Of a stretch of DNA of 64,000 nt, positions 1-64,000 are shown one piece after another. The position numbers and the translations under genes were made by a program. This stretch comes from Methanospirillum lacunae (GTDB taxonomy: Archaea; Halobacteriota; Methanomicrobia; Methanomicrobiales; Methanospirillaceae): positions 62,001-126,000 of the forward strand of contig NZ_QGMY01000008.1 of NCBI RefSeq assembly GCF_003173355.1, written 5' to 3'. The notes below the pieces were generated by a model. That model was given only the letters and a program-made list of their open reading frames with translations. It had not been told where the DNA came from and did no database searches. The stretch's first letter is position 1. Each line of letters starts with the position of its first letter.

Positions 1-477
1 ATTCCAGATAGTGATCGCAAAAAAGTACTCTACCTGGCATATAGTTCAATGTCAGTCCCGCATAAGATCGGTGACTGGTGGATAGAGAAAGGTGGAGGAA
101 TTAGTGTTAGTAATGCGACACGGGAAACAGAATCTCTAAAGATTGATGCTGAACAGATTAACACGTGGAATCCTGATATCATCATCGTTTCAACACCAGA
201 CGAAATTGATGCGATACAAAAAGATCCAAAACTTGCTGATGTTACTGCCATAAAAAACAAGGCTGTATATATTGCACCAATGGGTGCTCATACCTGGGCT
301 AACCGTGGTATTGAGACTCCGCTAACAGTAATGTGGGCAGCCAAAACAATGTATCCTGATAAATTCAAGGATTTTGATCTCGAAAAAGTGACTCATGATT
401 TCTATAAAGAATTCTTTGGTGTTGATTGCACTCCTGACCAAATAAAAGATATTTTGAGTGGAAAAGCTAAAATTTAA
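1..477 (+). CDS. FepB/BtuF-type substrate-binding protein, 3' part only
   Basis: The frame is open from base 1 to a TAA at 475-477, so only the last 158 residues of the gene are in the window. They form the C-terminal lobe of a class III (PF01497) ABC substrate-binding protein: the NTWNPDIIIV strand, then AIKNKAVYIAPMGAHTW with the Trp shared by all paralogues in this window, the MYPDKF motif, and a terminal helix ending near TPDQIKDIL. The family binds ferric siderophores, haem, corrinoids or other metal complexes outside the cell. The signal peptide is outside the window. The next gene on the same strand is another SBP 146 bases on, so this is the first of a tandem pair. The ligand cannot be told from sequence. 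Confidence 0.85.
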   Translation: MPDSDRKKVLYLAYSSMSVPHKIGDWWIEKGGGISVSNATRETESLKIDAEQINTWNPDIIIVSTPDEIDAIQKDPKLADVTAIKNKAVYIAPMGAHTWANRGIETPLTVMWAAKTMYPDKFKDFDLEKVTHDFYKEFFGVDCTPDQIKDILSGKAKI

Positions 478-623
478 TTTCTCTTTTTTTATTAGTTGAT
501 ATAGGCCTTAAAATGAAGGCTTATTGGTTGGCTACCTCATTTTATCCGGGCCAAATAAAAATGTATATCTTATTATATGAATAATGTTTATTTGTAAATT
601 AATTTTTATGTTGTGATTGATGT

Positions 624-1688
624 ATGAAATTTAACAATTCTATCCATCTTTTAAGTTCACTAACTTTAGCATTTCTTGTACTGGCAGTTGTTGTTATTTC
701 ATCTGCAAGTGCCAGTACGGTTGAAGTGCCGAAAGATGTAAACAAAATTGGTTGTTTATTCGGACCTTCATACGAAAAAGTCGTTATTTTAGGTGCAGAA
801 GATAAAATAACAATGGCTTCTGATTCGCACCAGACTCTTTGGCCCTGGTCAAATATTGTTTATAAAGACCTTAATAAGATACCTGTTATAATTAAAAATG
901 CACAAACTCCAAATATTGAAGATCTCGTCAAAAACAAACCTGATGTAATCTTTTTCTGGAATACTCCTGAAACAGTGCAAAAAATAGAAGATGCCGGAAT
1001 TCCTGTTGTCCCAGCTCCGGATACGAAGAAATTTGAAGACGTTAAAACATCTTTAGATTCATATGCACAGGTACTAGGTCCTGATGCAAAGGCGATCTCG
1101 AAAGATTATGCTGATTACTTTGATAAAAAATTAGCATACGTGAAATCAAACATTGGAGATATCCCCTCAGACCAGCGACCATCGGTATATTTTGCAATTC
1201 GAAAACCTCTTCAGACTGCTGGTGCCAACTCAGATATATCTGAAATGATCTCTCTTGCCGGAGGAAAAAGTGTCACTGATGGTTTAGATGCGGGATTTGG
1301 GACCGATATTACGGTAGAGCAGTTGCTGAAATGGAATCCTGATTATATAATCATTGACCATTGTGGTGCCTCTAATCTTGGATCGAAACCTGCAGATCAA
1401 ACGTTACAAGAGATGGTAAATGATACACGCTTTTCGGATCTTTCTGCAATGAAGAATCAGCATGTATATATTAGTCCAACTGGAGTATTTTTCTGGGATG
1501 CAGGCCAACAACAGATTCTTCAATTGATGTGGCTGGCAAAACTCCTTCATCCTGATAAGTTCCAGGATCTCAATATGAATAATGAAGTGAAAGAATTTTA
1601 TAGTAAATTCTACCATTATGAATTAACTGACGATCAGGCTGATAGGATTCTCAAATTACTTCCCCCTGTTAAATCTGGTGGAACATAA
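624..1688 (+). CDS. FepB/BtuF-type substrate-binding protein
   Basis: This 354-residue exported protein starts with a signal peptide (hydrophobic core about residues 10-26, cleavage likely after SSASA). The mature protein has the two-lobe PF01497 layout: a first lobe with GPSYEKVVILGAEDKI, NKPDVIFFW and AGIPVV, a long linking helix near residues 140-185, and a second lobe with KWNPDYIIIDHCG and GVFFWDAGQQQILQ. It lacks the usual N-terminal ITDMxGRxVTIP strand and keeps only VEVPKDVNKI. It is closest among its neighbours to the SBP at 52777-53916, sharing FFWDAGQQ and the same linker spacing. Two methyltransferase genes follow on the same strand. No permease or ATPase of the matching type is nearby. 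The start ATG is preceded by GTGAT. Confidence 0.88.
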   Translation: MKFNNSIHLLSSLTLAFLVLAVVVISSASASTVEVPKDVNKIGCLFGPSYEKVVILGAEDKITMASDSHQTLWPWSNIVYKDLNKIPVIIKNAQTPNIEDLVKNKPDVIFFWNTPETVQKIEDAGIPVVPAPDTKKFEDVKTSLDSYAQVLGPDAKAISKDYADYFDKKLAYVKSNIGDIPSDQRPSVYFAIRKPLQTAGANSDISEMISLAGGKSVTDGLDAGFGTDITVEQLLKWNPDYIIIDHCGASNLGSKPADQTLQEMVNDTRFSDLSAMKNQHVYISPTGVFFWDAGQQQILQLMWLAKLLHPDKFQDLNMNNEVKEFYSKFYHYELTDDQADRILKLLPPVKSGGT

Positions 1689-1748
1689 CCTCTTGAAAAT
1701 CCTTATTTTTGGAATTTTTTTACGAATTTATATATTTTGTTGATACGT

Positions 1749-2561
1749 ATGAGTGAAATTAACTGGGAAACAAAAGAAAGTGCAGAGTGGTATAATCAGA
1801 ATTGTACCCACCAGTTTAGGAAAGGTGAGGTTCTCATAGACATGCTCCATATCCAGGAAGGTGATACCATTTTGGATCTGGGATGTGGAACCGGCCAACA
1901 GGCCCTGAATGTTACTGATAAAATTGGAAGCTCAGGAAGATTAATCTGTGTTGATCCTTCATCTGAACGAATTGAAATTGCCAAAAGTAAGTTTGAAAAA
2001 AGATCTGAGAATATTAGATTTTTTGTTGGACAAGCTGAAGATCTCTCGTATATATCAGACAACTCGATAAATCATGCTTACTTTTGTTCTTCATTTCACT
2101 GGGTGGATGATAAACAGAAGGCTCTACAGGAAGTTATGAGAGTATTAAAGCCAGGAGGGACTCTCGGAATGACAACTCCTGATAAAGATATTCCTGGAGG
2201 CATGCGACCAATTCTTGATGCTGTCCTTAAGAAATATGGCATATCAGATGTTCAGAATACGCGTCGGTTACTAAAAAAGGTCACATCAGAAGAGCTTCAG
2301 GTCCTCCTCCATAATGCAGGTTTTAAGGATATTACTATTGATCAGATAGTGATACCAAAAGAGGAGAATACTCCCGGAGATTTTATGAACAGGTTTGCAA
2401 AGGGAGGAAGGCTGGAAAGAATTCTCAAAGATGTGCCTGACGATGTAAAAGAGGACGTTAAACAGGATATTCTGAAAGAGTTACAGTCAAATGAGAAAAT
2501 GCAATTGAACCATGAACATCATGTTTCATTGTTTACGATTGCAGCCAAACCCCAGAAATGA
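1749..2561 (+). CDS. class I SAM-dependent methyltransferase
   Basis: This 270-residue protein has a Rossmann-type methyltransferase fold of the UbiE/Methyltransf_11 kind: motif I LDLGCGTGQQ near residue 42, an acidic residue ending the second strand (CVDPS), FHWVDD near residue 100 and LKPGG at the fourth strand. A C-terminal part of about 100 residues (TSEELQVLLHNAGF onward) is likely the substrate-specific cap. The ATG at 1749 was preferred because a TATA-like stretch at about 1725-1734 lies about 20 bases upstream, which suggests a leaderless transcript. The gene sits between an SBP and another methyltransferase, 60 bases after the SBP stop. A decayed copy of its 3' end occurs at 48486-48754, again just before a paralogue of the next gene. 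The methyl acceptor is unknown. Confidence 0.85.
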   Translation: MSEINWETKESAEWYNQNCTHQFRKGEVLIDMLHIQEGDTILDLGCGTGQQALNVTDKIGSSGRLICVDPSSERIEIAKSKFEKRSENIRFFVGQAEDLSYISDNSINHAYFCSSFHWVDDKQKALQEVMRVLKPGGTLGMTTPDKDIPGGMRPILDAVLKKYGISDVQNTRRLLKKVTSEELQVLLHNAGFKDITIDQIVIPKEENTPGDFMNRFAKGGRLERILKDVPDDVKEDVKQDILKELQSNEKMQLNHEHHVSLFTIAAKPQK

Positions 2562-2571
2562 GATGGTTCAT

Positions 2572-3432
2572 ATGGATGATATACACCAAAAAAATACCCA
2601 GTACTGGAGAAATTACTGGGATGAGATAACTTCGAAGACTATTCGATACGGCCCAATGAATGCAACATTCTGGGATTCTATGTCAAAGCGGTTTGTCAGA
2701 AATAGAACTCCGGAAAGAGAGTCTGATCGTTTTAATGGATTCTTCAACCTGATTAAAACAACCGGACTGGATATTGATGGTGCATATGTTCTTGATATTG
2801 GGGCAGGAACTGGTTCCCTTTCAATACCTCTTGCAAAAATGGGTGCTAAGGTTACCTCACTTGACTTTTCTGAAGGGATGCTCAATAATCTCAAACAGCG
2901 TGCTGAAACAGAGAATGTTAAAATTGATAATATAATTCAGAGATCATGGGATGAGGTGGACCTTGATGCAGAGGGTTTTAGAGAGAAGTTTGATCTTGTC
3001 ATTGCCTCTATGACCCCGGCTGTACATAATCCACAGACATTTGATCGTATGATGGGAGCCTCAAAAAAGCTCTGTTATTATAGTGGCTGGGTAAATAGAA
3101 GATGGGACAATGCGTATTATGATCTCTACCGGGAACTGTTTAATTCAGAGTTTCAGACAGGTAATCATGGTATATACATTCCATTCATGTACCTGTACCT
3201 CCAGGGGTATCATCCTGAGATCATACTAAAGAAAGATACATGGAGAAATGAATCAACGGTTGATGAAATGGCTGATACCATTGCATCTCATTTTTATAGC
3301 ACCAGTACAATTGAACCTGACATAAAAAGTAAAATCAAGGGTTATCTGATTCACAACGGAGAGAATGGGAAGTACTGCGAAACATCCTGTTCCACATCAG
3401 CTATGATGGTCTGGGATAAGTTAAAAAAATAA
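2572..3432 (+). CDS. class I SAM-dependent methyltransferase
   Basis: This 286-residue methyltransferase has motif I VLDIGAGTGSLSIPLA near residue 70, the second-strand acidic residue in TSLDFSEGM, and the family-specific stretch RSWDEVDLDAEGF followed by LVIASMTPAV. It is strongly similar along its whole length to the protein at 48781-49662 (both start MD-x-x-x-QKN and share PFMYLYLQGYHPEI and SAMMVWDK-like ends) and more distantly to those at 49688-50551 and 53922-54752, so this is a family with four members here. The start at 2572 matches the paralogue's start and has GAGATGG 5-11 bases upstream. It follows the previous methyltransferase by 10 bases, so the two are probably co-transcribed. 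The substrate is not known. Confidence 0.86.
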   Translation: MDDIHQKNTQYWRNYWDEITSKTIRYGPMNATFWDSMSKRFVRNRTPERESDRFNGFFNLIKTTGLDIDGAYVLDIGAGTGSLSIPLAKMGAKVTSLDFSEGMLNNLKQRAETENVKIDNIIQRSWDEVDLDAEGFREKFDLVIASMTPAVHNPQTFDRMMGASKKLCYYSGWVNRRWDNAYYDLYRELFNSEFQTGNHGIYIPFMYLYLQGYHPEIILKKDTWRNESTVDEMADTIASHFYSTSTIEPDIKSKIKGYLIHNGENGKYCETSCSTSAMMVWDKLKK

Positions 3433-3466
3433 TTTTTTATATAGTCGGGATGAGGAGACAGGGGCC

Positions 3467-3482
3467 TCTGCTTAGAGGACCA
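3467..3482. terminator. short hairpin between convergent genes
   Basis: CCTCT and AGAGG form a 5-bp stem around GCTT between two convergent methyltransferase genes. It could help end transcription on either strand, but it lacks a strong T-tract and is weak evidence. Confidence 0.25.
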
Positions 3483-3568
3483 GATAAACCTCGTCATCTG
3501 ATTCATCTGATATATCATACCCATAGAACATGTTGAAGAACTTCTTTGTTTCAGTTATTACTCTCCTG

Positions 3569-4342
3569 TCAACCCTTTTTTGCTATCAGAATCATCCGTT
3601 TCGATTCGCTGTCCAGCAGTTTACCCTTCCAGTCACTATAGATATTCACCACTACAAGTCCCTCATTTTTAAAAATCCTGATGATCTCATTTGGGTTATA
3701 GAGCCGGAGAAAGAACGGAGTATCTCTCCGTTTCCCATCCCTCATAATGATACGAGAATTATAGAGCCTTCCAGTTACCGTGTCAAAACGGTTTCTGTCT
3801 ATCATCAGGTCTGAATTCTTCTCCCTTACTGCAAACCGTGGATAATCCTTTAAAAAAACATCCCGGTTCAGAATATCAAGGCATACCATACCACCGGGGC
3901 GGAGGGAAGAAGCAATATTCCTGATCACGAGCTCATTCTCCTCGTCTGAAAAATATCCAAACGAACTGAACAGATGAATAACACAATCATAGGCTTCAGG
4001 TTCACAGTATTTCCTGGAATCAAAGCAGAGATATTTTACCCGGACACCTCTCTTATCTGCATCATCCCGGCCAATTGAGAGAAATTCCTGGCTTTGGTCG
4101 ATACCTGTGACATCATGCCCGAATTCTGCAAGCCGGTTGGCATGTCTTCCGTGTCCACAGGCGAGATCAAGGATCTTTTTATTAGATTCAAGGCAGAGTT
4201 TCTGTATGAGAAATGCGACTTCCTCATCGGTATACTCATCTTTTATCATATCTCCGTAAAAATAGAGATAATCCTCTGCATCAAAGACTGATGCAGGATC
4301 GCAGCTCTGATTTGTCTTATCCTGAGCATCCGGGCAGTTCAT
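3569..4342 (-). CDS. class I SAM-dependent methyltransferase coupled to radical SAM gene
   Basis: This 257-residue protein has motif I ILDLACGHGRHANRLA near residue 57, an acidic residue in VTGIDQS, and LRPGG at the fourth strand. The ATG at 4342 is chosen because it forms a 4-base ATGA overlap with the stop of the upstream radical SAM-SBP fusion gene; a GTG 12 bases further up is possible. The overlap implies that both proteins are made together and act in the same pathway. The fold is shared with small-molecule methyltransferases; the acceptor cannot be deduced. It belongs to a different subgroup from the two methyltransferases encoded just before it on the other strand. Confidence 0.85.
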   Translation of the reverse strand: MNCPDAQDKTNQSCDPASVFDAEDYLYFYGDMIKDEYTDEEVAFLIQKLCLESNKKILDLACGHGRHANRLAEFGHDVTGIDQSQEFLSIGRDDADKRGVRVKYLCFDSRKYCEPEAYDCVIHLFSSFGYFSDEENELVIRNIASSLRPGGMVCLDILNRDVFLKDYPRFAVREKNSDLMIDRNRFDTVTGRLYNSRIIMRDGKRRDTPFFLRLYNPNEIIRIFKNEGLVVVNIYSDWKGKLLDSESKRMILIAKKG

Positions 4343-6051
4343 GTAGATCCACACACTTTAGCTTCAGAAACAAATGTTTCCAGTCTGTTTTTTTCTTCTT
4401 CGAGTGAATAATTGATGATATCTGGATGAAGAATATTAGCCACATCCATCAGGCTGATAAGCCAGCCGAGATCGCCTGACGTAAATTCACTATTCATTGT
4501 AAACACATTTCTTTCAACAGTTGCCTTGCATGAGATACCAAGGTCTCTACAGGTTGTGAGAAACTCATCAATTGGCGGGGCGAAATGTCCGGATATCAGA
4601 ATAATATCCGGATTAAGGTTGTTGAGTTCTTTAGCTGTGTACTCTGCATGAGACCTCTCATGGAAATTTCCCTGTATATTCAGACTCATCCCTCCTGCCA
4701 TCTCCACGAGGGTGTTTCCCAGTTTTGTTGCATACATAGGTGAGAGAGGATGACAGAATACAGCATATACCCGGGGTTTATTTGCGTTTTGCACCTTTTC
4801 TGCGATCTCATTTGCGATTTTGGTTGCATACGTGATAAGTTTCTCACCAGTCTCCTGCCTGCCAGAGAGATCTGAGAGATACCTGGTCATGGCTGTGAAC
4901 GTCTCAAGAGAATCATGCTGCTGCTGCAGGTCTGCGAGATATCCATTACCGATGACGAGGTTACAGAGATTATCAATTTCTGCCTCATCAGTGATACCAA
5001 GAACATTCAAAAATGATGCGATAAATTTGGCACCCATAATCGAGCGGTATCCACCAAGAACCGGAGCGTCGTCAGTAGGAATTGGTATGATATCCCCTTT
5101 GTGGAAATATGTGTACCCACAGGAACAGATCCCGTCTGGCTGCATTGAAAGGATACGTGCAGCCATCGGACCAAAAAACACCCTGTGAATGATTGTTTTC
5201 CCACAGTTCGGGCATCGGGAATCAAGTTCGCTCGTTGCAGGTGTATTAAAGAGATAGACATGGTCCACTATCTTCCGAAGTGTTTTACATATGGCTTCTG
5301 CCTGAGTCTTGTCTGGTTGAAAATGATTGAGATCTTCTGTAACAGCAAAAAATCTCATAACCTGAAATGGAATTGAGGGAGAGATCTGTTTGATCCTCTT
5401 TGCAGCCCCGCAGATTTCATCTTCCCTTCCAACGAGATACATGGTAGAGACCTCGATAAATACACCTGCATCATACAGGATTTGGAGATTTCGAAAGACA
5501 GGTTCTGCTGATACAGCCCCGCACTCCCGGTATCTCTCATCAGAAGATCCTTTCAGTCCGATATTAACAAAATCAAGATACGGAATCATCTGTCTCAAGG
5601 TCTCTTCGGTCATATATCCGTTACTTGAGCACCCGACTAAAAATCCCTCTTTCTTTGCAGTCTTTGCGAGTCGCAGGAAGGTGGGAAGTGAGACTGTTGG
5701 TTCATTAAGACAGAACGTAATACCCCTGCAGGAGCTCTCCCTTGCAATTGAAAGAATATCCTCCGGGGTATGTGGTGTTAAGACCTTTTGGAGTGTTCCT
5801 TTACGGGTTGTCTGAAATTCTGAAATGCATCCGTCACAGGCAAAGTTACATCCTATAGTGCTTACCAGCAGGAAGATGCTATTTGGGTAAAAGTGAAGCA
5901 TCGGAATAGACTCACTTGAAACCGGGTAAATATTGAGATACGCATCAGGATAATTCTCAGTGATAACTCCTGCTTCGTTCCGGTACATTCTGCAGTACCC
6001 GGAGATTCCTTCTGCGATATCACAATACCGCTCACAATAATTGCAGATCAT
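4339..6051 (-). CDS. radical SAM protein fused to an SBP-like domain
   Basis: The 570-residue protein begins with a Cys-rich lead (C3, C6, C10, C20) and a radical SAM core whose CX3CX2C cluster motif is C68-C72-C75 (CNFACDGC). This and the later CPNC (280-283) and CSC (309-311) pairs resemble the PflA-like radical SAM protein of the AmmeMemoRadiSam group. From about residue 330 to the end there is a second domain with SBP-like features: a helical stretch, KPRVYAVFC, NTLVEMAGG, LNNLNPDIILISGH and ANILHPDII, like the second lobe of PF01497 proteins in this window. No signal peptide is present, so it is probably cytoplasmic. It is the first gene of a two-gene operon with a methyltransferase. The fusion ties radical SAM chemistry to whatever ligand the SBP lobe binds (inference). 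Confidence 0.85.
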   Translation of the reverse strand: MICNYCERYCDIAEGISGYCRMYRNEAGVITENYPDAYLNIYPVSSESIPMLHFYPNSIFLLVSTIGCNFACDGCISEFQTTRKGTLQKVLTPHTPEDILSIARESSCRGITFCLNEPTVSLPTFLRLAKTAKKEGFLVGCSSNGYMTEETLRQMIPYLDFVNIGLKGSSDERYRECGAVSAEPVFRNLQILYDAGVFIEVSTMYLVGREDEICGAAKRIKQISPSIPFQVMRFFAVTEDLNHFQPDKTQAEAICKTLRKIVDHVYLFNTPATSELDSRCPNCGKTIIHRVFFGPMAARILSMQPDGICSCGYTYFHKGDIIPIPTDDAPVLGGYRSIMGAKFIASFLNVLGITDEAEIDNLCNLVIGNGYLADLQQQHDSLETFTAMTRYLSDLSGRQETGEKLITYATKIANEIAEKVQNANKPRVYAVFCHPLSPMYATKLGNTLVEMAGGMSLNIQGNFHERSHAEYTAKELNNLNPDIILISGHFAPPIDEFLTTCRDLGISCKATVERNVFTMNSEFTSGDLGWLISLMDVANILHPDIINYSLEEEKNRLETFVSEAKVCGST

Positions 6052-6268
6052 TGTTTTTTCCGTGGGTATCAGGTTCGGGTTCGTGCCTTTCTGCCTGATA
6101 ACAGAGGACAGAACCGTTGGTTGTATACTCTATCTGCTTTATTATATGATAATAATAACAATTCATTTTTGTTTTAACATGAAAAAGAAAAAACTCACCC
6201 ATAATTTGTGATATATTTTCACGATATCACGGGCAACGTAATGGAGAAAATCAATATTTCCATAGACA

Positions 6269-6856
6269 TTGAACCTTGATACTGTGATCCCTACAAAATC
6301 TCAACCGGTGTATATCATAACCGGTGCCCAGGCCGAAGGTAAGACAACATTCCTCACGCAGATACTGGACCAGCTCCGGGCTGAAGGAGTGAAGATGCAG
6401 GGATTTGTTGCACCCGGTTATTTTCAGGACGGGATGAGATCCGGGTTTTCAATTATCAATCTAGAAACCGGTGAATCAGAAGAACTCTGTTCAACAACAC
6501 CTGAAGAGGGAGCAGAGCAGCATGCCCGTTATTATTTCAGACAGAAAGCAATTACATTCGGGAATCGGGCCATTCTTGACATCAGGTCTGATACTACCGA
6601 TCTTCTTGTCATCGATGAGGTAGGACGGTTTGATGTGCAGGGTGCCCTTTGGGGTGGATCTATCACCCGGTTGGTTGAGCATCACCATCCCCCGATGATA
6701 TGGACCGTCAGGCGTGATTTTCTTGGAATAGTCACCGAGCGGTGGCAGATCAAACCGGTGATTAGAGATATCGGATCAATCAGTTGTGATGAGGTAACAG
6801 AAGAAATAATGGGTGATATCAGGATATACAGATCTGCTGCGAAACAACTGGATTAA
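6269..6856 (+). CDS. THEP1-like P-loop NTPase
   Basis: This is a small P-loop protein of about 195 residues. It has a Walker A motif GAQAEGKTT near residue 19, a Walker B-like LLVIDEVG near residue 113, and a RRDFLG-type segment. The layout matches archaeal nucleoside-triphosphatase THEP1 (NTPase_1) and the related DUF2478 group, which is sometimes found near molybdenum transport genes. The physiological role of the family is poorly known. The start is uncertain: TTG at 6269 or GTG at 6284, with no clear ribosome binding site for either. The gene is divergent from the radical SAM-SBP fusion and its 3' end overlaps the end of xdhC-like by 4 bases in convergent orientation. Confidence 0.75.
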   Translation: MNLDTVIPTKSQPVYIITGAQAEGKTTFLTQILDQLRAEGVKMQGFVAPGYFQDGMRSGFSIINLETGESEELCSTTPEEGAEQHARYYFRQKAITFGNRAILDIRSDTTDLLVIDEVGRFDVQGALWGGSITRLVEHHHPPMIWTVRRDFLGIVTERWQIKPVIRDIGSISCDEVTEEIMGDIRIYRSAAKQLD

Positions 6857-7668
6857 GACCAGTTTCGTCTTGCATGCTCAAGTTTTCCTCCCTTCATAAT
6901 CATAACTATCTCTGCAATGATTGAGAGAGCTATCTCAGGAGGAAGATTTTTGCCGATTTTCAGTCCTATAGGGGCATACAACCGGTCATCAATACGAGTT
7001 CCACGTGATTTCAGATTCTGGATCAGGGTGGTACATTTGCCGATGCTGCCAATCATCCCAATGTACGGAACATCCTTGTTTTTCAGGAGCTGTTCCAGAA
7101 CCTCCTCATCATGTTCATGCCCATAGGTCAGGATCACACAGTAACTCCTGCCATACAGGTGAATATTCTGTTCAATCTCATTAAATGGAGCACAGATAAC
7201 CTCTTTAGATCCTGGAAACCGTTTCAAATCGGCAAACTCTGCCCTATCATCATACACCCGGTACGAAATTGAAAGGACTTCACAGAGTTTTCCAATATGC
7301 TGACCAATATGACCTCCTCCAAAGACTACGATCTCAGGTTCTGTCACTATTGGTTCAATAAATACTGTCAGGGATCCGCCACAGACTCCAAGGGCTGTAT
7401 CAGCGTCATCTGCTCTCCACTCATCACCATCACCCTTTGAAACAAATCGTTTCGAGATACAAATCTCTTTTTTGATCGCCTCTTTTGCGATCTCGATACA
7501 GGAGAACTCAACACCTCCTCCTCCCACTGAACCTGCGATTTCACCCGTATTGCTGACAACCATATTAGATCCAATTTTACGGGGAGTTGATCCTGATGAT
7601 TCGATGATTGTCACTAATGCACAGGGAACACCTGCTGCATGCCATTCAGATATTTTCTGGAGCCACAT
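6853..7668 (-). CDS. XdhC/CoxI-family molybdenum-enzyme accessory protein
   Basis: The 271-residue protein has both parts of the XdhC/CoxI family. The N-terminal part carries VTIIESSGSTPRKIG and AGSVGGGGVE; the C-terminal Rossmann part carries VFGGGHIGQHIG near residue 115 and a conserved DDRAEFAD segment. XdhC proteins sulfurate or deliver the molybdenum cofactor to hydroxylases such as xanthine dehydrogenase. No such hydroxylase is in the window, so the client is unknown. The ATG at 7668 follows AGAGGAT by 5 bases. The gene lies 14 bases after the DUF364 gene on the same strand, making a two-gene operon with a putative metal-chelation protein. Confidence 0.88.
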   Translation of the reverse strand: MWLQKISEWHAAGVPCALVTIIESSGSTPRKIGSNMVVSNTGEIAGSVGGGGVEFSCIEIAKEAIKKEICISKRFVSKGDGDEWRADDADTALGVCGGSLTVFIEPIVTEPEIVVFGGGHIGQHIGKLCEVLSISYRVYDDRAEFADLKRFPGSKEVICAPFNEIEQNIHLYGRSYCVILTYGHEHDEEVLEQLLKNKDVPYIGMIGSIGKCTTLIQNLKSRGTRIDDRLYAPIGLKIGKNLPPEIALSIIAEIVMIMKGGKLEHARRNWS

Positions 7669-7682
7669 CGTATATCCTCTAC

Positions 7683-8486
7683 TTATCTACTCTGTCCGGT
7701 CAGTTCTTTGAGACGAGCACTAAATTTTCTACTATCCTGGACCAGGTTGACCTTTTCAAGTGCCCCGGGTGGAGAGTATGCAATACTCCCTCCCCCGAGT
7801 TCAGCATACCTTGCCATCAGGGTCCAGTCACTGACCAAGGTTACTCCAAGGAGATCGAGCCCACAATCAAAGAGAACCGGACTTGGCGGAACGGTCGGGC
7901 CCATCATAACACGGATTTTTGCTTTGGGTGTTCGTCTGATTACTTCAGCAAGTGTCTCATTAACCACGGTCAATCCGCTCATAAGTACAATTTGAGCCTC
8001 AGCAAGTACCTCTTCGGCATCATTCCAGTGGATGTCACCAGGTCGTGGGAAGAGCTCAACGATATTCACCGGTCTCCCCATTCCACGCCATTCTGCAGCT
8101 TCTTTAAAGTACCCGATAAAGCAGGTTGGAGCCCGTGCTGCAGCAGCTTCAATCATCATAACGGCATTTCCAGACATTATGCTGGTCTGAACCGGAAGTA
8201 ACGACTTGAGGCAGGCCATTCCAACAGCACGGCGAAGTGTCTCTTTGCAGGAGAGTAATTCGAGTGCTGAATCGAGAGCAGGTTTTCCGAGCCAGTCACC
8301 CATCCAGGAGTCCATTCCCGGTTTGTCCTCAAGGCCCGGCATACCATGGAATATTGTTGAAAGTGACCATCTACTGGTTTTTACAAGGACCCAGTTGGTA
8401 TAAATCCTGATGTCTTGTATCACCTGTCCCTGATCTGCAGAATTAGCTATCGTACGGATGAGATGATCGTAATCAGGAATAATCAT
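7683..8486 (-). CDS. DUF364/DUF4213 putative heavy-metal chelation protein
   Basis: This 267-residue protein matches the DUF4213-DUF364 architecture: an enolase-N-like N-terminal part followed by a Rossmann-like part with VNIVELFPRPGD near residue 140, an MSGLTVVNETL stretch, and the family hallmark MMGPTVPPSPVLFDCGLD close to the C-terminus. Family members are annotated as putative heavy-metal chelation proteins; the biochemical role has not been settled to my knowledge. It heads an operon with the XdhC-like gene. A divergent paralogue is at 47549-48355 in another metal-linked operon. There is no signal peptide. The 79-base gap before the next minus-strand gene contains only AT-rich sequence. 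Confidence 0.85.
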   Translation of the reverse strand: MIIPDYDHLIRTIANSADQGQVIQDIRIYTNWVLVKTSRWSLSTIFHGMPGLEDKPGMDSWMGDWLGKPALDSALELLSCKETLRRAVGMACLKSLLPVQTSIMSGNAVMMIEAAAARAPTCFIGYFKEAAEWRGMGRPVNIVELFPRPGDIHWNDAEEVLAEAQIVLMSGLTVVNETLAEVIRRTPKAKIRVMMGPTVPPSPVLFDCGLDLLGVTLVSDWTLMARYAELGGGSIAYSPPGALEKVNLVQDSRKFSARLKELTGQSR

Positions 8487-8565
8487 TTAGGATATTAGTT
8501 TATGGTTCATCCTAAATAAATATTTTAATTTAATTGAGATTAAAAGAAATTTTTTAGTACGTAAA

Positions 8566-9531
8566 TTAGTCTATCGATGTTGTAGTACTTCTTTCGTCTA
8601 TTCTTCTAACAAGACTGTTTGTATATGGTGTGAAGAATCGTAACCAGAATTCTCGTGCTTGTGGATTAATACTCTCAAAATCAACCCCTACACTGTCGTA
8701 TCCTTCACGTTGCATCTGGGAGAGGATATAAGACAATAACTGTGACGCAATACCTTGTCCTCGATACTCTGGAAGGAGGTAAGCCCCACATATATTTACC
8801 ATACTATTATGTCTTGAAATGAAATTTTCCCCTGAACCACCAACTTTCATATATCCAATAATGGTTCCATCTTTGAACGCACAGAAATATCTGAACAATC
8901 CTTCTTTTACATCTTTAACGATTTCAGCCTGGTTTCTATGTTTGATCGGCATGAAAATCGGACTTTGATGCATGTGTAAGATTAGGGCATTATTCAATGG
9001 TACTATATCTTCGACTTTTTCTGTAGTTATCTCATAATATGAACACTCTTTGAGACATGGTGTTGAAATTGGATCAAATGATCTAATTGCATCAATACAA
9101 CGCATCCCAAAACCGTTTTGGAAAAAGCTCGTTATTCCCCCATTATCATGAGCATAAAGTGCTATAGAATGGCTAAATATCTCTTTTTTCACCCATATTT
9201 TCGCAGCATAAGAATAAAGAAGCGAATATATTTTCTTTCGATCCGACTGTATTGCCCCATGCCCATGGAGTGGAGAAAATACTCCTTTTACATCTCCGAA
9301 TTGATTATCAATAGGTCCAAAACCGCAGAGGAAACCTATAAGATCTCCATCATCAATTGCTGCAACGCCAAGGCCATTCTTCAAAAAAATCTCTGGGACA
9401 AAAAATTCTGACAAAACAGGGATTTCAGGAACAAATTCACGTTCCTCTCGATAATTATCAGCAACTATACTACAGGCTTGGGTCACATGATCTGATTGAA
9501 AGGGAATTATTTCTATTGTACCAGACTCCAA
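8566..9531 (-). CDS. GNAT acetyltransferase, two-domain
   Basis: The 321-residue protein carries a clear C-terminal GNAT domain: an N-terminal strand set around GTIIGYMKVGG, then ICGAYLLPEYRGQGIASQLL, in which RGQGIAS is the acetyl-CoA pyrophosphate loop, and VDFESINPQAREFWLR. The first half, with YREEREFVPEIPVL and SIALYAHDNGG, reads like a degenerate first GNAT repeat. Such proteins acetylate small molecules or protein amines; the substrate is unknown. It stands alone between the DUF364 gene and a drug-efflux-type transporter on the same strand, with gaps of about 80-105 bases, and shows no obvious link to the metal genes. Confidence 0.82.
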   Translation of the reverse strand: MESGTIEIIPFQSDHVTQACSIVADNYREEREFVPEIPVLSEFFVPEIFLKNGLGVAAIDDGDLIGFLCGFGPIDNQFGDVKGVFSPLHGHGAIQSDRKKIYSLLYSYAAKIWVKKEIFSHSIALYAHDNGGITSFFQNGFGMRCIDAIRSFDPISTPCLKECSYYEITTEKVEDIVPLNNALILHMHQSPIFMPIKHRNQAEIVKDVKEGLFRYFCAFKDGTIIGYMKVGGSGENFISRHNSMVNICGAYLLPEYRGQGIASQLLSYILSQMQREGYDSVGVDFESINPQAREFWLRFFTPYTNSLVRRIDERSTTTSID

Positions 9532-9637
9532 TAAATTGTGGGAATATTCATTTTAGCATTATACGTAATATTTATCAAAACAGCCGATTTGGTATTCTTT
9601 TTGTAGATCTCCCTTGTTGATCGACTGTGTAATCCTT

Positions 9638-11107
9638 TCACGAACCGTTATCCTGATAAGGTACTTTTTCCTCATAAACCGGTCTTCGTTTCAGGATATA
9701 TGATGCACATGCTCCAGGAATGCATAAAACTCCGGTAATTATTACAACCACTGCAGATGCCCATGTAAGAAGTCCGAGATTAGCCTGCAATATCGGCCCA
9801 AAATATCCTGCAGAATGAAGAACACCTGTCATCAACATTGCAGCTAACGTAACCCCGCAGGCACTGCCTAAACATCCAGCAGTTGTAGAGACACTGGATG
9901 CCAGAGCCATCTGTTCTTTTGGGAGAGCATTCATTACATCAATGCTCTTCTGACTTTGAAAGAAACTAACTCCAATACTGCGAAATACCATCAAAATCAG
10001 GATTAACCCTATGTTTATCGCAACAAATGCATAACCGGTACACAAACTCGTAAGAGATACTATCAGAAGCCCGGATCCGGCCAGGTATCTCCAGTTATAT
10101 CGGTCGATTATCCATCCTGTAGTACTCGAGGCAAATATCTGAACAATTGGGGTTATCATAAGAATAATACCAATCTCAAAGGAGTTCATCCCGGTAACAC
10201 CCTCAAAATAAAATGGTATTAGTGTAATAAGTGAAAAGTTAGAGATTCCAAGGAGCAGACTACTTACAACCGGCACCATATATCTCCCGTTCTTGAATAT
10301 CATCAGATCTATGAGCGGTTTTTTGCACCTGCTTTCATGAAACAGGAATATTGCAATTGACAATAGGAATGAGCCAATAGAAAGAAAAATAAAATACGAG
10401 TCATGAGTTCCAGATTGCACTGCTCCAAATATTACAAAGAACAGGATGATGAGTGAACTCAGGCTTACCGCTCCTATCCAATCAAAATATGGGTCTTGAG
10501 TTATTTTCTCTGGAATTTTCAGGAACTTCAGATTAGCGATAAAGAGGACAATTCCAATAGGGACATTGACGAAAAAGATATATTTCCAGCCTAAAACATC
10601 ATTAATAATACCTCCAAATGCCGGTCCCACGAGAGAGAAGATGGAAAAAATAGATCCGCTAAACCCAAGTGCTCTTCCGATCTCGCCTGATGGAAATACT
10701 CTGAATATGATGACACTACTGATTCCTGCAACCATTGAGGAACCTAATCCCTGGACAATACGAAAGAGTATCAATTGATTGAGATCTTCAGAGAGACCAC
10801 AGCATAGTGAGCTTAATGTGAAGACAACCGATCCAATCGTAAATAGTTTGCAGACCCCCAAAAACTCAGACAATTTTCCACATATGATAAACAGACTGGT
10901 CATTGTTATCAGATACGCTGTTACAACCCATTGTGAGTCAGCGAGGGTTGAATGAAAAACAGTGGTAATTGTAGGGAGAGCAATATTGACCATACTACTG
11001 TCAAGACTGGCCATAATTGAATCAATTAAAACGATAACTAATATGATATACCGGTGTTGATATGCAAAATCTGATACTGAAATGTGAGATGAAGGTGATA
11101 GATTCAT
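9638..11107 (-). CDS. MFS transporter of the DHA2 (EmrB/QacA) family
   Basis: This 489-residue membrane protein has about 14 hydrophobic segments, typical of the DHA2 drug:H+ antiporter family. Visible hallmarks are the N-terminal DSIMASLDSSMVNIALPTI (family motif D1), the motif A region after the second segment, and an RIVQGLGSSM segment near residue 115. The family exports drugs, dyes, siderophores or other small amphiphiles. A role in exporting a product of the methyltransferases nearby is possible but unsupported by coupling. The start ATG at 11107 is preceded by AGGTTACT. The cytoplasmic N-terminus is about 20 residues long. Confidence 0.88.
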   Translation of the reverse strand: MNLSPSSHISVSDFAYQHRYIILVIVLIDSIMASLDSSMVNIALPTITTVFHSTLADSQWVVTAYLITMTSLFIICGKLSEFLGVCKLFTIGSVVFTLSSLCCGLSEDLNQLILFRIVQGLGSSMVAGISSVIIFRVFPSGEIGRALGFSGSIFSIFSLVGPAFGGIINDVLGWKYIFFVNVPIGIVLFIANLKFLKIPEKITQDPYFDWIGAVSLSSLIILFFVIFGAVQSGTHDSYFIFLSIGSFLLSIAIFLFHESRCKKPLIDLMIFKNGRYMVPVVSSLLLGISNFSLITLIPFYFEGVTGMNSFEIGIILMITPIVQIFASSTTGWIIDRYNWRYLAGSGLLIVSLTSLCTGYAFVAINIGLILILMVFRSIGVSFFQSQKSIDVMNALPKEQMALASSVSTTAGCLGSACGVTLAAMLMTGVLHSAGYFGPILQANLGLLTWASAVVVIITGVLCIPGACASYILKRRPVYEEKVPYQDNGS

Positions 11108-11349
11108 AGTAACCTAAAGGAGAGAGTGATCAATAATGCTAAGTAATATTGATATGTTAGTAATTTAATGGATCGATTTTATTTCAGATATGGTGAAAAC
11201 ATTTTCCACAATCGCTCAGTATTGATAAAAATAGAAAAATCTGAAAAATCCAAAAAAAGGAAATTGGGTTATTCGTTTACCGAGATGATATAATCTGTTT
11301 CACAGATTATGATATTCTATTAGGTATTTGTGAGTTTTTAGATTAGGGA

Positions 11350-12060
11350 TTACTTCTTTCGCATCAGAATTGCCCACAACATATCCATTCCAAATAGATC
11401 ACTGTCTTTCAAATTCTGCATGTTTCTCAGTTCAACGATTTCAAAGTGATCTTGTAAAATTTTTCTGATTTTCTGCTCTGAATAACCCATTCCTCCATGC
11501 ATGGATCTGTCTTTGTACACATCATAATCTGAGATATCTGCTCCTCCGGTCTGGTTGAAACAGGTCATTCCGAAATACCCATCAGATTTTAAAAGATCTG
11601 AAATAATGGCGATATACTGGATCCTTCGATGTGGTTTAATATGATGAAAGCACCCGCTGTCATATATATAATCATAGAGGGTGGGGGCTTGATAGTCAAA
11701 GATGGAATTACGTATGAAATTTACCTTCACATGGTGTTCTTTTGCATTCTGTTCTGCCCAGTTGATGGATGTGCTGGAAAAGTCTATCGCATCTACGATA
11801 AAGCCGCATTTAGCAAGATAAATCGCATTCCTACCCATTCCACACCCGATATCAAGTATCCTTCCCCTGGTAAAGATATTCTGCTCAATATATGAATGTA
11901 AATTTTCATCGGGAATACATCGAAAAAAAGGCACAGGTTTGGTTTTATCAGCGTAAAAAGCATCCCACCAGTCAGCATCAGGTTTCTTGAGCAGATCATC
12001 CAGCATAAGAAAGATATCTTCATTTGATCTTATGATGAGAGAATCTGATATAGAGTCCAT
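11350..12060 (-). CDS. class I SAM-dependent methyltransferase
   Basis: This 236-residue methyltransferase has a tellurite-resistance/TPMT-like N-terminal segment (DADWWDAFYADKTKPVPFF), motif I ILDIGCGMGRNAIYLA near residue 68, and DAIDFSSTSI for the second strand. YDYIYDSGCFHHI marks the fourth strand. A TehB/TPMT-like role in methylating thiols or metalloids is conceivable, but the acceptor is unknown. It stands alone; 243 bases of AT-rich sequence separate it from the MFS gene downstream, and the lipoprotein gene at 12080-13066 lies only 19 bases upstream on the same strand, so the two could be co-transcribed. Confidence 0.84.
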   Translation of the reverse strand: MDSISDSLIIRSNEDIFLMLDDLLKKPDADWWDAFYADKTKPVPFFRCIPDENLHSYIEQNIFTRGRILDIGCGMGRNAIYLAKCGFIVDAIDFSSTSINWAEQNAKEHHVKVNFIRNSIFDYQAPTLYDYIYDSGCFHHIKPHRRIQYIAIISDLLKSDGYFGMTCFNQTGGADISDYDVYKDRSMHGGMGYSEQKIRKILQDHFEIVELRNMQNLKDSDLFGMDMLWAILMRKK

Positions 12061-12079
12061 AATATCGAAAAAATTTTAA

Positions 12080-13066
12080 TTAAAGATTAATATTAAGTGC
12101 TTTTCTCATTGAATCAGCATTCATGCCAGAGGTAATCCTTCCTCCATACAGAAGTCTGATTGCATCTTTATCTAATTCCGATAGTGTTGCAGATGAGTTT
12201 GCTTTGGAATAGAAGAAACTGTCAGGTTCTTTTGTTGTCTCCCCATGGATACCCATATTCCAGTAAAGGGCTTTCAGAATATAGTACCTCCGATCCTGTC
12301 CTTCAAGTCCATTCCAAAGATATACATATTCAGGTCCGATAATCCCAACCAGAGTCCCATTTTGGTCTTTGAGTAATTCCTCTTTTGTTGACTTGTATTT
12401 GTCCTTTTTGTACGTATCAAGGGATTCCCGCGATGTAAGAGTAATCCGGTAATACCGATATGGAACATTGGCATAGTTATCTTTTAGATCACCTTTGAGA
12501 ACAGATTCATCCTCGAATTGTGCTGTTGTGGAAAGATCATTGAATTCTCGTGCATATGCAAGGGATGTATTGATGTCGTCTGAAATGTATCCTTCATTAA
12601 ACCAGATCATATAATCCGGTTCTGACACCAGAAGGGTATTGTTGGAACTATCTTTTCCATATACGATTGAGATCAAATGCTCTGTAATTTTATCCTTGTA
12701 ATCAAAATTATCCCTGTTTTTTAGCAGGTATTCGTCGGTGTGAAGATTTCCGTTTAGGTAAAGCGTATTTGGTGTTGAAACGCCCACCATAAGCCCGGCT
12801 CCGATTTTTAAGACCCTGTCTAAACTATTGGAATTGGTCTTGACCTTATCAATAATTGCAGGAGAAACAAGTTTTACTTCATAAATTGGATTTGATTCTT
12901 TTTCTATCGTTACATTAGGAATAATATAATCTTTTGATTCTCCAGAATTTAGATCAGGTCCGCTATTGTCCTTATTAGGTTGCTCTCCTACACAACACCC
13001 TGTCAATGTCATGAGCAGTAACAGGATACTGATGTACCATAATATCAGGGTGAGTTTTCTGTTCAT
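12080..13066 (-). CDS. lipoprotein with DUF2927-like degenerate zincin domain
   Basis: The start at 13066 gives a 328-residue protein with a compact signal sequence (hydrophobic core about residues 4-22) ending in a lipobox-like LTGCC, so it is probably a membrane-anchored lipoprotein. The conserved core near the C-terminus, YYILKALYWNMGIHGE followed by SFFYS and LSELDKDAIRLLYGG, has the spacing of matrixin-like HEXXHXXGXXH proteins, but the first two histidines and the glutamate are replaced, as in DUF2927 proteins. It is thus probably not a working protease. A paralogue is divergently encoded at 13347-14390. Longer in-frame starts up to 13150 exist but would place 28 polar residues before the signal sequence. 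The function is unknown. Confidence 0.72.
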   Translation of the reverse strand: MNRKLTLILWYISILLLLMTLTGCCVGEQPNKDNSGPDLNSGESKDYIIPNVTIEKESNPIYEVKLVSPAIIDKVKTNSNSLDRVLKIGAGLMVGVSTPNTLYLNGNLHTDEYLLKNRDNFDYKDKITEHLISIVYGKDSSNNTLLVSEPDYMIWFNEGYISDDINTSLAYAREFNDLSTTAQFEDESVLKGDLKDNYANVPYRYYRITLTSRESLDTYKKDKYKSTKEELLKDQNGTLVGIIGPEYVYLWNGLEGQDRRYYILKALYWNMGIHGETTKEPDSFFYSKANSSATLSELDKDAIRLLYGGRITSGMNADSMRKALNINL

Positions 13067-13346
13067 ATATGCAATATCACTTTGATACATATTATTCCAT
13101 TTCAAATCGTAATGCTTATTATATCTATATCCTTTAGTCATCAATTTCATTTAATATGAAAAATAACCAACTAACAGGGGATATTTTTGATTTTAATTGC
13201 ATTAGGTACAATCAATTATTGTTTCTAATCTATTATAAAAGTACACTAAAAAGCATTTGCAAGAATACGAATCTATAAATACGATCGCCAGTTTTTATTG
13301 CGCTATTTCATAATGCTGAAATAATAGTATAAATAATAAAGATAGT

Positions 13347-14390
13347 ATGAGGATTGTTTCAGTTTCAATACTGATTATTATTCTACTCTGCTTGGTCCTG
13401 ATTGCAGGATGTACTGCCCTGGTTGGTGTAAATGAGCTAAATACATCTCATAATCAAACCGTGAATAGTAGTCATTCTGAAGGAAATACTAGTGCGAAAG
13501 AGGCAGTAAGTACAATCAAACCTGTAGAGACACAGAAAAAGACAGTATCCCGTTCTACTACTCTCGATGCAAATGCTGGTGAAACATATTATAATATCAG
13601 GATTGTCCCGGCATCAGAACTTGAGAAACTTGAGAAAGAGATGGGTTCAGATGAATACTTAGTAAAGAATGACAAGGATTACGTTCTTGGAATTGTTTCA
13701 TCAAAAGGTCTGACCCTGAGAGGAGATCTGATGCAGATCGAGAGTCAGAATGTTAGTGTTGGAAAAGATTTTGACAAAGAAGATGTCGTGCTTCACTTGC
13801 TTGATATTGCATTCGGTCTTGATAATGCAAAACTGAAATTGTTTAAATCAAATAAAAAATATCAGTTCTGGCTTGACGGGTATTATACTCAGTCAGAAGT
13901 TGACTATGTTAAAAGTCTGGCTACACTCTTTAATTCAATATCTGGAACTACCGAGTTCGAAGATGAAGATGTTGCTCTTGGATTCCTGAATTCAAATTAT
14001 GCAGAGATTCCATACAATTATTATAATATAAAAATATTCACCGAAAAGATGTTGCAACAATATTATGATGATAAGAAAAAGGATTCAGATCATCTGCTTA
14101 AAAATCAGAAAGGAGAATTGATCGGGATTGTCAATGATGATTATGTATATCTCTTAAATACCTTAAGCGAGGAAGATCAGAGATATTACATTTTGAAAGG
14201 ACTTCTCTACAGTATGGGTCTGCATGGGACATCATATAAGAATAAAGAAAGTTTCTTCTACAGAACTGAGGGTTTAAACCGAAATCTGACTGATCTCGAC
14301 AAGGAAGCAATTAAGATCCTGTATGGTGGCGGACTTAAGGCTGGAGATTCTTTAGAAACAACAAGAAAGATGTTTGGTCTTTCAACCTAA
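13347..14390 (+). CDS. lipoprotein with DUF2927-like degenerate zincin domain, paralogue
   Basis: This 347-residue protein starts with a signal sequence and a clear lipobox (LVLIAGC, Cys about residue 22), followed by a Ser/Thr/Asn-rich linker of about 50 residues. Its folded part matches the divergent neighbour: VPASELEKLEKEMGSDEYLVKN, TEFEDEDV, IPYNYYNIKI, then YYILKGLLYSMGLHG and LTDLDKEAIKILYGGGLKAG. As in the neighbour, the HEXXH metal-binding residues are missing, leaving only G-x-HG. The pair probably arose by tandem inverted duplication. The gene is bounded by the winged-helix regulator on the other strand. No enzymatic activity can be predicted; a structural or adhesion role at the cell surface is possible. 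Confidence 0.72.
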   Translation: MRIVSVSILIIILLCLVLIAGCTALVGVNELNTSHNQTVNSSHSEGNTSAKEAVSTIKPVETQKKTVSRSTTLDANAGETYYNIRIVPASELEKLEKEMGSDEYLVKNDKDYVLGIVSSKGLTLRGDLMQIESQNVSVGKDFDKEDVVLHLLDIAFGLDNAKLKLFKSNKKYQFWLDGYYTQSEVDYVKSLATLFNSISGTTEFEDEDVALGFLNSNYAEIPYNYYNIKIFTEKMLQQYYDDKKKDSDHLLKNQKGELIGIVNDDYVYLLNTLSEEDQRYYILKGLLYSMGLHGTSYKNKESFFYRTEGLNRNLTDLDKEAIKILYGGGLKAGDSLETTRKMFGLST

Positions 14391-14411
14391 CTTATTTCCT
14401 CGTTTTTCGAA

Positions 14412-15161
14412 TTATTCTTTATTCACGATTCCTGTATAAACCTCCCGTATTGCTGATAACACTTTGAATCCCTTTTCGGTGATAACATAATCACCCCGTT
14501 CATGTCTCTGGATAATCATCCCAGCTTCCTGGAGTTTTTTTATGTGAAAAAGTAGATTTCCCCCTCTCAATTTGGTTAGCTGGGAGAGATCTGAAAATGT
14601 CTTGGTCTCTGCTGATACTGCCTGAAGGATTTGAAATCGTGGGGTACTTGCAATTGGTTCTATTATTCCTGAAACAATCTTCTCTTCCGGGTAATCCAAC
14701 AGAGGAAGAGTTGATTTCTGTTGTTTTAGAATCCCCAGTGAAGACATCAGGTCCAGTTGCTTCTCAAAAAGACGCCTGACTTCGTTAAAACAGATATCAC
14801 ATCGTTCAGATGGTCCTTTTTTACGCATCTCATCTAAGTGGGTCCGGTAAGATCGGACAAGATCATCGGTAATTTCTCCATCATTGATATGGTTTGATGT
14901 GATGGTAAGAAAATTAAGGAGGACCTTAAAGCAGGTATCATGCATTTCACAATCATGCACCATGTTACTGGAGAGGCATTCCTTTGCACGTTCAACATGG
15001 TTTTTTGATAGAATTTCCCCATACTCATGTTTAAGATCTGCCATTATTGATTGGAGATGGACCTGATTTGTGCGTTCAAAAAATTTCTTCAGATCTCCCC
15101 TGATTTGTTGGATTTCATGCATGAGTGCATCCGGGGTCACTGACTGTTCTGTTTGGTCCAT
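14412..15161 (-). CDS. archaeal winged-helix transcriptional regulator
   Basis: The 249-residue protein has a long helical N-terminal half with scattered cysteines (AKECL, HDCEMHDTC, ERCDIC) and a C-terminal winged helix-turn-helix of the ArsR/MarR type: ASTPRFQILQAVS, FSDLSQLTKLRGGNLLFHIKKL, and a wing with HERGDYVITEKG. The N-terminal half could sense a ligand or redox state through its cysteines. It is divergent from the small Cys-rich gene at 15299 and the MTH865 gene, so it may regulate them and itself (inference). A TATA-like TTATAATGATATAT lies about 25-40 bases upstream of its start. Confidence 0.8.
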   Translation of the reverse strand: MDQTEQSVTPDALMHEIQQIRGDLKKFFERTNQVHLQSIMADLKHEYGEILSKNHVERAKECLSSNMVHDCEMHDTCFKVLLNFLTITSNHINDGEITDDLVRSYRTHLDEMRKKGPSERCDICFNEVRRLFEKQLDLMSSLGILKQQKSTLPLLDYPEEKIVSGIIEPIASTPRFQILQAVSAETKTFSDLSQLTKLRGGNLLFHIKKLQEAGMIIQRHERGDYVITEKGFKVLSAIREVYTGIVNKE

Positions 15162-15298
15162 TGTTTTTTCTTATCAATTATAGGGGATATATCATTATAA
15201 CTGTTAGAGTCATTCAAATGTAGCAAAAAGCGTCTTAGTTATTATTATGACGCTCAAGTATATTATGACAACACTCAAAGGTATGTATGGTGAGGCAC

Positions 15299-15457
15299 AT
15301 GCCGATCTGGAATTGTACAGGAACAGAAGTAAGCAAAGAAAAGGCTGAAGAGTCTATCGCACATCTGAAAAACGCCTGCTTTGGATGCAGTACCCATAGT
15401 AACGACTGCTCGATTGCCAAAGCTGTTGGCGATATATCATCCATGATCAAGGAGTGA
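15299..15457 (+). CDS. small four-cysteine protein
   Basis: This 52-residue protein begins MPIWNCTG and contains CFGCSTHSNDC near residues 29-39 in a mainly helical context. The ATG at 15299 is preceded by GGTGAGG, a good ribosome binding site. It ends 6 bases before the MTH865-family gene, so the two form an operon. The CX2CX6C spacing with the first Cys near residue 6 suggests metal or disulfide use. I do not recognise the family. A longer ORF runs antisense here, but it lacks a ribosome site and has a low-quality composition. Confidence 0.65.
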   Translation: MPIWNCTGTEVSKEKAEESIAHLKNACFGCSTHSNDCSIAKAVGDISSMIKE

Positions 15458-15463
15458 TTATTC

Positions 15464-15706
15464 ATGTCATCTGTGAAAGAACAGATTCATGCCCAGATAA
15501 CCGGGGCATTATCCGGTGCTGTCTTTCCCATAGACACACCTGATAAACTGATTGCGGCATTTCCTGCCGGAGCTGACACAACCTGTCAGGTTGGCGATGT
15601 TAAAATGACAGCCGGTGAAGCAGGAACCCTCCTGAAAGGGAGTGATTTTCCGTTCACCAGTGCCAAGCAGGTTGCAGATATTATCGTAGAACGTGCAGGA
15701 CTGTAA
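15464..15706 (+). CDS. MTH865-family protein
   Basis: This 80-residue protein matches the MTH865 family (PF07747): MSSVKEQIHAQI, then FPIDTPDKLIAAFP, a TCQVGDVKMTAGEAG segment and FTSAKQVADIIVERAGL. The family is an EF-hand-like helical fold known from a Methanothermobacter structure and is nearly restricted to methanogens; its function is unknown. It follows the small four-Cys protein by 6 bases. The pair is divergent from a winged-helix regulator with cysteines, which suggests shared control. Confidence 0.85.
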   Translation: MSSVKEQIHAQITGALSGAVFPIDTPDKLIAAFPAGADTTCQVGDVKMTAGEAGTLLKGSDFPFTSAKQVADIIVERAGL

Positions 15707-15776
15707 GTCTTGATCAGTTTTTATATCCCTTTTTTCGTTTATAGGTCCGTGGAATATAGTGTGTAATTTTCACGAA

Positions 15777-16022
15777 TTATAGCCTGATCCATCTCAACAT
15801 CCCTGATAACTGACTTAAATGATCCATTGAAGTTGCTGCAAGAACAAGAGGATTTACTGATATCGTCCCATCTTCATTCTCCTCAATGGAGGACACAATT
15901 AATGAAGCAAACTCCATTGAAGATGTTGCAAGTGCAAGATACCGGCGAACCATCATAAGAGCGATTACGGCATTTACAACAGTTGTGCACCCGAAAACCC
16001 CACTGATAACCTCCCAGGTCAT
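15777..16022 (-). CDS. small membrane-anchored protein of unknown function
   Basis: This 81-residue protein has one N-terminal hydrophobic segment (about residues 5-25) and a short polar C-terminus with SSIEENEDGTISVNP. Its ATG overlaps the stop of the preceding gene by 4 bases, so it is the last gene of a three-gene operon. No family was recognised. The operon mates are a secreted protein and a cytoplasmic or surface protein of unknown function. Confidence 0.6.
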   Translation of the reverse strand: MTWEVISGVFGCTTVVNAVIALMMVRRYLALATSSMEFASLIVSSIEENEDGTISVNPLVLAATSMDHLSQLSGMLRWIRL

Positions 16023-16564
16023 ACTCTCCCGCCATGTTGTACGATATCATTGATCGTCATGTTCCCTGAAACAAACCCGATAGATCTCAATGAATTATTT
16101 CCAGAATCCTGTAATCCAAAACTCATCAATCCGGATCCATTTACATACAACGATCCTGACAGATCCGGTCTGATGCTTTTTGAGACCGAATAACTTCCCT
16201 TGTTTAGGATCCCTGTGGAGAAGAGTTCTGAATTATCATTTTGTTTCTGGGTTTGCTGAATAAAGGCACATGCAAGCCAGTCAGGAATGATAGAGTTTCT
16301 TCCTGTGGCGTAATCATATACAAGAACAGGACCCGAACTCTTCACTGAAAGATCTGTATCCAGTCCCTCTCCTTCTCCAACCGACAAAGCCACTTCAGAG
16401 GTATCTATTGCCATTGCCCGGGATGTAAATGATCCATTCATATCAGAACCTGAAGTGGTAAGTATTACCGATCCATCAGTCTGTATCGAAGTTGCGAGAT
16501 AATCGGCACCTGCGAAACCTGCTACAATAAGACAAAAAATCCCAATAAGGCATTCTCTCTTCAT
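16019..16564 (-). CDS. secreted protein of unknown function
   Basis: The 181-residue product has a signal peptide (about residues 1-19, ending VAGFAGA), then a Ser/Gly/Asn-rich, beta-prone mature part with repeated SxxxDGS and VNGSG-like stretches. It is probably exported to the cell surface. It is the middle gene of a tight operon (26 bases after the first gene, 4-base overlap with the third). Its composition is loosely like that of the secreted protein at 62389-63228, but no clear homology was seen. The family is not recognised. Confidence 0.65.
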   Translation of the reverse strand: MKRECLIGIFCLIVAGFAGADYLATSIQTDGSVILTTSGSDMNGSFTSRAMAIDTSEVALSVGEGEGLDTDLSVKSSGPVLVYDYATGRNSIIPDWLACAFIQQTQKQNDNSELFSTGILNKGSYSVSKSIRPDLSGSLYVNGSGLMSFGLQDSGNNSLRSIGFVSGNMTINDIVQHGGRV

Positions 16565-16590
16565 ATTCCCCCCGGATATGAAAAAAGAGA

Positions 16591-17100
16591 TTATGCCAGG
16601 ATGGCAACCGTGTCAGCCCAGGTTTCAATTCCGGTTCTGATGGCATCATTCTCGTAACTGGAGAGAGTGACGCTGTCCCTCTTAAACGAGACTGAATAGA
16701 GTTCCCCGTTACTGGCATGGGCTTTTATAGTGCAGCTGAAAGAGTCCTCTGATGAATCACGTGAAGCAGTCACACCGGCTCCCATACCGGCGGTGATTGC
16801 TGCAGATCCAGTGATTTGGGTCACTGCAGTATTCACTGCCTCCATAGTCGGTCCCCGGATTGGAATGCTCCCGACAGTCTTTGCTTCTGCATTTTCATAC
16901 ACAATGGTGGCTGCGTATGCTTCCTTTGTTTTTTCAACTGCCGGCTTTGCAACCCCGGCGGACTCGTACGTTGTACATCCCCATGGATTATTTTCCAGGA
17001 CATCCTGGATTAGTGCATGGAACGTGGCATAGTCTGCTATAGGTGTAGCAAGTTTCCGCATAGCTGACTTTACTACGCTCTTTTGTGTAAAATCTCCCAT
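16591..17100 (-). CDS. conserved-looking protein of unknown function, first gene of operon
   Basis: This 169-residue protein has no signal peptide. It is rich in small residues (AVNTAVTQITGSAAITAGMGAG) and has one Cys near an N-terminal NPWGCTTYES motif and one in FSCTIKAHAS. It could be a small alpha/beta protein. GGGGGAAAG lies 3 bases upstream of the ATG, and a TATA-like element lies at about 17149-17160, giving a likely start of transcription within the inverted repeat at 17113-17131. The product is not recognised. Its operon partners are a secreted protein and a membrane peptide. Confidence 0.62.
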   Translation of the reverse strand: MGDFTQKSVVKSAMRKLATPIADYATFHALIQDVLENNPWGCTTYESAGVAKPAVEKTKEAYAATIVYENAEAKTVGSIPIRGPTMEAVNTAVTQITGSAAITAGMGAGVTASRDSSEDSFSCTIKAHASNGELYSVSFKRDSVTLSSYENDAIRTGIETWADTVAILA

Positions 17101-17112
17101 TTCTTTCCCCCA

Positions 17113-17131
17113 TGTCGCCTGTTATGCGACA
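17113..17131. promoter_or_regulatory. inverted repeat at the start of a three-gene operon
   Basis: TGTCGC and GCGACA form a perfect 6-bp inverted repeat with a 7-base spacer. It lies about 20-35 bases downstream of a TATA-like TTATATATAT (17149-17160, minus strand), just where transcription should begin, and upstream of the ribosome site. That position fits a repressor operator or a hairpin in the 5' leader. Confidence 0.5.
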
Positions 17132-17461
17132 CTATCTGGTATGTGGTGTATATATATAAGGCTGAAAAGAACTGGTTAATCAAGCGTTAAAAGGGCGCAG
17201 AACTAAAAAAACTCTATCTAGAAGAGCACGCCTATGTACAATCTTTAAAATCTAAAAATATTCGAGTATTTTTTAGAATATACCAGTAATTTGGTATGTT
17301 AGCAACATTTGGTTATCTTATAGTGGTGGGATTAATTAAATTTTTTCACTGTATTCAACTGTTAAGTCAAATACATTTCAAAAGCTTTAGGAAGATGAGG
17401 CGATTAAAGTGTTTCACTGTTATCGGAATGACGTGTCAATCCATAACAGGAGGTTGATCAT
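17132..17461. other. intergenic stretch before a replication module
   Basis: Apart from the divergent TATA-like element noted for the operon at 17100, nothing codes here. The sequence is AT-rich with no convincing ORF. It ends in AGGAGG, a strong ribosome binding site for the gene at 17462. It may be the left border of an integrated element, but no attachment repeat was seen. Confidence 0.4.
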
Positions 17462-17659
17462 ATGAAAACTGGAAGAAGCACAGTGAAGTACCCCCCAGCA
17501 GATGAACAAGCTTGGTGGCAGATCATAGAGGGGGATGGGGTAGTATTGCCGTTTGTCTGGTTAAGTATATCGTTTATCAACGGTTGTGGATTGCTGTACG
17601 ATATAATCATTCAGGGAATAAAAATTTCTTCTGATTATGCTTATCCGGTGGTTCAATGA
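17462..17659 (+). CDS. small protein of unknown function, first gene of replication module
   Basis: The 65-residue product has a polar N-terminus and a hydrophobic central stretch (about residues 27-47, VLPFVWLSISFINGCGLLYD), perhaps a membrane segment. The start is supported by AGGAGGTTGATC ending 2 bases before the ATG. Its stop overlaps the next start by 4 bases (ATGA). Not recognised; small proteins like this are common in archaeal plasmid and virus modules. Confidence 0.6.
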   Translation: MKTGRSTVKYPPADEQAWWQIIEGDGVVLPFVWLSISFINGCGLLYDIIIQGIKISSDYAYPVVQ

Positions 17660-18000
17660 GGAGTACCAATTCGAATTACTGGACGAGACGAACTGCTGAG
17701 TATAGTGCACGAGATTATCTTGTAGATCATGGGTATACGGTTATCAGGGTCGCAGAGAGTCACACTCATGAGCCTGTTGGAATCAATCTGATTGCCTGGA
17801 AAAAAGATGGAAATGTCCTCTTTATTTGTGCCAGATCCATCCGGAGAGGATCAATAAAGACTGATATTGAGGCTTTATCAAAACTTGTACAATCATCCCG
17901 ATATCCTGGATCTGTTGAGTACTGGGTGAGATACAAGGCAGGATGGAGGCGGTACCTGGTTGATGCAGGTGGAGCGATACCTCTCCCGGTGTTATTATGA
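17656..18000 (+). CDS. PD-(D/E)XK nuclease-like protein
   Basis: This 114-residue protein has the layout of a small Holliday-junction-resolvase or restriction-like fold: TAEYSARDYLVDHGYTVIRVAES with the usual helix-strand start, then GINLIAWKKDGNVLFICARS. In active enzymes the acidic residue before LIAW is Asp and the following strand has E/Q-x-K; here the Asp is replaced by Asn, while the KK pair follows. It may be inactive or use different residues. It is translationally coupled to the preceding small gene and lies 99 bases before the primase-helicase gene, so it probably belongs to a mobile element. Confidence 0.6.
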   Translation: MRSTNSNYWTRRTAEYSARDYLVDHGYTVIRVAESHTHEPVGINLIAWKKDGNVLFICARSIRRGSIKTDIEALSKLVQSSRYPGSVEYWVRYKAGWRRYLVDAGGAIPLPVLL

Positions 18001-18099
18001 GAACTCACCGTGGTCAGTTTCTGTCTCTGTGCCATCTCTCTGTAGTGCGTCGCTCTTTCATGAATCCTTCCATAGATTGTAATCAGGGGGGAATATGAT

Positions 18100-21000
18100 A
18101 TGGCTCCTGATGGTCAATACGACGAGATCCTGGCAACTCTGAATTGTCTGTTCACATCCGGCCAGGTCATAGAAATCAGGATTCTCAGCGAAGATGGTGT
18201 ATCATCGGGGTACTTTGATAATTTTGAGAAAGCCGCTTTGGCTATGTGTTCACAGGATCGTGACCCAAGAGGGCATGGAATCTATGTAACCCTTAATGAA
18301 ATCACCCGGGATCTCCTGGCCCGGCGAGCAAACCGGATCAAGTATCGCATCGGCAGACAGGATCAGACAACGTCAGACTCTGATATTATCCATCGCAGAT
18401 GGTTACCGATAGATATTGATCCAGTACGAAAATCCGGGATATCCTCTTCTAATGCTGAGCATGACGAGGCACTTTTGCGAGCCGAAGAGATCAGAAAATT
18501 TCTCCAGGAGAAGGGATGGAAAAAGCCCATTCTTGCAGACTCTGGAAATGGTGCACATCTCTTGTATGCCATCGATCTCCCAAGCGATGAAGTTGGCAGA
18601 GACCTGATCAGATCAGTTCTCATTGTGCTTGATCAGAAATTTTCTGATGAAATGTGCAGGGTTGATACCGCGAACTTCAATGCTTCCAGAATTTGGAAAG
18701 TGTATGGAACTACCTCGCGTAAAGGAGACAATCTGCCTGATCGCCCTCATCGGCGTGCCAGAATTATAGCATACAGCGGTGAAAGGCAGATTGTGACTGC
18801 CTCAGAACTCGTTTCACTGATTACTGAATGCTCGAAAAGTGAAGAAAACATAGATTCAGGACATTTAAACAGACAACAACGTTATAATGCACCTACACAG
18901 CCATCTGCGACGAATTCTCATGCTGTGAGTTTTGGAGAGAGTTCTGTACATGATCTTGGGTCATGGCTCACAACGCATGGTCTGTCCTATACATCAAAGC
19001 CATACCAGGGAGGTATTCTCTTTTCCCTTCATTCCTGCCCTTTTTCTGATACCCATCAGGATGGTGCGTTTGCCATACAATTTGAGAACGGGGCTATATT
19101 TGCCGGATGTCACCATGATTCCTGCGGCAGCGGCAGACAGCGATGGCATGAACTTCGCAAAAAATTTGAACCTGCCAGATATGATTTCGAGACAAGAATC
19201 GCTGAACGACGTCGTGCACGAATCAAAGCCAAACTGATTGCAGAAGGGAGAATTGATCCTTATGATGAGATCAGTGATGGACCGGCTGTAGAAAACAGGA
19301 ATAAGGGATCCGGTTCTGGTATAGAGAAACAGAAACCTGGTGATACAGATTTGGATTTGGTTCAGCAGCGTGCACAGAATATACTCGCCACTGGAAATCC
19401 GCTAGCTTTTATCCTTGAAACCTTTGGGTCGTTGCATGAAGGGGATCAAAGAGTTGCTGAATGTCTGATTCATTCGCTGGTCTCCCGGTCTGTCATAAAC
19501 AGTAAAGGGCTGCACGTCTCGATCACTGGTGAGTCAGGAAAAGGCAAATCTCATGCCATAGATATGATGAAATCCCTGATTCCACCTGCATTAAGGCTTG
19601 AAGGCAGAATGAGTGACAAAGCCCTCTTTTACATGGATGATCTGATGCCTGGAACAGTGATCACCCTCGATGATGTGAATCTTTCTGATCAGATGCAGGA
19701 GATCCTCAAGGGTGTAACAACTTCATTTCAAAAGCCATTCCCGTATAGGACGGTAAGTAAAGATAGAAAACCTCAAATCTGTACGATTCCGGAGCGATGC
19801 GTCTGGTGGATCGCAAAAGTTGAAGGAGCTGGTGATGATCAGGTCTTTAACCGGATGCTCACCTGCTGGATAGATGACAGCGAGATGCAGGATGAAAAGG
19901 TTCTTGACCGGACACTTGCAGCTGCCGGACAACTCCCGGGCACTCCTACACAGGAATCAGAAGAGGTCAGGGTCTGCAGGAAGATCTGGGGTGAGATTGA
20001 GCAGATCTGGGTCGTTATTCCTTTTGCAACACGAATCCGATTCCAGTCATCAGAGAACCGAAGAAATCCTGATATGTTGCTCGATCTGATCAGAACAAAT
20101 GCAGCCCTCTGTCAAAAGCAGAGGGAACAGATTGTTGTAAATGGTATCAATTGTATTATTGCATCTGATTGTGATTTTACTGAAGCTTCTCGACTTTTTA
20201 TGAGTTTGAACAGTGATGGTGGAGGTCAGGCGTATAAACTTACAAAACGTGAGACTTCTCTTCTCTCACTGATTGCATCACTCAATAGGTATGAAGTGAC
20301 AGTAGCCGAACTTCAACGTGAAACAGGCTGGACAAATTCTACAATCAACAAGTTACTCCATGGATACCGGTCATATGGGAAGTCGTACTCAGGTCTTCTT
20401 GAGAAGTGTCCTGCTATCTCGTATCTTGACCGGACTGAATCTCGGGGTGATGGTGGATGCACCACATATCGCAGGTCAAAAGCCTACATCTGGGATTGTG
20501 ATCTGTATACTGCCTGGAAAAAGGGTGGTTTGATATGGCTTGCCAGGGATGATACCGGAGACGATCAGAATCCTCCAGATGATAATGATGGATCCGGGGG
20601 AGAGGGTGATACAGGCAGTGAAGATACTGCCATGTGTACTTCAGAGGATCCAGGTTCTTCACAGGGAGATTCTGATCAGACATTAGAAGTTGATACACGA
20701 AATGAAACTGACAATCCCGATGTAAACAAACAGGGCACCATACCTGGTGCAGGTGTCGGTATTGCTTCTCTTTCATCAGGGATGTTTGTATCAACTGGTG
20801 AGTTTCCTGTTCGCACGTCCTGCTGTGTATGTGGTAAACGGCCATCACAGTACAGGGGGCGTGTCAAAAAGAATAGAGAATCTGATCCCTTGAAACCTGA
20901 TCTCATGATCTGTAATTCATGTTATCAAAGGGTGGTCTCACGAGAAGCTGCAGAGATAATCGCACTTCCCGGGATTATCGATACAAGTAGTATGGCGAGT

Positions 21001-21156
21001 ATTCAGAATGTGTCACAAAAATGTGATCTCTGTTCTTTAAAGCCAGCTGTATGGGTAGATCCTCATTCCAGAACTCACCTCTGTGACTCTTGTTATCAGC
21101 GTGAAGTAAAGCGGAGTGCTGATGATGCGCAATTGACCGGTACTACTCCTCCATGA
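18100..21156 (+). CDS. plasmid/virus-type primase-polymerase-helicase protein
   Basis: This 1018-residue protein combines several replication parts. Residues about 95-215 look like a PrimPol-type catalytic region (PIDIDP, then LADSGNGAHLLYAIDLP, later RIWKVYGTTSRKG). Around 315-350 a CX-H-rich segment (FAGCHHDSCGSG) may bind zinc. About residues 465-610 form a P-loop ATPase with GESGKGKSH as Walker A and TVITLDDVNL as Walker B. A winged-helix-like stretch follows near 725-760. After an acidic Gly/Asp-rich linker, the C-terminus has two zinc-ribbon pairs (CCVCG...CNSC and CDLC...CDSC). Such proteins start replication of archaeal plasmids and viruses. The ATG follows GGGGGAA. Nearby inverted repeats at 21961-22085 could be the origin. 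This is the strongest mark of a mobile element here. Confidence 0.75.
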   Translation: MAPDGQYDEILATLNCLFTSGQVIEIRILSEDGVSSGYFDNFEKAALAMCSQDRDPRGHGIYVTLNEITRDLLARRANRIKYRIGRQDQTTSDSDIIHRRWLPIDIDPVRKSGISSSNAEHDEALLRAEEIRKFLQEKGWKKPILADSGNGAHLLYAIDLPSDEVGRDLIRSVLIVLDQKFSDEMCRVDTANFNASRIWKVYGTTSRKGDNLPDRPHRRARIIAYSGERQIVTASELVSLITECSKSEENIDSGHLNRQQRYNAPTQPSATNSHAVSFGESSVHDLGSWLTTHGLSYTSKPYQGGILFSLHSCPFSDTHQDGAFAIQFENGAIFAGCHHDSCGSGRQRWHELRKKFEPARYDFETRIAERRRARIKAKLIAEGRIDPYDEISDGPAVENRNKGSGSGIEKQKPGDTDLDLVQQRAQNILATGNPLAFILETFGSLHEGDQRVAECLIHSLVSRSVINSKGLHVSITGESGKGKSHAIDMMKSLIPPALRLEGRMSDKALFYMDDLMPGTVITLDDVNLSDQMQEILKGVTTSFQKPFPYRTVSKDRKPQICTIPERCVWWIAKVEGAGDDQVFNRMLTCWIDDSEMQDEKVLDRTLAAAGQLPGTPTQESEEVRVCRKIWGEIEQIWVVIPFATRIRFQSSENRRNPDMLLDLIRTNAALCQKQREQIVVNGINCIIASDCDFTEASRLFMSLNSDGGGQAYKLTKRETSLLSLIASLNRYEVTVAELQRETGWTNSTINKLLHGYRSYGKSYSGLLEKCPAISYLDRTESRGDGGCTTYRRSKAYIWDCDLYTAWKKGGLIWLARDDTGDDQNPPDDNDGSGGEGDTGSEDTAMCTSEDPGSSQGDSDQTLEVDTRNETDNPDVNKQGTIPGAGVGIASLSSGMFVSTGEFPVRTSCCVCGKRPSQYRGRVKKNRESDPLKPDLMICNSCYQRVVSREAAEIIALPGIIDTSSMASIQNVSQKCDLCSLKPAVWVDPHSRTHLCDSCYQREVKRSADDAQLTGTTPP

Positions 21157-21171
21157 ATATTATTTGGGTGG

Positions 21172-21393
21172 ATGGTTGGGAGTATGGGTGGTATGCGACA
21201 GGTGAATTATGAGCCGACCAGACCCTACAAGATGCAGGGCAATTTGTTGCCCGCATCTTCAATGGCAATATTACCGTACAGCACCCCCCTCGCAAAAACA
21301 GCAGCGACGGCTTATCTGTATGATACTCAACAAACAGCCAAGCCACATGTACTTCTGTCCGATGAGGGAGCAATCTGGATCGCTGATGGGTGA
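21172..21393 (+). CDS. small protein of unknown function
   Basis: This 73-residue frame was chosen over two competing frames because most codons begin with a purine and the product reads as a soluble protein (NYEPTRPYKMQGNLLPAS, AYLYDTQQTAKPHVLLSDEGAIWIADG). The start may be 21172, 21184 or 21193. It lies between the primase gene and the gene at 21400, whose ribosome binding site GAGAGGAG lies just after this stop. No family recognised. Confidence 0.45.
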   Translation: MVGSMGGMRQVNYEPTRPYKMQGNLLPASSMAILPYSTPLAKTAATAYLYDTQQTAKPHVLLSDEGAIWIADG

Positions 21394-21399
21394 GAGGAG

Positions 21400-21726
21400 A
21401 TGAACACATTTGTAGAACAGATCAAACATGCTTCCCCGTATGAACTGTGTGGAAGAATGATAATGGATGGGGATCAGATACTGATATTTATTGATGAGAT
21501 TGGAAGATTTAGTCTTCAGATCAAAGATGTATCTTTAGCAATCCTTGGTTTTGGCTCAGGGAATATCTCTGGTCCTGTGCCCGGGGTCTTCAGAATTTCT
21601 GAAAGTGGCAGGGGGCTATATCTTGAAATTGGCGGAGTGCTTTATACAACACCGGTCTCACGTGTTCGGGCAGTTCTATCTGGTGTTCATCGAAAGGCTC
21701 CTGTGATGCGATTTACTGGGTCATAA
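21400..21726 (+). CDS. small beta-rich protein of unknown function
   Basis: The 108-residue product reads as mostly beta strands: DQILIFIDEIGRFSLQIKDVSLAILGFGSG, GVFRISESGRGLYLEIGGVLYTTPVSRV. The ATG follows GAGAGGAG. It is the last gene of the run that includes the primase-helicase. No family recognised, and there is no signal peptide. Confidence 0.55.
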   Translation: MNTFVEQIKHASPYELCGRMIMDGDQILIFIDEIGRFSLQIKDVSLAILGFGSGNISGPVPGVFRISESGRGLYLEIGGVLYTTPVSRVRAVLSGVHRKAPVMRFTGS

Positions 21727-21960
21727 GACCTGTCTTTAGGATGGGTCTAACCAATCCTTCTTTTTTTCGATGAAACGTTTTAGATGCATCTATGATGATG
21801 TGATGGGTTTTGTATGCAATATGTATTCACCTGAAACCTGATTCCCTGCTGATGGTTCTCTTGTTCTTGCAAGGGGAATTGGGCGGGAGAAAAAAGACAA
21901 CACATGGCAAGAGCGGGGGTCAAAGATTCAAATTTAAGAAAGTATAGAGGATATTCTAAG

Positions 21961-22085
21961 TAATAATAAAATATTTATTATTATTATCTATAGAGAGCGG
22001 GAATGAGAGTGATGAGAGGAGAGATCATATGTGTATTCTCATATATGTGTGAGTATAAAATCACCGCTCTCCCGCTGTCAGTGAT
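21961..22085. repeat. palindromic region, candidate replication origin
   Basis: A perfect 10-bp AT-only inverted repeat (TAATAATAAA and TTTATTATTA, 3-base spacer) at 21961-21983 is followed by AGCGGGA at about 21993 and its complement TCCCGCT at about 22073, and AGTGATGAG occurs twice. Further GCGGG boxes occur at about 21886 and 21914. AT-rich palindromes next to repeated G-boxes beside a primase-helicase gene are typical of plasmid origins. This is inference from layout only. Confidence 0.4.
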
Positions 22086-22283
22086 GAGGTTATAAGATAA
22101 TTAACTGAATTATCGAATAGACGAAAGATATGATGAGGATTGATCCCGCTTGTTTATCCGGGTCTCCGACCAGCTGTTGATATTCAGGAAGTAAGAATTA
22201 TATAAAAATCCACACAGGAAGAGTAAATCTGGTAAAATATAACGATAATGTCACTATGATCGATTATTCGTATATATTTTAAG

Positions 22284-22308
22284 ATCCTTGTCTCATTAAG
22301 ACAAGGAT
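22284..22308. terminator. strong hairpin
   Basis: ATCCTTGTCT and AGACAAGGAT form a perfect 10-bp stem around a 5-base loop. No gene abuts it closely on either side. It could be a terminator or a structured RNA. Confidence 0.4.
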
Positions 22309-22545
22309 TTGTTGATGGAGTATCAGCTTAACTCAAATGGGATAAAATACCCCATTTTGTTTAGCATGCTTTACAAAATAATGTATCTCTATTTCCTTAA
22401 ATATTCAGGATAAGGTATGAGTCAGATAGTTCCACCTTATTTTTCTTATCTCATGAATCGCATGAAAATTACAACAAAATGATGAACTGACTCGTATTAG
22501 GACACCACAAATTTTCAAGGTTTCGGGTGTGAACTACAAAGCGGT

Positions 22546-22876
22546 TCATGTGGTTTTTACCAGGGTACTATGGTTTCGTCCATAGAGGAGATATATTGAA
22601 AGCCCAATTACAAGCCAAACAATACATCGTATATATGAGGGTGTGTGGAGGTTTAGGAAAAGAAAAAGACAGATGAGGATACTTGCAAGAGGAAGATACG
22701 GGGCCGGGGGAGATTTGAATGGCCGGTAAATGTCTGGACTTGTTCTGCGGAGGATGATGACTGAACATGATACAAACATGAAGGCAAACAACACCCCGGT
22801 ATGAGCAAGTTCTGCTGCTTCAAGGAGTGGGAGAAATCCTGCAAGAATTGCAGAGCTGGGAAATATGATCCGATGT
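22546..22876 (-). pseudogene. 3' remnant of an APC-family amino acid permease
   Basis: Read on the minus strand, this stretch gives the C-terminal part of an amino acid permease: AILAGFLPLLEAAELAH, then VLFAFMFVSCSVIILRRTSP, a FKSPPAPYLP loop, and IVWLVIGLSIYLLYGR. The LFAF...ILRR...P-x-P...YLLYGR order is typical of APC transporters. Nothing upstream continues the gene, so about three quarters of the protein is missing. The fragment is a relic of a deletion or an insertion. Confidence 0.7.
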
Positions 22877-23252
22877 TTTAAGGAGATAATTAAGTCCCGC
22901 AGTTTTCTGTGGGTTCCATTTTATAGGCCCGGTCTTTAGCCCCCGGATCCGGCCCATAGTTGATACGATTCGATCACTGGATCTTGTTTATGTCAACTCC
23001 ATGCATTACTTCATATGAAAGGCTATTAACCTGTTTGAGACGGCAATGCCGAAAAAAGTATTCTTAATAGCGAGTGAATGACATATGTGTTATGAGAATT
23101 TTATTGTATGAACAGTTGACAAATAGCGATGACTTGTTGGAACACATCTCACATCCAATACCGCTATGAACTAGGTGAAACTATGCGAAAACCAGTATCG
23201 GGACTTCTCTTCCGCTAAATCCTTTCATCCGATCCCATTATAATAATCCATT
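22877..23252. other. intergenic stretch without recognised features
   Basis: No ORF with a ribosome site or recognisable product was found between the permease remnant and the methyltransferase gene. Confidence 0.4.
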
Positions 23253-23951
23253 ATGTCCAACTTCTCCTTTACCACTCCGGAAAGCAGACAACGCTGGGAG
23301 ACCAACGCCGATCATTGGGACGCCCGTATGGGTGACAAGTCTAATCTGTTCCATCGCACCATTGTCCGTCCGCATACTGAAGAATTGCTTAAGGTCCAGT
23401 GTGGCGATCTCGTGCTTGATATTGCCTGTGGAACCGGGAATTTTTCAGAACGACTCGCAGAGTTGGGGGCAAAGGTCGTAGCTTTCGATTTCTCTAAAAA
23501 AATGATTGGGCATGCCCGGAGACGGCGTTCGTCCCATACAGAAAAGATTGAATTCTACGAATGCGATGCAACAGATTATGATCAGTTAATTGCCCTCAAA
23601 AAAGACAGACCATTTGACAAGGCGGTTGCAAACATGGCGGTCATGGACATCGCCGATATTGGACCGCTCTTTAAGGCTGTTTCTGAAATGTTAAAACCTG
23701 GCGGAGTTTTTGTTTTTTCAACACATCATCCCTGTTTTATAAAACCTAGCGGGAAATACTTTACTTCATGCGTCCATGAAGGCGAGGGTCTTGTCGGTCA
23801 GCCAGTGAAACAACTTTATTATCACCGACCTTTACAGGAAATTCTCGGAAATGGTTTTTCATCGTGTTTTGTCATGGATGGATTTTTTGAGGAGCCAGAT
23901 GATGATCCGGAGTTTCCGGTCATTATAATTGTACGGATGAGAAAAACGTGA
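23253..23951 (+). CDS. class I SAM-dependent methyltransferase
   Basis: This 232-residue protein has the complete Methyltransf_11 core: motif I VLDIACGTGNFSERLA near residue 51, AFDFSKKM for the second strand, a DRPFDKAVANMAVMD segment and LKPGGVFVFSTHHPCF. The THHP motif and the small size fit small-molecule methyltransferases such as the UbiE-like group. It is isolated, sits among decayed genes, and its codon use looks slightly more GC-rich than its neighbours. A recent arrival is possible. The acceptor is unknown. Confidence 0.82.
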   Translation: MSNFSFTTPESRQRWETNADHWDARMGDKSNLFHRTIVRPHTEELLKVQCGDLVLDIACGTGNFSERLAELGAKVVAFDFSKKMIGHARRRRSSHTEKIEFYECDATDYDQLIALKKDRPFDKAVANMAVMDIADIGPLFKAVSEMLKPGGVFVFSTHHPCFIKPSGKYFTSCVHEGEGLVGQPVKQLYYHRPLQEILGNGFSSCFVMDGFFEEPDDDPEFPVIIIVRMRKT

Positions 23952-24086
23952 AATTAATCATTGCGTTGAAATTGTTTGATACCACTGGGTGATTAGACAA
24001 AGTTTAGAGGAATATAACGGATCATCTTTTCAGGTCCTCACCACGAAGCAGCCCAAATAGTAACAAATGAGAAGGTAAGGTGAAAC

Positions 24087-24272
24087 ATGCCAGAATTTGA
24101 ATGGGGGCCCGATGTTGTGAAACTCCGGGAATAGATTTATTCGCTCATCTCTTTTACAGAGAAAGCCTCAATCCTTGATATTGGGTGTGGCTCTGGGAAT
24201 GATCTTATCCGCTTCGGGAAGCGGTGTGGTGCAGAGGCGAGACTTGTCGGAATCTGCCATCAAATCAGTTGA
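24087..24272 (+). pseudogene. methyltransferase fragment with in-frame stop
   Basis: Reading from the ATG at 24087 gives MPEFEWGPDVVKLRE, a TAG, then IYSLISFTEKASILDIGCGSGNDLIRFG and a stop soon after LVGICHQIS. The ILDIGCGSG motif identifies a SAM-dependent methyltransferase N-terminus, and the rest of the gene is gone. AGGTGAAAC lies just upstream, so the original start is preserved. Confidence 0.7.
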
Positions 24273-24453
24273 AAAAGCCCCCTAAAAATTTTATTCGTTA
24301 TAATAGCAGGTACATAGAAAAATCTTGTATTTATGGGATATTATATCTCAAAACCATCCTCTGAAAATCTGTAAAATTACATACTCATTTACTCCCTATA
24401 AGTTATTTCAATTAACCTAGTATTTAAATCAAATATTATTTATACATTATATG

Positions 24454-24476
24454 TTAGATATTATCACCTCGATAAT
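24454..24476. promoter_or_regulatory. promoter-proximal motif and inverted repeat upstream of SBP
   Basis: TTAGATATTA (24454-24463) overlaps an inverted repeat ATTATC-ACCTC-GATAAT (24460-24476), about 10-30 bases downstream of a TATA-like TTTATACATTATA. The decamer also occurs upstream of the SBP genes at 41098 and 43520 (in the latter on the other strand), so it may be a shared operator. Confidence 0.45.
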
Positions 24477-24541
24477 GATCGTTGAACTTGTTATCCCTAA
24501 GTTTCCAAAATAACCCCTTGGGTTGATTATTGGAGAATAAA

Positions 24542-25600
24542 ATGTCTCAAAGAAATTTAAAAGCAAATAACACTTTAATGCTCATTGCATTCGTACTTAT
24601 TACGTTTACAATTTCCGTGAGTATTGTATCAGCAGCAGGTGGAACACATACAATTACTGATATGACCGGTAATACTGTAACAGTTCCTGATGATATTAAT
24701 AAAGTCGTCACATTCAATGCAATCCCTGTATTAAACAGTTACATCATTGCTCTTGGAAAAGGTGACACTATTATGAATAGCCTCTCCTCAATGGCAAACA
24801 CACCATACACGAAATATCAGACTATTTTAGCACCACAGATAGAAAGTGGAGTAGATTTAGGAAAAGCTGCTCCTAATGCTGAGCAGGTCATGGCCATGAA
24901 TCCTGATGTAGTCATAACGTCTGAAAAATCCACTGTAGATGCGTTAAACAAAACGACCATCCCGGTTGTCTTTGTCCCAAGTACAATGGGGGATAATGCG
25001 CAGAATGAAAAAGTGATGACAGTTCTGGGTAAGGTATTTAACCAGGAATCTAAAGCTGATGAATACAATACGTTTAGTGATGAGGTTGCTGCCAACTTAA
25101 AGTCAAAACTTGGGACGATTTCTGATGATCAGAAACCAAAAGTTCTGAACATGTGGGCACCAACACTCGCGGTATTTAATTCCAGTGGATGGGTTGTTCC
25201 TGCTGGTGGTAAGGATGCTTTTGATTCATCCAGTATTAAGGGTGGGTATGGTGGCGTTACAGTCAGATACCAGGGAAATGTTGAAGAAGTCCAAAAATGG
25301 AATCCAGATGTTATTGTTGTAAGAGACCCAACTGACATTCCGTATCTAAAAGGAAATTCACAGTTCAGCAACATCAATGCAGTAAAGAATGATAAGATAT
25401 ATGTCTGTCCTGCCGGGCTCATGACGTGGGTAGGAGGAGCAGAAGTTCCACTCATGGCAGAATGGATAGCAACCAAGTTACATCCGGACAAAGTTTCTGA
25501 ATCTGATCTGGTAAAAGACACCAAAGAATTATACAAGAAGTTCTTTGCATATGATTTAACAGACGCTCAGGCAAAGAACATAATTAATGGAACCCCCTAA
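24542..25600 (+). CDS. FepB/BtuF-type substrate-binding protein
   Basis: The 352-residue protein has a signal peptide (core about residues 10-28, ending IVSAA) and the classic start of the mature chain, TITDMTGNTVTVPDDINKVV. Lobe one carries NPDVVITSE and TTIPVVFVPS, and lobe two has GVTVRYQGNVEEVQKWNPDV and CPAGLMTWVGG. The family binds metal chelates or corrinoids. The ATG at 24542 follows GGAGAATAAA; an in-frame TTG 12 bases upstream is less likely. A CX5CX2C radical SAM gene follows on the same strand after 240 bases. A degenerate copy of its 3' half lies at 52014-52513. There is no permease nearby. Confidence 0.88.
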   Translation: MSQRNLKANNTLMLIAFVLITFTISVSIVSAAGGTHTITDMTGNTVTVPDDINKVVTFNAIPVLNSYIIALGKGDTIMNSLSSMANTPYTKYQTILAPQIESGVDLGKAAPNAEQVMAMNPDVVITSEKSTVDALNKTTIPVVFVPSTMGDNAQNEKVMTVLGKVFNQESKADEYNTFSDEVAANLKSKLGTISDDQKPKVLNMWAPTLAVFNSSGWVVPAGGKDAFDSSSIKGGYGGVTVRYQGNVEEVQKWNPDVIVVRDPTDIPYLKGNSQFSNINAVKNDKIYVCPAGLMTWVGGAEVPLMAEWIATKLHPDKVSESDLVKDTKELYKKFFAYDLTDAQAKNIINGTP

Positions 25601-25840
25601 TTGGGTTATTCATTCATTTTTAATCTGTTTTTTCAAGTTGATAGTGTGATAATTGTTGAAATAAATTGCACATTGAATATTTCCCCCTTGTTTTTCCTGA
25701 ACAAAAGACACAAGGATGAGATAATGAACAGGCGATTGCTACCCGAATAGAACCTGGAGACCAGAACAAATCCATTCTCTGTGGCCATTTCTAATCTTTG
25801 AAACATATTTTACTAAAGTGTTCAAAAGAGGAGATTAAAA

Positions 25841-26842
25841 TTGTTTGAGAAACTACTAGAAAAAGCAAGATCTGGTGAGATTACAAAAGAACTTGCTCTA
25901 GAGATCCTTACTAAATCTAAAAAACCTGAAAACGCCCTAAAACTTTTTGAAATGGCATCGAAGGTTCGTAATGAAGTCATAGGGCCAAACCTATTGTGGG
26001 CTGGAGGAGGAATTCGTGCAACTGTACCATGTAAGATAGAGCCCAGATGTAAGTATTGTTCATTTTATTTGCGAGGTGAATTTAAACTCGAAACCATCAT
26101 TTCATGTGTAAAAATTATGGAAGAAATAGGAATGAGAGAGATTCATCTGGTTGGAGGAGCGAATCTCCAGGGATATGATGAAGAAGTTCTGGAATTAATC
26201 AAGGCAATCAGATCAGTTTCAAATATAGCAATAGGATTAAATTTTGGTTGTTCATTATCAGAAGATACCATTCGTCTTCTCAAAGGAATGAATATCTTTG
26301 GTATCACAATCGCTATTGAAACAATAAATGAAGAACTCTTTAAAGCATCAAAACCTGGTGATAGCCTCAAACTGAAAAAAGAAATGTTTACAATCTGTGA
26401 ACGGGTAGGTATGCCAATTCATGCTATGCTTTTTGTTGGATTGGGAGGAACTCTTGAAGATAGGATAAATCTAATTTATTTTGTAAAGCAATTTTCTCAC
26501 CTCTCAACACTTTCATTCTCCAGATTCTTTCCTTTTTCAGGAACACCATTTCAAGATCATCAACGATGTTCACCATGGGATGTTGCAACAACTATCGCTG
26601 TTGCACGACTGGTGTTACCAAAAATTAATCTATCAATAGCAGCAGGCAATACTGTTGATGACATACCTCTTTGGTATATTGCCGGAGGTGGGAATCAAAT
26701 TCAAGGGGTTTATACCACAGAGAAGAATTTTCCACTCGGACCAGGAGAAATTATGGTACCTGTTGATGAGGATCATATAATTATAAACCGCATGCCAATA
26801 GTGCAGCATTATCTTGAGGATATGGATGTTTCAATCAGGTAA
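25841..26842 (+). CDS. radical SAM protein with HmdB/HcgA-like CX5CX2C motif
   Basis: This 333-residue protein resembles the BioB/HydE/HmdB branch of radical SAM enzymes. The cluster motif is C64-X5-C70-X2-C73 (CKIEPRCKYC), the unusual spacing known from HmdB (HcgA), which acts in synthesis of the iron-guanylylpyridinol cofactor of [Fe]-hydrogenase, instead of the usual CX3CX2C. Other features are the glycine-rich MREIHLVGGANLQG stretch, SFSRFFPFSGTPFQDHQRC, and DDIPLWYIAGGGNQIQG near the end. The start is TTG at 25841 after AGAGGAG. No hmd or other hcg genes are visible. It is paired with an SBP, exactly like the paralogue at 26972-28018. The product is unknown. Confidence 0.82.
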   Translation: MFEKLLEKARSGEITKELALEILTKSKKPENALKLFEMASKVRNEVIGPNLLWAGGGIRATVPCKIEPRCKYCSFYLRGEFKLETIISCVKIMEEIGMREIHLVGGANLQGYDEEVLELIKAIRSVSNIAIGLNFGCSLSEDTIRLLKGMNIFGITIAIETINEELFKASKPGDSLKLKKEMFTICERVGMPIHAMLFVGLGGTLEDRINLIYFVKQFSHLSTLSFSRFFPFSGTPFQDHQRCSPWDVATTIAVARLVLPKINLSIAAGNTVDDIPLWYIAGGGNQIQGVYTTEKNFPLGPGEIMVPVDEDHIIINRMPIVQHYLEDMDVSIR

Positions 26843-26971
26843 TGAGCAATAATATTTTAATGTCTCATCGCAGATTAAAAATTCAGAAAAATAAAATTAC
26901 AGTGAGCTCCCTGGCACAAAATACAATTTCAAAGTATTTTATAAAGGAAAAAAATAATCGATATAAGAGAA

Positions 26972-28018
26972 TTAATACCTGATATCAGTTATTCCAACTT
27001 CTGCAAGCATTGCTCCTGCCACTGGTATGGTATTACAATACTCCATTCTGTTTTCATACTTCACAGCAGTGTGAAGGAACCAGGGTTTTTTGTATGAAGG
27101 AACCCGAGATATGTGGATGCCTCCTATCCTGTTTCCACCTCCGGCATTCACCCAAACCGGAATGTCATCATAACTCCATCCTGCTGCAGGTCCAATATCG
27201 ATATTTCGCAAAACCAACCGCATAATTGCAATTATTCTTGCTCCCTCGGTCGTAGAACAACGGGGGTGGTTCTCAAGTGGAGTTCCCTTATTTGGGAAGA
27301 AACGACTCACATATACACTTTCGAGGTTTTCATACTGCTTTACATGGAATATGAAATCTGCATAATCCTGATATCTGGATGGCTCTATATTTAGCCCTGC
27401 TAACATACCAGTCCCAAGACCAAATCCTAAATCGCTGATCTGTTGTGCAAGGGCCTTTTTCTTTTCAAGACTGTCCCCTGCTTTGAATTTAGAAAATAAC
27501 TTGGGATTAATAACCTCAAAAGACGAACCAACTTTAGTAACTCCAAGATCCTTCAAAGCCACTAAGGAGGCAAGAGAAAGACCTGCCCCAACATTTACAG
27601 TAATCTCGGATTTAGATATCTTTCTAATCTCCTCAACTATTGAAACCACATCACTTCCATCACTCGTGAGGGTTGTACCTCCACTTAAATGAAAATTGGT
27701 TATTCCATGTTCATCCAGATATCTGACTCCCGTCAGGATTTCATCAATTGTTAATGCGGTTGATGGTTTTACCCAATATGGACAGTATGCACAAAGAGGA
27801 TCAAGGGTACAGGGGAGGATTGTAGCGATTCCCCCACTCCACTGAAAACTTCTTCCCTTCTCACTGTCTCTCACATGGGCTGCAGTAATAAATAATTGTT
27901 GAGCTTTTGCGAAATTCTCTGTTTCCTTAAAAAGAAAAACTGCTTCATCAGATGTAATTTCATCTGATTCAGCCTGCTTTAAAATTGATTCGAATGAGAA
28001 GTTCATACTCATTCTCAT
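26972..28018 (-). CDS. radical SAM protein with HmdB/HcgA-like CX5CX2C motif, paralogue
   Basis: The 348-residue protein has the cluster motif C70-X5-C76-X2-C79 (CTLDPLCAYC), identical in spacing to its neighbour at 25841-26842, and shares VYVSRFFPNKGTPLENHPRC and DDIPVWVNAGGGNRIGG. The two genes converge with 129 bases between their stops. Its first ATG (28018) overlaps the stop of the SBP gene by 4 bases, so the SBP and this enzyme are translated from one message. In-frame ATGs at 28012 and 28006 are alternatives. The coupling links an extracellular binding protein with a cytoplasmic radical SAM enzyme. The substrate is unknown, and a role in a metal-ligand or pyridinol-like compound is only inference. 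Confidence 0.83.
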   Translation of the reverse strand: MRMSMNFSFESILKQAESDEITSDEAVFLFKETENFAKAQQLFITAAHVRDSEKGRSFQWSGGIATILPCTLDPLCAYCPYWVKPSTALTIDEILTGVRYLDEHGITNFHLSGGTTLTSDGSDVVSIVEEIRKISKSEITVNVGAGLSLASLVALKDLGVTKVGSSFEVINPKLFSKFKAGDSLEKKKALAQQISDLGFGLGTGMLAGLNIEPSRYQDYADFIFHVKQYENLESVYVSRFFPNKGTPLENHPRCSTTEGARIIAIMRLVLRNIDIGPAAGWSYDDIPVWVNAGGGNRIGGIHISRVPSYKKPWFLHTAVKYENRMEYCNTIPVAGAMLAEVGITDIRY

Positions 28019-29073
28019 GAATTTTTCATGGCTATCTGGTCATCAGTAAGATCAGAGACTTTGTAGAATTTTTGGAAGAAATTCCTCGTTTCCTTTGGAA
28101 TATCAAATGGCATCTGATCCGGGTATAACGTTTCAGTTACCCACATAAGACCGATAATTGATGTAATTCCGTCAGGGAATTCATATTTAGGTACGCAATA
28201 TACCCGGTCATTTTTCATGGCTGTAGTATCTTTCCATACCGGGTCATTCATAATGTCATTTGTTACATTGGTATTTTGAGCGATGATAACATCTGGATTC
28301 CATTTGATGATGTCTTCTACAGACACCTCAATTCCTTCGTTTGTCTTATCACCACTCAAGGTTACTGCATCTGCATATGGAATACCGCCAGCATCTCTCA
28401 CAATTGAGGACATAATTGTTGCAGATCCTGGAACCGTCTTAGAGGTTGCTCCTGTATAGAATACCCTTAGTTTTTTATCGTCTGGTATCTTTGAACTTGC
28501 ATCTTTTACCCGGTTTATGGTATCTTTCCAATAATCAGCGAGTTCATTCCCTTCTTTTTCATTTCCAACAACCTTACCCATAAATCTGAATGATGGCTCA
28601 TAATCTTCAATTGTATCTTTTTTGACCGTAACCACCGGAATGTTGAAAGTGTCCTGTTCTTTATCAACATTTGGATCCTTTGTCATTGAAACAATTACAT
28701 CTGGCTTAAGTGAGATCACCTGTTCATTATTTAGACCCTTAAAATAAACTCCTGTAACTGGTAAACTTCCGAATAATTTCTGGCCTTCTTTTGACATAAG
28801 ATAGGTTCTTGATTTTGAAACCATGTCTATGCTGGCTAGTTTTTCGGGAGCTAATCGCCATGCCATATATGTCGGGATAGGATGAAGGCAGGATATATTT
28901 GTGATTGGATTGGGGATTGTAACATCTCTTCCGGCTAGATCAGTAACGATTTGCGTCCCTGTCTGACCTGATGATGTTGATGCAGCAAACGCACTGGGAA
29001 TACTCAGTAATCCTAGAATTAAGAGTACTGCAATCAAAGACTTACATGACTGATTGAAATTAAAATACCTCAT
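28015..29073 (-). CDS. FepB/BtuF-type substrate-binding protein coupled to radical SAM gene
   Basis: This 352-residue protein has a signal peptide (core about residues 12-28, ending PSAFAA) and the mature start TQIVTDLAGRDVTIPNPITNI. Lobe one contains KPDVIVSMTKD and FNIPVVTV, and lobe two VEDIIKWNPDVIIAQN. The residues in the cleft differ from the paralogues: where others have a Trp-centred loop, it has PKYEFPDGITSIIG. A good ribosome site AGAGGTAG precedes the ATG. The 4-base overlap with the downstream CX5CX2C radical SAM gene makes this a two-gene operon. An 8-bp inverted repeat lies upstream at 29190-29221. Confidence 0.87.
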   Translation of the reverse strand: MRYFNFNQSCKSLIAVLLILGLLSIPSAFAASTSSGQTGTQIVTDLAGRDVTIPNPITNISCLHPIPTYMAWRLAPEKLASIDMVSKSRTYLMSKEGQKLFGSLPVTGVYFKGLNNEQVISLKPDVIVSMTKDPNVDKEQDTFNIPVVTVKKDTIEDYEPSFRFMGKVVGNEKEGNELADYWKDTINRVKDASSKIPDDKKLRVFYTGATSKTVPGSATIMSSIVRDAGGIPYADAVTLSGDKTNEGIEVSVEDIIKWNPDVIIAQNTNVTNDIMNDPVWKDTTAMKNDRVYCVPKYEFPDGITSIIGLMWVTETLYPDQMPFDIPKETRNFFQKFYKVSDLTDDQIAMKNS

Positions 29074-29189
29074 GTCTACCTCTTGTAGTATGAATCAACA
29101 TGACAATCTGATAAGATGTGAATACAAATGCTACAACATATCCCTCAATAACCATTTAAACATTCGAATTTATCCTGAAAGAATAATAT

Positions 29190-29221
29190 TAAGATAAGGT
29201 ATTAAACTAAAGTTTATCTTA
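29190..29221. promoter_or_regulatory. inverted repeat upstream of SBP-radical SAM operon
   Basis: TAAGATAA and TTATCTTA form a perfect 8-bp inverted repeat with a 16-base spacer, about 120-150 bases upstream of the start at 29073. It may be an operator for the operon, but the AT-rich context lowers its significance. Confidence 0.35.
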
Positions 29222-29519
29222 CTATAGGCAATCAGGTTTGAATTCGAATTAATTAATTAGTGAGGATGCAATATCTTTGAGTATTCTGATGTCAGATCAG
29301 ATCTCCTATATTATCATTATATTATGTTGTAATAACTACTTTTGTAATTGAGTTTAGTTTTTTATTTATTATATTGATTAATTTTAAATATGATAGTTTA
29401 TTATTTACTCTTCTTTATATGTACAACATAACTTAATAATATGATTAAATGGGATTCCAATTCAAATATTATATGACAATCCAAGACAGGATTTCGAAAA
29501 ATAAAACACAATTATACAA

Positions 29520-29726
29520 ACTCCCTGCCTGGTAAATGAGACAGGGAGTAAATTTGTAGTTGTACTGCAAGAAATATTTTTTTTAGAGTGTGAGGTGGAG
29601 CACACCTCATATTATATTGTACATTAGTTAATTTATATAATTCGTTTAATTCAATTAGTTTATAATAACCTATCCCTTTTGTTTGATTGCAATTTCATAA
29701 AAAACACCTATGAGGCGCTGCCTCAT
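29520..29726. other. cluster of three hairpins in a long intergenic region
   Basis: The 904 bases between the SBP start and the mop gene contain no gene. Three perfect stems occur close together: ACTCCCTG/CAGGGAGT (29520-29549, 14-base loop), TGAGGTG/CACCTCA (29591-29609, 5-base loop) and ATGAGGC/GCCTCAT (29710-29726, 3-base loop). They could be terminators, a small RNA, or recombination remnants. Confidence 0.4.
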
Positions 29727-29896
29727 GCTTGACTAATGAAAATCCACGATATGAGGTTTGTTTTGAATTTCATATGCATTTTCATGCAAAATCTCTACTC
29801 GGTAAGAATTTATCTAGCCATGCTCTGATCCTGTTTGGAAAATATCCCTAAAATTACATAATAATCCAAAATTAGACAATAATTTCCATTATAACG

Positions 29897-29928
29897 ATGC
29901 TATTTTGCATAGCATAATCTTATATATT
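29897..29928 (+). promoter_or_regulatory. mop promoter with inverted repeat
   Basis: ATGCTA and TAGCAT form a perfect 6-bp inverted repeat with a 7-base spacer (29897-29915), directly upstream of a TATA-like CTTATATATTT at 29918-29928. The ATG of the mop gene lies about 50 bases further. The position against the TATA/BRE fits an operator for a regulator that responds to molybdenum or tungsten (inference). Confidence 0.5.
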
Positions 29929-29977
29929 TGCATGTTGTTTTAGTTGTGCTATACCTCGTAGCAGGTCTGTGAAAAAA

Positions 29978-30187
29978 ATGAAGATTAGCGCAAGAAACGC
30001 CCTGAAAGGAACCATCAAATCAATCACAAAGGGTCCGGTCAACGCAGAGGTAGTCATTGATATTGGAGGCGGAGTCCTCGTAACTGCCATAATTACGGTA
30101 CATGCTGTAGAGAACCTCGCCTTAAAGGAAGGAAAGGAAGCCTACGCAGTAGTCAAGGCTAGTGAAGTAATGGTAGCCGTAGAGTAA
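29978..30187 (+). CDS. stand-alone Mop/TOBE molybdate-binding protein (molbindin)
   Basis: The 69-residue protein is a single Mop domain: SARNALKGTIKSITKGPVNAEV, then VVIDIGGGVLVTAIIT and GKEAYAVVKASEVMVAVE. This matches molbindins, small oligomeric proteins that bind molybdate or tungstate in the cytoplasm for storage or buffering. The ATG at 29978 was preferred to an in-frame GTG 9 bases earlier because the paralogue at 32444-32653 starts with the same MKISARNAL. The two proteins differ in few positions. An inverted repeat and TATA-like element precede the gene. The molybdate/tungstate ABC ATPase at the window end lacks a C-terminal TOBE domain, so these proteins could supply that function. 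Confidence 0.88.
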   Translation: MKISARNALKGTIKSITKGPVNAEVVIDIGGGVLVTAIITVHAVENLALKEGKEAYAVVKASEVMVAVE

Positions 30188-30375
30188 ATGGAAAACCACT
30201 TGGACACATAAACTCAGCTACCTATTATAATATTATGTTGAATTTAATTAATTCAATATAATATCTATCCTTGATACTATCTCCTGTTCTGTGACTTTTT
30301 AAAAAAAGAAATGACTGCTTGGTAACTCTTTGAGTCAGAAACAACGAACCAGGAACAATAAATAAGGAACGATTA

Positions 30376-32079
30376 TTATGATTCTGCAGGGACCATAAAT
30401 CCCCCGTGTGGAACTGTTATCTCAAACCTGACTCCAATTCCCGGTATTCCTGTCTCCTCTATTGTAATAGAGGTAATTCCCAGAATCTCTCTTACCAAAA
30501 ATAGGCCATATCCTGTGTTTTCTCCAAATCCTCTTTTAAAAATCTTACTTTTATTTTCAAAATTGACTCCCCCTCCATCATCTTCGTAGATAATTACTGC
30601 ACATTTTTCTGATATCTTAGATGAGACGGTTATGGAGGTGATATCTTTTCCATGCCTTAACGAATTATCGATAAGATTAAAAAATACTTTTTCGAGTAAC
30701 ATATCTGCATATATTACAATATTTGCATCAATATGGCAGCTCACTGTTGGGGGAACGTTTCTGGTTTTCCATGCTTTTTGTACAACATCTGAAACTTTGT
30801 ACCACCCGGGTTCTGCAATTCCAAGATCCTGGTACACCGATGTGAAACTTATAAGTTGTTTGATCATCGTGGTTGCATCTTTTACCCGGTCAAATGCTGT
30901 CATTGTTTGAGACTGATTATTACACGTATTTGCAATGTCCTCGATGTAGAATGATATGATCATAATTTGATTGAGTATATCATGCCTGGTAATTGAAGTC
31001 AAAAGCCCTAGTTTCTTACCCGCTTCAGTCAGGGCATTTTTTGATTTAATTATTTCGCTGATATCTCTCATCACAATTAATCTGCATTCCAATCGGTTAA
31101 TAGAGTCAAAAACAGGATACATGTCAATAGCATAATAATATGAATTGTTTTCATACAGGTGATTGATTGTTGTATGTATCGGAGTCAAACCTGTTAGATC
31201 AGTTTTTAAATCTGATAAAAATGTTGAGATTGTATCAAATTTACCCCCGATTATTGATAAATTTTCCAGATGTAACATTGTAATTGCTTCATTGTTCATC
31301 TCCAGAACCCGGTTTACAGTATCCAGGACGATGATTCCATCATGCAGATGCTCAAATATTTTTCTGTGTGGAAAATGAACAAGGTCGAAAAACTGGTATT
31401 GGAATATTTCAAATAGTAGGATTATCCCTGCAAATGCCAAAACGATAGGAGTAATATCAAAATCCGGGTATAGTCTAGGCATAAAGTGATAATACAGATA
31501 TCCTGCCATAAGTGAAAATAAAATACACACAAACAAAAAAGACTGAATAAAAAAAACACGGGGTGAGTTATATAGTATATATAAGAAAACCACCAGGCAG
31601 AATGCTATGGAGAGCAGGATGTATGATGAGAGAACATTGTACATGAACCCTGGTGTTATTGAGATAATGGTGAGGCCATCTATCGTAAGGGCATCTACTG
31701 CCTGATAGTACCAATGGTGTAATTCATTGGTAAAATATGACACAAAGGTGAGAACCGGAACTAGGAAGATTAATGCACAGGTTTTCCTATTTACAAGATG
31801 ATTAAATCCACCAAACTTCAGTGCAAATAATATCACACATCCTGGTATCCAGGGAATTGCAAGGTATTCTATTTTTAGATAAAGGATATGAAGGTCTGGA
31901 TCAATTGCAGTTACTTCAAGACCATAAAAAAAAGACCACCAGGCGATTAGGAACATGTAAAAGGAAAAAATACCTGACCCACGAACATCCCTGCGGTTCC
32001 AGGTAATAATTGAAATGATTCCTGAAATTATTGCGGATAAAAACATCAGGTAGAAAAAAGGATAATTCTGAAACTGCAT
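30376..32079 (-). CDS. membrane sensor histidine kinase
   Basis: The 567-residue protein has about seven or eight N-terminal membrane segments (residues 1-225, resembling the histidine-kinase 7TM sensory region), a PAS-like domain (about 235-340, beginning FEHLHDGIIVLDTVNRVLEMN), an H-box SITRHDILNQ near residue 365, and a HATPase domain with N-box FFNLIDNSLRHG, EDDGGGV and GFGENTGYGLFL. The HDILNQ form is typical of archaeal kinases. No response regulator adjoins it. It stands between the two mop genes, and so might sense the state of the membrane or a metal, but no link is shown. Confidence 0.88.
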   Translation of the reverse strand: MQFQNYPFFYLMFLSAIISGIISIITWNRRDVRGSGIFSFYMFLIAWWSFFYGLEVTAIDPDLHILYLKIEYLAIPWIPGCVILFALKFGGFNHLVNRKTCALIFLVPVLTFVSYFTNELHHWYYQAVDALTIDGLTIISITPGFMYNVLSSYILLSIAFCLVVFLYILYNSPRVFFIQSFLFVCILFSLMAGYLYYHFMPRLYPDFDITPIVLAFAGIILLFEIFQYQFFDLVHFPHRKIFEHLHDGIIVLDTVNRVLEMNNEAITMLHLENLSIIGGKFDTISTFLSDLKTDLTGLTPIHTTINHLYENNSYYYAIDMYPVFDSINRLECRLIVMRDISEIIKSKNALTEAGKKLGLLTSITRHDILNQIMIISFYIEDIANTCNNQSQTMTAFDRVKDATTMIKQLISFTSVYQDLGIAEPGWYKVSDVVQKAWKTRNVPPTVSCHIDANIVIYADMLLEKVFFNLIDNSLRHGKDITSITVSSKISEKCAVIIYEDDGGGVNFENKSKIFKRGFGENTGYGLFLVREILGITSITIEETGIPGIGVRFEITVPHGGFMVPAES

Positions 32080-32443
32080 GGAGTTCTCAACTTAGTGACA
32101 AAATGTTATTATTAAAGCTATCAGAAGAAAAACCTGTATGTCAAATGGTATTGAAATCATCCCGCAGGTTTGATACATACGCTATTGTCCGATTGTTTGT
32201 ATACTAGTCAATTAAATTGTACCTTTTTATCTTTTCGTGCAAATTTAAGCGTATTTACAAGTGTTTATACCTCTTGAGGACTCAATATCCGTAGTTACTT
32301 GATATAAAGTTTTGTGTGGAGTATGTGTGAAAAAGAATGAAACACGATTGATTCATGAGAACAAACCTGGACACGTTTCTTATTGCACCAACATGTCCTG
32401 AAAAAGGATTAGAAGTCGATTGAAAATTTGTCTTTGAATATGA

Positions 32444-32653
32444 TTAATCGACAGCGATCATTACTTCGCTTGCCTTGACAACTGCGTAGGCTTCCTTTCC
32501 TTCCTTTAAGGCGAGGTTCTCCACTGCATGTGCTGTAATCATGGCTGTCACAAGTTTTCCTGCTCCGATGTCGATTACAACTTCTGCGTTGACCGGTCCC
32601 TTGGTGATGGATTTAATTGTTCCCTTGAGTGCATTGCGAGCGCTGATTTTCAT
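32444..32653 (-). CDS. stand-alone Mop/TOBE molybdate-binding protein (molbindin), paralogue
   Basis: This 69-residue Mop protein is nearly the same as the one at 29978-30187, with IGAGKLVTAMITAHAVE in place of IGGGVLVTAIITVHAVE. The start is firm: GGAGGT lies 8 bases before the ATG. It would oligomerise and bind Mo or W oxyanions in the cytoplasm. It is divergent from the ribbon-helix-helix regulator gene, with 200 bases between the starts, so joint control is possible. The two genes diverge at many third positions, so the duplication is not recent. Confidence 0.88.
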   Translation of the reverse strand: MKISARNALKGTIKSITKGPVNAEVVIDIGAGKLVTAMITAHAVENLALKEGKEAYAVVKASEVMIAVD

Positions 32654-32830
32654 GTTTTTATACCTCCATTCTGCTTTGAGTAAAGCAGTTACTACAGCAT
32701 CTATCTCTATCTGTTTAATACTTGTGGTTATCCAGATAGTTTAATGATTAATGAGAATCAATTATAGTTTGATATATTTGATTCTCCGTTAAAGAAAAAA
32801 ATGGAAATTAATATATTTCACAAAAAGAAT

Positions 32831-32845
32831 TGTGTAATATACACA
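32831..32845. promoter_or_regulatory. putative autoregulatory operator of ribbon-helix-helix gene
   Basis: TGTGTA-ATA-TACACA is a perfect 6+3+6 inverted repeat, ending 8 bases before the ATG of the ribbon-helix-helix regulator; TACACA-like half sites continue as CTATACACA. Ribbon-helix-helix proteins commonly bind such repeats over their own start. Confidence 0.5.
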
Positions 32846-32853
32846 CTATACAC

Positions 32854-33456
32854 ATGAAACGACGATACAACATCACTCTCACCCCTGAAATGGATGAGAA
32901 ATTGAACCATTATGCATATGTTACCAGGAAGAGCAGAAGTTCTCTTATTGAGGAAGCTCTTGATCAATACCTGGCTGGTAAAGATGATGGTTCGCGCTCT
33001 TCACACGATGATGTATCAGTTCTCAAAGAGAGGATGGAACTACTTGAAGCGAAAATTCAGAGAATTGAAACCAGAGATTGTTTACGTCAGGAACCGGTTC
33101 AATCCCGCACTCAGAATTTTCAGGAAAAAAATTCTCCTGTAATATCACAAACCCCACAATGCCAAAATCCGGATAAAATGCGGCAAAATCTCCCACTCGA
33201 GACAGAGGTACAGTCTGTTATTTCACTTGATCCAGATGGATGGTACACTCAGACACTGGTGAGTGAATTCCTTGATCAATCTGTTCTCCCAAGTACGCGG
33301 AAAAGCATCGTTTCACTTGCCGTTGCCCGGGGTGAAATGGAGACGAATGGTAAAAAACGAAAAGGGTGTAGGATAAAGGGTTCATCAGCAATCAGGTGGA
33401 TTATTTCGATGAGAAAAAAAGACAAGCCGCCAGTTTTTTTCCTGGGATCTCACTGA
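32854..33456 (+). CDS. ribbon-helix-helix (CopG/NikR-like) regulator
   Basis: The ATG at 32854 gives a 200-residue protein that begins with a ribbon-helix-helix motif, MKRRYNITLTPEMDEKLNHY and the following helix SRSSLIEEALDQYL. A coiled-coil-prone stretch (LKERMELLEAKIQRIETR, about residues 55-75) and a basic, possibly winged C-terminus (residues 120-190) follow. The ACT-like nickel-binding domain of true NikR is missing, so metal sensing is not shown. The gene overlaps the end of the MoeA-like gene by 7 bases in convergent orientation. It is divergent from the second mop gene and lies near the nickel transporter, so it may regulate Mo or Ni genes (inference). Confidence 0.75.
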   Translation: MKRRYNITLTPEMDEKLNHYAYVTRKSRSSLIEEALDQYLAGKDDGSRSSHDDVSVLKERMELLEAKIQRIETRDCLRQEPVQSRTQNFQEKNSPVISQTPQCQNPDKMRQNLPLETEVQSVISLDPDGWYTQTLVSEFLDQSVLPSTRKSIVSLAVARGEMETNGKKRKGCRIKGSSAIRWIISMRKKDKPPVFFLGSH

Positions 33457-34667
33457 TATGCATGAATCCAGGAAGGTTCAGAAAAATTTGGTTCTACCAT
33501 CCTGACATCTACCTCCTGCCCCTGAATGAATGTGTCAGATCCTGCTTTCTTGTGGAGAATGGCATCTGCTTGAATCCCCATCATATGTCCGAATACCCAT
33601 GGTACCGGGGTTATCAGGGTTTTGTCATTTTCAGATCTCACCCTGACAAGTCTGAAAATATCAAACCCTTCTATTGAAGGTACTGGATTCGTTAATATTC
33701 CCTTTATGTACGTTGGTGAAGGTATCGGCACGCACCACTCGGAGAGAAGCGGAAAAATCAGTTCATAAAGAACTGCCATGGTTGAGATTGATGGTCCGGG
33801 CATTCCAAAGACCGGTTTATTATTCACCTGTGCTAATGTCACTGGTTTACCAGGTCCCATCGCAACACCATGAAACAGAAGCGTTCCACTCTGTTCCATT
33901 GCGTCTACTGTATAATCTTTTGAACCTGCGGAAGAACCACCAAAGATCAGGACCATATCACACTCTGAAATCATGGTTTTGATTCCGGCTGAAATGGCAT
34001 CAGGATCATCATTCAATACAGGATATAGGACCGGTGTAACTCCAAACTGTCTGAGAGCTGATGCAATCATGTATGAGTTACTATCTACTATCTGACCTGG
34101 TTTTGGTTCTGTATATGGGGAAATTATCTCATCGCCTGTTGCAACGACTCCAACCTTCCAGGTCTTTACCGATACATCAAGAATCCCGTATGAGAGCATT
34201 GCACCAACATCAAAGGCTCTGATTACATGACCACAATCAAAGAGCAGATCGCCTTTTTTGATGTCCACTCCTTTTGCTATGGTGTTCTGATGAGATGAGA
34301 CCGGTTTATAAATCAGAGATCTGGTGTCTGTAACTGCTGTTATCTCTTCCACTGCTATAACTGCATCATATCCTTCAGGAAGGGGCATCCCGGTGTTTAC
34401 CCGTGGTGCCTCAACCTCTACCGGATTATTCTCGCTAGCGTTAGATGTTTCACCACTACGTACTGCGATTCCATCAGGTCCAGAAAGAATAAGGGGAGGA
34501 TTAGTTCGTTGTGAGTAGACCGGTTCAGCGATGACATATCCGCACGAATCTGCAGTTGGCATACTGGTTCTGTTATTTGGCGACTTAAACGAGGATAGAA
34601 TGAGACTTTTTGCCTCATCAAAGGATAATAACTGTGAGTTGATACATATTCGTGGTATTGCAATCAC
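33450..34667 (-). CDS. MoeA-like molybdopterin molybdenumtransferase-family protein
   Basis: This 405-residue protein has the three-part MoeA order: an N-terminal part with RTNPPLILSGPDGIAV, APRVNTGMPLPEGYDAVIAVEE, a MoCF_biosynth part with VGVVATGDEI, DSNSYMIASAL and GGSSAGSKDYT, and a C-terminal part. MoeA inserts molybdate or tungstate into adenylylated molybdopterin. Some key loops differ from the textbook enzyme: GGSSAG instead of GGVSxG, and GMPGPS in place of GLPGNP. The same changes are in the paralogue at 50780-51970. The start is GTG at 34667 within AGGTGATT, so the ribosome site and start overlap. It lies 192 bases downstream of the CooC-like gene on the same strand. Confidence 0.84.
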   Translation of the reverse strand: MIAIPRICINSQLLSFDEAKSLILSSFKSPNNRTSMPTADSCGYVIAEPVYSQRTNPPLILSGPDGIAVRSGETSNASENNPVEVEAPRVNTGMPLPEGYDAVIAVEEITAVTDTRSLIYKPVSSHQNTIAKGVDIKKGDLLFDCGHVIRAFDVGAMLSYGILDVSVKTWKVGVVATGDEIISPYTEPKPGQIVDSNSYMIASALRQFGVTPVLYPVLNDDPDAISAGIKTMISECDMVLIFGGSSAGSKDYTVDAMEQSGTLLFHGVAMGPGKPVTLAQVNNKPVFGMPGPSISTMAVLYELIFPLLSEWCVPIPSPTYIKGILTNPVPSIEGFDIFRLVRVRSENDKTLITPVPWVFGHMMGIQADAILHKKAGSDTFIQGQEVDVRMVEPNFSEPSWIHAYQ

Positions 34668-34859
34668 CTAAGGATTGATTAAAAATCAGCGTCTTACGAT
34701 TAATAGATTTCATTTGTTCCACAGATCAGATCAGTCACACTGATTTGATGGCATAGGCGATAACACAAGTAATTGGAGAGGTTCTGTTTCTTTTTTTTTG
34801 TTGATACCTATTGATAAATGATGAATTTCAATCGAAAAAAAGATATTTGATTTTAGTCG

Positions 34860-35618
34860 TTATGCCTGCTGAATTCCTTTTATCAGAGTCAGAATCGGAG
34901 GATATGCTTCGGTAATGGGTGTTCCCATTAGTCCATTCGTTAAGATTTTTGAATCTTCTGGAATTTCAGCAATAATATTCTCTGGATTTTCAAGACTACT
35001 CCGGATTTTTGAACTGATTTCTGGAGTAACTCTATTGAGAACATAGTAAAATGGCATATCAAGTTCTTTGATCATTGAAGTTATTGTATGGGCAAGACCC
35101 ACAGATTCAAACGAGGGGTCAACTACCATAAGAACACAATCTGCTTCAGCATCAATTCCTCTGCCAAAATGTTCAATTCCTGCCTCAGTATCGATGATGA
35201 CTACATCATTCTTTTCCAGGGTGAGTGATTTGAGGAATTGTCTTGATAACATCCCCATTGGACAGGCACATCCCTCCCCTGAATGAGTGATCTTTCCTAT
35301 TGATACCAATGAAACAGATCCATTTTTAGAAATATATTCTTCCGGTATTGTATCAATTGAGAGAGGCCAGTCAAACAGCTGATTTGTTGCACAATCCGGC
35401 TTTTTTGATGGCATCTTCTCTTTAATACCTTGTTTTCCTCCGAAATAGTGGAGTAAATCTTTTGGAACTTTTGTGCCAAGCAACCTATGAAGTCCGCCGT
35501 TCGATTCGTCTGTGTCGACAATGAGAACATTGTGATTGGTTCTGGCATATTCATGAGCGAGCAGCGAAGTGATGGTGCTTTTTCCACTTCCACCTTTTCC
35601 ACAGATTATTAGTTTCAT
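34860..35618 (-). CDS. CooC-like MinD/ParA-type ATPase
   Basis: The 252-residue protein is a deviant-Walker P-loop ATPase: KGGSGKST at residue 8, VLIVDTDESN in switch I and VVIIDTEAGIEHFGRG for Walker B. A CXC in GEGCACPMG near residue 115 matches the metal-binding CXC of CooC, which dimerises and helps insert nickel into carbon monoxide dehydrogenase. The gene follows the nickel/oligopeptide transporter operon on the same strand after 145 bases, in keeping with a nickel role. No CODH structural gene is in the window. Confidence 0.85.
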   Translation of the reverse strand: MKLIICGKGGSGKSTITSLLAHEYARTNHNVLIVDTDESNGGLHRLLGTKVPKDLLHYFGGKQGIKEKMPSKKPDCATNQLFDWPLSIDTIPEEYISKNGSVSLVSIGKITHSGEGCACPMGMLSRQFLKSLTLEKNDVVIIDTEAGIEHFGRGIDAEADCVLMVVDPSFESVGLAHTITSMIKELDMPFYYVLNRVTPEISSKIRSSLENPENIIAEIPEDSKILTNGLMGTPITEAYPPILTLIKGIQQA

Positions 35619-35763
35619 ATTCAGGTATCCTTATGTACTAAGGTTATTTGTTTTTCTTTCTTTTAATTATATCATTTTGTTATTTATTGTTTAAATTTAA
35701 AAATGAATGTAATATTCTCTTGAATCAGATAGGTGAAAAAAAGTTCTGGTATTCATATCATGT

Positions 35764-36456
35764 TCATTGGTATGGAACAATGGTGCCTAACTCCATTTTG
35801 AATATTTTGTCACACATAAATTGAAGAACCTCTTCATCATGAGAAATAAAAAGATATGAAATATTTCTCTTCTCTTTAATTCTTTTGAGCAGATGGAGTA
35901 TTTGTGCCTGTACTGAGAGATCCAATGCCGACGTTGGTTCATCAAGAATAATGAGGTCAGGATTGACAAGAAGGATTCTGGCAAGTGCAAGCCTTTGAGC
36001 CTGTCCTCCTGAAATCTCATGAGGAAAGCGTGAAAGAATCTCTTCATGTAATCCGATATCTTCTAAAACTGAAGTGATACCTCCATCAGGAAGTGTTACG
36101 CCGGGAAGTTTGAGAACTTGTAAGAAGGAGTTTTTTAGGGTTTTTACCGGATTAAAAGTACCTCCAGGATCCTGAAATAAAATCTGTATCTTTCTTCTGA
36201 TTGAGTAATCACGTGTCCACATGGTATATGTGAGAGGTCTGTCTCTGTAATGAATTGAGCCACTGTCAGATCTATCAAGGCCTGATAAAATTCTCCCAAA
36301 TGTGCTTTTTCCAGAACCTGACGGGCCGATGAGGCCAACAACCTCTCCTTGATGAATTGTGAGTGAACATTTGGATAATACCTTCTGCCTGGTCCCCGAA
36401 TATCCAGAAGAATAGGATTTTGAGATATCTTTTGCTGTTATTAACACAGATGACAT
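35764..36456 (-). CDS. nickel/oligopeptide ABC transporter ATPase (second)
   Basis: This 230-residue ATPase is the NikE/DppF-type partner. Visible are Walker A GPSGSGKST near residue 43, the signature ISGGQAQR, Walker B LIILDEPTSALD and the switch-loop SHDEEV. It is short for DppF-type proteins, lacking the C-terminal oligopeptide-binding extension, which is usual for NikE. It overlaps the end of the previous ATPase gene by 16 bases. It is the last gene of the five-gene transporter operon that starts at 40774. Confidence 0.86.
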   Translation of the reverse strand: MSSVLITAKDISKSYSSGYSGTRQKVLSKCSLTIHQGEVVGLIGPSGSGKSTFGRILSGLDRSDSGSIHYRDRPLTYTMWTRDYSIRRKIQILFQDPGGTFNPVKTLKNSFLQVLKLPGVTLPDGGITSVLEDIGLHEEILSRFPHEISGGQAQRLALARILLVNPDLIILDEPTSALDLSVQAQILHLLKRIKEKRNISYLFISHDEEVLQFMCDKIFKMELGTIVPYQ

Positions 36457-37385
36457 CGTACCTCACGTGTATCTGTCAGAGTAATTTCAGGGCATTGGTG
36501 GGTGCATACCTCTGTTACACAATCACACCGGTTTGCAAACCGGCAACCCGGGGGAAGAGATGAAAGAGGTGGGGCAGATCCTTCTATCGGAATAAATCCG
36601 TTCCTTGGAAGACTTTTTAATAACCCTTTCGTGTATGGATGGAGTGGAGAGGACAATACCTCATCTGCAGGTCCTGCCTCGACTATCTGTCCTGCATACA
36701 TCACGATCAGGGTATCTGCAATACGCTCTGCAAGTGGTATATCATGAGTAATGAGGAGAAGGGACTGATTTTGCACTTTTATCCCCATGAGACAGGATTC
36801 AATATCTACTAACCGCTCTTTATCAAGTCCCTTTGTTGGTTCATCAGCGATGATAACCTCGGGCATAAGCCCTAGCACAACCGCTGTTGCAGCCCTCTGA
36901 TTCATTCCGCCAGAATTCTGGCATGGGTATTGCATCATTGCCTGATCTGGTTCAGGAAAGCCTACTCTTTTCAGAGTTTTCAGAATATGATCCCGCATGG
37001 CTCCTGGAATTGAGATGTTATGAGATTGAAGTGGTTCTTTCATCTGCCGTTCTATTGTATAGATCGGGTTTAAGGATCGGTCCGGATTCTGATATATAAT
37101 TCCGATTCTTTTTCCCCGTATTTCCTTTAATCTGGACTCTGAACATGTAATCAACTCCTGTGAATCAAATCGGATTGATCCGGTTATTTCTGTGCTATCT
37201 GAAAATAATTTTAAAATAGCATGTGCAGCAACCGATTTTCCACATCCTGATTCTCCAATTACTGCGGTACATTCTCCGGCATACAAGGAACATGAGAAGT
37301 CATGAAGTGCTCTCATTACTTCGTTTTTATTTCTGAATGTCACAGATAGATTACTAATCTGTAATACCGGTTTGTTATGACTCAT
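36441..37385 (-). CDS. nickel/oligopeptide ABC transporter ATPase (first)
   Basis: The 314-residue DppD/NikD-type ATPase has Walker A GESGCGKSV near residue 42, the signature NSGGMNQRA, Walker B VIIADEPTKGLD, and LITHDIP. After the ATPase domain it has the oligopeptide-transporter C-terminal extension with six cysteines in CRFANRCDCVTEVCTHQC; in some homologues this area carries an iron-sulfur cluster. Its ATG overlaps the stop of the second permease gene by 4 bases. It drives uptake together with the partner ATPase at 35764-36456. Confidence 0.88.
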   Translation of the reverse strand: MSHNKPVLQISNLSVTFRNKNEVMRALHDFSCSLYAGECTAVIGESGCGKSVAAHAILKLFSDSTEITGSIRFDSQELITCSESRLKEIRGKRIGIIYQNPDRSLNPIYTIERQMKEPLQSHNISIPGAMRDHILKTLKRVGFPEPDQAMMQYPCQNSGGMNQRAATAVVLGLMPEVIIADEPTKGLDKERLVDIESCLMGIKVQNQSLLLITHDIPLAERIADTLIVMYAGQIVEAGPADEVLSSPLHPYTKGLLKSLPRNGFIPIEGSAPPLSSLPPGCRFANRCDCVTEVCTHQCPEITLTDTREVRCHLC

Positions 37386-38212
37386 TCAAATGCACTTTCA
37401 CGCTCTGGTTGTTCATGTATCATTCCGATTCTGACAAATGAGATGATTACAAGGCTTATACAAAGAGCTGGAGGAATGACCCACCACCACATTTCTCTGA
37501 CAAATCCGCCGTGAGTAAAGGCGTCAGAAATAATTTTTCCCCAACTTTCCATTGTGGGATCAGATAACCCAAGGAATGACAGTGATGCTTCTGATATCAT
37601 TGCTCCGGCTACAATGAGCATTCCTTTAGGAAGTATTATCGGATAGATTACAGGAATAATCTCCCTGAGCATTACATGATGAGGAGAAAATCCAAGACAC
37701 CTTGCAGAAAGAACAAATCCTGATGAACTTAATTGAAGAGTTTTTGCCCTGACAAGTCGTGCAGTGCTTTCCCAGGAAAAAAGACCGAGAATACAGATCA
37801 AAATCCAGATGTTAGGTCTGAAGAATGCTGCTATTACTATAATTACCGGAATTTTTGGAATTATTAATACAATATCGGTGATCCCCATCAGGATATCATC
37901 GACTCTGCCTTTAACATATCCTGATATTACACCCACCCAAATTCCAATCAGCATTGAGAGTCCTCCTGCACAAAAACCGATGATTAATGAAATCCTGGTT
38001 CCATATACAAGCAGGGAAAAAACATCATGTCCTACATCATCGGTTCCAAGAATGTGATCTGAACCTGGAGAAAGATATGGAATAAATCTCTTCTCCGGGT
38101 TATATGGGGCGATATACTGGGGGATTAACGCAGCAATGATGAAGACCAATAGGATGAGTACAGAGAGAATGAGAGGTTTGCTTATGTTCAGATTTTGGGG
38201 CTCTGTAGTCAT
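37382..38212 (-). CDS. nickel/oligopeptide ABC transporter permease (second)
   Basis: This 276-residue membrane protein is the DppC/NikC-type permease. It has an N-terminal cytoplasmic stretch and membrane segment followed by YNPEKRFIPYLSPGSDHILGTDDVGHDV, the family lead, then a BPD_transp_1 domain with the EAA-like loop SARCLGFSPHHVMLREIIP. The ATG at 38212 lies 13 bases after GGAGG; a TTG overlapping the previous stop at 38224 is the alternative start. It pairs with the permease encoded just upstream. Confidence 0.87.
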   Translation of the reverse strand: MTTEPQNLNISKPLILSVLILLVFIIAALIPQYIAPYNPEKRFIPYLSPGSDHILGTDDVGHDVFSLLVYGTRISLIIGFCAGGLSMLIGIWVGVISGYVKGRVDDILMGITDIVLIIPKIPVIIVIAAFFRPNIWILICILGLFSWESTARLVRAKTLQLSSSGFVLSARCLGFSPHHVMLREIIPVIYPIILPKGMLIVAGAMISEASLSFLGLSDPTMESWGKIISDAFTHGGFVREMWWWVIPPALCISLVIISFVRIGMIHEQPERESAFE

Positions 38213-38220
38213 TCTTTTTT

Positions 38221-39186
38221 TCAATCCTCCCGTGCTCTCGGGTCAACCATAAGGATAATGATATCAGCAATGATGTTGGCAATGATTACAAGAAGGGAAA
38301 TTATAAGAAATGAACTGGTCAGAATTGGGTAATCCCGGAGCTGAATAGCATCATAGATCAAGCTTCCCATACCATTTAACGAGAAAACAATCTCAATAAA
38401 GAGGGCTCCTGATATAAGAAAACCAAAATCAAGTGCAAAGAGAGTAATAAGAGGAATTACAGCATTTCTTCTCACATGTCTCCTGAGGATCTCGGAGTCT
38501 GTTATCCCAAGGGCTTTTGCAAATTGAGGGTAGAGCAGATTCTTTTCAGTGATGGTTGTTCCCCGCATGATGAGAAGGTTTCGTGATGCATAAAACAGGG
38601 TTAGCACGATAACCGGTAATGCAATATGATGAGCGATACTGGTGATTGTAAAGGTATCATAGAGTCCTTTAAACGGAAACCATCCCAGATGGTAGACGAA
38701 TATGACCAGGAAGAAGAGGCCGAGCAGGTATGGCGGAGTTGAGGATATCATCAGGGCTAATCCTGAAAAGAATTTTGCGAGTAACGTCTCAGATCTCCAA
38801 CCAGAAAATGCTCCAATTATAATCCCTAATATGCTTCCCAGTATTACTGCAATCCCGACATAGAGCAGAGTCCACCCTACCCGACTTATGAGAAGATCAA
38901 GGACCTGTGCATGCATATGGTACGAATATCCTAAATCTAATCTGGAGAGATGTGAGCAGTATGTTAAAAATTGCTCATATAATGGTTTATCAAGACCATA
39001 ATTTGCATGTAACTCAGCAATGACCGACTGGGTCAATATTACGTCTTCTCCAACCAGATTGATGACCGGATCTCCGGGCATGAGTCTTGGAATTAAAAAG
39101 ACGATCAGAAGTACTACAATAAAAGAACAGAGATATCTGAGAAATTTCCTCCGTAAAAAGAGACTAAAAAAAGAGGCAATGTTCAT
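38221..39186 (-). CDS. nickel/oligopeptide ABC transporter permease (first)
   Basis: The 321-residue protein is the DppB/NikB-type permease: a first membrane segment, then IPRLMPGDPVINLVGE, YGLDKPLYEQFLTYCSHLSRLDLGYSY, and a BPD_transp_1 domain with the EAA-like loop QFAKALGITDSEILRRHVRRNAVIP (the repeated pattern fits the family). It is cotranscribed with the binding protein gene 16 bases upstream. Its substrate is set by that binding protein: nickel complex or peptide. Confidence 0.87.
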   Translation of the reverse strand: MNIASFFSLFLRRKFLRYLCSFIVVLLIVFLIPRLMPGDPVINLVGEDVILTQSVIAELHANYGLDKPLYEQFLTYCSHLSRLDLGYSYHMHAQVLDLLISRVGWTLLYVGIAVILGSILGIIIGAFSGWRSETLLAKFFSGLALMISSTPPYLLGLFFLVIFVYHLGWFPFKGLYDTFTITSIAHHIALPVIVLTLFYASRNLLIMRGTTITEKNLLYPQFAKALGITDSEILRRHVRRNAVIPLITLFALDFGFLISGALFIEIVFSLNGMGSLIYDAIQLRDYPILTSSFLIISLLVIIANIIADIIILMVDPRARED

Positions 39187-39202
39187 AAAAAAGGGAATGC
39201 GT

Positions 39203-40774
39203 TTAGGCTACCGGTTTAGCACCGGAGAAGGTAAATTCATTCATAATTCCAAACATTGGATTTGAATACCATCCGGTTATTCCCTTGTTATACGGTGTGA
39301 CATCATTTTTCCAGTATAATGCGATTCCTGGTAAGTTTTCTGCATAATACTGCTGGACTTCTTTTGCAGACTGTGCAATCTTGGTCTGATCGGTGGTACT
39401 TAATAAATCGTCACAGAGTTCCAGGAATTTTGGATCGCTGACTGTGTGAAGTTGACCTCCTCCAAACATCCTGCTCTCAAAGTATGCAGTAGCCCATCCT
39501 GCTTCCTTGATCATACCAAATGGAGTTGTCCGGGTCAGGGTGATATCATAGTTGAATTTATCTTTCTGATCAGTCCAGGTTTGCTGATCTACAACATGTA
39601 TCTCAGCTCCAACCCCTATTTTTTCAAGATATTCTTTTACAAGATCGCCTTCCCGGGCAAACTGGTCTCTAATCAGGAAATCAAGTTTTATATCTTTTCC
39701 ATCTTTCCCTTCTATGATTCCGTTTCCATCTGAATCCTTGTATCCGGCATCAGCGAGGATCTTTTTGGCATCGTTCACATTATACTGGAGTTCATCTGTT
39801 TCTACATAATCATTCATCGCTGGTGGGATGAACCCTGAATTCGGAGCCTTTCCGTGACCAAGGGTAGAGATACTTACCAGTTCTGGATAATTCAATGCCT
39901 TACTGACTGCAGTCCTGAATGTAAGATCAGACATCGGTTCCTTATTCAGGTTAAAGCCAAGGAATGTCAGGCCACTTGATGGTTTTTCAAGGATATCGAA
40001 GTTACCTGTTGATTTTAGCGAATCAATGCTTGCATATGGGAATGAGGTAGCATACTTCCAGTATGTGTCTACTGCACCACTTTGAAGAGCTTTTGATGCT
40101 GCATCTTCATTCTTGAACCACGAGACTTCAATAGAGTCATAGTATGGTTGTTTGCCTTTCCAGTATGGATTTTTCTTAAAGATCAATTTGGCTGAACTGA
40201 GATCTATGCTGTCAATATAGAATGGTCCTGATCCAACATACGATCCCTTTGGATCTGCATATTCCAGAGGTTTGTCGATAGATTCCCAGATATGCTTTGG
40301 CAGTATTTCACGAGTTGCAAAATCCTGTGCCAGATTTGTGTATGGTTTATTAAGAGTATAAATAACCTTATTTCCCTCTACTTTGGCATCTTTTACTAAC
40401 TCTTTAAGCCATTTGGCTGTGACATCTGTTTCATATACTTCCATTGAGAAGATTACATCTTCGCCAGTGATCGGTTTTCCATCACTCCAGAAAATATTAT
40501 CTGCGAGAGTAAATGTCCAGACTGTATTATCCGGTGAAGCCTCATACGAAGAAGCCAGAGCACCAATGACTTTTCCATTTTCATCAAACTGAGTTAAAGG
40601 GAGATTTGAGGCTTCGCTGATCTGTTCAAGATTATAGTCACTTAAGAGAGACAGGGATTTAATCTGATCAGTGGTACCGATTTTTAAAACCTTATCCTCA
40701 GCGAGGACTGATCCCATGGATCCAAGCATGAGGATGAGTAATATTCCTAAAATTATTGACCTAACATTTGTCAT
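39203..40774 (-). CDS. nickel/oligopeptide-binding protein (SBP_bac_5)
   Basis: This 523-residue exported protein is an SBP_bac_5-family member (DppA/NikA/OppA). From the ATG at 40774 it has a signal peptide (core residues 7-20, ending GSVLA), VLKIGTTDQIKSL, the WTFTLADNIFWSDGKPITGEDVIFSMEVY hallmark split over residues 100-130, and a C-terminal lobe with WYSNPMFGIMNEF. Family members bind peptides, or nickel complexes in NikA. A nickel role is supported by the downstream CooC-like gene, though not proven. It is the first gene of the five-gene operon. An upstream in-frame start at 40834 was rejected because it would bury the signal peptide. Confidence 0.86.
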   Translation of the reverse strand: MTNVRSIILGILLILMLGSMGSVLAEDKVLKIGTTDQIKSLSLLSDYNLEQISEASNLPLTQFDENGKVIGALASSYEASPDNTVWTFTLADNIFWSDGKPITGEDVIFSMEVYETDVTAKWLKELVKDAKVEGNKVIYTLNKPYTNLAQDFATREILPKHIWESIDKPLEYADPKGSYVGSGPFYIDSIDLSSAKLIFKKNPYWKGKQPYYDSIEVSWFKNEDAASKALQSGAVDTYWKYATSFPYASIDSLKSTGNFDILEKPSSGLTFLGFNLNKEPMSDLTFRTAVSKALNYPELVSISTLGHGKAPNSGFIPPAMNDYVETDELQYNVNDAKKILADAGYKDSDGNGIIEGKDGKDIKLDFLIRDQFAREGDLVKEYLEKIGVGAEIHVVDQQTWTDQKDKFNYDITLTRTTPFGMIKEAGWATAYFESRMFGGGQLHTVSDPKFLELCDDLLSTTDQTKIAQSAKEVQQYYAENLPGIALYWKNDVTPYNKGITGWYSNPMFGIMNEFTFSGAKPVA

Positions 40775-41097
40775 AGTTTTGAGTTCACAGGGATAAATTT
40801 TGTACGGTAAATATTTATTGATTGTTATTTGCATTCAATTGTAATACTTATTTTATTGAATTATTAAATGTATTAGTATTAATGTATCTTTTTTAAAAAC
40901 TACGAATTGAATAAGAGTACATAAATCTAGAATAATTTGTATATATTAAAAAATGGGTTAATGTTAGATATTAGTTGTTCATATATTACAATACATTTAA
41001 TACTGGAATTTTAATACATATACATTTTATTATTAAAACTTATTTTTTATAACAAAACTGATTAATTGAAATAATATGATCAATAAAAAAATAATGT
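40775..41097. promoter_or_regulatory. AT-rich divergent promoter region
   Basis: This 323-base stretch separates the nickel/oligopeptide operon from a divergent SBP gene. It holds ATGTTAGATATTA at 40961-40973, which shares 13 bases with the leader of the SBP at 24542. Repeats of TTAATAC-type words occur near 40870 and 41000. No ORF was seen. Confidence 0.4.
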
Positions 41098-42171
41098 ATG
41101 GGAAAGGACAAACCAAAGAATAGGAAAACAAATTATTATCCGATACTAAGTATTCTCGCAATTCTTGCGATAGTCTTTTTGACTGTCACCCCTATTAGTG
41201 CTGCAGAAACACAATCAGGGGATACCAGAACAGTTGTAGATGCAATGGGCAATACCGTTGTCATACCTAAAACTGTTGATAAAATAGTTGCTTTATATGG
41301 TGCTTGCAGTGCTCCGTATGTTTTATCGGGCCTTGGTGCTGGAGATAAACTTATTGGTGGGTTATGTTTTAAAACACCGATGCAGGTTAAAGTTCAGCCT
41401 GAATATGATAACCTAGAAACATATAAGGTTCAGGAGTATGAGGGTAACATCGAAGAACTCCTTAAACTAAAACCTGACGTAGTATTTGGTTGGTATACTC
41501 TTAAAAATGAAAAAGAGATGCGGGATGCAGGTATACCTCTTGTTATGTTAAAGTCGACTAATTTAAGCGATGAAATGAAAAATATTCAGATCATCTCCGA
41601 GATTACTAATACTCAGGATACTGCAAAGCAGTTGATTGATTACTTTAATGATACCGTTAAGAAGGTAGGAGATAAGGTATCAACAATACCTGAAACTGAT
41701 CGAAAGAAAGTTTTGGTCCTTTCAAAAGTTAATCCAATTAAAGCAATGGGTGCAGATGCCAGAGATGGGGATTTAATAAGAAAAGCAGGAGGATCATTTG
41801 TAACTGATAAAATGCCCGGGTTTACCGTTGACCTTAACATGGAAGAGATCCTTAAACTTGATCCTGATTACATTATCGTTTCACCAACAGGAAAGACCAA
41901 TTATGATGATATTATGAATAATACTTCTGCATGGGATTCTGTTAGGGCAAAGAAAGAAGGGCATGTATATCAGGCACCAATAGGAGTATTTTATTGGGAT
42001 AAATCTCAGATTGAACCGAATCTCTACCTTCTTTGGCTAACGAACCTGTTATATCCAGATATCATTAGTAATGAAACATTAAAGGATGAAGCAAAAGATT
42101 ATTACAAGAAATTCTTTGCATATGATCTAACTGATGAAGATTATAATGCCATTATGACTCATAGCAGATGA
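41098..42171 (+). CDS. FepB/BtuF-type substrate-binding protein
   Basis: The 357-residue exported SBP has a signal peptide (core about residues 16-32, ending PISAA) and the start TRTVVDAMGNTVVIPKTVDKIVALYG. Lobe one includes GLGAGDKLIGG, KPDVVFGWYT and AGIPLVMLKS; lobe two has DLNMEEILKLDPDYIIVSP and GVFYWDKSQIEPN. The GxFxWDxxQ loop puts it in the same subgroup as those at 624 and 52777. It is convergent with an O-methyltransferase gene 45 bases away. A TTAGATATTA element lies 125 bases upstream of the start. Confidence 0.87.
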   Translation: MGKDKPKNRKTNYYPILSILAILAIVFLTVTPISAAETQSGDTRTVVDAMGNTVVIPKTVDKIVALYGACSAPYVLSGLGAGDKLIGGLCFKTPMQVKVQPEYDNLETYKVQEYEGNIEELLKLKPDVVFGWYTLKNEKEMRDAGIPLVMLKSTNLSDEMKNIQIISEITNTQDTAKQLIDYFNDTVKKVGDKVSTIPETDRKKVLVLSKVNPIKAMGADARDGDLIRKAGGSFVTDKMPGFTVDLNMEEILKLDPDYIIVSPTGKTNYDDIMNNTSAWDSVRAKKEGHVYQAPIGVFYWDKSQIEPNLYLLWLTNLLYPDIISNETLKDEAKDYYKKFFAYDLTDEDYNAIMTHSR

Positions 42172-42216
42172 TGATATCTTTGAGAAGAGAATCAAAAATT
42201 CCCTTTTTATGAATTG

Positions 42217-43266
42217 TTAACTATTTGTTACTTTTGCTGCGATATGCAATGTTGTATATCCGGTATTTGCCTTTATCTTGATTACATCTTTTATAACAAA
42301 GCCCGTAGACTGAATTAATGTATTGTACTCATTCTCTGGTATCATCTGGTGATACATTCTTCTGGTGGCAGTTTCAAGAGCAGACAACAGATTTGTATCT
42401 GATAGAACCCAGTCATCATCAAATTTATGATTTGAGATAAATATACCTCCAATATTTATCTTCTGGTAAATTCGGTTTATAAATGAGGCAGGATCTTTCA
42501 TTCCGTAGATAATGTGGGAAGCAAAAACTAGATCATACCCGCATCCTGGAAGATCAGTATTCATATCTCCTGAAACAACAGAGATACGATCTGCCATCAT
42601 GTAATGGTTAATCATCGCCTGTGTGAACTGGATTATTGAAGGCCTGTCTAAAATTACTCCTGAAAGATTTGGATTTTGCTGACAGAATGAAATAGAATAC
42701 ATACCATGCCCTCCTCCAATGTCCAGAAGTCTCCGTGCATTTAAGAATTCTTTCTTTTGTGATAATACCCTTGATACATCCTGTAATTCTCCTCTCATAC
42801 TACGCTGTGAGAGTACCCGAAGAAAATCCGGATTAATTTTGTCCTCTGATATATCGTGTTTAATTCCAACCGAGAAAAAATCGGCTTCATTTCCCCAAAT
42901 TGCTTCTGATATGTACTTTATTGTATCTCCTTGATACAAGGGGCTATTTGATATGAGATAACGGGAAATGCCCTGGGATAACCAGACCGTCTTTTCTGAT
43001 CTTTCCAAAATCTTACTCTCTACCAGAGCTTCAATCCATAGATGAGCGGGCTCTGGATGATATCCTAGTTTTTGAATCAGAAGATCTGATTCCATTGGTC
43101 CCTCGTCGGTTAGTACGTCGGCAATACCTGACTGAACAGCCCAGAGTAATACTCGATACTGCCTAAGCCCATCGACAATATCTTCAATCCGTTGATATGA
43201 TTGATCGAAAGTCTGGTCCATAAGAGAGGGAAGATGATTGTCTTTTAAGATTGTATCAATTTTCAT
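42217..43266 (-). CDS. O-methyltransferase-family protein with dimerisation domain
   Basis: The 349-residue product (ATG at 43266; an ATG at 43320 is also possible) has an N-terminal winged-helix dimerisation-type domain (RIEDIVDGLRQYRVLLWAV, then LLIQKLGYHPEPAHLWIEAL) and a C-terminal Methyltransf_2 domain with motif I LLDIGGGHGMYSISF, VILDRPSII and FASHIIYGM. This architecture is shared by acetylserotonin O-methyltransferase-like enzymes, including BchU, CrtF and polyketide methyltransferases. The substrate is unknown. Unlike the other methyltransferases here it would act as a dimer. It lies between two SBP genes on the other strand. Confidence 0.84.
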   Translation of the reverse strand: MKIDTILKDNHLPSLMDQTFDQSYQRIEDIVDGLRQYRVLLWAVQSGIADVLTDEGPMESDLLIQKLGYHPEPAHLWIEALVESKILERSEKTVWLSQGISRYLISNSPLYQGDTIKYISEAIWGNEADFFSVGIKHDISEDKINPDFLRVLSQRSMRGELQDVSRVLSQKKEFLNARRLLDIGGGHGMYSISFCQQNPNLSGVILDRPSIIQFTQAMINHYMMADRISVVSGDMNTDLPGCGYDLVFASHIIYGMKDPASFINRIYQKINIGGIFISNHKFDDDWVLSDTNLLSALETATRRMYHQMIPENEYNTLIQSTGFVIKDVIKIKANTGYTTLHIAAKVTNS

Positions 43267-43457
43267 AATCTTTAAGTCTTTATTTAAACAGTTGTGATTT
43301 AGTTTTTGAACCTTTAACATTTAAATTGGTTGTGGGTGTTTTAATACATTGTTCGTTTTATGTTTGCAATCTATGTTTGATTTTTAAAATAAATCATTAA
43401 TTGAGATGTAAAATTCGGGTGAACTTATTTAATTAAAAAATGATCTTTATTTAATAG

Positions 43458-43467
43458 TAATATCTAA
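43458..43467 (-). promoter_or_regulatory. TTAGATATTA element (reverse orientation)
   Basis: TAATATCTAA, the complement of the decamer upstream of the SBP genes at 24542 and 41098, lies 53 bases before the SBP start at 43520, next to a TATA-like ATATTATAT. Confidence 0.35.
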
Positions 43468-43519
43468 TATATTATATCAACATTCAGTTGATTTTATTAA
43501 TTTTATGTGGTGAATACTT

Positions 43520-44566
43520 TTGAGAAATAAAATATTTCACATTTTAATCGTAATCCTTGTGGTAATCTCAGGATTCGGTACGACATTTGCCTTAGCAGAC
43601 AATACCAAGACAGTCACTGATATGACCGGACGAGTAGTCACGGTTCCGTCTGAAATTAGTACCGTTCTTTGTAACTGGCTGCCGGCAATGATGGTCGTTT
43701 ATATGGTTGCACCAGATAAACTGGGGGCATGGAATTCAATGCCCGGGGCTGGATATTTCCCTGATAAATATGCCAATCTCCCGGTAATCGGACGAGTCAG
43801 TGATGAAACATTACAATCAATGAAACCTGATGTGGTTATTATAGGTTCAGCGATTGGTATTGGTGGGGAAGTAAAACGTTCAACTATTGATGATGAGCAG
43901 AAGAAACTTGACCCAATACCGGTTGTCGCTATATCTGAAACTTCGAATATCCTGAATGAGAGTATGTTTGTCCAGCCTGTTCAGTATGTGGGCAAATTCC
44001 TTGGAGAAGAGAAACAGGCTGAGGATATGGTAGCATTTTATAAAAAAGTGGTATCGCAGGTAAAAGAAGGGGCAGCCAAAATCCCTGAAGATAAAAAGGT
44101 CAAAGTTTACTATGCAGAAGGTGCAAAGGGAGTTCAAACAGATCCAAAAGGGTCAAATCATGCAGCTCTTATTGATATCGCTGGCGGTATAAATGTTGCA
44201 GATTTCGCAATTCCAACAGGACAGGGGATGACTGAAGTCTCAATGGAGCAGATCATTTCATGGAACCCGGATGTCATTCTGGCTTCTGATCCACAGTTCT
44301 ATGCCTCAGTAAAAAGCGACCCAACCTGGCAGGGAATAAATGCTGTGAAAAACGGAAGAGTATACTTCATCCCATCCACTGCGTACAGTTGGTTTGACCG
44401 CCCAACCGGAATGAATCAGATTATAGGTATTCCCTGGACTGCAAAAACGCTATATCCGGAATATTTCAAAGATATGGATCTTGAAAGTCTGGTCAAAGAG
44501 TATCACAAGATATTTTATCATATCTCACTCGATGATGATCAAATCAAGAAAATATTAAATCCCTAA
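43520..44566 (+). CDS. FepB/BtuF-type substrate-binding protein, DRP-x3-N subgroup
   Basis: This 348-residue SBP starts with TTG at 43520 after GTGGTGA. The signal peptide (core residues 6-22, ending FALA) precedes TKTVTDMTGRVVTVPSEIS. Lobe one has LPAMMVVYMVAPDKLGAW and MKPDVVIIGS, and the linker and lobe two have KVKVYYAEGAKGVQTDPKGSNHA and MEQIISWNPDVILASD. The cleft loop WFDRPTGMNQIIGIPW is shared, with slight changes, by the SBPs at 54910 and 60255, so these three probably bind related ligands. It stands without permease or ATPase genes. Confidence 0.87.
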   Translation: MRNKIFHILIVILVVISGFGTTFALADNTKTVTDMTGRVVTVPSEISTVLCNWLPAMMVVYMVAPDKLGAWNSMPGAGYFPDKYANLPVIGRVSDETLQSMKPDVVIIGSAIGIGGEVKRSTIDDEQKKLDPIPVVAISETSNILNESMFVQPVQYVGKFLGEEKQAEDMVAFYKKVVSQVKEGAAKIPEDKKVKVYYAEGAKGVQTDPKGSNHAALIDIAGGINVADFAIPTGQGMTEVSMEQIISWNPDVILASDPQFYASVKSDPTWQGINAVKNGRVYFIPSTAYSWFDRPTGMNQIIGIPWTAKTLYPEYFKDMDLESLVKEYHKIFYHISLDDDQIKKILNP

Positions 44567-45076
44567 TCTTTTTTTGTGTTTGTATCGTAAAAGGGAATAC
44601 GAATTATTGTATAATCAACATATTCTGGAATAATCCAGACTATTTACACCATTGTGTATAGTGCTTATGAATAGGATAGCAAGAATAGCCTTAGCTTCAG
44701 TTATTGTATTTAATATCTGAAGGAAAAAAATGTAATTGATATCCGGAATCCCAACTTCGGCACCTTTAATCCGATGACAATACCGGTGATAGGAAAGTCC
44801 ATTGATAATTCCTGATATTGAATAGTTATTTCGTTCCTTTTTTATTTATAACCTGATTTAACCCGTCTTCAGAATGTATCTGTATTGTTTCCGGAAAAAG
44901 TTATCATTATTGAAGAGTCGCCTTATAATCGGTTTAAATTTATTTGACTCTTAATAATACATTATTTTTAATTGATATATTTATTTAAGTAATTATTTCT
45001 ATATGATTTATGTATACCCTATAATTTTATATTAAAATTCTATCAAGCGTGAGGAGACTGGACATAAAGAGGAAAT
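44567..45076. other. intergenic stretch with possible radical SAM remnant
   Basis: No intact gene lies here. On the minus strand, about 44734-44800 reads GAEVGIPDINY before a non-stop codon, much like the AEVGITDIRY end of the radical SAM protein at 26972. This may be the last trace of a third SBP-linked radical SAM gene. TCTGGA-ATAA-TCCAGA at about 44623 is a small inverted repeat. Confidence 0.3.
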
Positions 45077-45691
45077 ATGATATCACAAATTGCAGTAATG
45101 CATACCTATGACGGAATAACAACTACACTTACAGATCCTGGTGTTATTACAATCTATTCCAAGGAGTCATCATATTGGATACCAGTCAGGGTTATGCCTT
45201 TTTATCTTGACCAAAATAAGGGTATGATTCAGATTCGTGAGGAAGCAAGAAGACTCGTATCATTCCTTGGAGATTGTAAAATTTTTGTTGCAAAGGCTAT
45301 AAAAGGTATCGTATTTTATGAACTGGAAAAGGCCCATTTTGATGTATGGGAGATTTCAGGAAGGCCTCATGAATTTCTAGATCAGGTCTTGGATGAGGAA
45401 GAGAAGGATATATTGCAACAATCAAAGAAAACAGATATTCCATCTCCTGTTGAGATCTCCCCAGGACAGTATTATCTGTCTCTTATAGAGATGCATACAA
45501 TAAGACCTGATGTAAGTAGTAAGCAGATACTTCTAAAGTTTATACAAACCGGTGCATATCAAAAACTTGAGGTGGTGTGTTCTCATGTTCCACCGTGGAT
45601 CACTCATGAGTTGAAATCCGGATGTTTTTCCATGCAGGCCGAAAATTTCGGACCAGAAGAGGTACGATTGGTACTAACGAAGGATATGTAA
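45077..45691 (+). CDS. AnfO-like nitrogenase accessory-family protein
   Basis: The 204-residue protein matches the AnfO family (Fe-only nitrogenase accessory protein): an N-terminal IAVMHTYDGITTTLTDPGVI strand pair, RLVSFLGDCKIFVAKAIKGIVFYELE near residue 60-90, a variable acidic linker, then SSKQILLKFIQTGAYQKLEVVCSHVPPWI. The LGDCKIFVA and HVPPW signatures are the basis of the call. AnfO is needed for Fe-nitrogenase activity in bacteria, by an unclear mechanism. No nitrogenase gene is in the window. It lies 130 bases upstream of the GTPase-ATPase-DUF364 operon, so it may work with those proteins in metal delivery. The ATG follows AGAGGAAAT. Confidence 0.8.
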   Translation: MISQIAVMHTYDGITTTLTDPGVITIYSKESSYWIPVRVMPFYLDQNKGMIQIREEARRLVSFLGDCKIFVAKAIKGIVFYELEKAHFDVWEISGRPHEFLDQVLDEEEKDILQQSKKTDIPSPVEISPGQYYLSLIEMHTIRPDVSSKQILLKFIQTGAYQKLEVVCSHVPPWITHELKSGCFSMQAENFGPEEVRLVLTKDM

Positions 45692-45755
45692 TATCCGCCT
45701 TAATCTATATCCTTTTATTTTCTCTGACTTTTTATCACTTACAATTAAAATTAAT

Positions 45756-45778
45756 ACTTAAAAATATTAATTTTAAGT
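45756..45778. promoter_or_regulatory. inverted repeat upstream of GTPase operon
   Basis: ACTTAAAA and TTTTAAGT form a perfect 8-bp inverted repeat with a 7-base spacer. It sits just before a TATA-like TATTATACATTATA (about 45781-45794) and 44 bases before the GTPase ATG, a good position for an operator. Confidence 0.42.
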
Positions 45779-45821
45779 AAATATTATACATTATATCACC
45801 AAATTATAAAAAAGAAATATT

Positions 45822-46514
45822 ATGAAATTAATTACCGTAGCGGGGCCTCCGTCTTCGGGAAAAACCTCTGTAATTATCAAAACAATAATTGCCCTTGGTT
45901 TACCGGAAAAGAGTGTAGGTGTTGTAAAATTTGACTCACTTACCTCTTTTGATCACCAGCGTTATAATGAAAATAAAATCCCGAATCAAACAACATTTTC
46001 TGGAAAAATATGCCCTGATCATCATTTTGTTAGTAACATCGAAGGGGCAGTTGAATGGGGAATGAAGAAAAATTTCTCGATTCTCGTATCAGAAAGTGCA
46101 GGTCTATGTAACAGATGCTCCCCGCATGTGTATGGTATTCTCTCGATTTGTGTCATAGATAACCTCTCCGGTGTTAATACTCCGAGAAAAATAGGTCCGA
46201 TGCTGAAGTATGCTGACATTGTTGTAGTCACCAAAGGAGATATTGTTTCCCAGGCAGAACGCGAGGTCTTTGCCTTTAATATTCGAGAGGTCAATGCGAA
46301 AGCAACTGTATTATTTGTAAACGGGATAACCGGGCAGGGGGCGTTTATTCTTTCTCGATATTGGCAGGATGCACTTGATATCAAAACGCTTCGTGAACGA
46401 AAGATCAGGTTTACCATGCCTGCTGCAATTTGTTCATATTGTACCGGTGAGATCCATATCGGAGAGAGATACCAGATGGGAATGGTTAAACGGATGGTGT
46501 TTGACGACGCATGA
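45822..46514 (+). CDS. HypB/CobW-like GTPase with conserved cysteine pairs
   Basis: This 230-residue P-loop protein has GPPSSGKTS (residues 8-16), a switch region near the conserved ESAGLCNRC, and TKGD as the likely base-recognition motif. This is the layout of the metal-chaperone GTPases HypB, UreG and CobW. Six cysteines are shared with the paralogue at 57937: C64 in CPDHH, C96 and C99 in CNRC, C110, and C204 and C207 in CSYC near the end. They are candidates for Ni, Co or Fe binding. The gene overlaps the downstream ATPase gene by 4 bases (ATGA). No hydrogenase or urease genes are close by. Confidence 0.85.
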   Translation: MKLITVAGPPSSGKTSVIIKTIIALGLPEKSVGVVKFDSLTSFDHQRYNENKIPNQTTFSGKICPDHHFVSNIEGAVEWGMKKNFSILVSESAGLCNRCSPHVYGILSICVIDNLSGVNTPRKIGPMLKYADIVVVTKGDIVSQAEREVFAFNIREVNAKATVLFVNGITGQGAFILSRYWQDALDIKTLRERKIRFTMPAAICSYCTGEIHIGERYQMGMVKRMVFDDA

Positions 46515-47545
46515 GTGATTCTGATTTTGAAACTGAGATCTCAACGGTACCTATTGGTGATATTCTTCGCCGGTATCCTCTGGCAGTAGATTATCTGGCA
46601 AATATACGGCTTGACAGGGTTGATGAAACAAAAACATTTCCTGAAATATTACAAACTGTTGATGAAGATATCCTGGCAGAATTCGGGCTTGATCGTGGAG
46701 AAGTTATATCCCATTTTCGTGCGTTTCTTGAGGCATTTTCCAGAAAAAGTGATACAATTGAAACGATCTCTTCAATAACAATTCTTGGTGGAAATAATAA
46801 ACTGGGAATGCCTGAAACAGTGGAACTGACGATAACAGCCGGGGAGGTTGTAAGTATTGTAGGTCCTACCGGGGCGGGTAAAAGCCGGCTGCTTGAGGAT
46901 ATTGAATGTCTTGCTCAAAGGGATACTCCAACGACAAGGCAGATACTTATCAATGGAGCGGTTCCTGATTTTACGAAGAGATTTTCCACAGGAGGAAAAC
47001 TGGTAGCCCAGCTCTCGCAGAACATGAATTTTGTCATGGATTTAACTGTTCAGGAATTTCTCGAGATGCATGCTAAGAGCCGGATGATATCAGGATCCTC
47101 TGAGATCGTGGAAAAATGTTTTGCAGTAGCCAATTCCCTTGCAGGTGAGAAATTCACATTAGACACGAAAGTTACACAGTTATCAGGTGGTCAGTCACGA
47201 TCGCTGATGATCGCCGACACCGCTCTATTAAGTTCATCCCCGATTATCCTCATTGATGAACTTGAAAATGCGGGAATTGACAGGCGGGAAGCAATCAAAC
47301 TCCTCGTGGGCAATGAAAAGATAGTCCTCATGTCGACACACGATCCTCTTCTGGCCCTTCGTGCTGATAAACGAATTGTCATCAAAAATGGCGGTATTGC
47401 AAAAGTTATTGAAACAGCACCTGATGAGGAACTGACACTCCTGAAGATTGAAGCAATTGATTCCATCCTTCTTGATATCCGCAATCAGCTTCGTGGAGGA
47501 GGAGTTATTGCAAATGAGAGCATTCCCGAATTTATGGAGAATTAA
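46511..47545 (+). CDS. DUF1858-like domain fused to orphan ABC ATPase
   Basis: The 344-residue protein begins with a DUF1858/ScdA_N-like helical domain (VPIGDILRRYPLAVDYLAN, residues 8-75), often an iron-sulfur or metal context domain. An ABC ATPase domain follows: Walker A GPTGAGKSRL, a Q-loop in AQLSQNMNFV, the signature LSGGQSRSL, Walker B LIDELENAGI and the H-loop STHDPLL. The Walker B is unusual: DELENAG instead of DEPTxxLD. No permease is encoded nearby, so it is more likely a soluble motor or switch than a transporter part. It is translationally coupled to the GTPase, and the DUF364 gene follows by 3 bases. A paralogue without the DUF1858 part is at 57074. Confidence 0.84.
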   Translation: MSDSDFETEISTVPIGDILRRYPLAVDYLANIRLDRVDETKTFPEILQTVDEDILAEFGLDRGEVISHFRAFLEAFSRKSDTIETISSITILGGNNKLGMPETVELTITAGEVVSIVGPTGAGKSRLLEDIECLAQRDTPTTRQILINGAVPDFTKRFSTGGKLVAQLSQNMNFVMDLTVQEFLEMHAKSRMISGSSEIVEKCFAVANSLAGEKFTLDTKVTQLSGGQSRSLMIADTALLSSSPIILIDELENAGIDRREAIKLLVGNEKIVLMSTHDPLLALRADKRIVIKNGGIAKVIETAPDEELTLLKIEAIDSILLDIRNQLRGGGVIANESIPEFMEN

Positions 47546-47548
47546 ATT

Positions 47549-48355
47549 ATGATGAAATTATATGATGAATTAGTTGAAGGAATTCCAGATGATATTGTAG
47601 TAGATGATGTCATAGTTGGTGGAGGAGCGACATATGTTGAGGCAGATGGCGGTGTGGGCCTCTCAACATTCAGGGATTATTACAGTCAACGTGCTCCAAC
47701 ATTGACTGGAAATCTTATCGGAATGCCACTAAAAAAAGTTGCTGAATGCGTAAAATCCTGGAATTTCAGGGAAGCAGCAGTTGGTCATGCAGCACTTAAC
47801 GCCTACTATAACAACCCAACTACTGCTAAAAAGGCAGGAATTGATATTGCAGCATCGAAGAATGTCAATGATCAAATCAAAGGGCGACTTAAAGATCCAT
47901 TTATCAAATATCAGAATCTTGTAAAAGACAAGAAAGTCTGCGTTGTTGGGTATTCCCGGCTGCTTAATGAATTATTTGCTCCTGTTTGTGAGATGAGTGT
48001 TATTGAATGGGATGCACCATTGAGAAGTTATTCTGATACTGGGTATCCGCTTTCAGCATGTGAATACCTGCTGCCAGAGTGCGATTATGCATTTTTGACC
48101 GCATGTGCAATATCAGAAAAGAATATGCCCAGGCTTCTTGAGTTATCCAAGAATGCCACCGGAGTAATTATTACTGGTATGACTTCGACCCTGTCTTCAG
48201 TATTCTTTGATTATGGTGTGACTGATATTTCAGGCCATGTTGTTATCGACCCTGAAAGAGTCAAGCAGATTCATAAAGGATCTGAAAATGGATACTGTCT
48301 CTGTCAGGCTCCGGAAGCAATTACCAGGGTAGAATATCTTAAACCCGGAATGTAG
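47549..48355 (+). CDS. DUF364/DUF4213 putative heavy-metal chelation protein, paralogue
   Basis: This 268-residue protein has a DUF4213-like N-terminal part (VDDVIVGGGATYVEADGGVGLS, then KSWNFREAAVGHAALNAYYN, residues 20-90) and a DUF364 Rossmann part (KKVCVVGYSRLL, MSVIEWDA, then SACEYLLPECDYAFLTACA and FFDYGVTDISGHVV). Family members are putative heavy-metal chelation proteins. It differs from the copy at 7683 in lacking the GPTVPxSPVLFDCG stretch in the same form. It is the last gene of the GTPase/ATPase/DUF364 operon, 3 bases after the ATPase stop. The stop is TAG. Confidence 0.84.
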   Translation: MMKLYDELVEGIPDDIVVDDVIVGGGATYVEADGGVGLSTFRDYYSQRAPTLTGNLIGMPLKKVAECVKSWNFREAAVGHAALNAYYNNPTTAKKAGIDIAASKNVNDQIKGRLKDPFIKYQNLVKDKKVCVVGYSRLLNELFAPVCEMSVIEWDAPLRSYSDTGYPLSACEYLLPECDYAFLTACAISEKNMPRLLELSKNATGVIITGMTSTLSSVFFDYGVTDISGHVVIDPERVKQIHKGSENGYCLCQAPEAITRVEYLKPGM

Positions 48356-48485
48356 GGAGATTGGTTCAGGCCTGGGATCTCCCATATCAGATGAAATAGT
48401 GTCTGAAATCATGTTTCGATAGGACCATGGCTGGTATCGGCCCGAATGGTCTTTTTTTAGATGATACACATTAAATCTGAAAAAA

Positions 48486-48754
48486 GGCTCATCATCAGAC
48501 TTTCAGGATCTCCTCTCAAGTGCAAGATTTGCTGATATTTCAATTGATCCAAAGGATATCCCAAGAAATCCTCCTTCTTCAGAGGATTTATTAAATCGAT
48601 TTAAATCTGGATGTAAATTCCATTCTGTTTAAAAGATCTACCTGAAGATGTAAGAGAATAGATCAAACAGGATATCATGGATGAGATCATATATCGAAAA
48701 GAGAGAAAAACTGAAAAAGACACCAATATTTCATTATTTACAGTTACAGTTTAA
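48486..48754 (+). pseudogene. 3' remnant of a methyltransferase like that at 1749-2561
   Basis: From 48486 the sequence reads SSSDFQDLLSSARFADISID, PKDIPRNPPSSEDLLNRFKSG, then after a frameshift LKDLPEDVRE-stop-IKQDIMDEI and NISLFTVTV with a final TAA at 48752. It aligns in order with the last 90 or so residues of the methyltransferase at 1749-2561. Two frame errors and a TAG mark decay. It lies 26 bases before the methyltransferase gene at 48781, mirroring the intact pair at 1749-3432, so a two-gene block was duplicated and one member decayed. Confidence 0.82.
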
Positions 48755-48780
48755 CCAAAAAATATCATGGGATAAGAAAA

Positions 48781-49662
48781 ATGGATGAAGTAACACAAAA
48801 AAATAGTCAGTTATGGGCAGATTTCTGGCTTGAGTCAACTAAGCACAATAAAAATCGTGGTTCTTTTCAATCAACCTTCTGGGATGCCATGTCTTCCAGG
48901 TTTGCAAAGAACAGATCGCCTGAGAAAGAAGAAGACCGGGTAAAAACAGTCTTCGATCTGATAAGAACAACCGGCCTGGAATTAAACGGAGCAGAGGTTC
49001 TTGATATTGGAGCCGGAACTGGTTCGTTCTCGATTCCACTCGCAAAACTAGGAGCCAGAGTAACTGCCATAGATTTTTCAGAAGGTATGCTCAAAAATTT
49101 GAAGATGAGGGCAGATAAAGAGAACGTTCCTGTTCGCATCATGAAAAAATCCTGGGATGAGATTGATCTTGATAAGGAGGGTTTTCGCAACAGTTTTGAC
49201 CTGGTTATTGGTTCAATGACTCCAGCTGTCAGTGATCCCCTGACATTTGATCTCATGATGAATGCATCAAGAAGGGTATGTTATTACAGCGGATGGGTAA
49301 ACCGAAAATGGGATAAGGCCTATTATGATCTTCATAAAATGCTTTTCAATTCAGAGTATCTTGAAGGAGTCCATGGAATTTATCTTCCCTTTATGTACCT
49401 GTATCTCCAGGGATATCATCCGGAAATTGTGATTTCTCAGGACAGCTGGAAAAATGAGACAACAATAGATGAGATGACAGACGTTATTGCATCGCATTTT
49501 TTAGGTTCTCAAATTGATGATCCGCAGGTCAAAACTACTATTCGGAAATATCTTGTTCAACATGGAACTGATGGCAAGTACTATGAGGAGTCTGTAACAA
49601 CATATGCCATGATGGTTTGGGATAAACAGAAGAAGATAGATTCAGCAGAGTGTAAAATATAA
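48781..49662 (+). CDS. class I SAM-dependent methyltransferase
   Basis: This 293-residue enzyme is a close paralogue of the one at 2572-3432: it has motif I VLDIGAGTGSFSIPLA, KSWDEIDLDKEGF, LVIGSMTPAV, and PFMYLYLQGYHPEI. The similarity extends from start to end, so both likely use the same type of substrate. It follows the pseudogene described above by 26 bases and precedes a related methyltransferase by 25 bases. GGGATAAG lies 2-9 bases before the ATG. The acceptor is unknown. Confidence 0.86.
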   Translation: MDEVTQKNSQLWADFWLESTKHNKNRGSFQSTFWDAMSSRFAKNRSPEKEEDRVKTVFDLIRTTGLELNGAEVLDIGAGTGSFSIPLAKLGARVTAIDFSEGMLKNLKMRADKENVPVRIMKKSWDEIDLDKEGFRNSFDLVIGSMTPAVSDPLTFDLMMNASRRVCYYSGWVNRKWDKAYYDLHKMLFNSEYLEGVHGIYLPFMYLYLQGYHPEIVISQDSWKNETTIDEMTDVIASHFLGSQIDDPQVKTTIRKYLVQHGTDGKYYEESVTTYAMMVWDKQKKIDSAECKI

Positions 49663-49687
49663 TCTATAACATTGAGTGAATTTGAAT

Positions 49688-50551
49688 ATGGACCAAGATC
49701 AAACTGAAATTATCCAATATTGGACCGAATGCTGGACATCATCTCTGCTGACTCTGGATTCAATTTCAGACGACATTCAGGCTGATATCTGGAATAAACG
49801 ATCACATAATTTTGGAAAAGATGGTGATGAAGACAGGCAGAAGAAAAAGAATAAAGAGTTTTTTGATATTTTAGAAGAAGCCGGTTTCACGCCAAAAGGG
49901 GCCACAGTACTTGATATCGGATGCGGGCCGGGATCTCTTTCGCTTCCGTTAGCTCAGGCTGGTGCTCATGTTACTGCACTGGATATCTCGCATGGAATGC
50001 TTGAGCGACTCAGTGAGACTGCTGAACAAAAGGGCCTGTCTATTAAAACCATAGAGACATCATGGTGGACGGTTGATATTGACAAACTGGGTTTGCGCAA
50101 TTCTTTTGATCTGGTAATTGCATCAAAAACACCCAGTATCAGAGATGTTGAATCATTTAACCGCATGGTTGCCTGTTCTCGTGATTATTGTTATTTTAGT
50201 GGGTTTATCCGCAAAGATCCGCCAAAAATCCCAGCAGAAGTGTATGTTCAGATCCTGAAAGAAGTGCCTGAAATGAACTCCTTTGCTTCTGCATTTATCT
50301 ACCCGTTTATGTACCTTTATTCACTTGGTATTCATCCAATTGTAAGGTTTGCTCATAGAAACATGAAATATGAGGAACCCTGGTCAGAGGCAGCAGAAAA
50401 GACTATTGACTCCCTGAAGACGAGAAGGGATTTGTCAGAAGATATGAAACACCAGATACAAGAATATTATAAAAAGATGTCTAAAAATGGAATGTCAAAT
50501 TCTGATTATGAGATGTTTAGTGGTTCTATGGTCTGGCAGATTCAAAAATAA
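49688..50551 (+). CDS. class I SAM-dependent methyltransferase
   Basis: The 287-residue protein (ATG at 49688; an in-frame GTG at 49676 is possible) has motif I VLDIGCGPGSLSLPLA, VTALDISHGML, then TSWWTVDIDKLGLRNSFD and LVIASKTPSIRD. It is a second, more diverged member of the SWDEVDL family to which 2572, 48781 and 53922 belong. The gene order methyltransferase-methyltransferase-MoeA suggests one functional unit with the gene at 50780, though 228 bases lie between. The substrate is not known. Confidence 0.84.
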   Translation: MDQDQTEIIQYWTECWTSSLLTLDSISDDIQADIWNKRSHNFGKDGDEDRQKKKNKEFFDILEEAGFTPKGATVLDIGCGPGSLSLPLAQAGAHVTALDISHGMLERLSETAEQKGLSIKTIETSWWTVDIDKLGLRNSFDLVIASKTPSIRDVESFNRMVACSRDYCYFSGFIRKDPPKIPAEVYVQILKEVPEMNSFASAFIYPFMYLYSLGIHPIVRFAHRNMKYEEPWSEAAEKTIDSLKTRRDLSEDMKHQIQEYYKKMSKNGMSNSDYEMFSGSMVWQIQK

Positions 50552-50779
50552 TCTGGATTATTTTTTCAGATGATTTCAGTTAGCAAATGTTGTGTCTTTT
50601 TTATCTTTCAATACTATGAAAGATTATTGCAACTTTATTATCAACTACATATTGTCCTGCTCTGAATTTCAACTCGGCATATTGATACTTATTGAAGTTT
50701 ATATTTATCTTTAGAGTTTGTACAGTGAAACAGGTCTTCAAATATTATGATGATTTATTAACTGTTCCTTTACATTGAG

Positions 50780-51970
50780 GTGATTTGCATTCCACGTACA
50801 TTTGATCATTCAAAACTTATGCCAATGTCACAGGCAGTAACAATGATGCTCGAGACATTTCCAAAGCTTGGTTCACAGGAGACGATTAAAGCAATAGATA
50901 TTCCCGGCAGAATTCTAGCGTCACCAGTTTATTCAAACAGAACGAACCCCCCTCATCTTTTATCAGGACCTGACGGGATAGCAGTCGTGAGCTCACAAAC
51001 AACCGGAGCCACAAAGGAAACACCAGTAGAAGTGAATGCTCCAAGAGTAAATACCGGATTGCCTCTCCCTGATGGCTTTGATGCTGTCGTTCCAATGGAA
51101 GAGGTTATACACATTTCAAAAGGCCGATATCGAATCCATATTCAGGTAACACCATATCAAAATACAATCCCGGCAGGTTCAGATGTTGAAAAAGGAGATC
51201 TGGTCATGGAGGCTGGACATCTTTTCATCCCTTATGATATTGGTGCCCTCCTTACCTACGGAATCAGGGAAGTCAGTGTAAAAAGCTGGAAAATCGGGAT
51301 TATTGCCACCGGAGATGAGATTGTCCCACCTGATAAAAACCCGTTGTTTGGTCAGATTGTGGATAGTAATTCCTATGTTATTGCTGCTTATCTCAAACAA
51401 TTTGGAATCACGCCGGTAATTGCTCCGGTCATTCCCGATGATTTGGATGCAATATCAGAAGAACTATTACGTTTAAGTGAAACCTGTGATATGGTTCTGC
51501 TTTTTGGTGGTTCATCTGCAGGTTCAAAGGATTTCACTGCTGATGCCTTAAACAATTCAGGAATTCTTCTGTTTCATGGAGTATCGATGGCACCGGGAAA
51601 ACCGGTATCATTAGCGAATGTTAACGGAAATCCGGTATTTGGGATGCCTGGCCCTTCGATTGGGGCTTTGATCATTTTATACAAACTTGTATATCCCTTG
51701 CTTAGACAGTGGGGTGCACCAATTCCGGAAGGTACGTTTGTCAATGGTGAATTAACTGCTCCTGTATCATCATATGGAGGATTTGATATGTTTCTCTTAG
51801 TCTCAGCCCATCAGCATGAAGGAAAGATGTTGATAACTCCGGTTGAACGGAGATTTGGCCAGATGATGGGAGTCAGGGCTAATGCAATTATTCATATTCC
51901 GAGTGGTACTCCAACCATTGAATCCGGAACCAATGTTCAGGTTCTTATGATTAGATCGGAATCATCGTGA
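50780..51970 (+). CDS. MoeA-like molybdopterin molybdenumtransferase-family protein, paralogue
   Basis: The 396-residue protein matches the MoeA-like protein at 33450-34667 over its length: RTNPPHLLSGPDGIAV, APRVNTGLPLPDGFDAVV, IIATGDEIV, DSNSYVIAAYL, GGSSAGSKDFT, APGKPVSL and VFGMPGPSIGA. The loop changes GGSSAG and GMPGPS recur, so both belong to a variant subgroup that may bind a different pterin or metal. The start is GTG at 50780 within GAGGTGAT. It follows two methyltransferases on the same strand. An SBP pseudogene begins 44 bases after its stop. Confidence 0.84.
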   Translation: MICIPRTFDHSKLMPMSQAVTMMLETFPKLGSQETIKAIDIPGRILASPVYSNRTNPPHLLSGPDGIAVVSSQTTGATKETPVEVNAPRVNTGLPLPDGFDAVVPMEEVIHISKGRYRIHIQVTPYQNTIPAGSDVEKGDLVMEAGHLFIPYDIGALLTYGIREVSVKSWKIGIIATGDEIVPPDKNPLFGQIVDSNSYVIAAYLKQFGITPVIAPVIPDDLDAISEELLRLSETCDMVLLFGGSSAGSKDFTADALNNSGILLFHGVSMAPGKPVSLANVNGNPVFGMPGPSIGALIILYKLVYPLLRQWGAPIPEGTFVNGELTAPVSSYGGFDMFLLVSAHQHEGKMLITPVERRFGQMMGVRANAIIHIPSGTPTIESGTNVQVLMIRSESS

Positions 51971-52013
51971 TGAATATTTAGCATTGGATATTATAATGTC
52001 ATGATTGTCAATG

Positions 52014-52513
52014 TAAGATCTAATTGGATCTGTTCCGGATAATAAAAAACAGAAAGTACTATACATATAGGCTACATCCCTTGCTGTATTCAACTCCAGT
52101 GGATGGGTTGTTCCGGCAGGTGGACTGGATGCCTTTGATGGATCAAATATCAAAGGCGGGTTTAGCGGGGTTAGTGTCCGGTATGAGGGAAATATTGAAG
52201 AGATCCAGAAATAGAATCCTGATATAATCGTTGTGAAAGATGCAAGTGATATTCCATACCGTAAAGAAAATTTACAGTTCAGCAATATAATACAGTAAAG
52301 AATAATAAGATTTAAGTCTGTCCTGCTGGGCTGGCGACCTGAACATCAGATACAGAATTACCTCTATTATCTGAATGGGCTGCAACAAAGTTACATCCTG
52401 ATAACGTCTCTGAATCAGATCTTATTCAAGATACACAGGATTTATAAATTAAGTTCTTTGGTTATAAATTATCTGAAGAACAACCTAAAGGTATTATTAA
52501 CAGAACACCGTAA
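52014..52513 (+). pseudogene. 3' half of an SBP gene, decayed
   Basis: This stretch reads SVPDNKKQKVLYI, TAG, ATSLAVFNSSGWVVPAGG, LDAFDGSNIKGGFSGVSVRYEGN, IEEIQK, TAG, NPDIIVV and so on, with further frame errors, ending near TAA at 52511. It aligns with the second half of the SBP at 24542-25600. Both TAG codons replace TGG codons of that gene (52068-52070 and 52212-52214). The first half of the gene is missing. Confidence 0.85.
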
Positions 52514-52776
52514 TTTGGACTTTTTCCGTCCCCTTTTTTAACAGTATCTTTCTAATTCTTGTGTTAATTTTTTTGAGGTGTAGAGAATCTTCAATAATCC
52601 GGAATATTACCTCCTTTACCCATTATTATACCACTGAGGTTTCAGACATTCAGTACGATAGAGGATAGTAAACCTACAGATAAAACCGTTTGTGCAAATT
52701 CTCATCTTTGCTTATTCATTTCTGGGGATAGTTGCTCACCCTGATGAATAATGGTATTATACCAGAAAAAAAAGGA

Positions 52777-53916
52777 TTAATATCCGAAATCTTTAGCATT
52801 CTCCGGAAGTTCATGGTTCATAATCCTGGTGAGCTGATCATCACTAAGATCGTAGTTGAAGAATTTTGAATAAAACTCTTTTACTTCCTTACTCATATCC
52901 AGATCCTTGAAGAGTTCGGGATGGAAAATCTGAGCCATCCATTCAAGTTGCAATATTCCCTGCTGACCTGCATCCCAGAAGAAAGCACCCATTGGACAGA
53001 TATATACCTGCTTATTCTTCACAGCGTTGATATTCTGAAACTCAGGTTTTGACATAAATTCTTCTTTTACAGCCTGGGCATTAGGAGTGTTCGATGTTGA
53101 ACTGGCGCTTGGGTCAGGCAGATCTGGTGCATGATCAATAATAATAATATCCGGATTCCAGGCAACGAGTTGTTCAGGATTTATTGTTGCAGTTGCATTC
53201 ACAATATCCTTAGCTACGTAATCTCCTCCTGCTTTGGTGACTGTATCACCCATCACTGAGTTTATTGATCTTGTCCGAAGTGGTATACCACTGGTAACAT
53301 AGACCTTTGGTTTGTCTTTATCTGCTATTGATGATGTTTTTGAGAGAACATTCTTTAATTTTTCATCAAAGTATGTACAATACTCTTCGGCTCGCTCCGT
53401 AGCTTCAGATCCTAATACTTTTCCATACAGCCTGAGTGAATCCTTTAAAGATTCCAGTTTTGTAGTATTTCCTGTAGAGCAAACCACCGGGATACCCAGA
53501 CTCTCCATCTTCTGGGTATTTTTATCATTTCCAAAGTAGAAAACTACATCCGGATTTTCTTTTAAAATATCTTCGACATTTGGATTAGATGGATTACTGA
53601 ATGAAGGTAAGGAATCAAGGTGTTTATATATGACATGAGCCCACGAAGCATGCGTTTTGTGATAATCTGCACACATGCCTATTTTGTCTTCTGCATCTAA
53701 GATGACAATTTTTTCATAAGCAGGTCCATATAATGCCAGAATATTGTCTATCGATGCTGGCAGCGTTACGGTTCGGCCTGCCATATCGGTGACTGTATGA
53801 GTACTCTGATTAGTGGTTTGATCTGCGAATGAGACCGGAATTACTGAAATGACTCCTGTAATAAGGCATATCACAAACAAGATTTTCCAAAGCTGAGGTA
53901 ATTTGATTGTTTTCAT
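52777..53916 (-). CDS. FepB/BtuF-type substrate-binding protein coupled to methyltransferase gene
   Basis: This 379-residue SBP (ATG at 53916 after GTGAGA; a GTG at 53925 would overlap the methyltransferase stop) has a signal peptide (core about 10-27, ending PVSFA) and THTVTDMAGRTVTLPASIDNIL. Lobe one has GPAYEKIVILDAEDKIGM and NPDVVFYFGNDK, and lobe two EQLVAWNPDIIIIDHAPD and GAFFWDAGQQGILQ. It shares GPxYEKxVIL and FFWDAGQQ with the SBP at 624-1688. It directly follows a methyltransferase gene with at most 5 bases between, so SBP and methyltransferase form an operon. Confidence 0.88.
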   Translation of the reverse strand: MKTIKLPQLWKILFVICLITGVISVIPVSFADQTTNQSTHTVTDMAGRTVTLPASIDNILALYGPAYEKIVILDAEDKIGMCADYHKTHASWAHVIYKHLDSLPSFSNPSNPNVEDILKENPDVVFYFGNDKNTQKMESLGIPVVCSTGNTTKLESLKDSLRLYGKVLGSEATERAEEYCTYFDEKLKNVLSKTSSIADKDKPKVYVTSGIPLRTRSINSVMGDTVTKAGGDYVAKDIVNATATINPEQLVAWNPDIIIIDHAPDLPDPSASSTSNTPNAQAVKEEFMSKPEFQNINAVKNKQVYICPMGAFFWDAGQQGILQLEWMAQIFHPELFKDLDMSKEVKEFYSKFFNYDLSDDQLTRIMNHELPENAKDFGY

Positions 53917-53921
53917 AGTTC

Positions 53922-54752
53922 TCACAATTTAGATTTTTCCCACCAGATCAAGGACCATACCGGTTTATCATCAGGAGCTTGTAATAATCCATTTTCACAT
54001 TTGACCAGATTTTTTTCAATAACTGGTTGTACAACTTTCATCTGCTCTGGATTGAGGTGATACAGTAACTGATAACTGCTAAGTGCCTGTGAAATAGTAT
54101 GGTACGTAACCCTGCTAGAACACATTAAATGCTTGACATTAGGCTGAATTCCCATTTGGGCTAGAATGTTGAAGACATAGAGGTAATCAGGACTATTATG
54201 GTATTCTAAACCAAGAGCAGCCATGATTTCCTTATTGATCCTTCGTTCTCCCCCTCCCCAAGCTGTTACATATGCAGACTGGATTGCTGCCTGATTGACC
54301 TTTTTCAGAGTTTCTGAAAGGTTCATCGTCCGGGATATTGCTCTGGACATAATAACAGCATCATGAGGCTCGATATCTACTCCAATACGAGCATCATCCC
54401 AGGATACATATTTTGTATCAAGGTTGGAGATCGATTGTTTCTCAGCATCAGATCTGATTATCTCAAGCATTTTAGGAGAAAAATCAATACCTGTTACAGA
54501 TTTTACAGTCTTTGCAATCGGAATGGCAATAGCACCTGTTCCGCATCCAATATCAAGAACTGACCATTCAGGTTCAAGATGTATGCTCTCTAATACTTTT
54601 AATGGATAGTCATCGATTGTCATCCATTCTTTAAAAAGGGGAGCAATACAATCATATCGCTCAATTTCTGAATGCTCACTTGGTTTGGATGGATTTGCAT
54701 GAGCCTGGGTTTCTTTCCACATTTCCTCCCAATCGATATCGTTAATTTTCAC
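53922..54752 (-). CDS. class I SAM-dependent methyltransferase upstream of SBP
   Basis: The 276-residue enzyme has an N-terminal lead INDIDWEEMWKETQAHA, motif I VLDIGCGTGAIAIPIA, VTGIDFSPKML, and YVSWDDARIGVDIEPHDAVIMSRAIS. The SWDD stretch and the C-terminal layout (NILAQMGIQPNV) place it in the same family as those at 2572, 48781 and 49688. It is the first gene of a two-gene operon with the SBP at 52777. An imperfectly placed ATTAATG/CATTAAT inverted repeat occurs at 54802-54832. The acceptor is not known. Confidence 0.85.
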   Translation of the reverse strand: MKINDIDWEEMWKETQAHANPSKPSEHSEIERYDCIAPLFKEWMTIDDYPLKVLESIHLEPEWSVLDIGCGTGAIAIPIAKTVKSVTGIDFSPKMLEIIRSDAEKQSISNLDTKYVSWDDARIGVDIEPHDAVIMSRAISRTMNLSETLKKVNQAAIQSAYVTAWGGGERRINKEIMAALGLEYHNSPDYLYVFNILAQMGIQPNVKHLMCSSRVTYHTISQALSSYQLLYHLNPEQMKVVQPVIEKNLVKCENGLLQAPDDKPVWSLIWWEKSKL

Positions 54753-54909
54753 CGCTCACAAACTCCTTTTCTGGGGTAAAATATTTTTGAACTATTTATT
54801 CATTAATGTATGTAATTTAAGTGAACATTAATTAAAGTCAATATCAAAAGACTACAAAAGAGATCAGATACTATTGTAGAACAAAAAAGTAAAAAATAAA
54901 TAGGGGAAA

Positions 54910-55980
54910 TTACGCGGTTAATCCTGAATATGTGATAATAGTATTGACTTCAGTGTCAGTAATATCATAGTTCAGGTACTTCGTGTAGTATTCCTTTATC
55001 AAAGAGTTCAGATCAATATCTGTAAATTTCTCTGGATATATTACCTTTGCCAGCCATGGGATACCAATGATACGGTTTGCACCCGGTGGGCGGTCAATCC
55101 ATCCAAATGGCTGGTTCGGTATAAGGTAGACCTGCTTATCCTTTACTGCCTTAATATCCTTCCAGTTTGGATCAGTCATGACAGATTTGTAGAATTTCTT
55201 GTCTCCGGCAACAATCACATCAGGATTCCATGATACAACCTGTTCCATTGAAACAGGGGACATTCCCCCGCTGCTACCCTGACTAACCTCGGCTACATTA
55301 TTACCTCCACAGACTGCAATCAACTGTCCGTGTGGTGAACTTGCCGGATCGGTCTTTAATCCGTCAGGACCTTCTGCATAATACACCTTCTTCTTCTGAT
55401 CATCTGGAATAGAGGCAACTGTAGTAGTGACCTTCTTATAGAGATTATCATAGAATGAATTAAGTGAGTTAGCACGGTCTTCAGCACCCAGGAGTGTTCC
55501 CAGGAATTTTATTTCAGGACCATAATTTGTGGCATTGGTTGAGTCAGCGCATGCAACAACAGGAATTGGGTTCAGCCTTGTTTGAACATCTTCAATATCA
55601 GCCTGGTTCCCTCCCATTGCAGGATCAAATCCATAGAGAACAATATCAGGTTTCATTGACTGGAATGTCTCATAGTTGAGTTTACTCCCCATCTGCTGAC
55701 CGCCAACATTGGGCAGTGATTTATACTTTTCTGGAACATATGAGGAATTCTTTAGATCAAAATTAATCCCAATGAGATCATCAGGCTTAATCATGTAGAC
55801 TGCTTCAGAAGTTGGAGGTGCTGTTCCAAGAATTGAATGAATTTCTGTTGGAATCGTTACAGATCTTCCAACCATGTCCGTAATTGTGCGAGTGTTTTCA
55901 GCAAAAACAGGGCTGACACATATTATAGCACAACATGCAAGGAGAACCAGAATTAGTCCTCTATACCATTGCTTGTTCAT
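54910..55980 (-). CDS. FepB/BtuF-type substrate-binding protein, DRP-x3-N subgroup
   Basis: The 356-residue SBP has a signal peptide (core residues 9-22 with two cysteines, ending SPVFA) and TRTITDMVGRSVTIPTEIHSIL. It has MKPDIVLYGFDP in lobe one, then KVYYAEGPDGLKTDPASSPHGQLI and MEQVVSWNPDVIVAGD. The loop WIDRPPGANRIIGIPW is shared with the SBPs at 43520 and 60255. Near-identical lead PPTSEAVYMIKPDDLIG occurs in 60255 (PPTSNLVYMLAPEKLMG). It stands between the methyltransferase-SBP operon and a divergent small gene. Confidence 0.87.
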   Translation of the reverse strand: MNKQWYRGLILVLLACCAIICVSPVFAENTRTITDMVGRSVTIPTEIHSILGTAPPTSEAVYMIKPDDLIGINFDLKNSSYVPEKYKSLPNVGGQQMGSKLNYETFQSMKPDIVLYGFDPAMGGNQADIEDVQTRLNPIPVVACADSTNATNYGPEIKFLGTLLGAEDRANSLNSFYDNLYKKVTTTVASIPDDQKKKVYYAEGPDGLKTDPASSPHGQLIAVCGGNNVAEVSQGSSGGMSPVSMEQVVSWNPDVIVAGDKKFYKSVMTDPNWKDIKAVKDKQVYLIPNQPFGWIDRPPGANRIIGIPWLAKVIYPEKFTDIDLNSLIKEYYTKYLNYDITDTEVNTIITYSGLTA

Positions 55981-56159
55981 CTTTCAACCGTCCTCAACAC
56001 GCATCTATATCAATCCTCAAGGGTTGCATATGAAATGGTGTAAATAACTTATATGTCAAGTCATATTAAGAGATCTTGTAAATAAATATAAATTAAGTAT
56101 AATATTATTGCCAAACAAAACATCTATTATTTAATAAATGCTCTATATATCTGTTAACT

Positions 56160-56345
56160 ATGTGTGTAGGTAATGCTTGTGGCGGCATGAGCGTCACTAC
56201 GATTTATCCGGTTGCTCATAGCGATCCGGGTTTTATGATGATGGGTATCGGTCTTGGGGTAGCATTGCTCCTGATCATGGCGCTGATTAAACACTCTCAA
56301 CTCCTCACTGGCAGGACAATCCCATGTTTCGTACAGTTGTTCTGA
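56160..56345 (+). CDS. small membrane protein with N-terminal cysteines
   Basis: This 61-residue frame starts MCVGNACGG and has one membrane segment (about residues 24-43, PGFMMMGIGLGVALLLIMAL). A TATA-like TTTAATAAA about 25 bases upstream of the ATG fits a leaderless message. It overlaps the start of the ModA-like SBP gene by 22 bases in another frame. It might be a small partner of that protein. The family is not recognised, and the gene is uncertain. Confidence 0.45.
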   Translation: MCVGNACGGMSVTTIYPVAHSDPGFMMMGIGLGVALLLIMALIKHSQLLTGRTIPCFVQLF

Positions 56346-57085
56346 TAACAATCCTTTTTTCCTGTATTATTGGATTAGTGGCAGCAGCAGATAATTCAGC
56401 AGCAGGGAGTTCATCTCCTATAACACTTACAATAATGACTCCCTATGACCAGGATCTCAATTCAGGGTTAAAAGAGATTGCAAAAGAATATGGGAAAGAT
56501 CACAATACGATCATCAATATTATCAGTGTACAGGGCAGAAAGAAGATTGTAGATGAACTTTCCAGCGGAAACACATCTGCAGATCTCGTTGTTATAGAGA
56601 AAGAATACCAACCCTTCAACCTGAAAGGACTGTCCAGTCTTGAGAAAAAAGGACTTATTGATAAAAGCGAGAAACTGTATAACGCTGAAGCAGACCTTGT
56701 TGTTTCACAAAAAAGTCCTATCCAGTCGACACAGGATTTAAATGGAACCAGGTATGCTGCAGTAGATCTTGTGAATTATCATATGCCTGGTGGTTGTCTC
56801 GCAACCTCGTTGCTCTCTGTACTACCGGTACAACCTGAAGTGGTAAACCAGTCTGGAATTGATAAAATCTACGAGGCTGTTGAAAATACCTCCGCTGATT
56901 CAACTATTTTGTGGGCATCAGATTATAACGTGCAGAAGAAAAATCAGGGAGAATTGAAGGCAATACCATTACCAGAATATAGTATGGACAATTACATTGC
57001 TACCCTGACAAATTCTGCTAATAAGGATGAAGCTGCAGCATTCATGGATTTTGTCTTATCTCACAAGGATAAGCTACAAAATTAA
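56324..57085 (+). CDS. ModA/SBP_bac-like solute-binding protein
   Basis: The 253-residue exported protein has a signal peptide (core residues 4-20, ending GLVAAA). The mature part resembles the type 2 solute-binding fold (ModA/WtpA, iron or polyamine SBPs): ITLTIMTPYDQDLNSGLKEIA, then KKIVDELSSGNTSADLVVIE, DLNGTRYAAVDLVNYHMPGG, and a late SANKDEAAAFMDFVLSHK, the typical final helix. It is different from the FepB-like SBPs. The ligand could be an oxyanion or metal. Its 3' end overlaps the end of the orphan ABC ATPase gene by 12 bases, and no permease is present. Confidence 0.72.
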   Translation: MFRTVVLITILFSCIIGLVAAADNSAAGSSSPITLTIMTPYDQDLNSGLKEIAKEYGKDHNTIINIISVQGRKKIVDELSSGNTSADLVVIEKEYQPFNLKGLSSLEKKGLIDKSEKLYNAEADLVVSQKSPIQSTQDLNGTRYAAVDLVNYHMPGGCLATSLLSVLPVQPEVVNQSGIDKIYEAVENTSADSTILWASDYNVQKKNQGELKAIPLPEYSMDNYIATLTNSANKDEAAAFMDFVLSHKDKLQN

Positions 57086-57940
57086 GCGATTATATATCTT
57101 CTTTTTTGAATCATCCAAATGAAGAACTCCTCCGTTTCTTATCTGATCCCTCCATGAGGTCCATTGATCATCGACCTTTTGAATATATCTCATGGCAAGC
57201 CGTTCTTCTTCATCAGGAATAATAATTCCTGCAATCCCACCATTTTTAAAAAAGAGTCTTCGTGAACCCATCAGGGCAAGGACGGGATCATGAGTTGCAA
57301 CAAATGTAATTTTCCCTTCTTTAACAAGCAACTCCAATGCGTTTTTCCTGTTTACTCCTGCATTCTCTATCTCATCAATAAGAACAACAGGGGATGGGCA
57401 TAGAAGAGCTGTGTCAGCAATCATTAGAGCCCTGGATTGTCCTCCGCTTAATTGAGTAAGAGATACATCTGGTGAAAACTGTTCTCCGGATAAATTATTA
57501 GCCGTCTTCAGAATAAGATCAATGATATTTTCTGGATCAGGAATAAGGCGGGATTCAGCATGTAGGGCAATAAATTCTCTCACTGTTAAATCCACAACAA
57601 AGTTCATCTGTTGTGATAATTGTGCAATTAACCCAATCGCACTGGTTCGCAATGAAGATGATGGTATTTCACCATTTATTAAAATTTTTCTGCCTGAAGG
57701 AGTATCACCCTGAGCAAGAGATTCAATATCTCCGAGCATCCTGCTCTTACCAGAGCCAGTTGGCCCAACCAGACAGATAATATCACCGGATTGGCAACAA
57801 ATGGAGTATGGTTCAATATCGCCTGATTTGTTGGTTCCTCCAATTATCGTCATATTTTTGACTTCAGGGAATAGTCTTACATTATTATAATCTTCAGAAA
57901 GACCTTCCTGAATTTGCAAATGGGTATTCTCAATGCTCAA
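57074..57940 (-). CDS. orphan ABC ATPase
   Basis: This 288-residue ATPase has Walker A GPTGSGKSRM, AQLSQQMNFV in the Q-loop area, signature LSGGQSRAL, Walker B LIDEIENAGV and H-loop ATHDPVL. It shares the DExENAG Walker B and LSGGQSRxL with the ATPase part of 46511-47545, but lacks the N-terminal DUF1858 domain, which is instead carried by the SBP-like protein in this operon. It starts with TTG (57940), overlapping the GTPase stop by 4 bases; GAGGATGG lies 5 bases upstream. No membrane protein goes with it, so it is probably a soluble ATPase acting with the GTPase and the cytosolic SBP-like protein. Confidence 0.84.
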   Translation of the reverse strand: MSIENTHLQIQEGLSEDYNNVRLFPEVKNMTIIGGTNKSGDIEPYSICCQSGDIICLVGPTGSGKSRMLGDIESLAQGDTPSGRKILINGEIPSSSLRTSAIGLIAQLSQQMNFVVDLTVREFIALHAESRLIPDPENIIDLILKTANNLSGEQFSPDVSLTQLSGGQSRALMIADTALLCPSPVVLIDEIENAGVNRKNALELLVKEGKITFVATHDPVLALMGSRRLFFKNGGIAGIIIPDEEERLAMRYIQKVDDQWTSWRDQIRNGGVLHLDDSKKKIYNRLIL

Positions 57941-58620
57941 AATTCCATCCTCTTTACGTTTCCCATTTGATAGTCTCTTCCGATTCTGATTTCACCAAGG
58001 CAATAAGAACAGAGAGCAGCTGGCATCGCAAATCTGAGTGAACAATCATTTACAGTTATGGTATCCGGAGTATTCTTCATTTCATCTGCCAATGGAAGGA
58101 CTCCCTGACCAGTCAGGCCGTTGATTTTTATAACTTTTGCAGATGGATTTGCTCTGCCGACTCTAAATGCGAAAACTTCCCGTTCAGCCTGAGAGACAAT
58201 ATCCCCTTTGGTTATAACAATCATATCAGAAAGTCTCAGCATAGGTCCAATTTTTTTCGGTGTATTAATCCCGCTGAGCGTATCAATAACGCATATGCCA
58301 AGGATGCCTCTAATGTGGGGAGAACACCTGTTACAGAGTCCCGCACTCTCAGTAATCAGAAGATCCAGATTCTCTTTCAGTCCCCAGGATACACATTCCT
58401 CAATATTTGAAACAAAATAGTGATCAGGACAGAGGTTTCCGGCAAGGCCTATATGTATTGGAACACCTGCTGCCTGGTATGTATCTTCATCTCCTGATGA
58501 GATACAGTCAAACTTTATTACACCAACTGAAATTCCTGCTTTTTTAAGTTCACGGATTGTATGAAGAATTACCGATGTTTTACCTGAAGAAGGAGGACCT
58601 GCAACAGTTACAAGTTTCAT
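57937..58620 (-). CDS. HypB/CobW-like GTPase with conserved cysteine pairs, paralogue
   Basis: The 227-residue protein matches the GTPase at 45822-46514: GPPSSGKTSVI, NLCPDHYFVSNIEE, ESAGLCNRCSPHIRG, TKGDIVSQAEREVFAF, and ALCSYCLGEIRIG. All six cysteines of that protein are conserved. It is the middle gene of a three-gene operon with 4-base overlaps at both ends (ATGA to the DUF1858-SBP, TTGA to the ATPase), so the three proteins are translated together. By family it would be a metal-delivery GTPase, with the metal unknown. Confidence 0.85.
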   Translation of the reverse strand: MKLVTVAGPPSSGKTSVILHTIRELKKAGISVGVIKFDCISSGDEDTYQAAGVPIHIGLAGNLCPDHYFVSNIEECVSWGLKENLDLLITESAGLCNRCSPHIRGILGICVIDTLSGINTPKKIGPMLRLSDMIVITKGDIVSQAEREVFAFRVGRANPSAKVIKINGLTGQGVLPLADEMKNTPDTITVNDCSLRFAMPAALCSYCLGEIRIGRDYQMGNVKRMEF

Positions 58621-59849
58621 GATGTTTTTCCATAAAACAACCGGGTAAATTCAGAAGATATTTGATCGATTTCTGCACCGATGTCATGAGTATTTATGTA
58701 ATCCCATCCAATCCAGTTGAATTTGGCGTCTGGATCCACACATGGTGGAACTCCTGTCATACTCGGAAATGCTGCATTACTAAATATAGATCCGGTTTTT
58801 TCTCCAGCTAAAAACGATATAAGGGGATCGAGTTCTGGTTGATGTTCTCTTTTTACAATCATCGTTACCGGACTGACAATTGGACCTTCTTCTGGCCAGA
58901 TAATTGAAACTTCTGAAGATTTCTCAGCCAATTTCGCAAAGAAAAGAGGAAGTATGGAAATGGGGGGGGCAGGGTGTCGTTTAAATTTCGCCGCCTTAAC
59001 CATTTCTGATGGATGTGAACCTTTTTGAACAGTCTTTGCAAATTGTCTTACTCCTTCAATGCCATATTCGGAGTATATTGTGAGAAGAACAGTCTCACAA
59101 AAAAAACCATCCTGGCCCCTGATTGTGAGAGAATTTTCATATTCTGGTTTTAAAAGATCACTCCATCGCTCTGGTACTTCAAGATCACCAAGCCGGGTGT
59201 GGTCAACCATAAGAACCTCAATGTTTGCACCAATAACTGAGTATTGATGTTCAGGATCCTGAAGATCAAGGTTTTTATATGGAGATCTCCCGTGTTCAAT
59301 GGGATCCATAAATAAGTTTCTTTTCCTGAACTTATCAAAAAAATTTCTGTAATAATATCCATTCAGTCCTGGAGAAATTACAATATCAGGCATTTGGTTT
59401 ATGTCTGTAAAATTTTTGACATAATCATAGTATGATAACTGATTATTTGCATTAGATTCAAGAAGATATGTAAACGGGGGATTATTATCATATGCTTTGG
59501 ATAAGAGGTCTGCAAATGCCATATCAAAGGGCACTTTGACCGGACAGGGGAGAAGAGCAAGAAAATTAATATCGTGTTGATCATAACCCCGTTCAACAAG
59601 AGTGGATGGTGTTATCGTCGATGGATCTGGTAGTTGTTCTTCAAGCAATTTGATAAATCCGGTTTTATCAATGTGATGCTGTTTTAAAAAAGCTCCCAGA
59701 TGAATTCCATATTCTGGTGATTCTTCATCAATCTCTATATTATAATGTCTGAATACTTTTCTGGTTTCCGGAAACCTCGTTAAAACCTCACATACTGGTA
59801 TGTTTGGAGTAATCCGAGTTTTTTCAGAGGAGGAAGGATGGTTTTTCAT
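58617..59849 (-). CDS. DUF1858-like domain fused to cytosolic solute-binding protein
   Basis: The 410-residue protein has no signal peptide. Residues about 10-70 (TPNIPVCEVLTRFPETRKVFRH, then LGAFLKQHHIDKTGFIKLLEEQL) form a DUF1858/DUF542-like helical domain. Residues 100-405 resemble a type 2 solute-binding protein of the Fe3+/thiamine kind: PVKVPFDMAFADLLSKAY, DIVISPGLNGYYY, ERWSDLLKPEYENSLTIRGQDG, and EEGPIVSPVTMIVKREHQPELD. Solute-binding folds without export signals are uncommon and suggest a cytoplasmic carrier for a metal or cofactor. It is the first gene of an operon with a GTPase and an orphan ABC ATPase. In the homologous operon at 45-48 kb the DUF1858 domain is attached to the ATPase instead. 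Confidence 0.82.
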   Translation of the reverse strand: MKNHPSSSEKTRITPNIPVCEVLTRFPETRKVFRHYNIEIDEESPEYGIHLGAFLKQHHIDKTGFIKLLEEQLPDPSTITPSTLVERGYDQHDINFLALLPCPVKVPFDMAFADLLSKAYDNNPPFTYLLESNANNQLSYYDYVKNFTDINQMPDIVISPGLNGYYYRNFFDKFRKRNLFMDPIEHGRSPYKNLDLQDPEHQYSVIGANIEVLMVDHTRLGDLEVPERWSDLLKPEYENSLTIRGQDGFFCETVLLTIYSEYGIEGVRQFAKTVQKGSHPSEMVKAAKFKRHPAPPISILPLFFAKLAEKSSEVSIIWPEEGPIVSPVTMIVKREHQPELDPLISFLAGEKTGSIFSNAAFPSMTGVPPCVDPDAKFNWIGWDYINTHDIGAEIDQISSEFTRLFYGKTS

Positions 59850-60254
59850 GATCTGAACCTGGTATGTACGATACTATGTACTGAGTGCCCGATGAATTCT
59901 TTGTTTTAGACGAGTTTAATCCTAGTGTGACTTCATGTTGGGTTTTAAGAGTTTGTTGATATTAATATCCAATAATTCTTCCATTACACGATAACTGACA
60001 TATTACATAGGGATTAATAATTTTTAATCTTTTATTTCCATATTTAATCATGTAGTTCTTGTTTTTATGATCTGATCAATAGTAGGATGTCCAGAGTTAT
60101 CATGGCCCAATTGGTATCAAATGTTGATTATAGAACAACCTGTAACATCCAGCTTCTTTTGTAAAAAAGAAAAAAATTTTTTCAAATGAAATTTTACTAG
60201 ATGTTGTGTAAAAATCGAAAAATAGGTTTTAAAATGCAACAAAGTTTCAAAAAA
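59850..60254. other. intergenic stretch without recognised gene
   Basis: About 400 AT-rich bases lie between the DUF1858-SBP start and the next SBP stop. Divergent promoter sequence is likely only on the operon side. No ORF or repeat of note was seen. Confidence 0.4.
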
Positions 60255-61376
60255 TTAATAGGATTGTAATCCAGATCCTGTCATAATGTCCTTTACATCA
60301 CTATCTGTCAGGTCATAGTGATAGAATTTTGAGTAAAACTCTTTGGTGAGGGATGTAATGTCAAGATCTTTAAATTCATCGGGATATAGAACTTTTGCCA
60401 CCCATGGGATTCCGATCACTGTGTTGACACATGGTGGGCGATCAAACCAGCCTAGTGGATCACTTGGAGCAAGATATACCTGTTTATCCTGAACCGCTTT
60501 TATCTTCTGCCAGTTTGGATCAGAGTAGATATCGCTGTAGAACTTAGGTTCTCTTACAATAATTACATCCGGGTTCCATGAGATAATGTCCTCAATATTT
60601 ACCGGGGTTTCTCCCATTCCACCTTTTACTGCTACCTTTGAGGCAACATTAATACCACCACAGAGGTTGATGAGTTGGACATGTGAATTGTCTGGTTCGG
60701 TCTTTAGTCCATCAACACCCTCAGCATAATAGACTTTCTTTCTCTTATCCTGTGGGATTGTTTGTGCTTTGTCTTTGACTTTATTATAAACTGTCGTATA
60801 GAAGGTATTAAGTTCATCTGCCTTTGTTTTGGCATCCCCTCCAAGTGTCTCTCCCATGAATTTTACTGACGGAGTATAATTGTTGACATCAGTGCTATCT
60901 GCAACTTCAATCAGCGGGTATGGATTCAGATTTTTCTGACGTTCATCAATAGTTTCCTGATAATTACCGGTTCTGGTAAATCCTTCAAAAATGGCATCTG
61001 GATTCATTGACATGAAGGTCTCATAATTTGCAGTCAAACCACCATACCAGCCACCGACCACCGGGAGATTTTTGTACTCATCCTTCATGTATTTGTTTTT
61101 TCCAGCACTTGTTTGCCATCCCATTAATTTTTCCGGAGCAAGCATATACACCAGATTGCTTGTCGGGGGATATGTTGTCAGGACATGATTGAGAGTTGTG
61201 GGAATTGTCAGAGTTCTTCCATCCATATCTGTGATTGTTTTAGTACTGCCAGATCCAGTATCTGCTACGCAACAACCAGGTATACAGACTAATGCTATGA
61301 CAGCCATCAGAATTATCAGACCAGATAAATTCATCAGACGGGATGATCTCCTGGTACCAGAATTAATTGTTCTCAT
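60255..61376 (-). CDS. FepB/BtuF-type substrate-binding protein, DRP-x3-N subgroup
   Basis: The ATG at 61376 follows AAGAGGAT by 4 bases and gives a 373-residue SBP. The signal sequence (core about residues 20-35) ends in ALVCIPGCCVADT, which may be a lipobox, so this copy could be lipid-anchored, unlike its relatives. The mature part has TKTITDMDGRTLTIPTTLNHVL, MSMNPDAIFEGF, KVYYAEGVDGLKTEPDNSHVQLI, VNIEDIISWNPDVIIVREP and the loop WFDRPPCVNTVIGIPW. It belongs with the SBPs at 43520 and 54910. It stands alone and is followed upstream by 1 kb of non-coding DNA. Confidence 0.87.
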   Translation of the reverse strand: MRTINSGTRRSSRLMNLSGLIILMAVIALVCIPGCCVADTGSGSTKTITDMDGRTLTIPTTLNHVLTTYPPTSNLVYMLAPEKLMGWQTSAGKNKYMKDEYKNLPVVGGWYGGLTANYETFMSMNPDAIFEGFTRTGNYQETIDERQKNLNPYPLIEVADSTDVNNYTPSVKFMGETLGGDAKTKADELNTFYTTVYNKVKDKAQTIPQDKRKKVYYAEGVDGLKTEPDNSHVQLINLCGGINVASKVAVKGGMGETPVNIEDIISWNPDVIIVREPKFYSDIYSDPNWQKIKAVQDKQVYLAPSDPLGWFDRPPCVNTVIGIPWVAKVLYPDEFKDLDITSLTKEFYSKFYHYDLTDSDVKDIMTGSGLQSY

Positions 61377-62388
61377 AGAAATCCTCTTATTCAGCATTTG
61401 TTCAGAAGAACAAATATTAGAGTAATAAACTGAACATTAAGTATTTTTTAACTACAATATTTAATTATGATTTATTTGATCGATTAAATTATTGCTTATT
61501 ATTGATAGAATCAGTTCACAATTGAGAATGTCAGGAATGGGTGGAAGACTTTTGATCTATCTGTCTCATTCTATCAATCATTGAAAAGAGGAAACAGGAA
61601 CATAAAGAGTCCCGAGTGTCATGGTGGGACAATATTATAACACTTCCTATGTGATTTGGGTTAGATAATTTCGGTATCTGATGTTATCTATTTATTTTTT
61701 GTTATTTGGAATTCATATAAATTTTGGAATTTTAGTGGCATATTATTGTAGTTCAAATTATCATAATAAATGTAGCATTCGATATATTTCATGCGGGTAA
61801 TCTCATAAATATATCACATATCTGCTGGTTTTAAAAAAATAGGGACAAAAAGGAATTATTCCACAAAGGATTACTCTATTGTTTTGTAGGAGGAACAAAG
61901 GGCATCCGAGTTTGATTGATTTCATCAATTTGATGAAAACATTGGTTCTATATTCTAACCGATTCCCTTTTTGAGTGGATTAACCCTTAAAATGTATGTC
62001 ATATTATCGTATAAATAAAATTCTATTTATTCTTCTAATAAATAAAATATTATCACTATGATATTTAGAAATCTTAAAATAAATGGCAATCTTTAATGGT
62101 TAAATCTACCTTTTTTCTTCTTTAAAGCAATCGTTGGATTTGTATGTGTAATTAACTAATAGTACGATTATTGAATCCTTGTACTTATCAATTCAAAAAA
62201 CAATTATGTTTATAATGTCATCTCAATAAAATATGAAAAACCATGTTTCTCCATCTTTCAATATATTATCAATACCAAACAATTAATTTTCGATATTCTT
62301 AGTTAAATTTAAAAAAATTAATATACTCTTCATACTTACGAATAGGTGTTGATGCTGAGAGTATCAGCTTGATTGTAGGAGATAGTAC
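61377..62388. other. long intergenic region with palindrome
   Basis: This 1 kb region has no gene. It holds a perfect 9+1+9 palindrome, TTTCATCAATTTGATGAAA, at 61920-61938. Near its right end is the promoter of the secreted-protein gene: a TATA-like AATTAATATACTC at 62317-62329 and a ribosome site GTAGGAGAT at 62376-62384. Confidence 0.5.
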
Positions 62389-63228
62389 ATGAAGTTCGTA
62401 TTTGTAGCAATTGTTGCAGTGGTTGCCCTTGTGGCAGTTACCGGTTTTGCAGCAGCAGACCGTTTGCCCAATGCAACCCCTGAGAACCAGGTTTTTTCCA
62501 TTGACACCGTAATCGATGCCACTGGAGCAGTAGACGACAAGAGCACCATGTCCTGGGTTATTGCAACTCCAGGTAAAATCCCAACCGGAATCCTTGGAGC
62601 AAGTCAGGTTATTTCTGATGTAACCTACAAGGATGCAATCCTCACTAATGGTGGAAAGCTTGCTGAAAACAAGAACTTTGATTTCAACTCAAAGAGCCAG
62701 AGCAGTGGCCTTTACAACATTGAATCACAGAAGGTTCTGACCTATGCAAGCACCGAAGGTGCACACCTTGTTGGTGAGGAAGAGTACACTCTCTCTGTTG
62801 CAGGAAACTTTGCAAGCTCATCAGATAACATCCGCTGTGTATTTTCAACCCTCAATGGTTCAATGCTCCCGGCATTCTGTAACATTGTCTCTGCAAAGAG
62901 CAGCCTTGTTAATGTAAACAGCGCCCAGGTTTCAACCAAGGGACAGATTCGTGCAACTGCAGACACCGCTGATGTTCCAGCAGGTCTGAACTACCAGATT
63001 GCAGTTACTCCTGATGCAAACTCCGGAAGCGGCTTTGCAGAAGGTACTGTAAAGACAGTCTTTGCAGGTAGCATCATGGAAGCCCGTGATAGTAACTACG
63101 ACGATGGAACTGGAAGAACCTGGAACAAGACCGCAGCAACCAACAACTGGAAAGACACTACCTCAGTAACTGGTGGAATCAAGACCCTGCAGAAGGCCTT
63201 TACCTACCAGTCCGGTTTCAAGGTATAA
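62389..63228 (+). CDS. secreted, probably abundant surface protein of unknown function
   Basis: The 279-residue product has a clean signal peptide (core residues 3-20, ending GFAAA) and a Ser/Thr/Ala/Asn-rich, beta-prone mature part without lipobox or membrane anchor. Two cysteines (RCVFSTLNG and FCNIVS) could form a disulfide. The codon use is notably more GC-rich and uniform at third positions (AAC, ACC, AAG, CTC) than that of neighbours, and the ribosome site and TATA element are strong, which suggests high expression. A surface-layer or sheath-associated role is possible. I do not recognise the family. Confidence 0.75.
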   Translation: MKFVFVAIVAVVALVAVTGFAAADRLPNATPENQVFSIDTVIDATGAVDDKSTMSWVIATPGKIPTGILGASQVISDVTYKDAILTNGGKLAENKNFDFNSKSQSSGLYNIESQKVLTYASTEGAHLVGEEEYTLSVAGNFASSSDNIRCVFSTLNGSMLPAFCNIVSAKSSLVNVNSAQVSTKGQIRATADTADVPAGLNYQIAVTPDANSGSGFAEGTVKTVFAGSIMEARDSNYDDGTGRTWNKTAATNNWKDTTSVTGGIKTLQKAFTYQSGFKV

Positions 63229-63493
63229 TCAAAGACTCCAAGATCTGATAATTTTTATCAGTTCTTTTTATTTTTGATCACCTTTTTACCCCTACATTTT
63301 GATTATTATCTGAGCATGAATTATATTTTAAATATATTCGATAAACTTCCTTAAAGATAGTCAAGAATGTAGTATCCCTAAAGAATATTATATCGAAAAA
63401 AATGGTGTTTTATTACATAGAACGAAACATATTACATATCTTTCAGTGTCACTGATCTGAAAAAGAAGATTTGTTTTTTCGGTTTTTTTTATC

Positions 63494-64000
63494 TTAATCT
63501 ATTGCAATTCCGCCAAAGTCACGATACTCAAAGCATTCGCATTTGAGATGTGAAAGATTCGGAGCACTTGTCCCGGACTCTAATTCATCAGGTTTTCCTT
63601 TCCATATTACGGTTCCTTTCTCCAGAATAATTACCCTGTCACCGATAATCTGGGCGTCCTTTATTGAATGAGTAACCATAATCGCAGGATGACTACTTGT
63701 AACCAGTTGTTCTCTCAGTTCAAGTCTGATCTTCTCTCTGGCCATAGGATCAAGAGCTGTAAGTGGCTCATCAAGTAACAGGAGATGTGGCTGAACGATA
63801 AGAGCCCTGGCTAGAGCTACACGCTGTCTCTGTCCTCCTGATAGATTTGTCACCCTCTCATTCCTTACATGTGCAATTTCAAGATCCTCAAGGGTCCTCT
63901 GGATCTGAGAAACAATTTGTTCTTTTGGTATCTTTCGCATTTTAAGGCCATATGCGATGTTATCGAAGACAGACATATGGGGGAATAGTGCATAATTCTG
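63494..64000 (-). CDS. molybdate/tungstate-type ABC ATPase (ModC/WtpC-like), 3' part
   Basis: The gene runs off the window end; the 168 codons seen begin in the Q-loop (QNYALFPHMSV). They include the signature LSGGQRQR, Walker B LLLLDEPLTALD and the H-loop MVTHSIKDA, followed by only about 30 residues (GKPDELESG, then CECFEYRD). The layout fits ModC/WtpC or a related oxyanion ATPase. The C-terminal TOBE/Mop domain usual in ModC is absent, while two stand-alone Mop proteins are encoded at 30 and 32.5 kb. Its permease and binding protein would lie beyond the window. Other CUT1-like ATPases cannot be excluded. Confidence 0.78.
   Translation of the reverse strand, partial: QNYALFPHMSVFDNIAYGLKMRKIPKEQIVSQIQRTLEDLEIAHVRNERVTNLSGGQRQRVALARALIVQPHLLLLDEPLTALDPMAREKIRLELREQLVTSSHPAIMVTHSIKDAQIIGDRVIILEKGTVIWKGKPDELESGTSAPNLSHLKCECFEYRDFGGIAID

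Follow-up and report, generated by a model that had tools for sequence, protein, structure and literature searches.

The question raised by this locus is what a radical SAM enzyme of the CX5CX2C type does beside a secreted binding protein (SBP), and why the pair should be present twice. In the window, that is, the whole stretch of 64,000 nucleotides of Methanospirillum lacunae DNA that was analysed, the open reading frames and the Pfam matches agree on two such cassettes, which converge between positions 24542 and 29073 as the preliminary description had read them. On the plus strand, SBP1 (24542..25600; ATG start, with GGAG upstream) is followed 240 bp downstream by rSAM1 (25841..26842), which starts with TTG behind a GAGGAG ribosome-binding site. 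Beyond a gap of 129 bp (26843..26971), rSAM2 (26972..28018) and SBP2 (28015..29073) lie on the minus strand and share the four bases ATGA (28015..28018, minus strand), in which the stop of SBP2 overlaps the start of rSAM2. The same 4-bp overlap is found in 12 other loci of the family, named clade A below. It had been suggested that the enzyme is translated with the binding protein; the overlap bears this out for the second cassette, whereas the 240-bp gap of the first leaves its genes uncoupled. Both SBPs belong to PF01497 (SBP1, 2.3e-18, 66.9 bits; SBP2, 1.1e-30, 107.3 bits; gathering cut-off 27.5), and both enzymes score above the cut-off of the Pfam model Radical_SAM, with the CX5CX2C spacing confirmed by the cluster motifs CKIEPRCKYC in rSAM1 (26030..26059, plus strand) and CTLDPLCAYC in rSAM2 (27782..27811, minus strand). 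The BATS domain exceeds its cut-off in rSAM1 only and not in rSAM2. Sigma-70 scans gave nothing above shuffles.

The most immediate explanation would be that these are true HmdB enzymes for FeGP cofactor synthesis which lie beside SBP genes by chance. HmdB is indeed the best NCBIfam match of both and has the CX5CX2C motif in common with them, but they score 123.5 and 125.1 bits against the equivalog cut-off of 320.9 (TIGR03957). Furthermore, true HmdB forms one clade in two trees (support 100/100), and the branch that splits clade A, together with a smaller clade B, from it is supported at 98/98 and 99/94; in both trees clades A and B also lie away from the CX3CX2C enzymes. The missing hmd partner noted in the preliminary description can be extended to the whole genome, which is 99.9% complete and contains neither an HMD-domain protein nor an HmdB above cut-off. 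The Hmd search covered part of the clade-A genomes, and among these only G007 has Hmd, with a separate true HmdB close to hmd. In close relatives carrying hmd, true HmdB adjoins hmd or hcg genes. Clade A is thus separate from true HmdB and its hosts are mostly without hmd. With an SBP pairing that is also far beyond chance (see below), the trees and the Hmd search already refute this explanation, and we give it practically no chance. On sequence grounds the window enzymes are placed in a sister family of HmdB, so that the earlier label "HmdB/HcgA-like" is right as kinship and wrong as identity. On the BioB model the enzymes score 60.7 and 56.4 bits with a CX5CX2C motif, against the CX3CX2C motif and more than 225 bits expected of BioB; a BioB-like CX3CX2C gene sits elsewhere (L003). 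Identity with HmdB, BioB, HydE or PylB was rejected on cut-offs, motif and trees. Clade A and HmdB have in common the invariant residues C70/C76/C79, N142 and E168, the nearly invariant K179, and R267, and clade A is set apart by R50, G55, K156 and D182.

The pairing is not peculiar to this genome. A pattern scan of contigs returned one locus only, and profile searches of whole genomes far more, namely 39 clade-A genes in 33 genomes of archaea and bacteria. The hosts are archaea of the phylum of the window and bacteria of the phylum of Acetobacterium, taken as samples and not as a census; in even samples a clade-A gene was present in 10 of 295 genomes of the former phylum and 7 of 398 of the latter. 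Same-strand importer genes lie within 5 kb of 36 of the 39 genes, the remainder being that of G770 (L174) and two on contigs shorter than 4 kb. An SBP or NikA gene is found within 250 bp of 29 genes, and 13 have the exact 4-bp overlap with an SBP gene, in both gene orders (SBP first in subclade A2 and in G1259, rSAM first in subclade A3). By comparison, we estimate from the 31 PF01497 SBPs in this 3.74-Mb genome that about 2% of genes would lie next to an SBP gene by chance, and no SBP pairing was seen for five clade-B relatives or seven true HmdB genes. The adjacency first noticed in the window is thus widely conserved in archaea and bacteria, and we consider the SBP-rSAM unit to be well supported. 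No description of it was found in the open-access literature. Clade B (L109-L113) is a second CX5CX2C group of five genes from one archaeal genus, with a CxMxxYCIYC-type motif, no importer alongside and no Hmd in the genomes concerned; it is left out of what is said here about importers.

The two cassettes differ considerably, the enzymes being 33% and the SBPs 26-27% identical. A local tandem duplication was ruled out by this low identity and by their different subclades: rSAM1 groups with Acetobacterium-type proteins and one archaeal protein (A1), and rSAM2 with proteins of G007 and other archaea (A2). The partner SBPs follow the enzymes, with SBP1 in clade P1 (support 100/99) matching A1, SBP2 in clade P2 (100/100) matching A2, and P3 (100/99) matching A3; P1 and P2 each take in one unpaired lineage and P3 none. 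The two cassettes would then serve two different ligands. Since an A1 and an A2 enzyme are also encoded within 8 kb of each other in the bacterial genome G1118, both types can travel together.

Three unrelated importer types are found at clade-A loci: FecCD-FecE of the FecBCD type in many, Nik-like importers in L102, L176 and L199, and an ECF importer in L103. The window itself showed no FecCD permease. Of the six in the genome, even the closest lies about 27 kb off, and no FecCD and FecE genes stand beside the window cassettes, while many relatives have both in the same operon. Recurrent neighbours of clade A include DUF364, which has been tied to metal transport (PMC2954201), MoeA-like proteins, O- and other methyltransferases, nitrogenase-like and CobN-like proteins, and a HypB-like GTPase with an ABC-type ATPase. 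In the window, genes for a HypB/UreG-like GTPase, an ABC-type ATPase and DUF364 lie at 45822..48355 on the plus strand, and the orthologous trio of the sister genome G007 is directly downstream of SBP2-rSAM2. At the G1336 locus the family stands among larC, cbiMNQO, larE, larB and nikABC-like genes, with LarB just under its cut-off, and in G341 NikBCDE-like genes are followed at the operon end by CfbE, which is above its cut-off; cfbDCB near the G869 operon is a weak link. The metal-related role proposed in the preliminary description is therefore backed by context (Nik-like importers, larBCE, cbiMNQO, cfbE, DUF364). Nickel markers occur in a minority of clade-A loci, and the MoeA-like, nitrogenase-like and CobN-like genes of other loci suggest tetrapyrroles or metals other than nickel. 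A reading of molybdate alone, prompted by a structural match to MolA and by the MoeA-like genes, was set aside, such genes being absent from most family operons. For the ECF importer of L103, haem import found no support, the MptD family not being mentioned in the LhaS paper. Divergent nitrogenase-like genes lie near the cassette in L173 (4777-7949), L177 (4016-7582), L182 (2171-5400) and L202 (4261-5466), and the component-1 proteins tested among them stay under the thresholds set for the known models of NifD/K, DPOR and CfbD. In L177, L180 and L183, archaeal CobN/BchH-like giants lie in the neighbourhood of the radical SAM and SBP genes of clade A.

The window is part of an island (contig C8, approximately 42-140 kb) which holds more than half of the 31 PF01497 SBPs of the genome and few FecCD permeases, along with MoeA-like and DUF364 genes, many small methyltransferases and a Nik/Opp-type importer. 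PflA-like radical SAM proteins with a CX3CX2C motif, each of about 570 residues, are encoded in the window (4339-6051) and in a further part of the island, L075 (11690-13414). The L075 copy, 16 bp after an SBP gene, has a C-terminal PF01497 domain above cut-off and so represents a radical SAM-SBP domain fusion, apparently cytosolic; in the window copy the PF01497 domain is visible only by alignment to L075. Just upstream of the GTPase/ATPase/DUF364 genes, at 45077-45691, is an AnfO-like gene (Fe-only nitrogenase accessory), with no nitrogenase noticed nearby. An SBP_bac_6-type protein without evident signal peptide (window 58617-59849; L076 3328-4449), whose gene is conserved beside GTPase/ABC ATPase genes in Acetobacterium, is possibly an intracellular ligand carrier. 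Among the island SBP genes, L074 (10791-14178) carries an HGD-D (2-hydroxyacyl-CoA dehydratase-like) pair with a BcrAD-type activator.

As for function, the predicted model of the radical SAM enzyme (pLDDT 68, modest confidence) resembles HydE, BioB and PylB, which act on small molecules. For the SBP2 model (pLDDT 81), the best structural counterparts are proteins that bind metals or metallophores, including MolA, YiuA with iron and CeuE with Ni-His, and these metal-chelate binders fit it better than BtuF or IsdE. HcgA, the nearest enzyme with a known product, turns a small compound present in cell extract into 6-carboxymethyl-5-methyl-4-hydroxy-2-pyridinol (PMC10100467). The model matches of the enzyme and SBP2, the HcgA chemistry and the residues common to HmdB, taken with the conserved pairing, the matching groups of enzyme and SBP and the importer and nickel genes around clade A, lead us to propose that the cassettes belong to uptake modules for small metal-organic complexes, in which each would serve to recognize and process its complex. 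Once the SBP had bound the complex outside the cell, an importer of the FecBCD type would take it in; such an importer is encoded elsewhere in this genome, whereas most relatives have it in the operon of the cassette. In the cytosol, the CX5CX2C enzyme would then convert the small organic ligand in a radical reaction, so that the complex becomes usable or the metal is freed. The ligand is presumably a metal complex and nickel the most likely metal. Action after import is favoured because the uptake operons have no conserved exporter and because the PF01497 fusion protein of L075 seems to be cytosolic. We put this proposal forward tentatively, at a little less than an even chance, since the product of HcgA is a chelator-like pyridinol, which speaks for synthesis over processing, and since no permease adjoins the cassettes in this genome and no importer is found near L174.

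The main rival of uptake and processing is that the radical SAM enzyme builds a small heteroaromatic chelator from a common metabolite, as HcgA does its pyridinol, and that the chelator is exported, binds a metal, probably nickel, and is returned as a complex by the SBP. The pair would then be a minimal metallophore system. The conserved residues common to clade A and HmdB fit such chemistry, the matching subclades of enzyme and SBP are what a metallophore and its receptor would give, and O-methyltransferase genes lie near the enzyme in L101, L102, L180 and L194. The lack of a conserved exporter in the operons counts against it, there being only scattered MFS genes (window 9638-11107; L175), and we regard it as possible, though on the whole doubtful. 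The enzyme could also modify the SBP itself before export, for which the 4-bp overlaps, suggestive of coupled translation, might be taken as a sign. This we think very improbable, as the nearest solved relatives take small molecules and the SBPs and S-components found beside the family are of unrelated types, with no obvious common target among them.

The identity of the ligand can be argued separately. A tetrapyrrole (F430-, corrinoid- or haem-like) might be imported and reworked, with nitrogenase-like reductases and CobN-like chelatases helping in some lineages. This would account for the cassettes of L173 and L177 having NifHDK-like genes as neighbours, for the nitrogenase-component genes of L182 and the NifD/K-family gene of L202, as well as for the CobN-like giants, CfbE in L102, cfbDCB near L178 and the BtuC-like permease scores in L099. 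Many operons are without nitrogenase-like, CobN-like or Cfb genes, however, the SBP2 fold fits metal-chelate binders better, and barrels of the BioB/HmdB type take small substrates, so that a tetrapyrrole appears unlikely. The role of the archaeal CobN-like proteins is itself unclear (PMC12583661).

The uptake of scarce nickel and related metals in anaerobes such as methanogens and acetogens is poorly known, and the family, linked as it is to importers in both archaea and bacteria, offers concrete genes and proteins for it. Its recognition also removes from FeGP cofactor synthesis a group of proteins for which HmdB and biotin synthase models had given the only matches. A broader generalization, which strikes us as conceivable rather than probable, is that the family represents a widespread one-enzyme class of metallophore or metal-cofactor uptake in anaerobic archaea and bacteria. 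In it, a small heteroaromatic nickel ligand would be built or remodelled by a radical SAM enzyme related to HcgA, and an SBP that co-evolves with the enzyme, and whose gene often overlaps with that of the enzyme, would recover the complex via any importer available. If this is true, it would give CX5CX2C enzymes a new function and methanogens and acetogens a candidate nickel ligand.

Among known systems, FecBCD-type metal-chelate operons, with SBPs such as MolA, YiuA and CeuE, have the PF01497 SBP in common with the cassettes, the FecCD permease and FecE ATPase in common with the relatives, and are matched in structure; to our knowledge, they are not known to include a radical SAM gene that overlaps with that of the SBP. 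Staphylopine (Cnt) and Nik nickel uptake are resembled by the NikA-like SBPs at L102 and L199, which score on nickel and staphylopine models, yet under the equivalog cut-offs, and a radical SAM gene is present where no opine synthesis genes were seen. The nickel-pincer nucleotide (Lar) and F430 (Cfb) pathways touch the family through larBCE in G1336 and CfbE in G341, whereas most members are far from these pathways, of which we know no clade-A radical SAM enzyme to be a member. The nitrogenase-like isethionate and methylthioalkane systems, whose radical SAM proteins are described as mutually alike only in the radical SAM motif, are set beside the family by description only. BioB, HydE and PylB have a similar fold and, in part, the BATS domain, but BioB and the other non-CX5 relatives tested carry CX3CX2C, and the window enzymes score under their cut-offs and form a separate branch. 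Closest is HcgA/HmdB, the FeGP pyridinol synthase, with which the family has the CX5CX2C motif, the BioB-like fold and several conserved residues in common, and from which it differs as a sister clade that scores far under the TIGR03957 cut-off, occurs mostly without hmd and is tied to importer operons.
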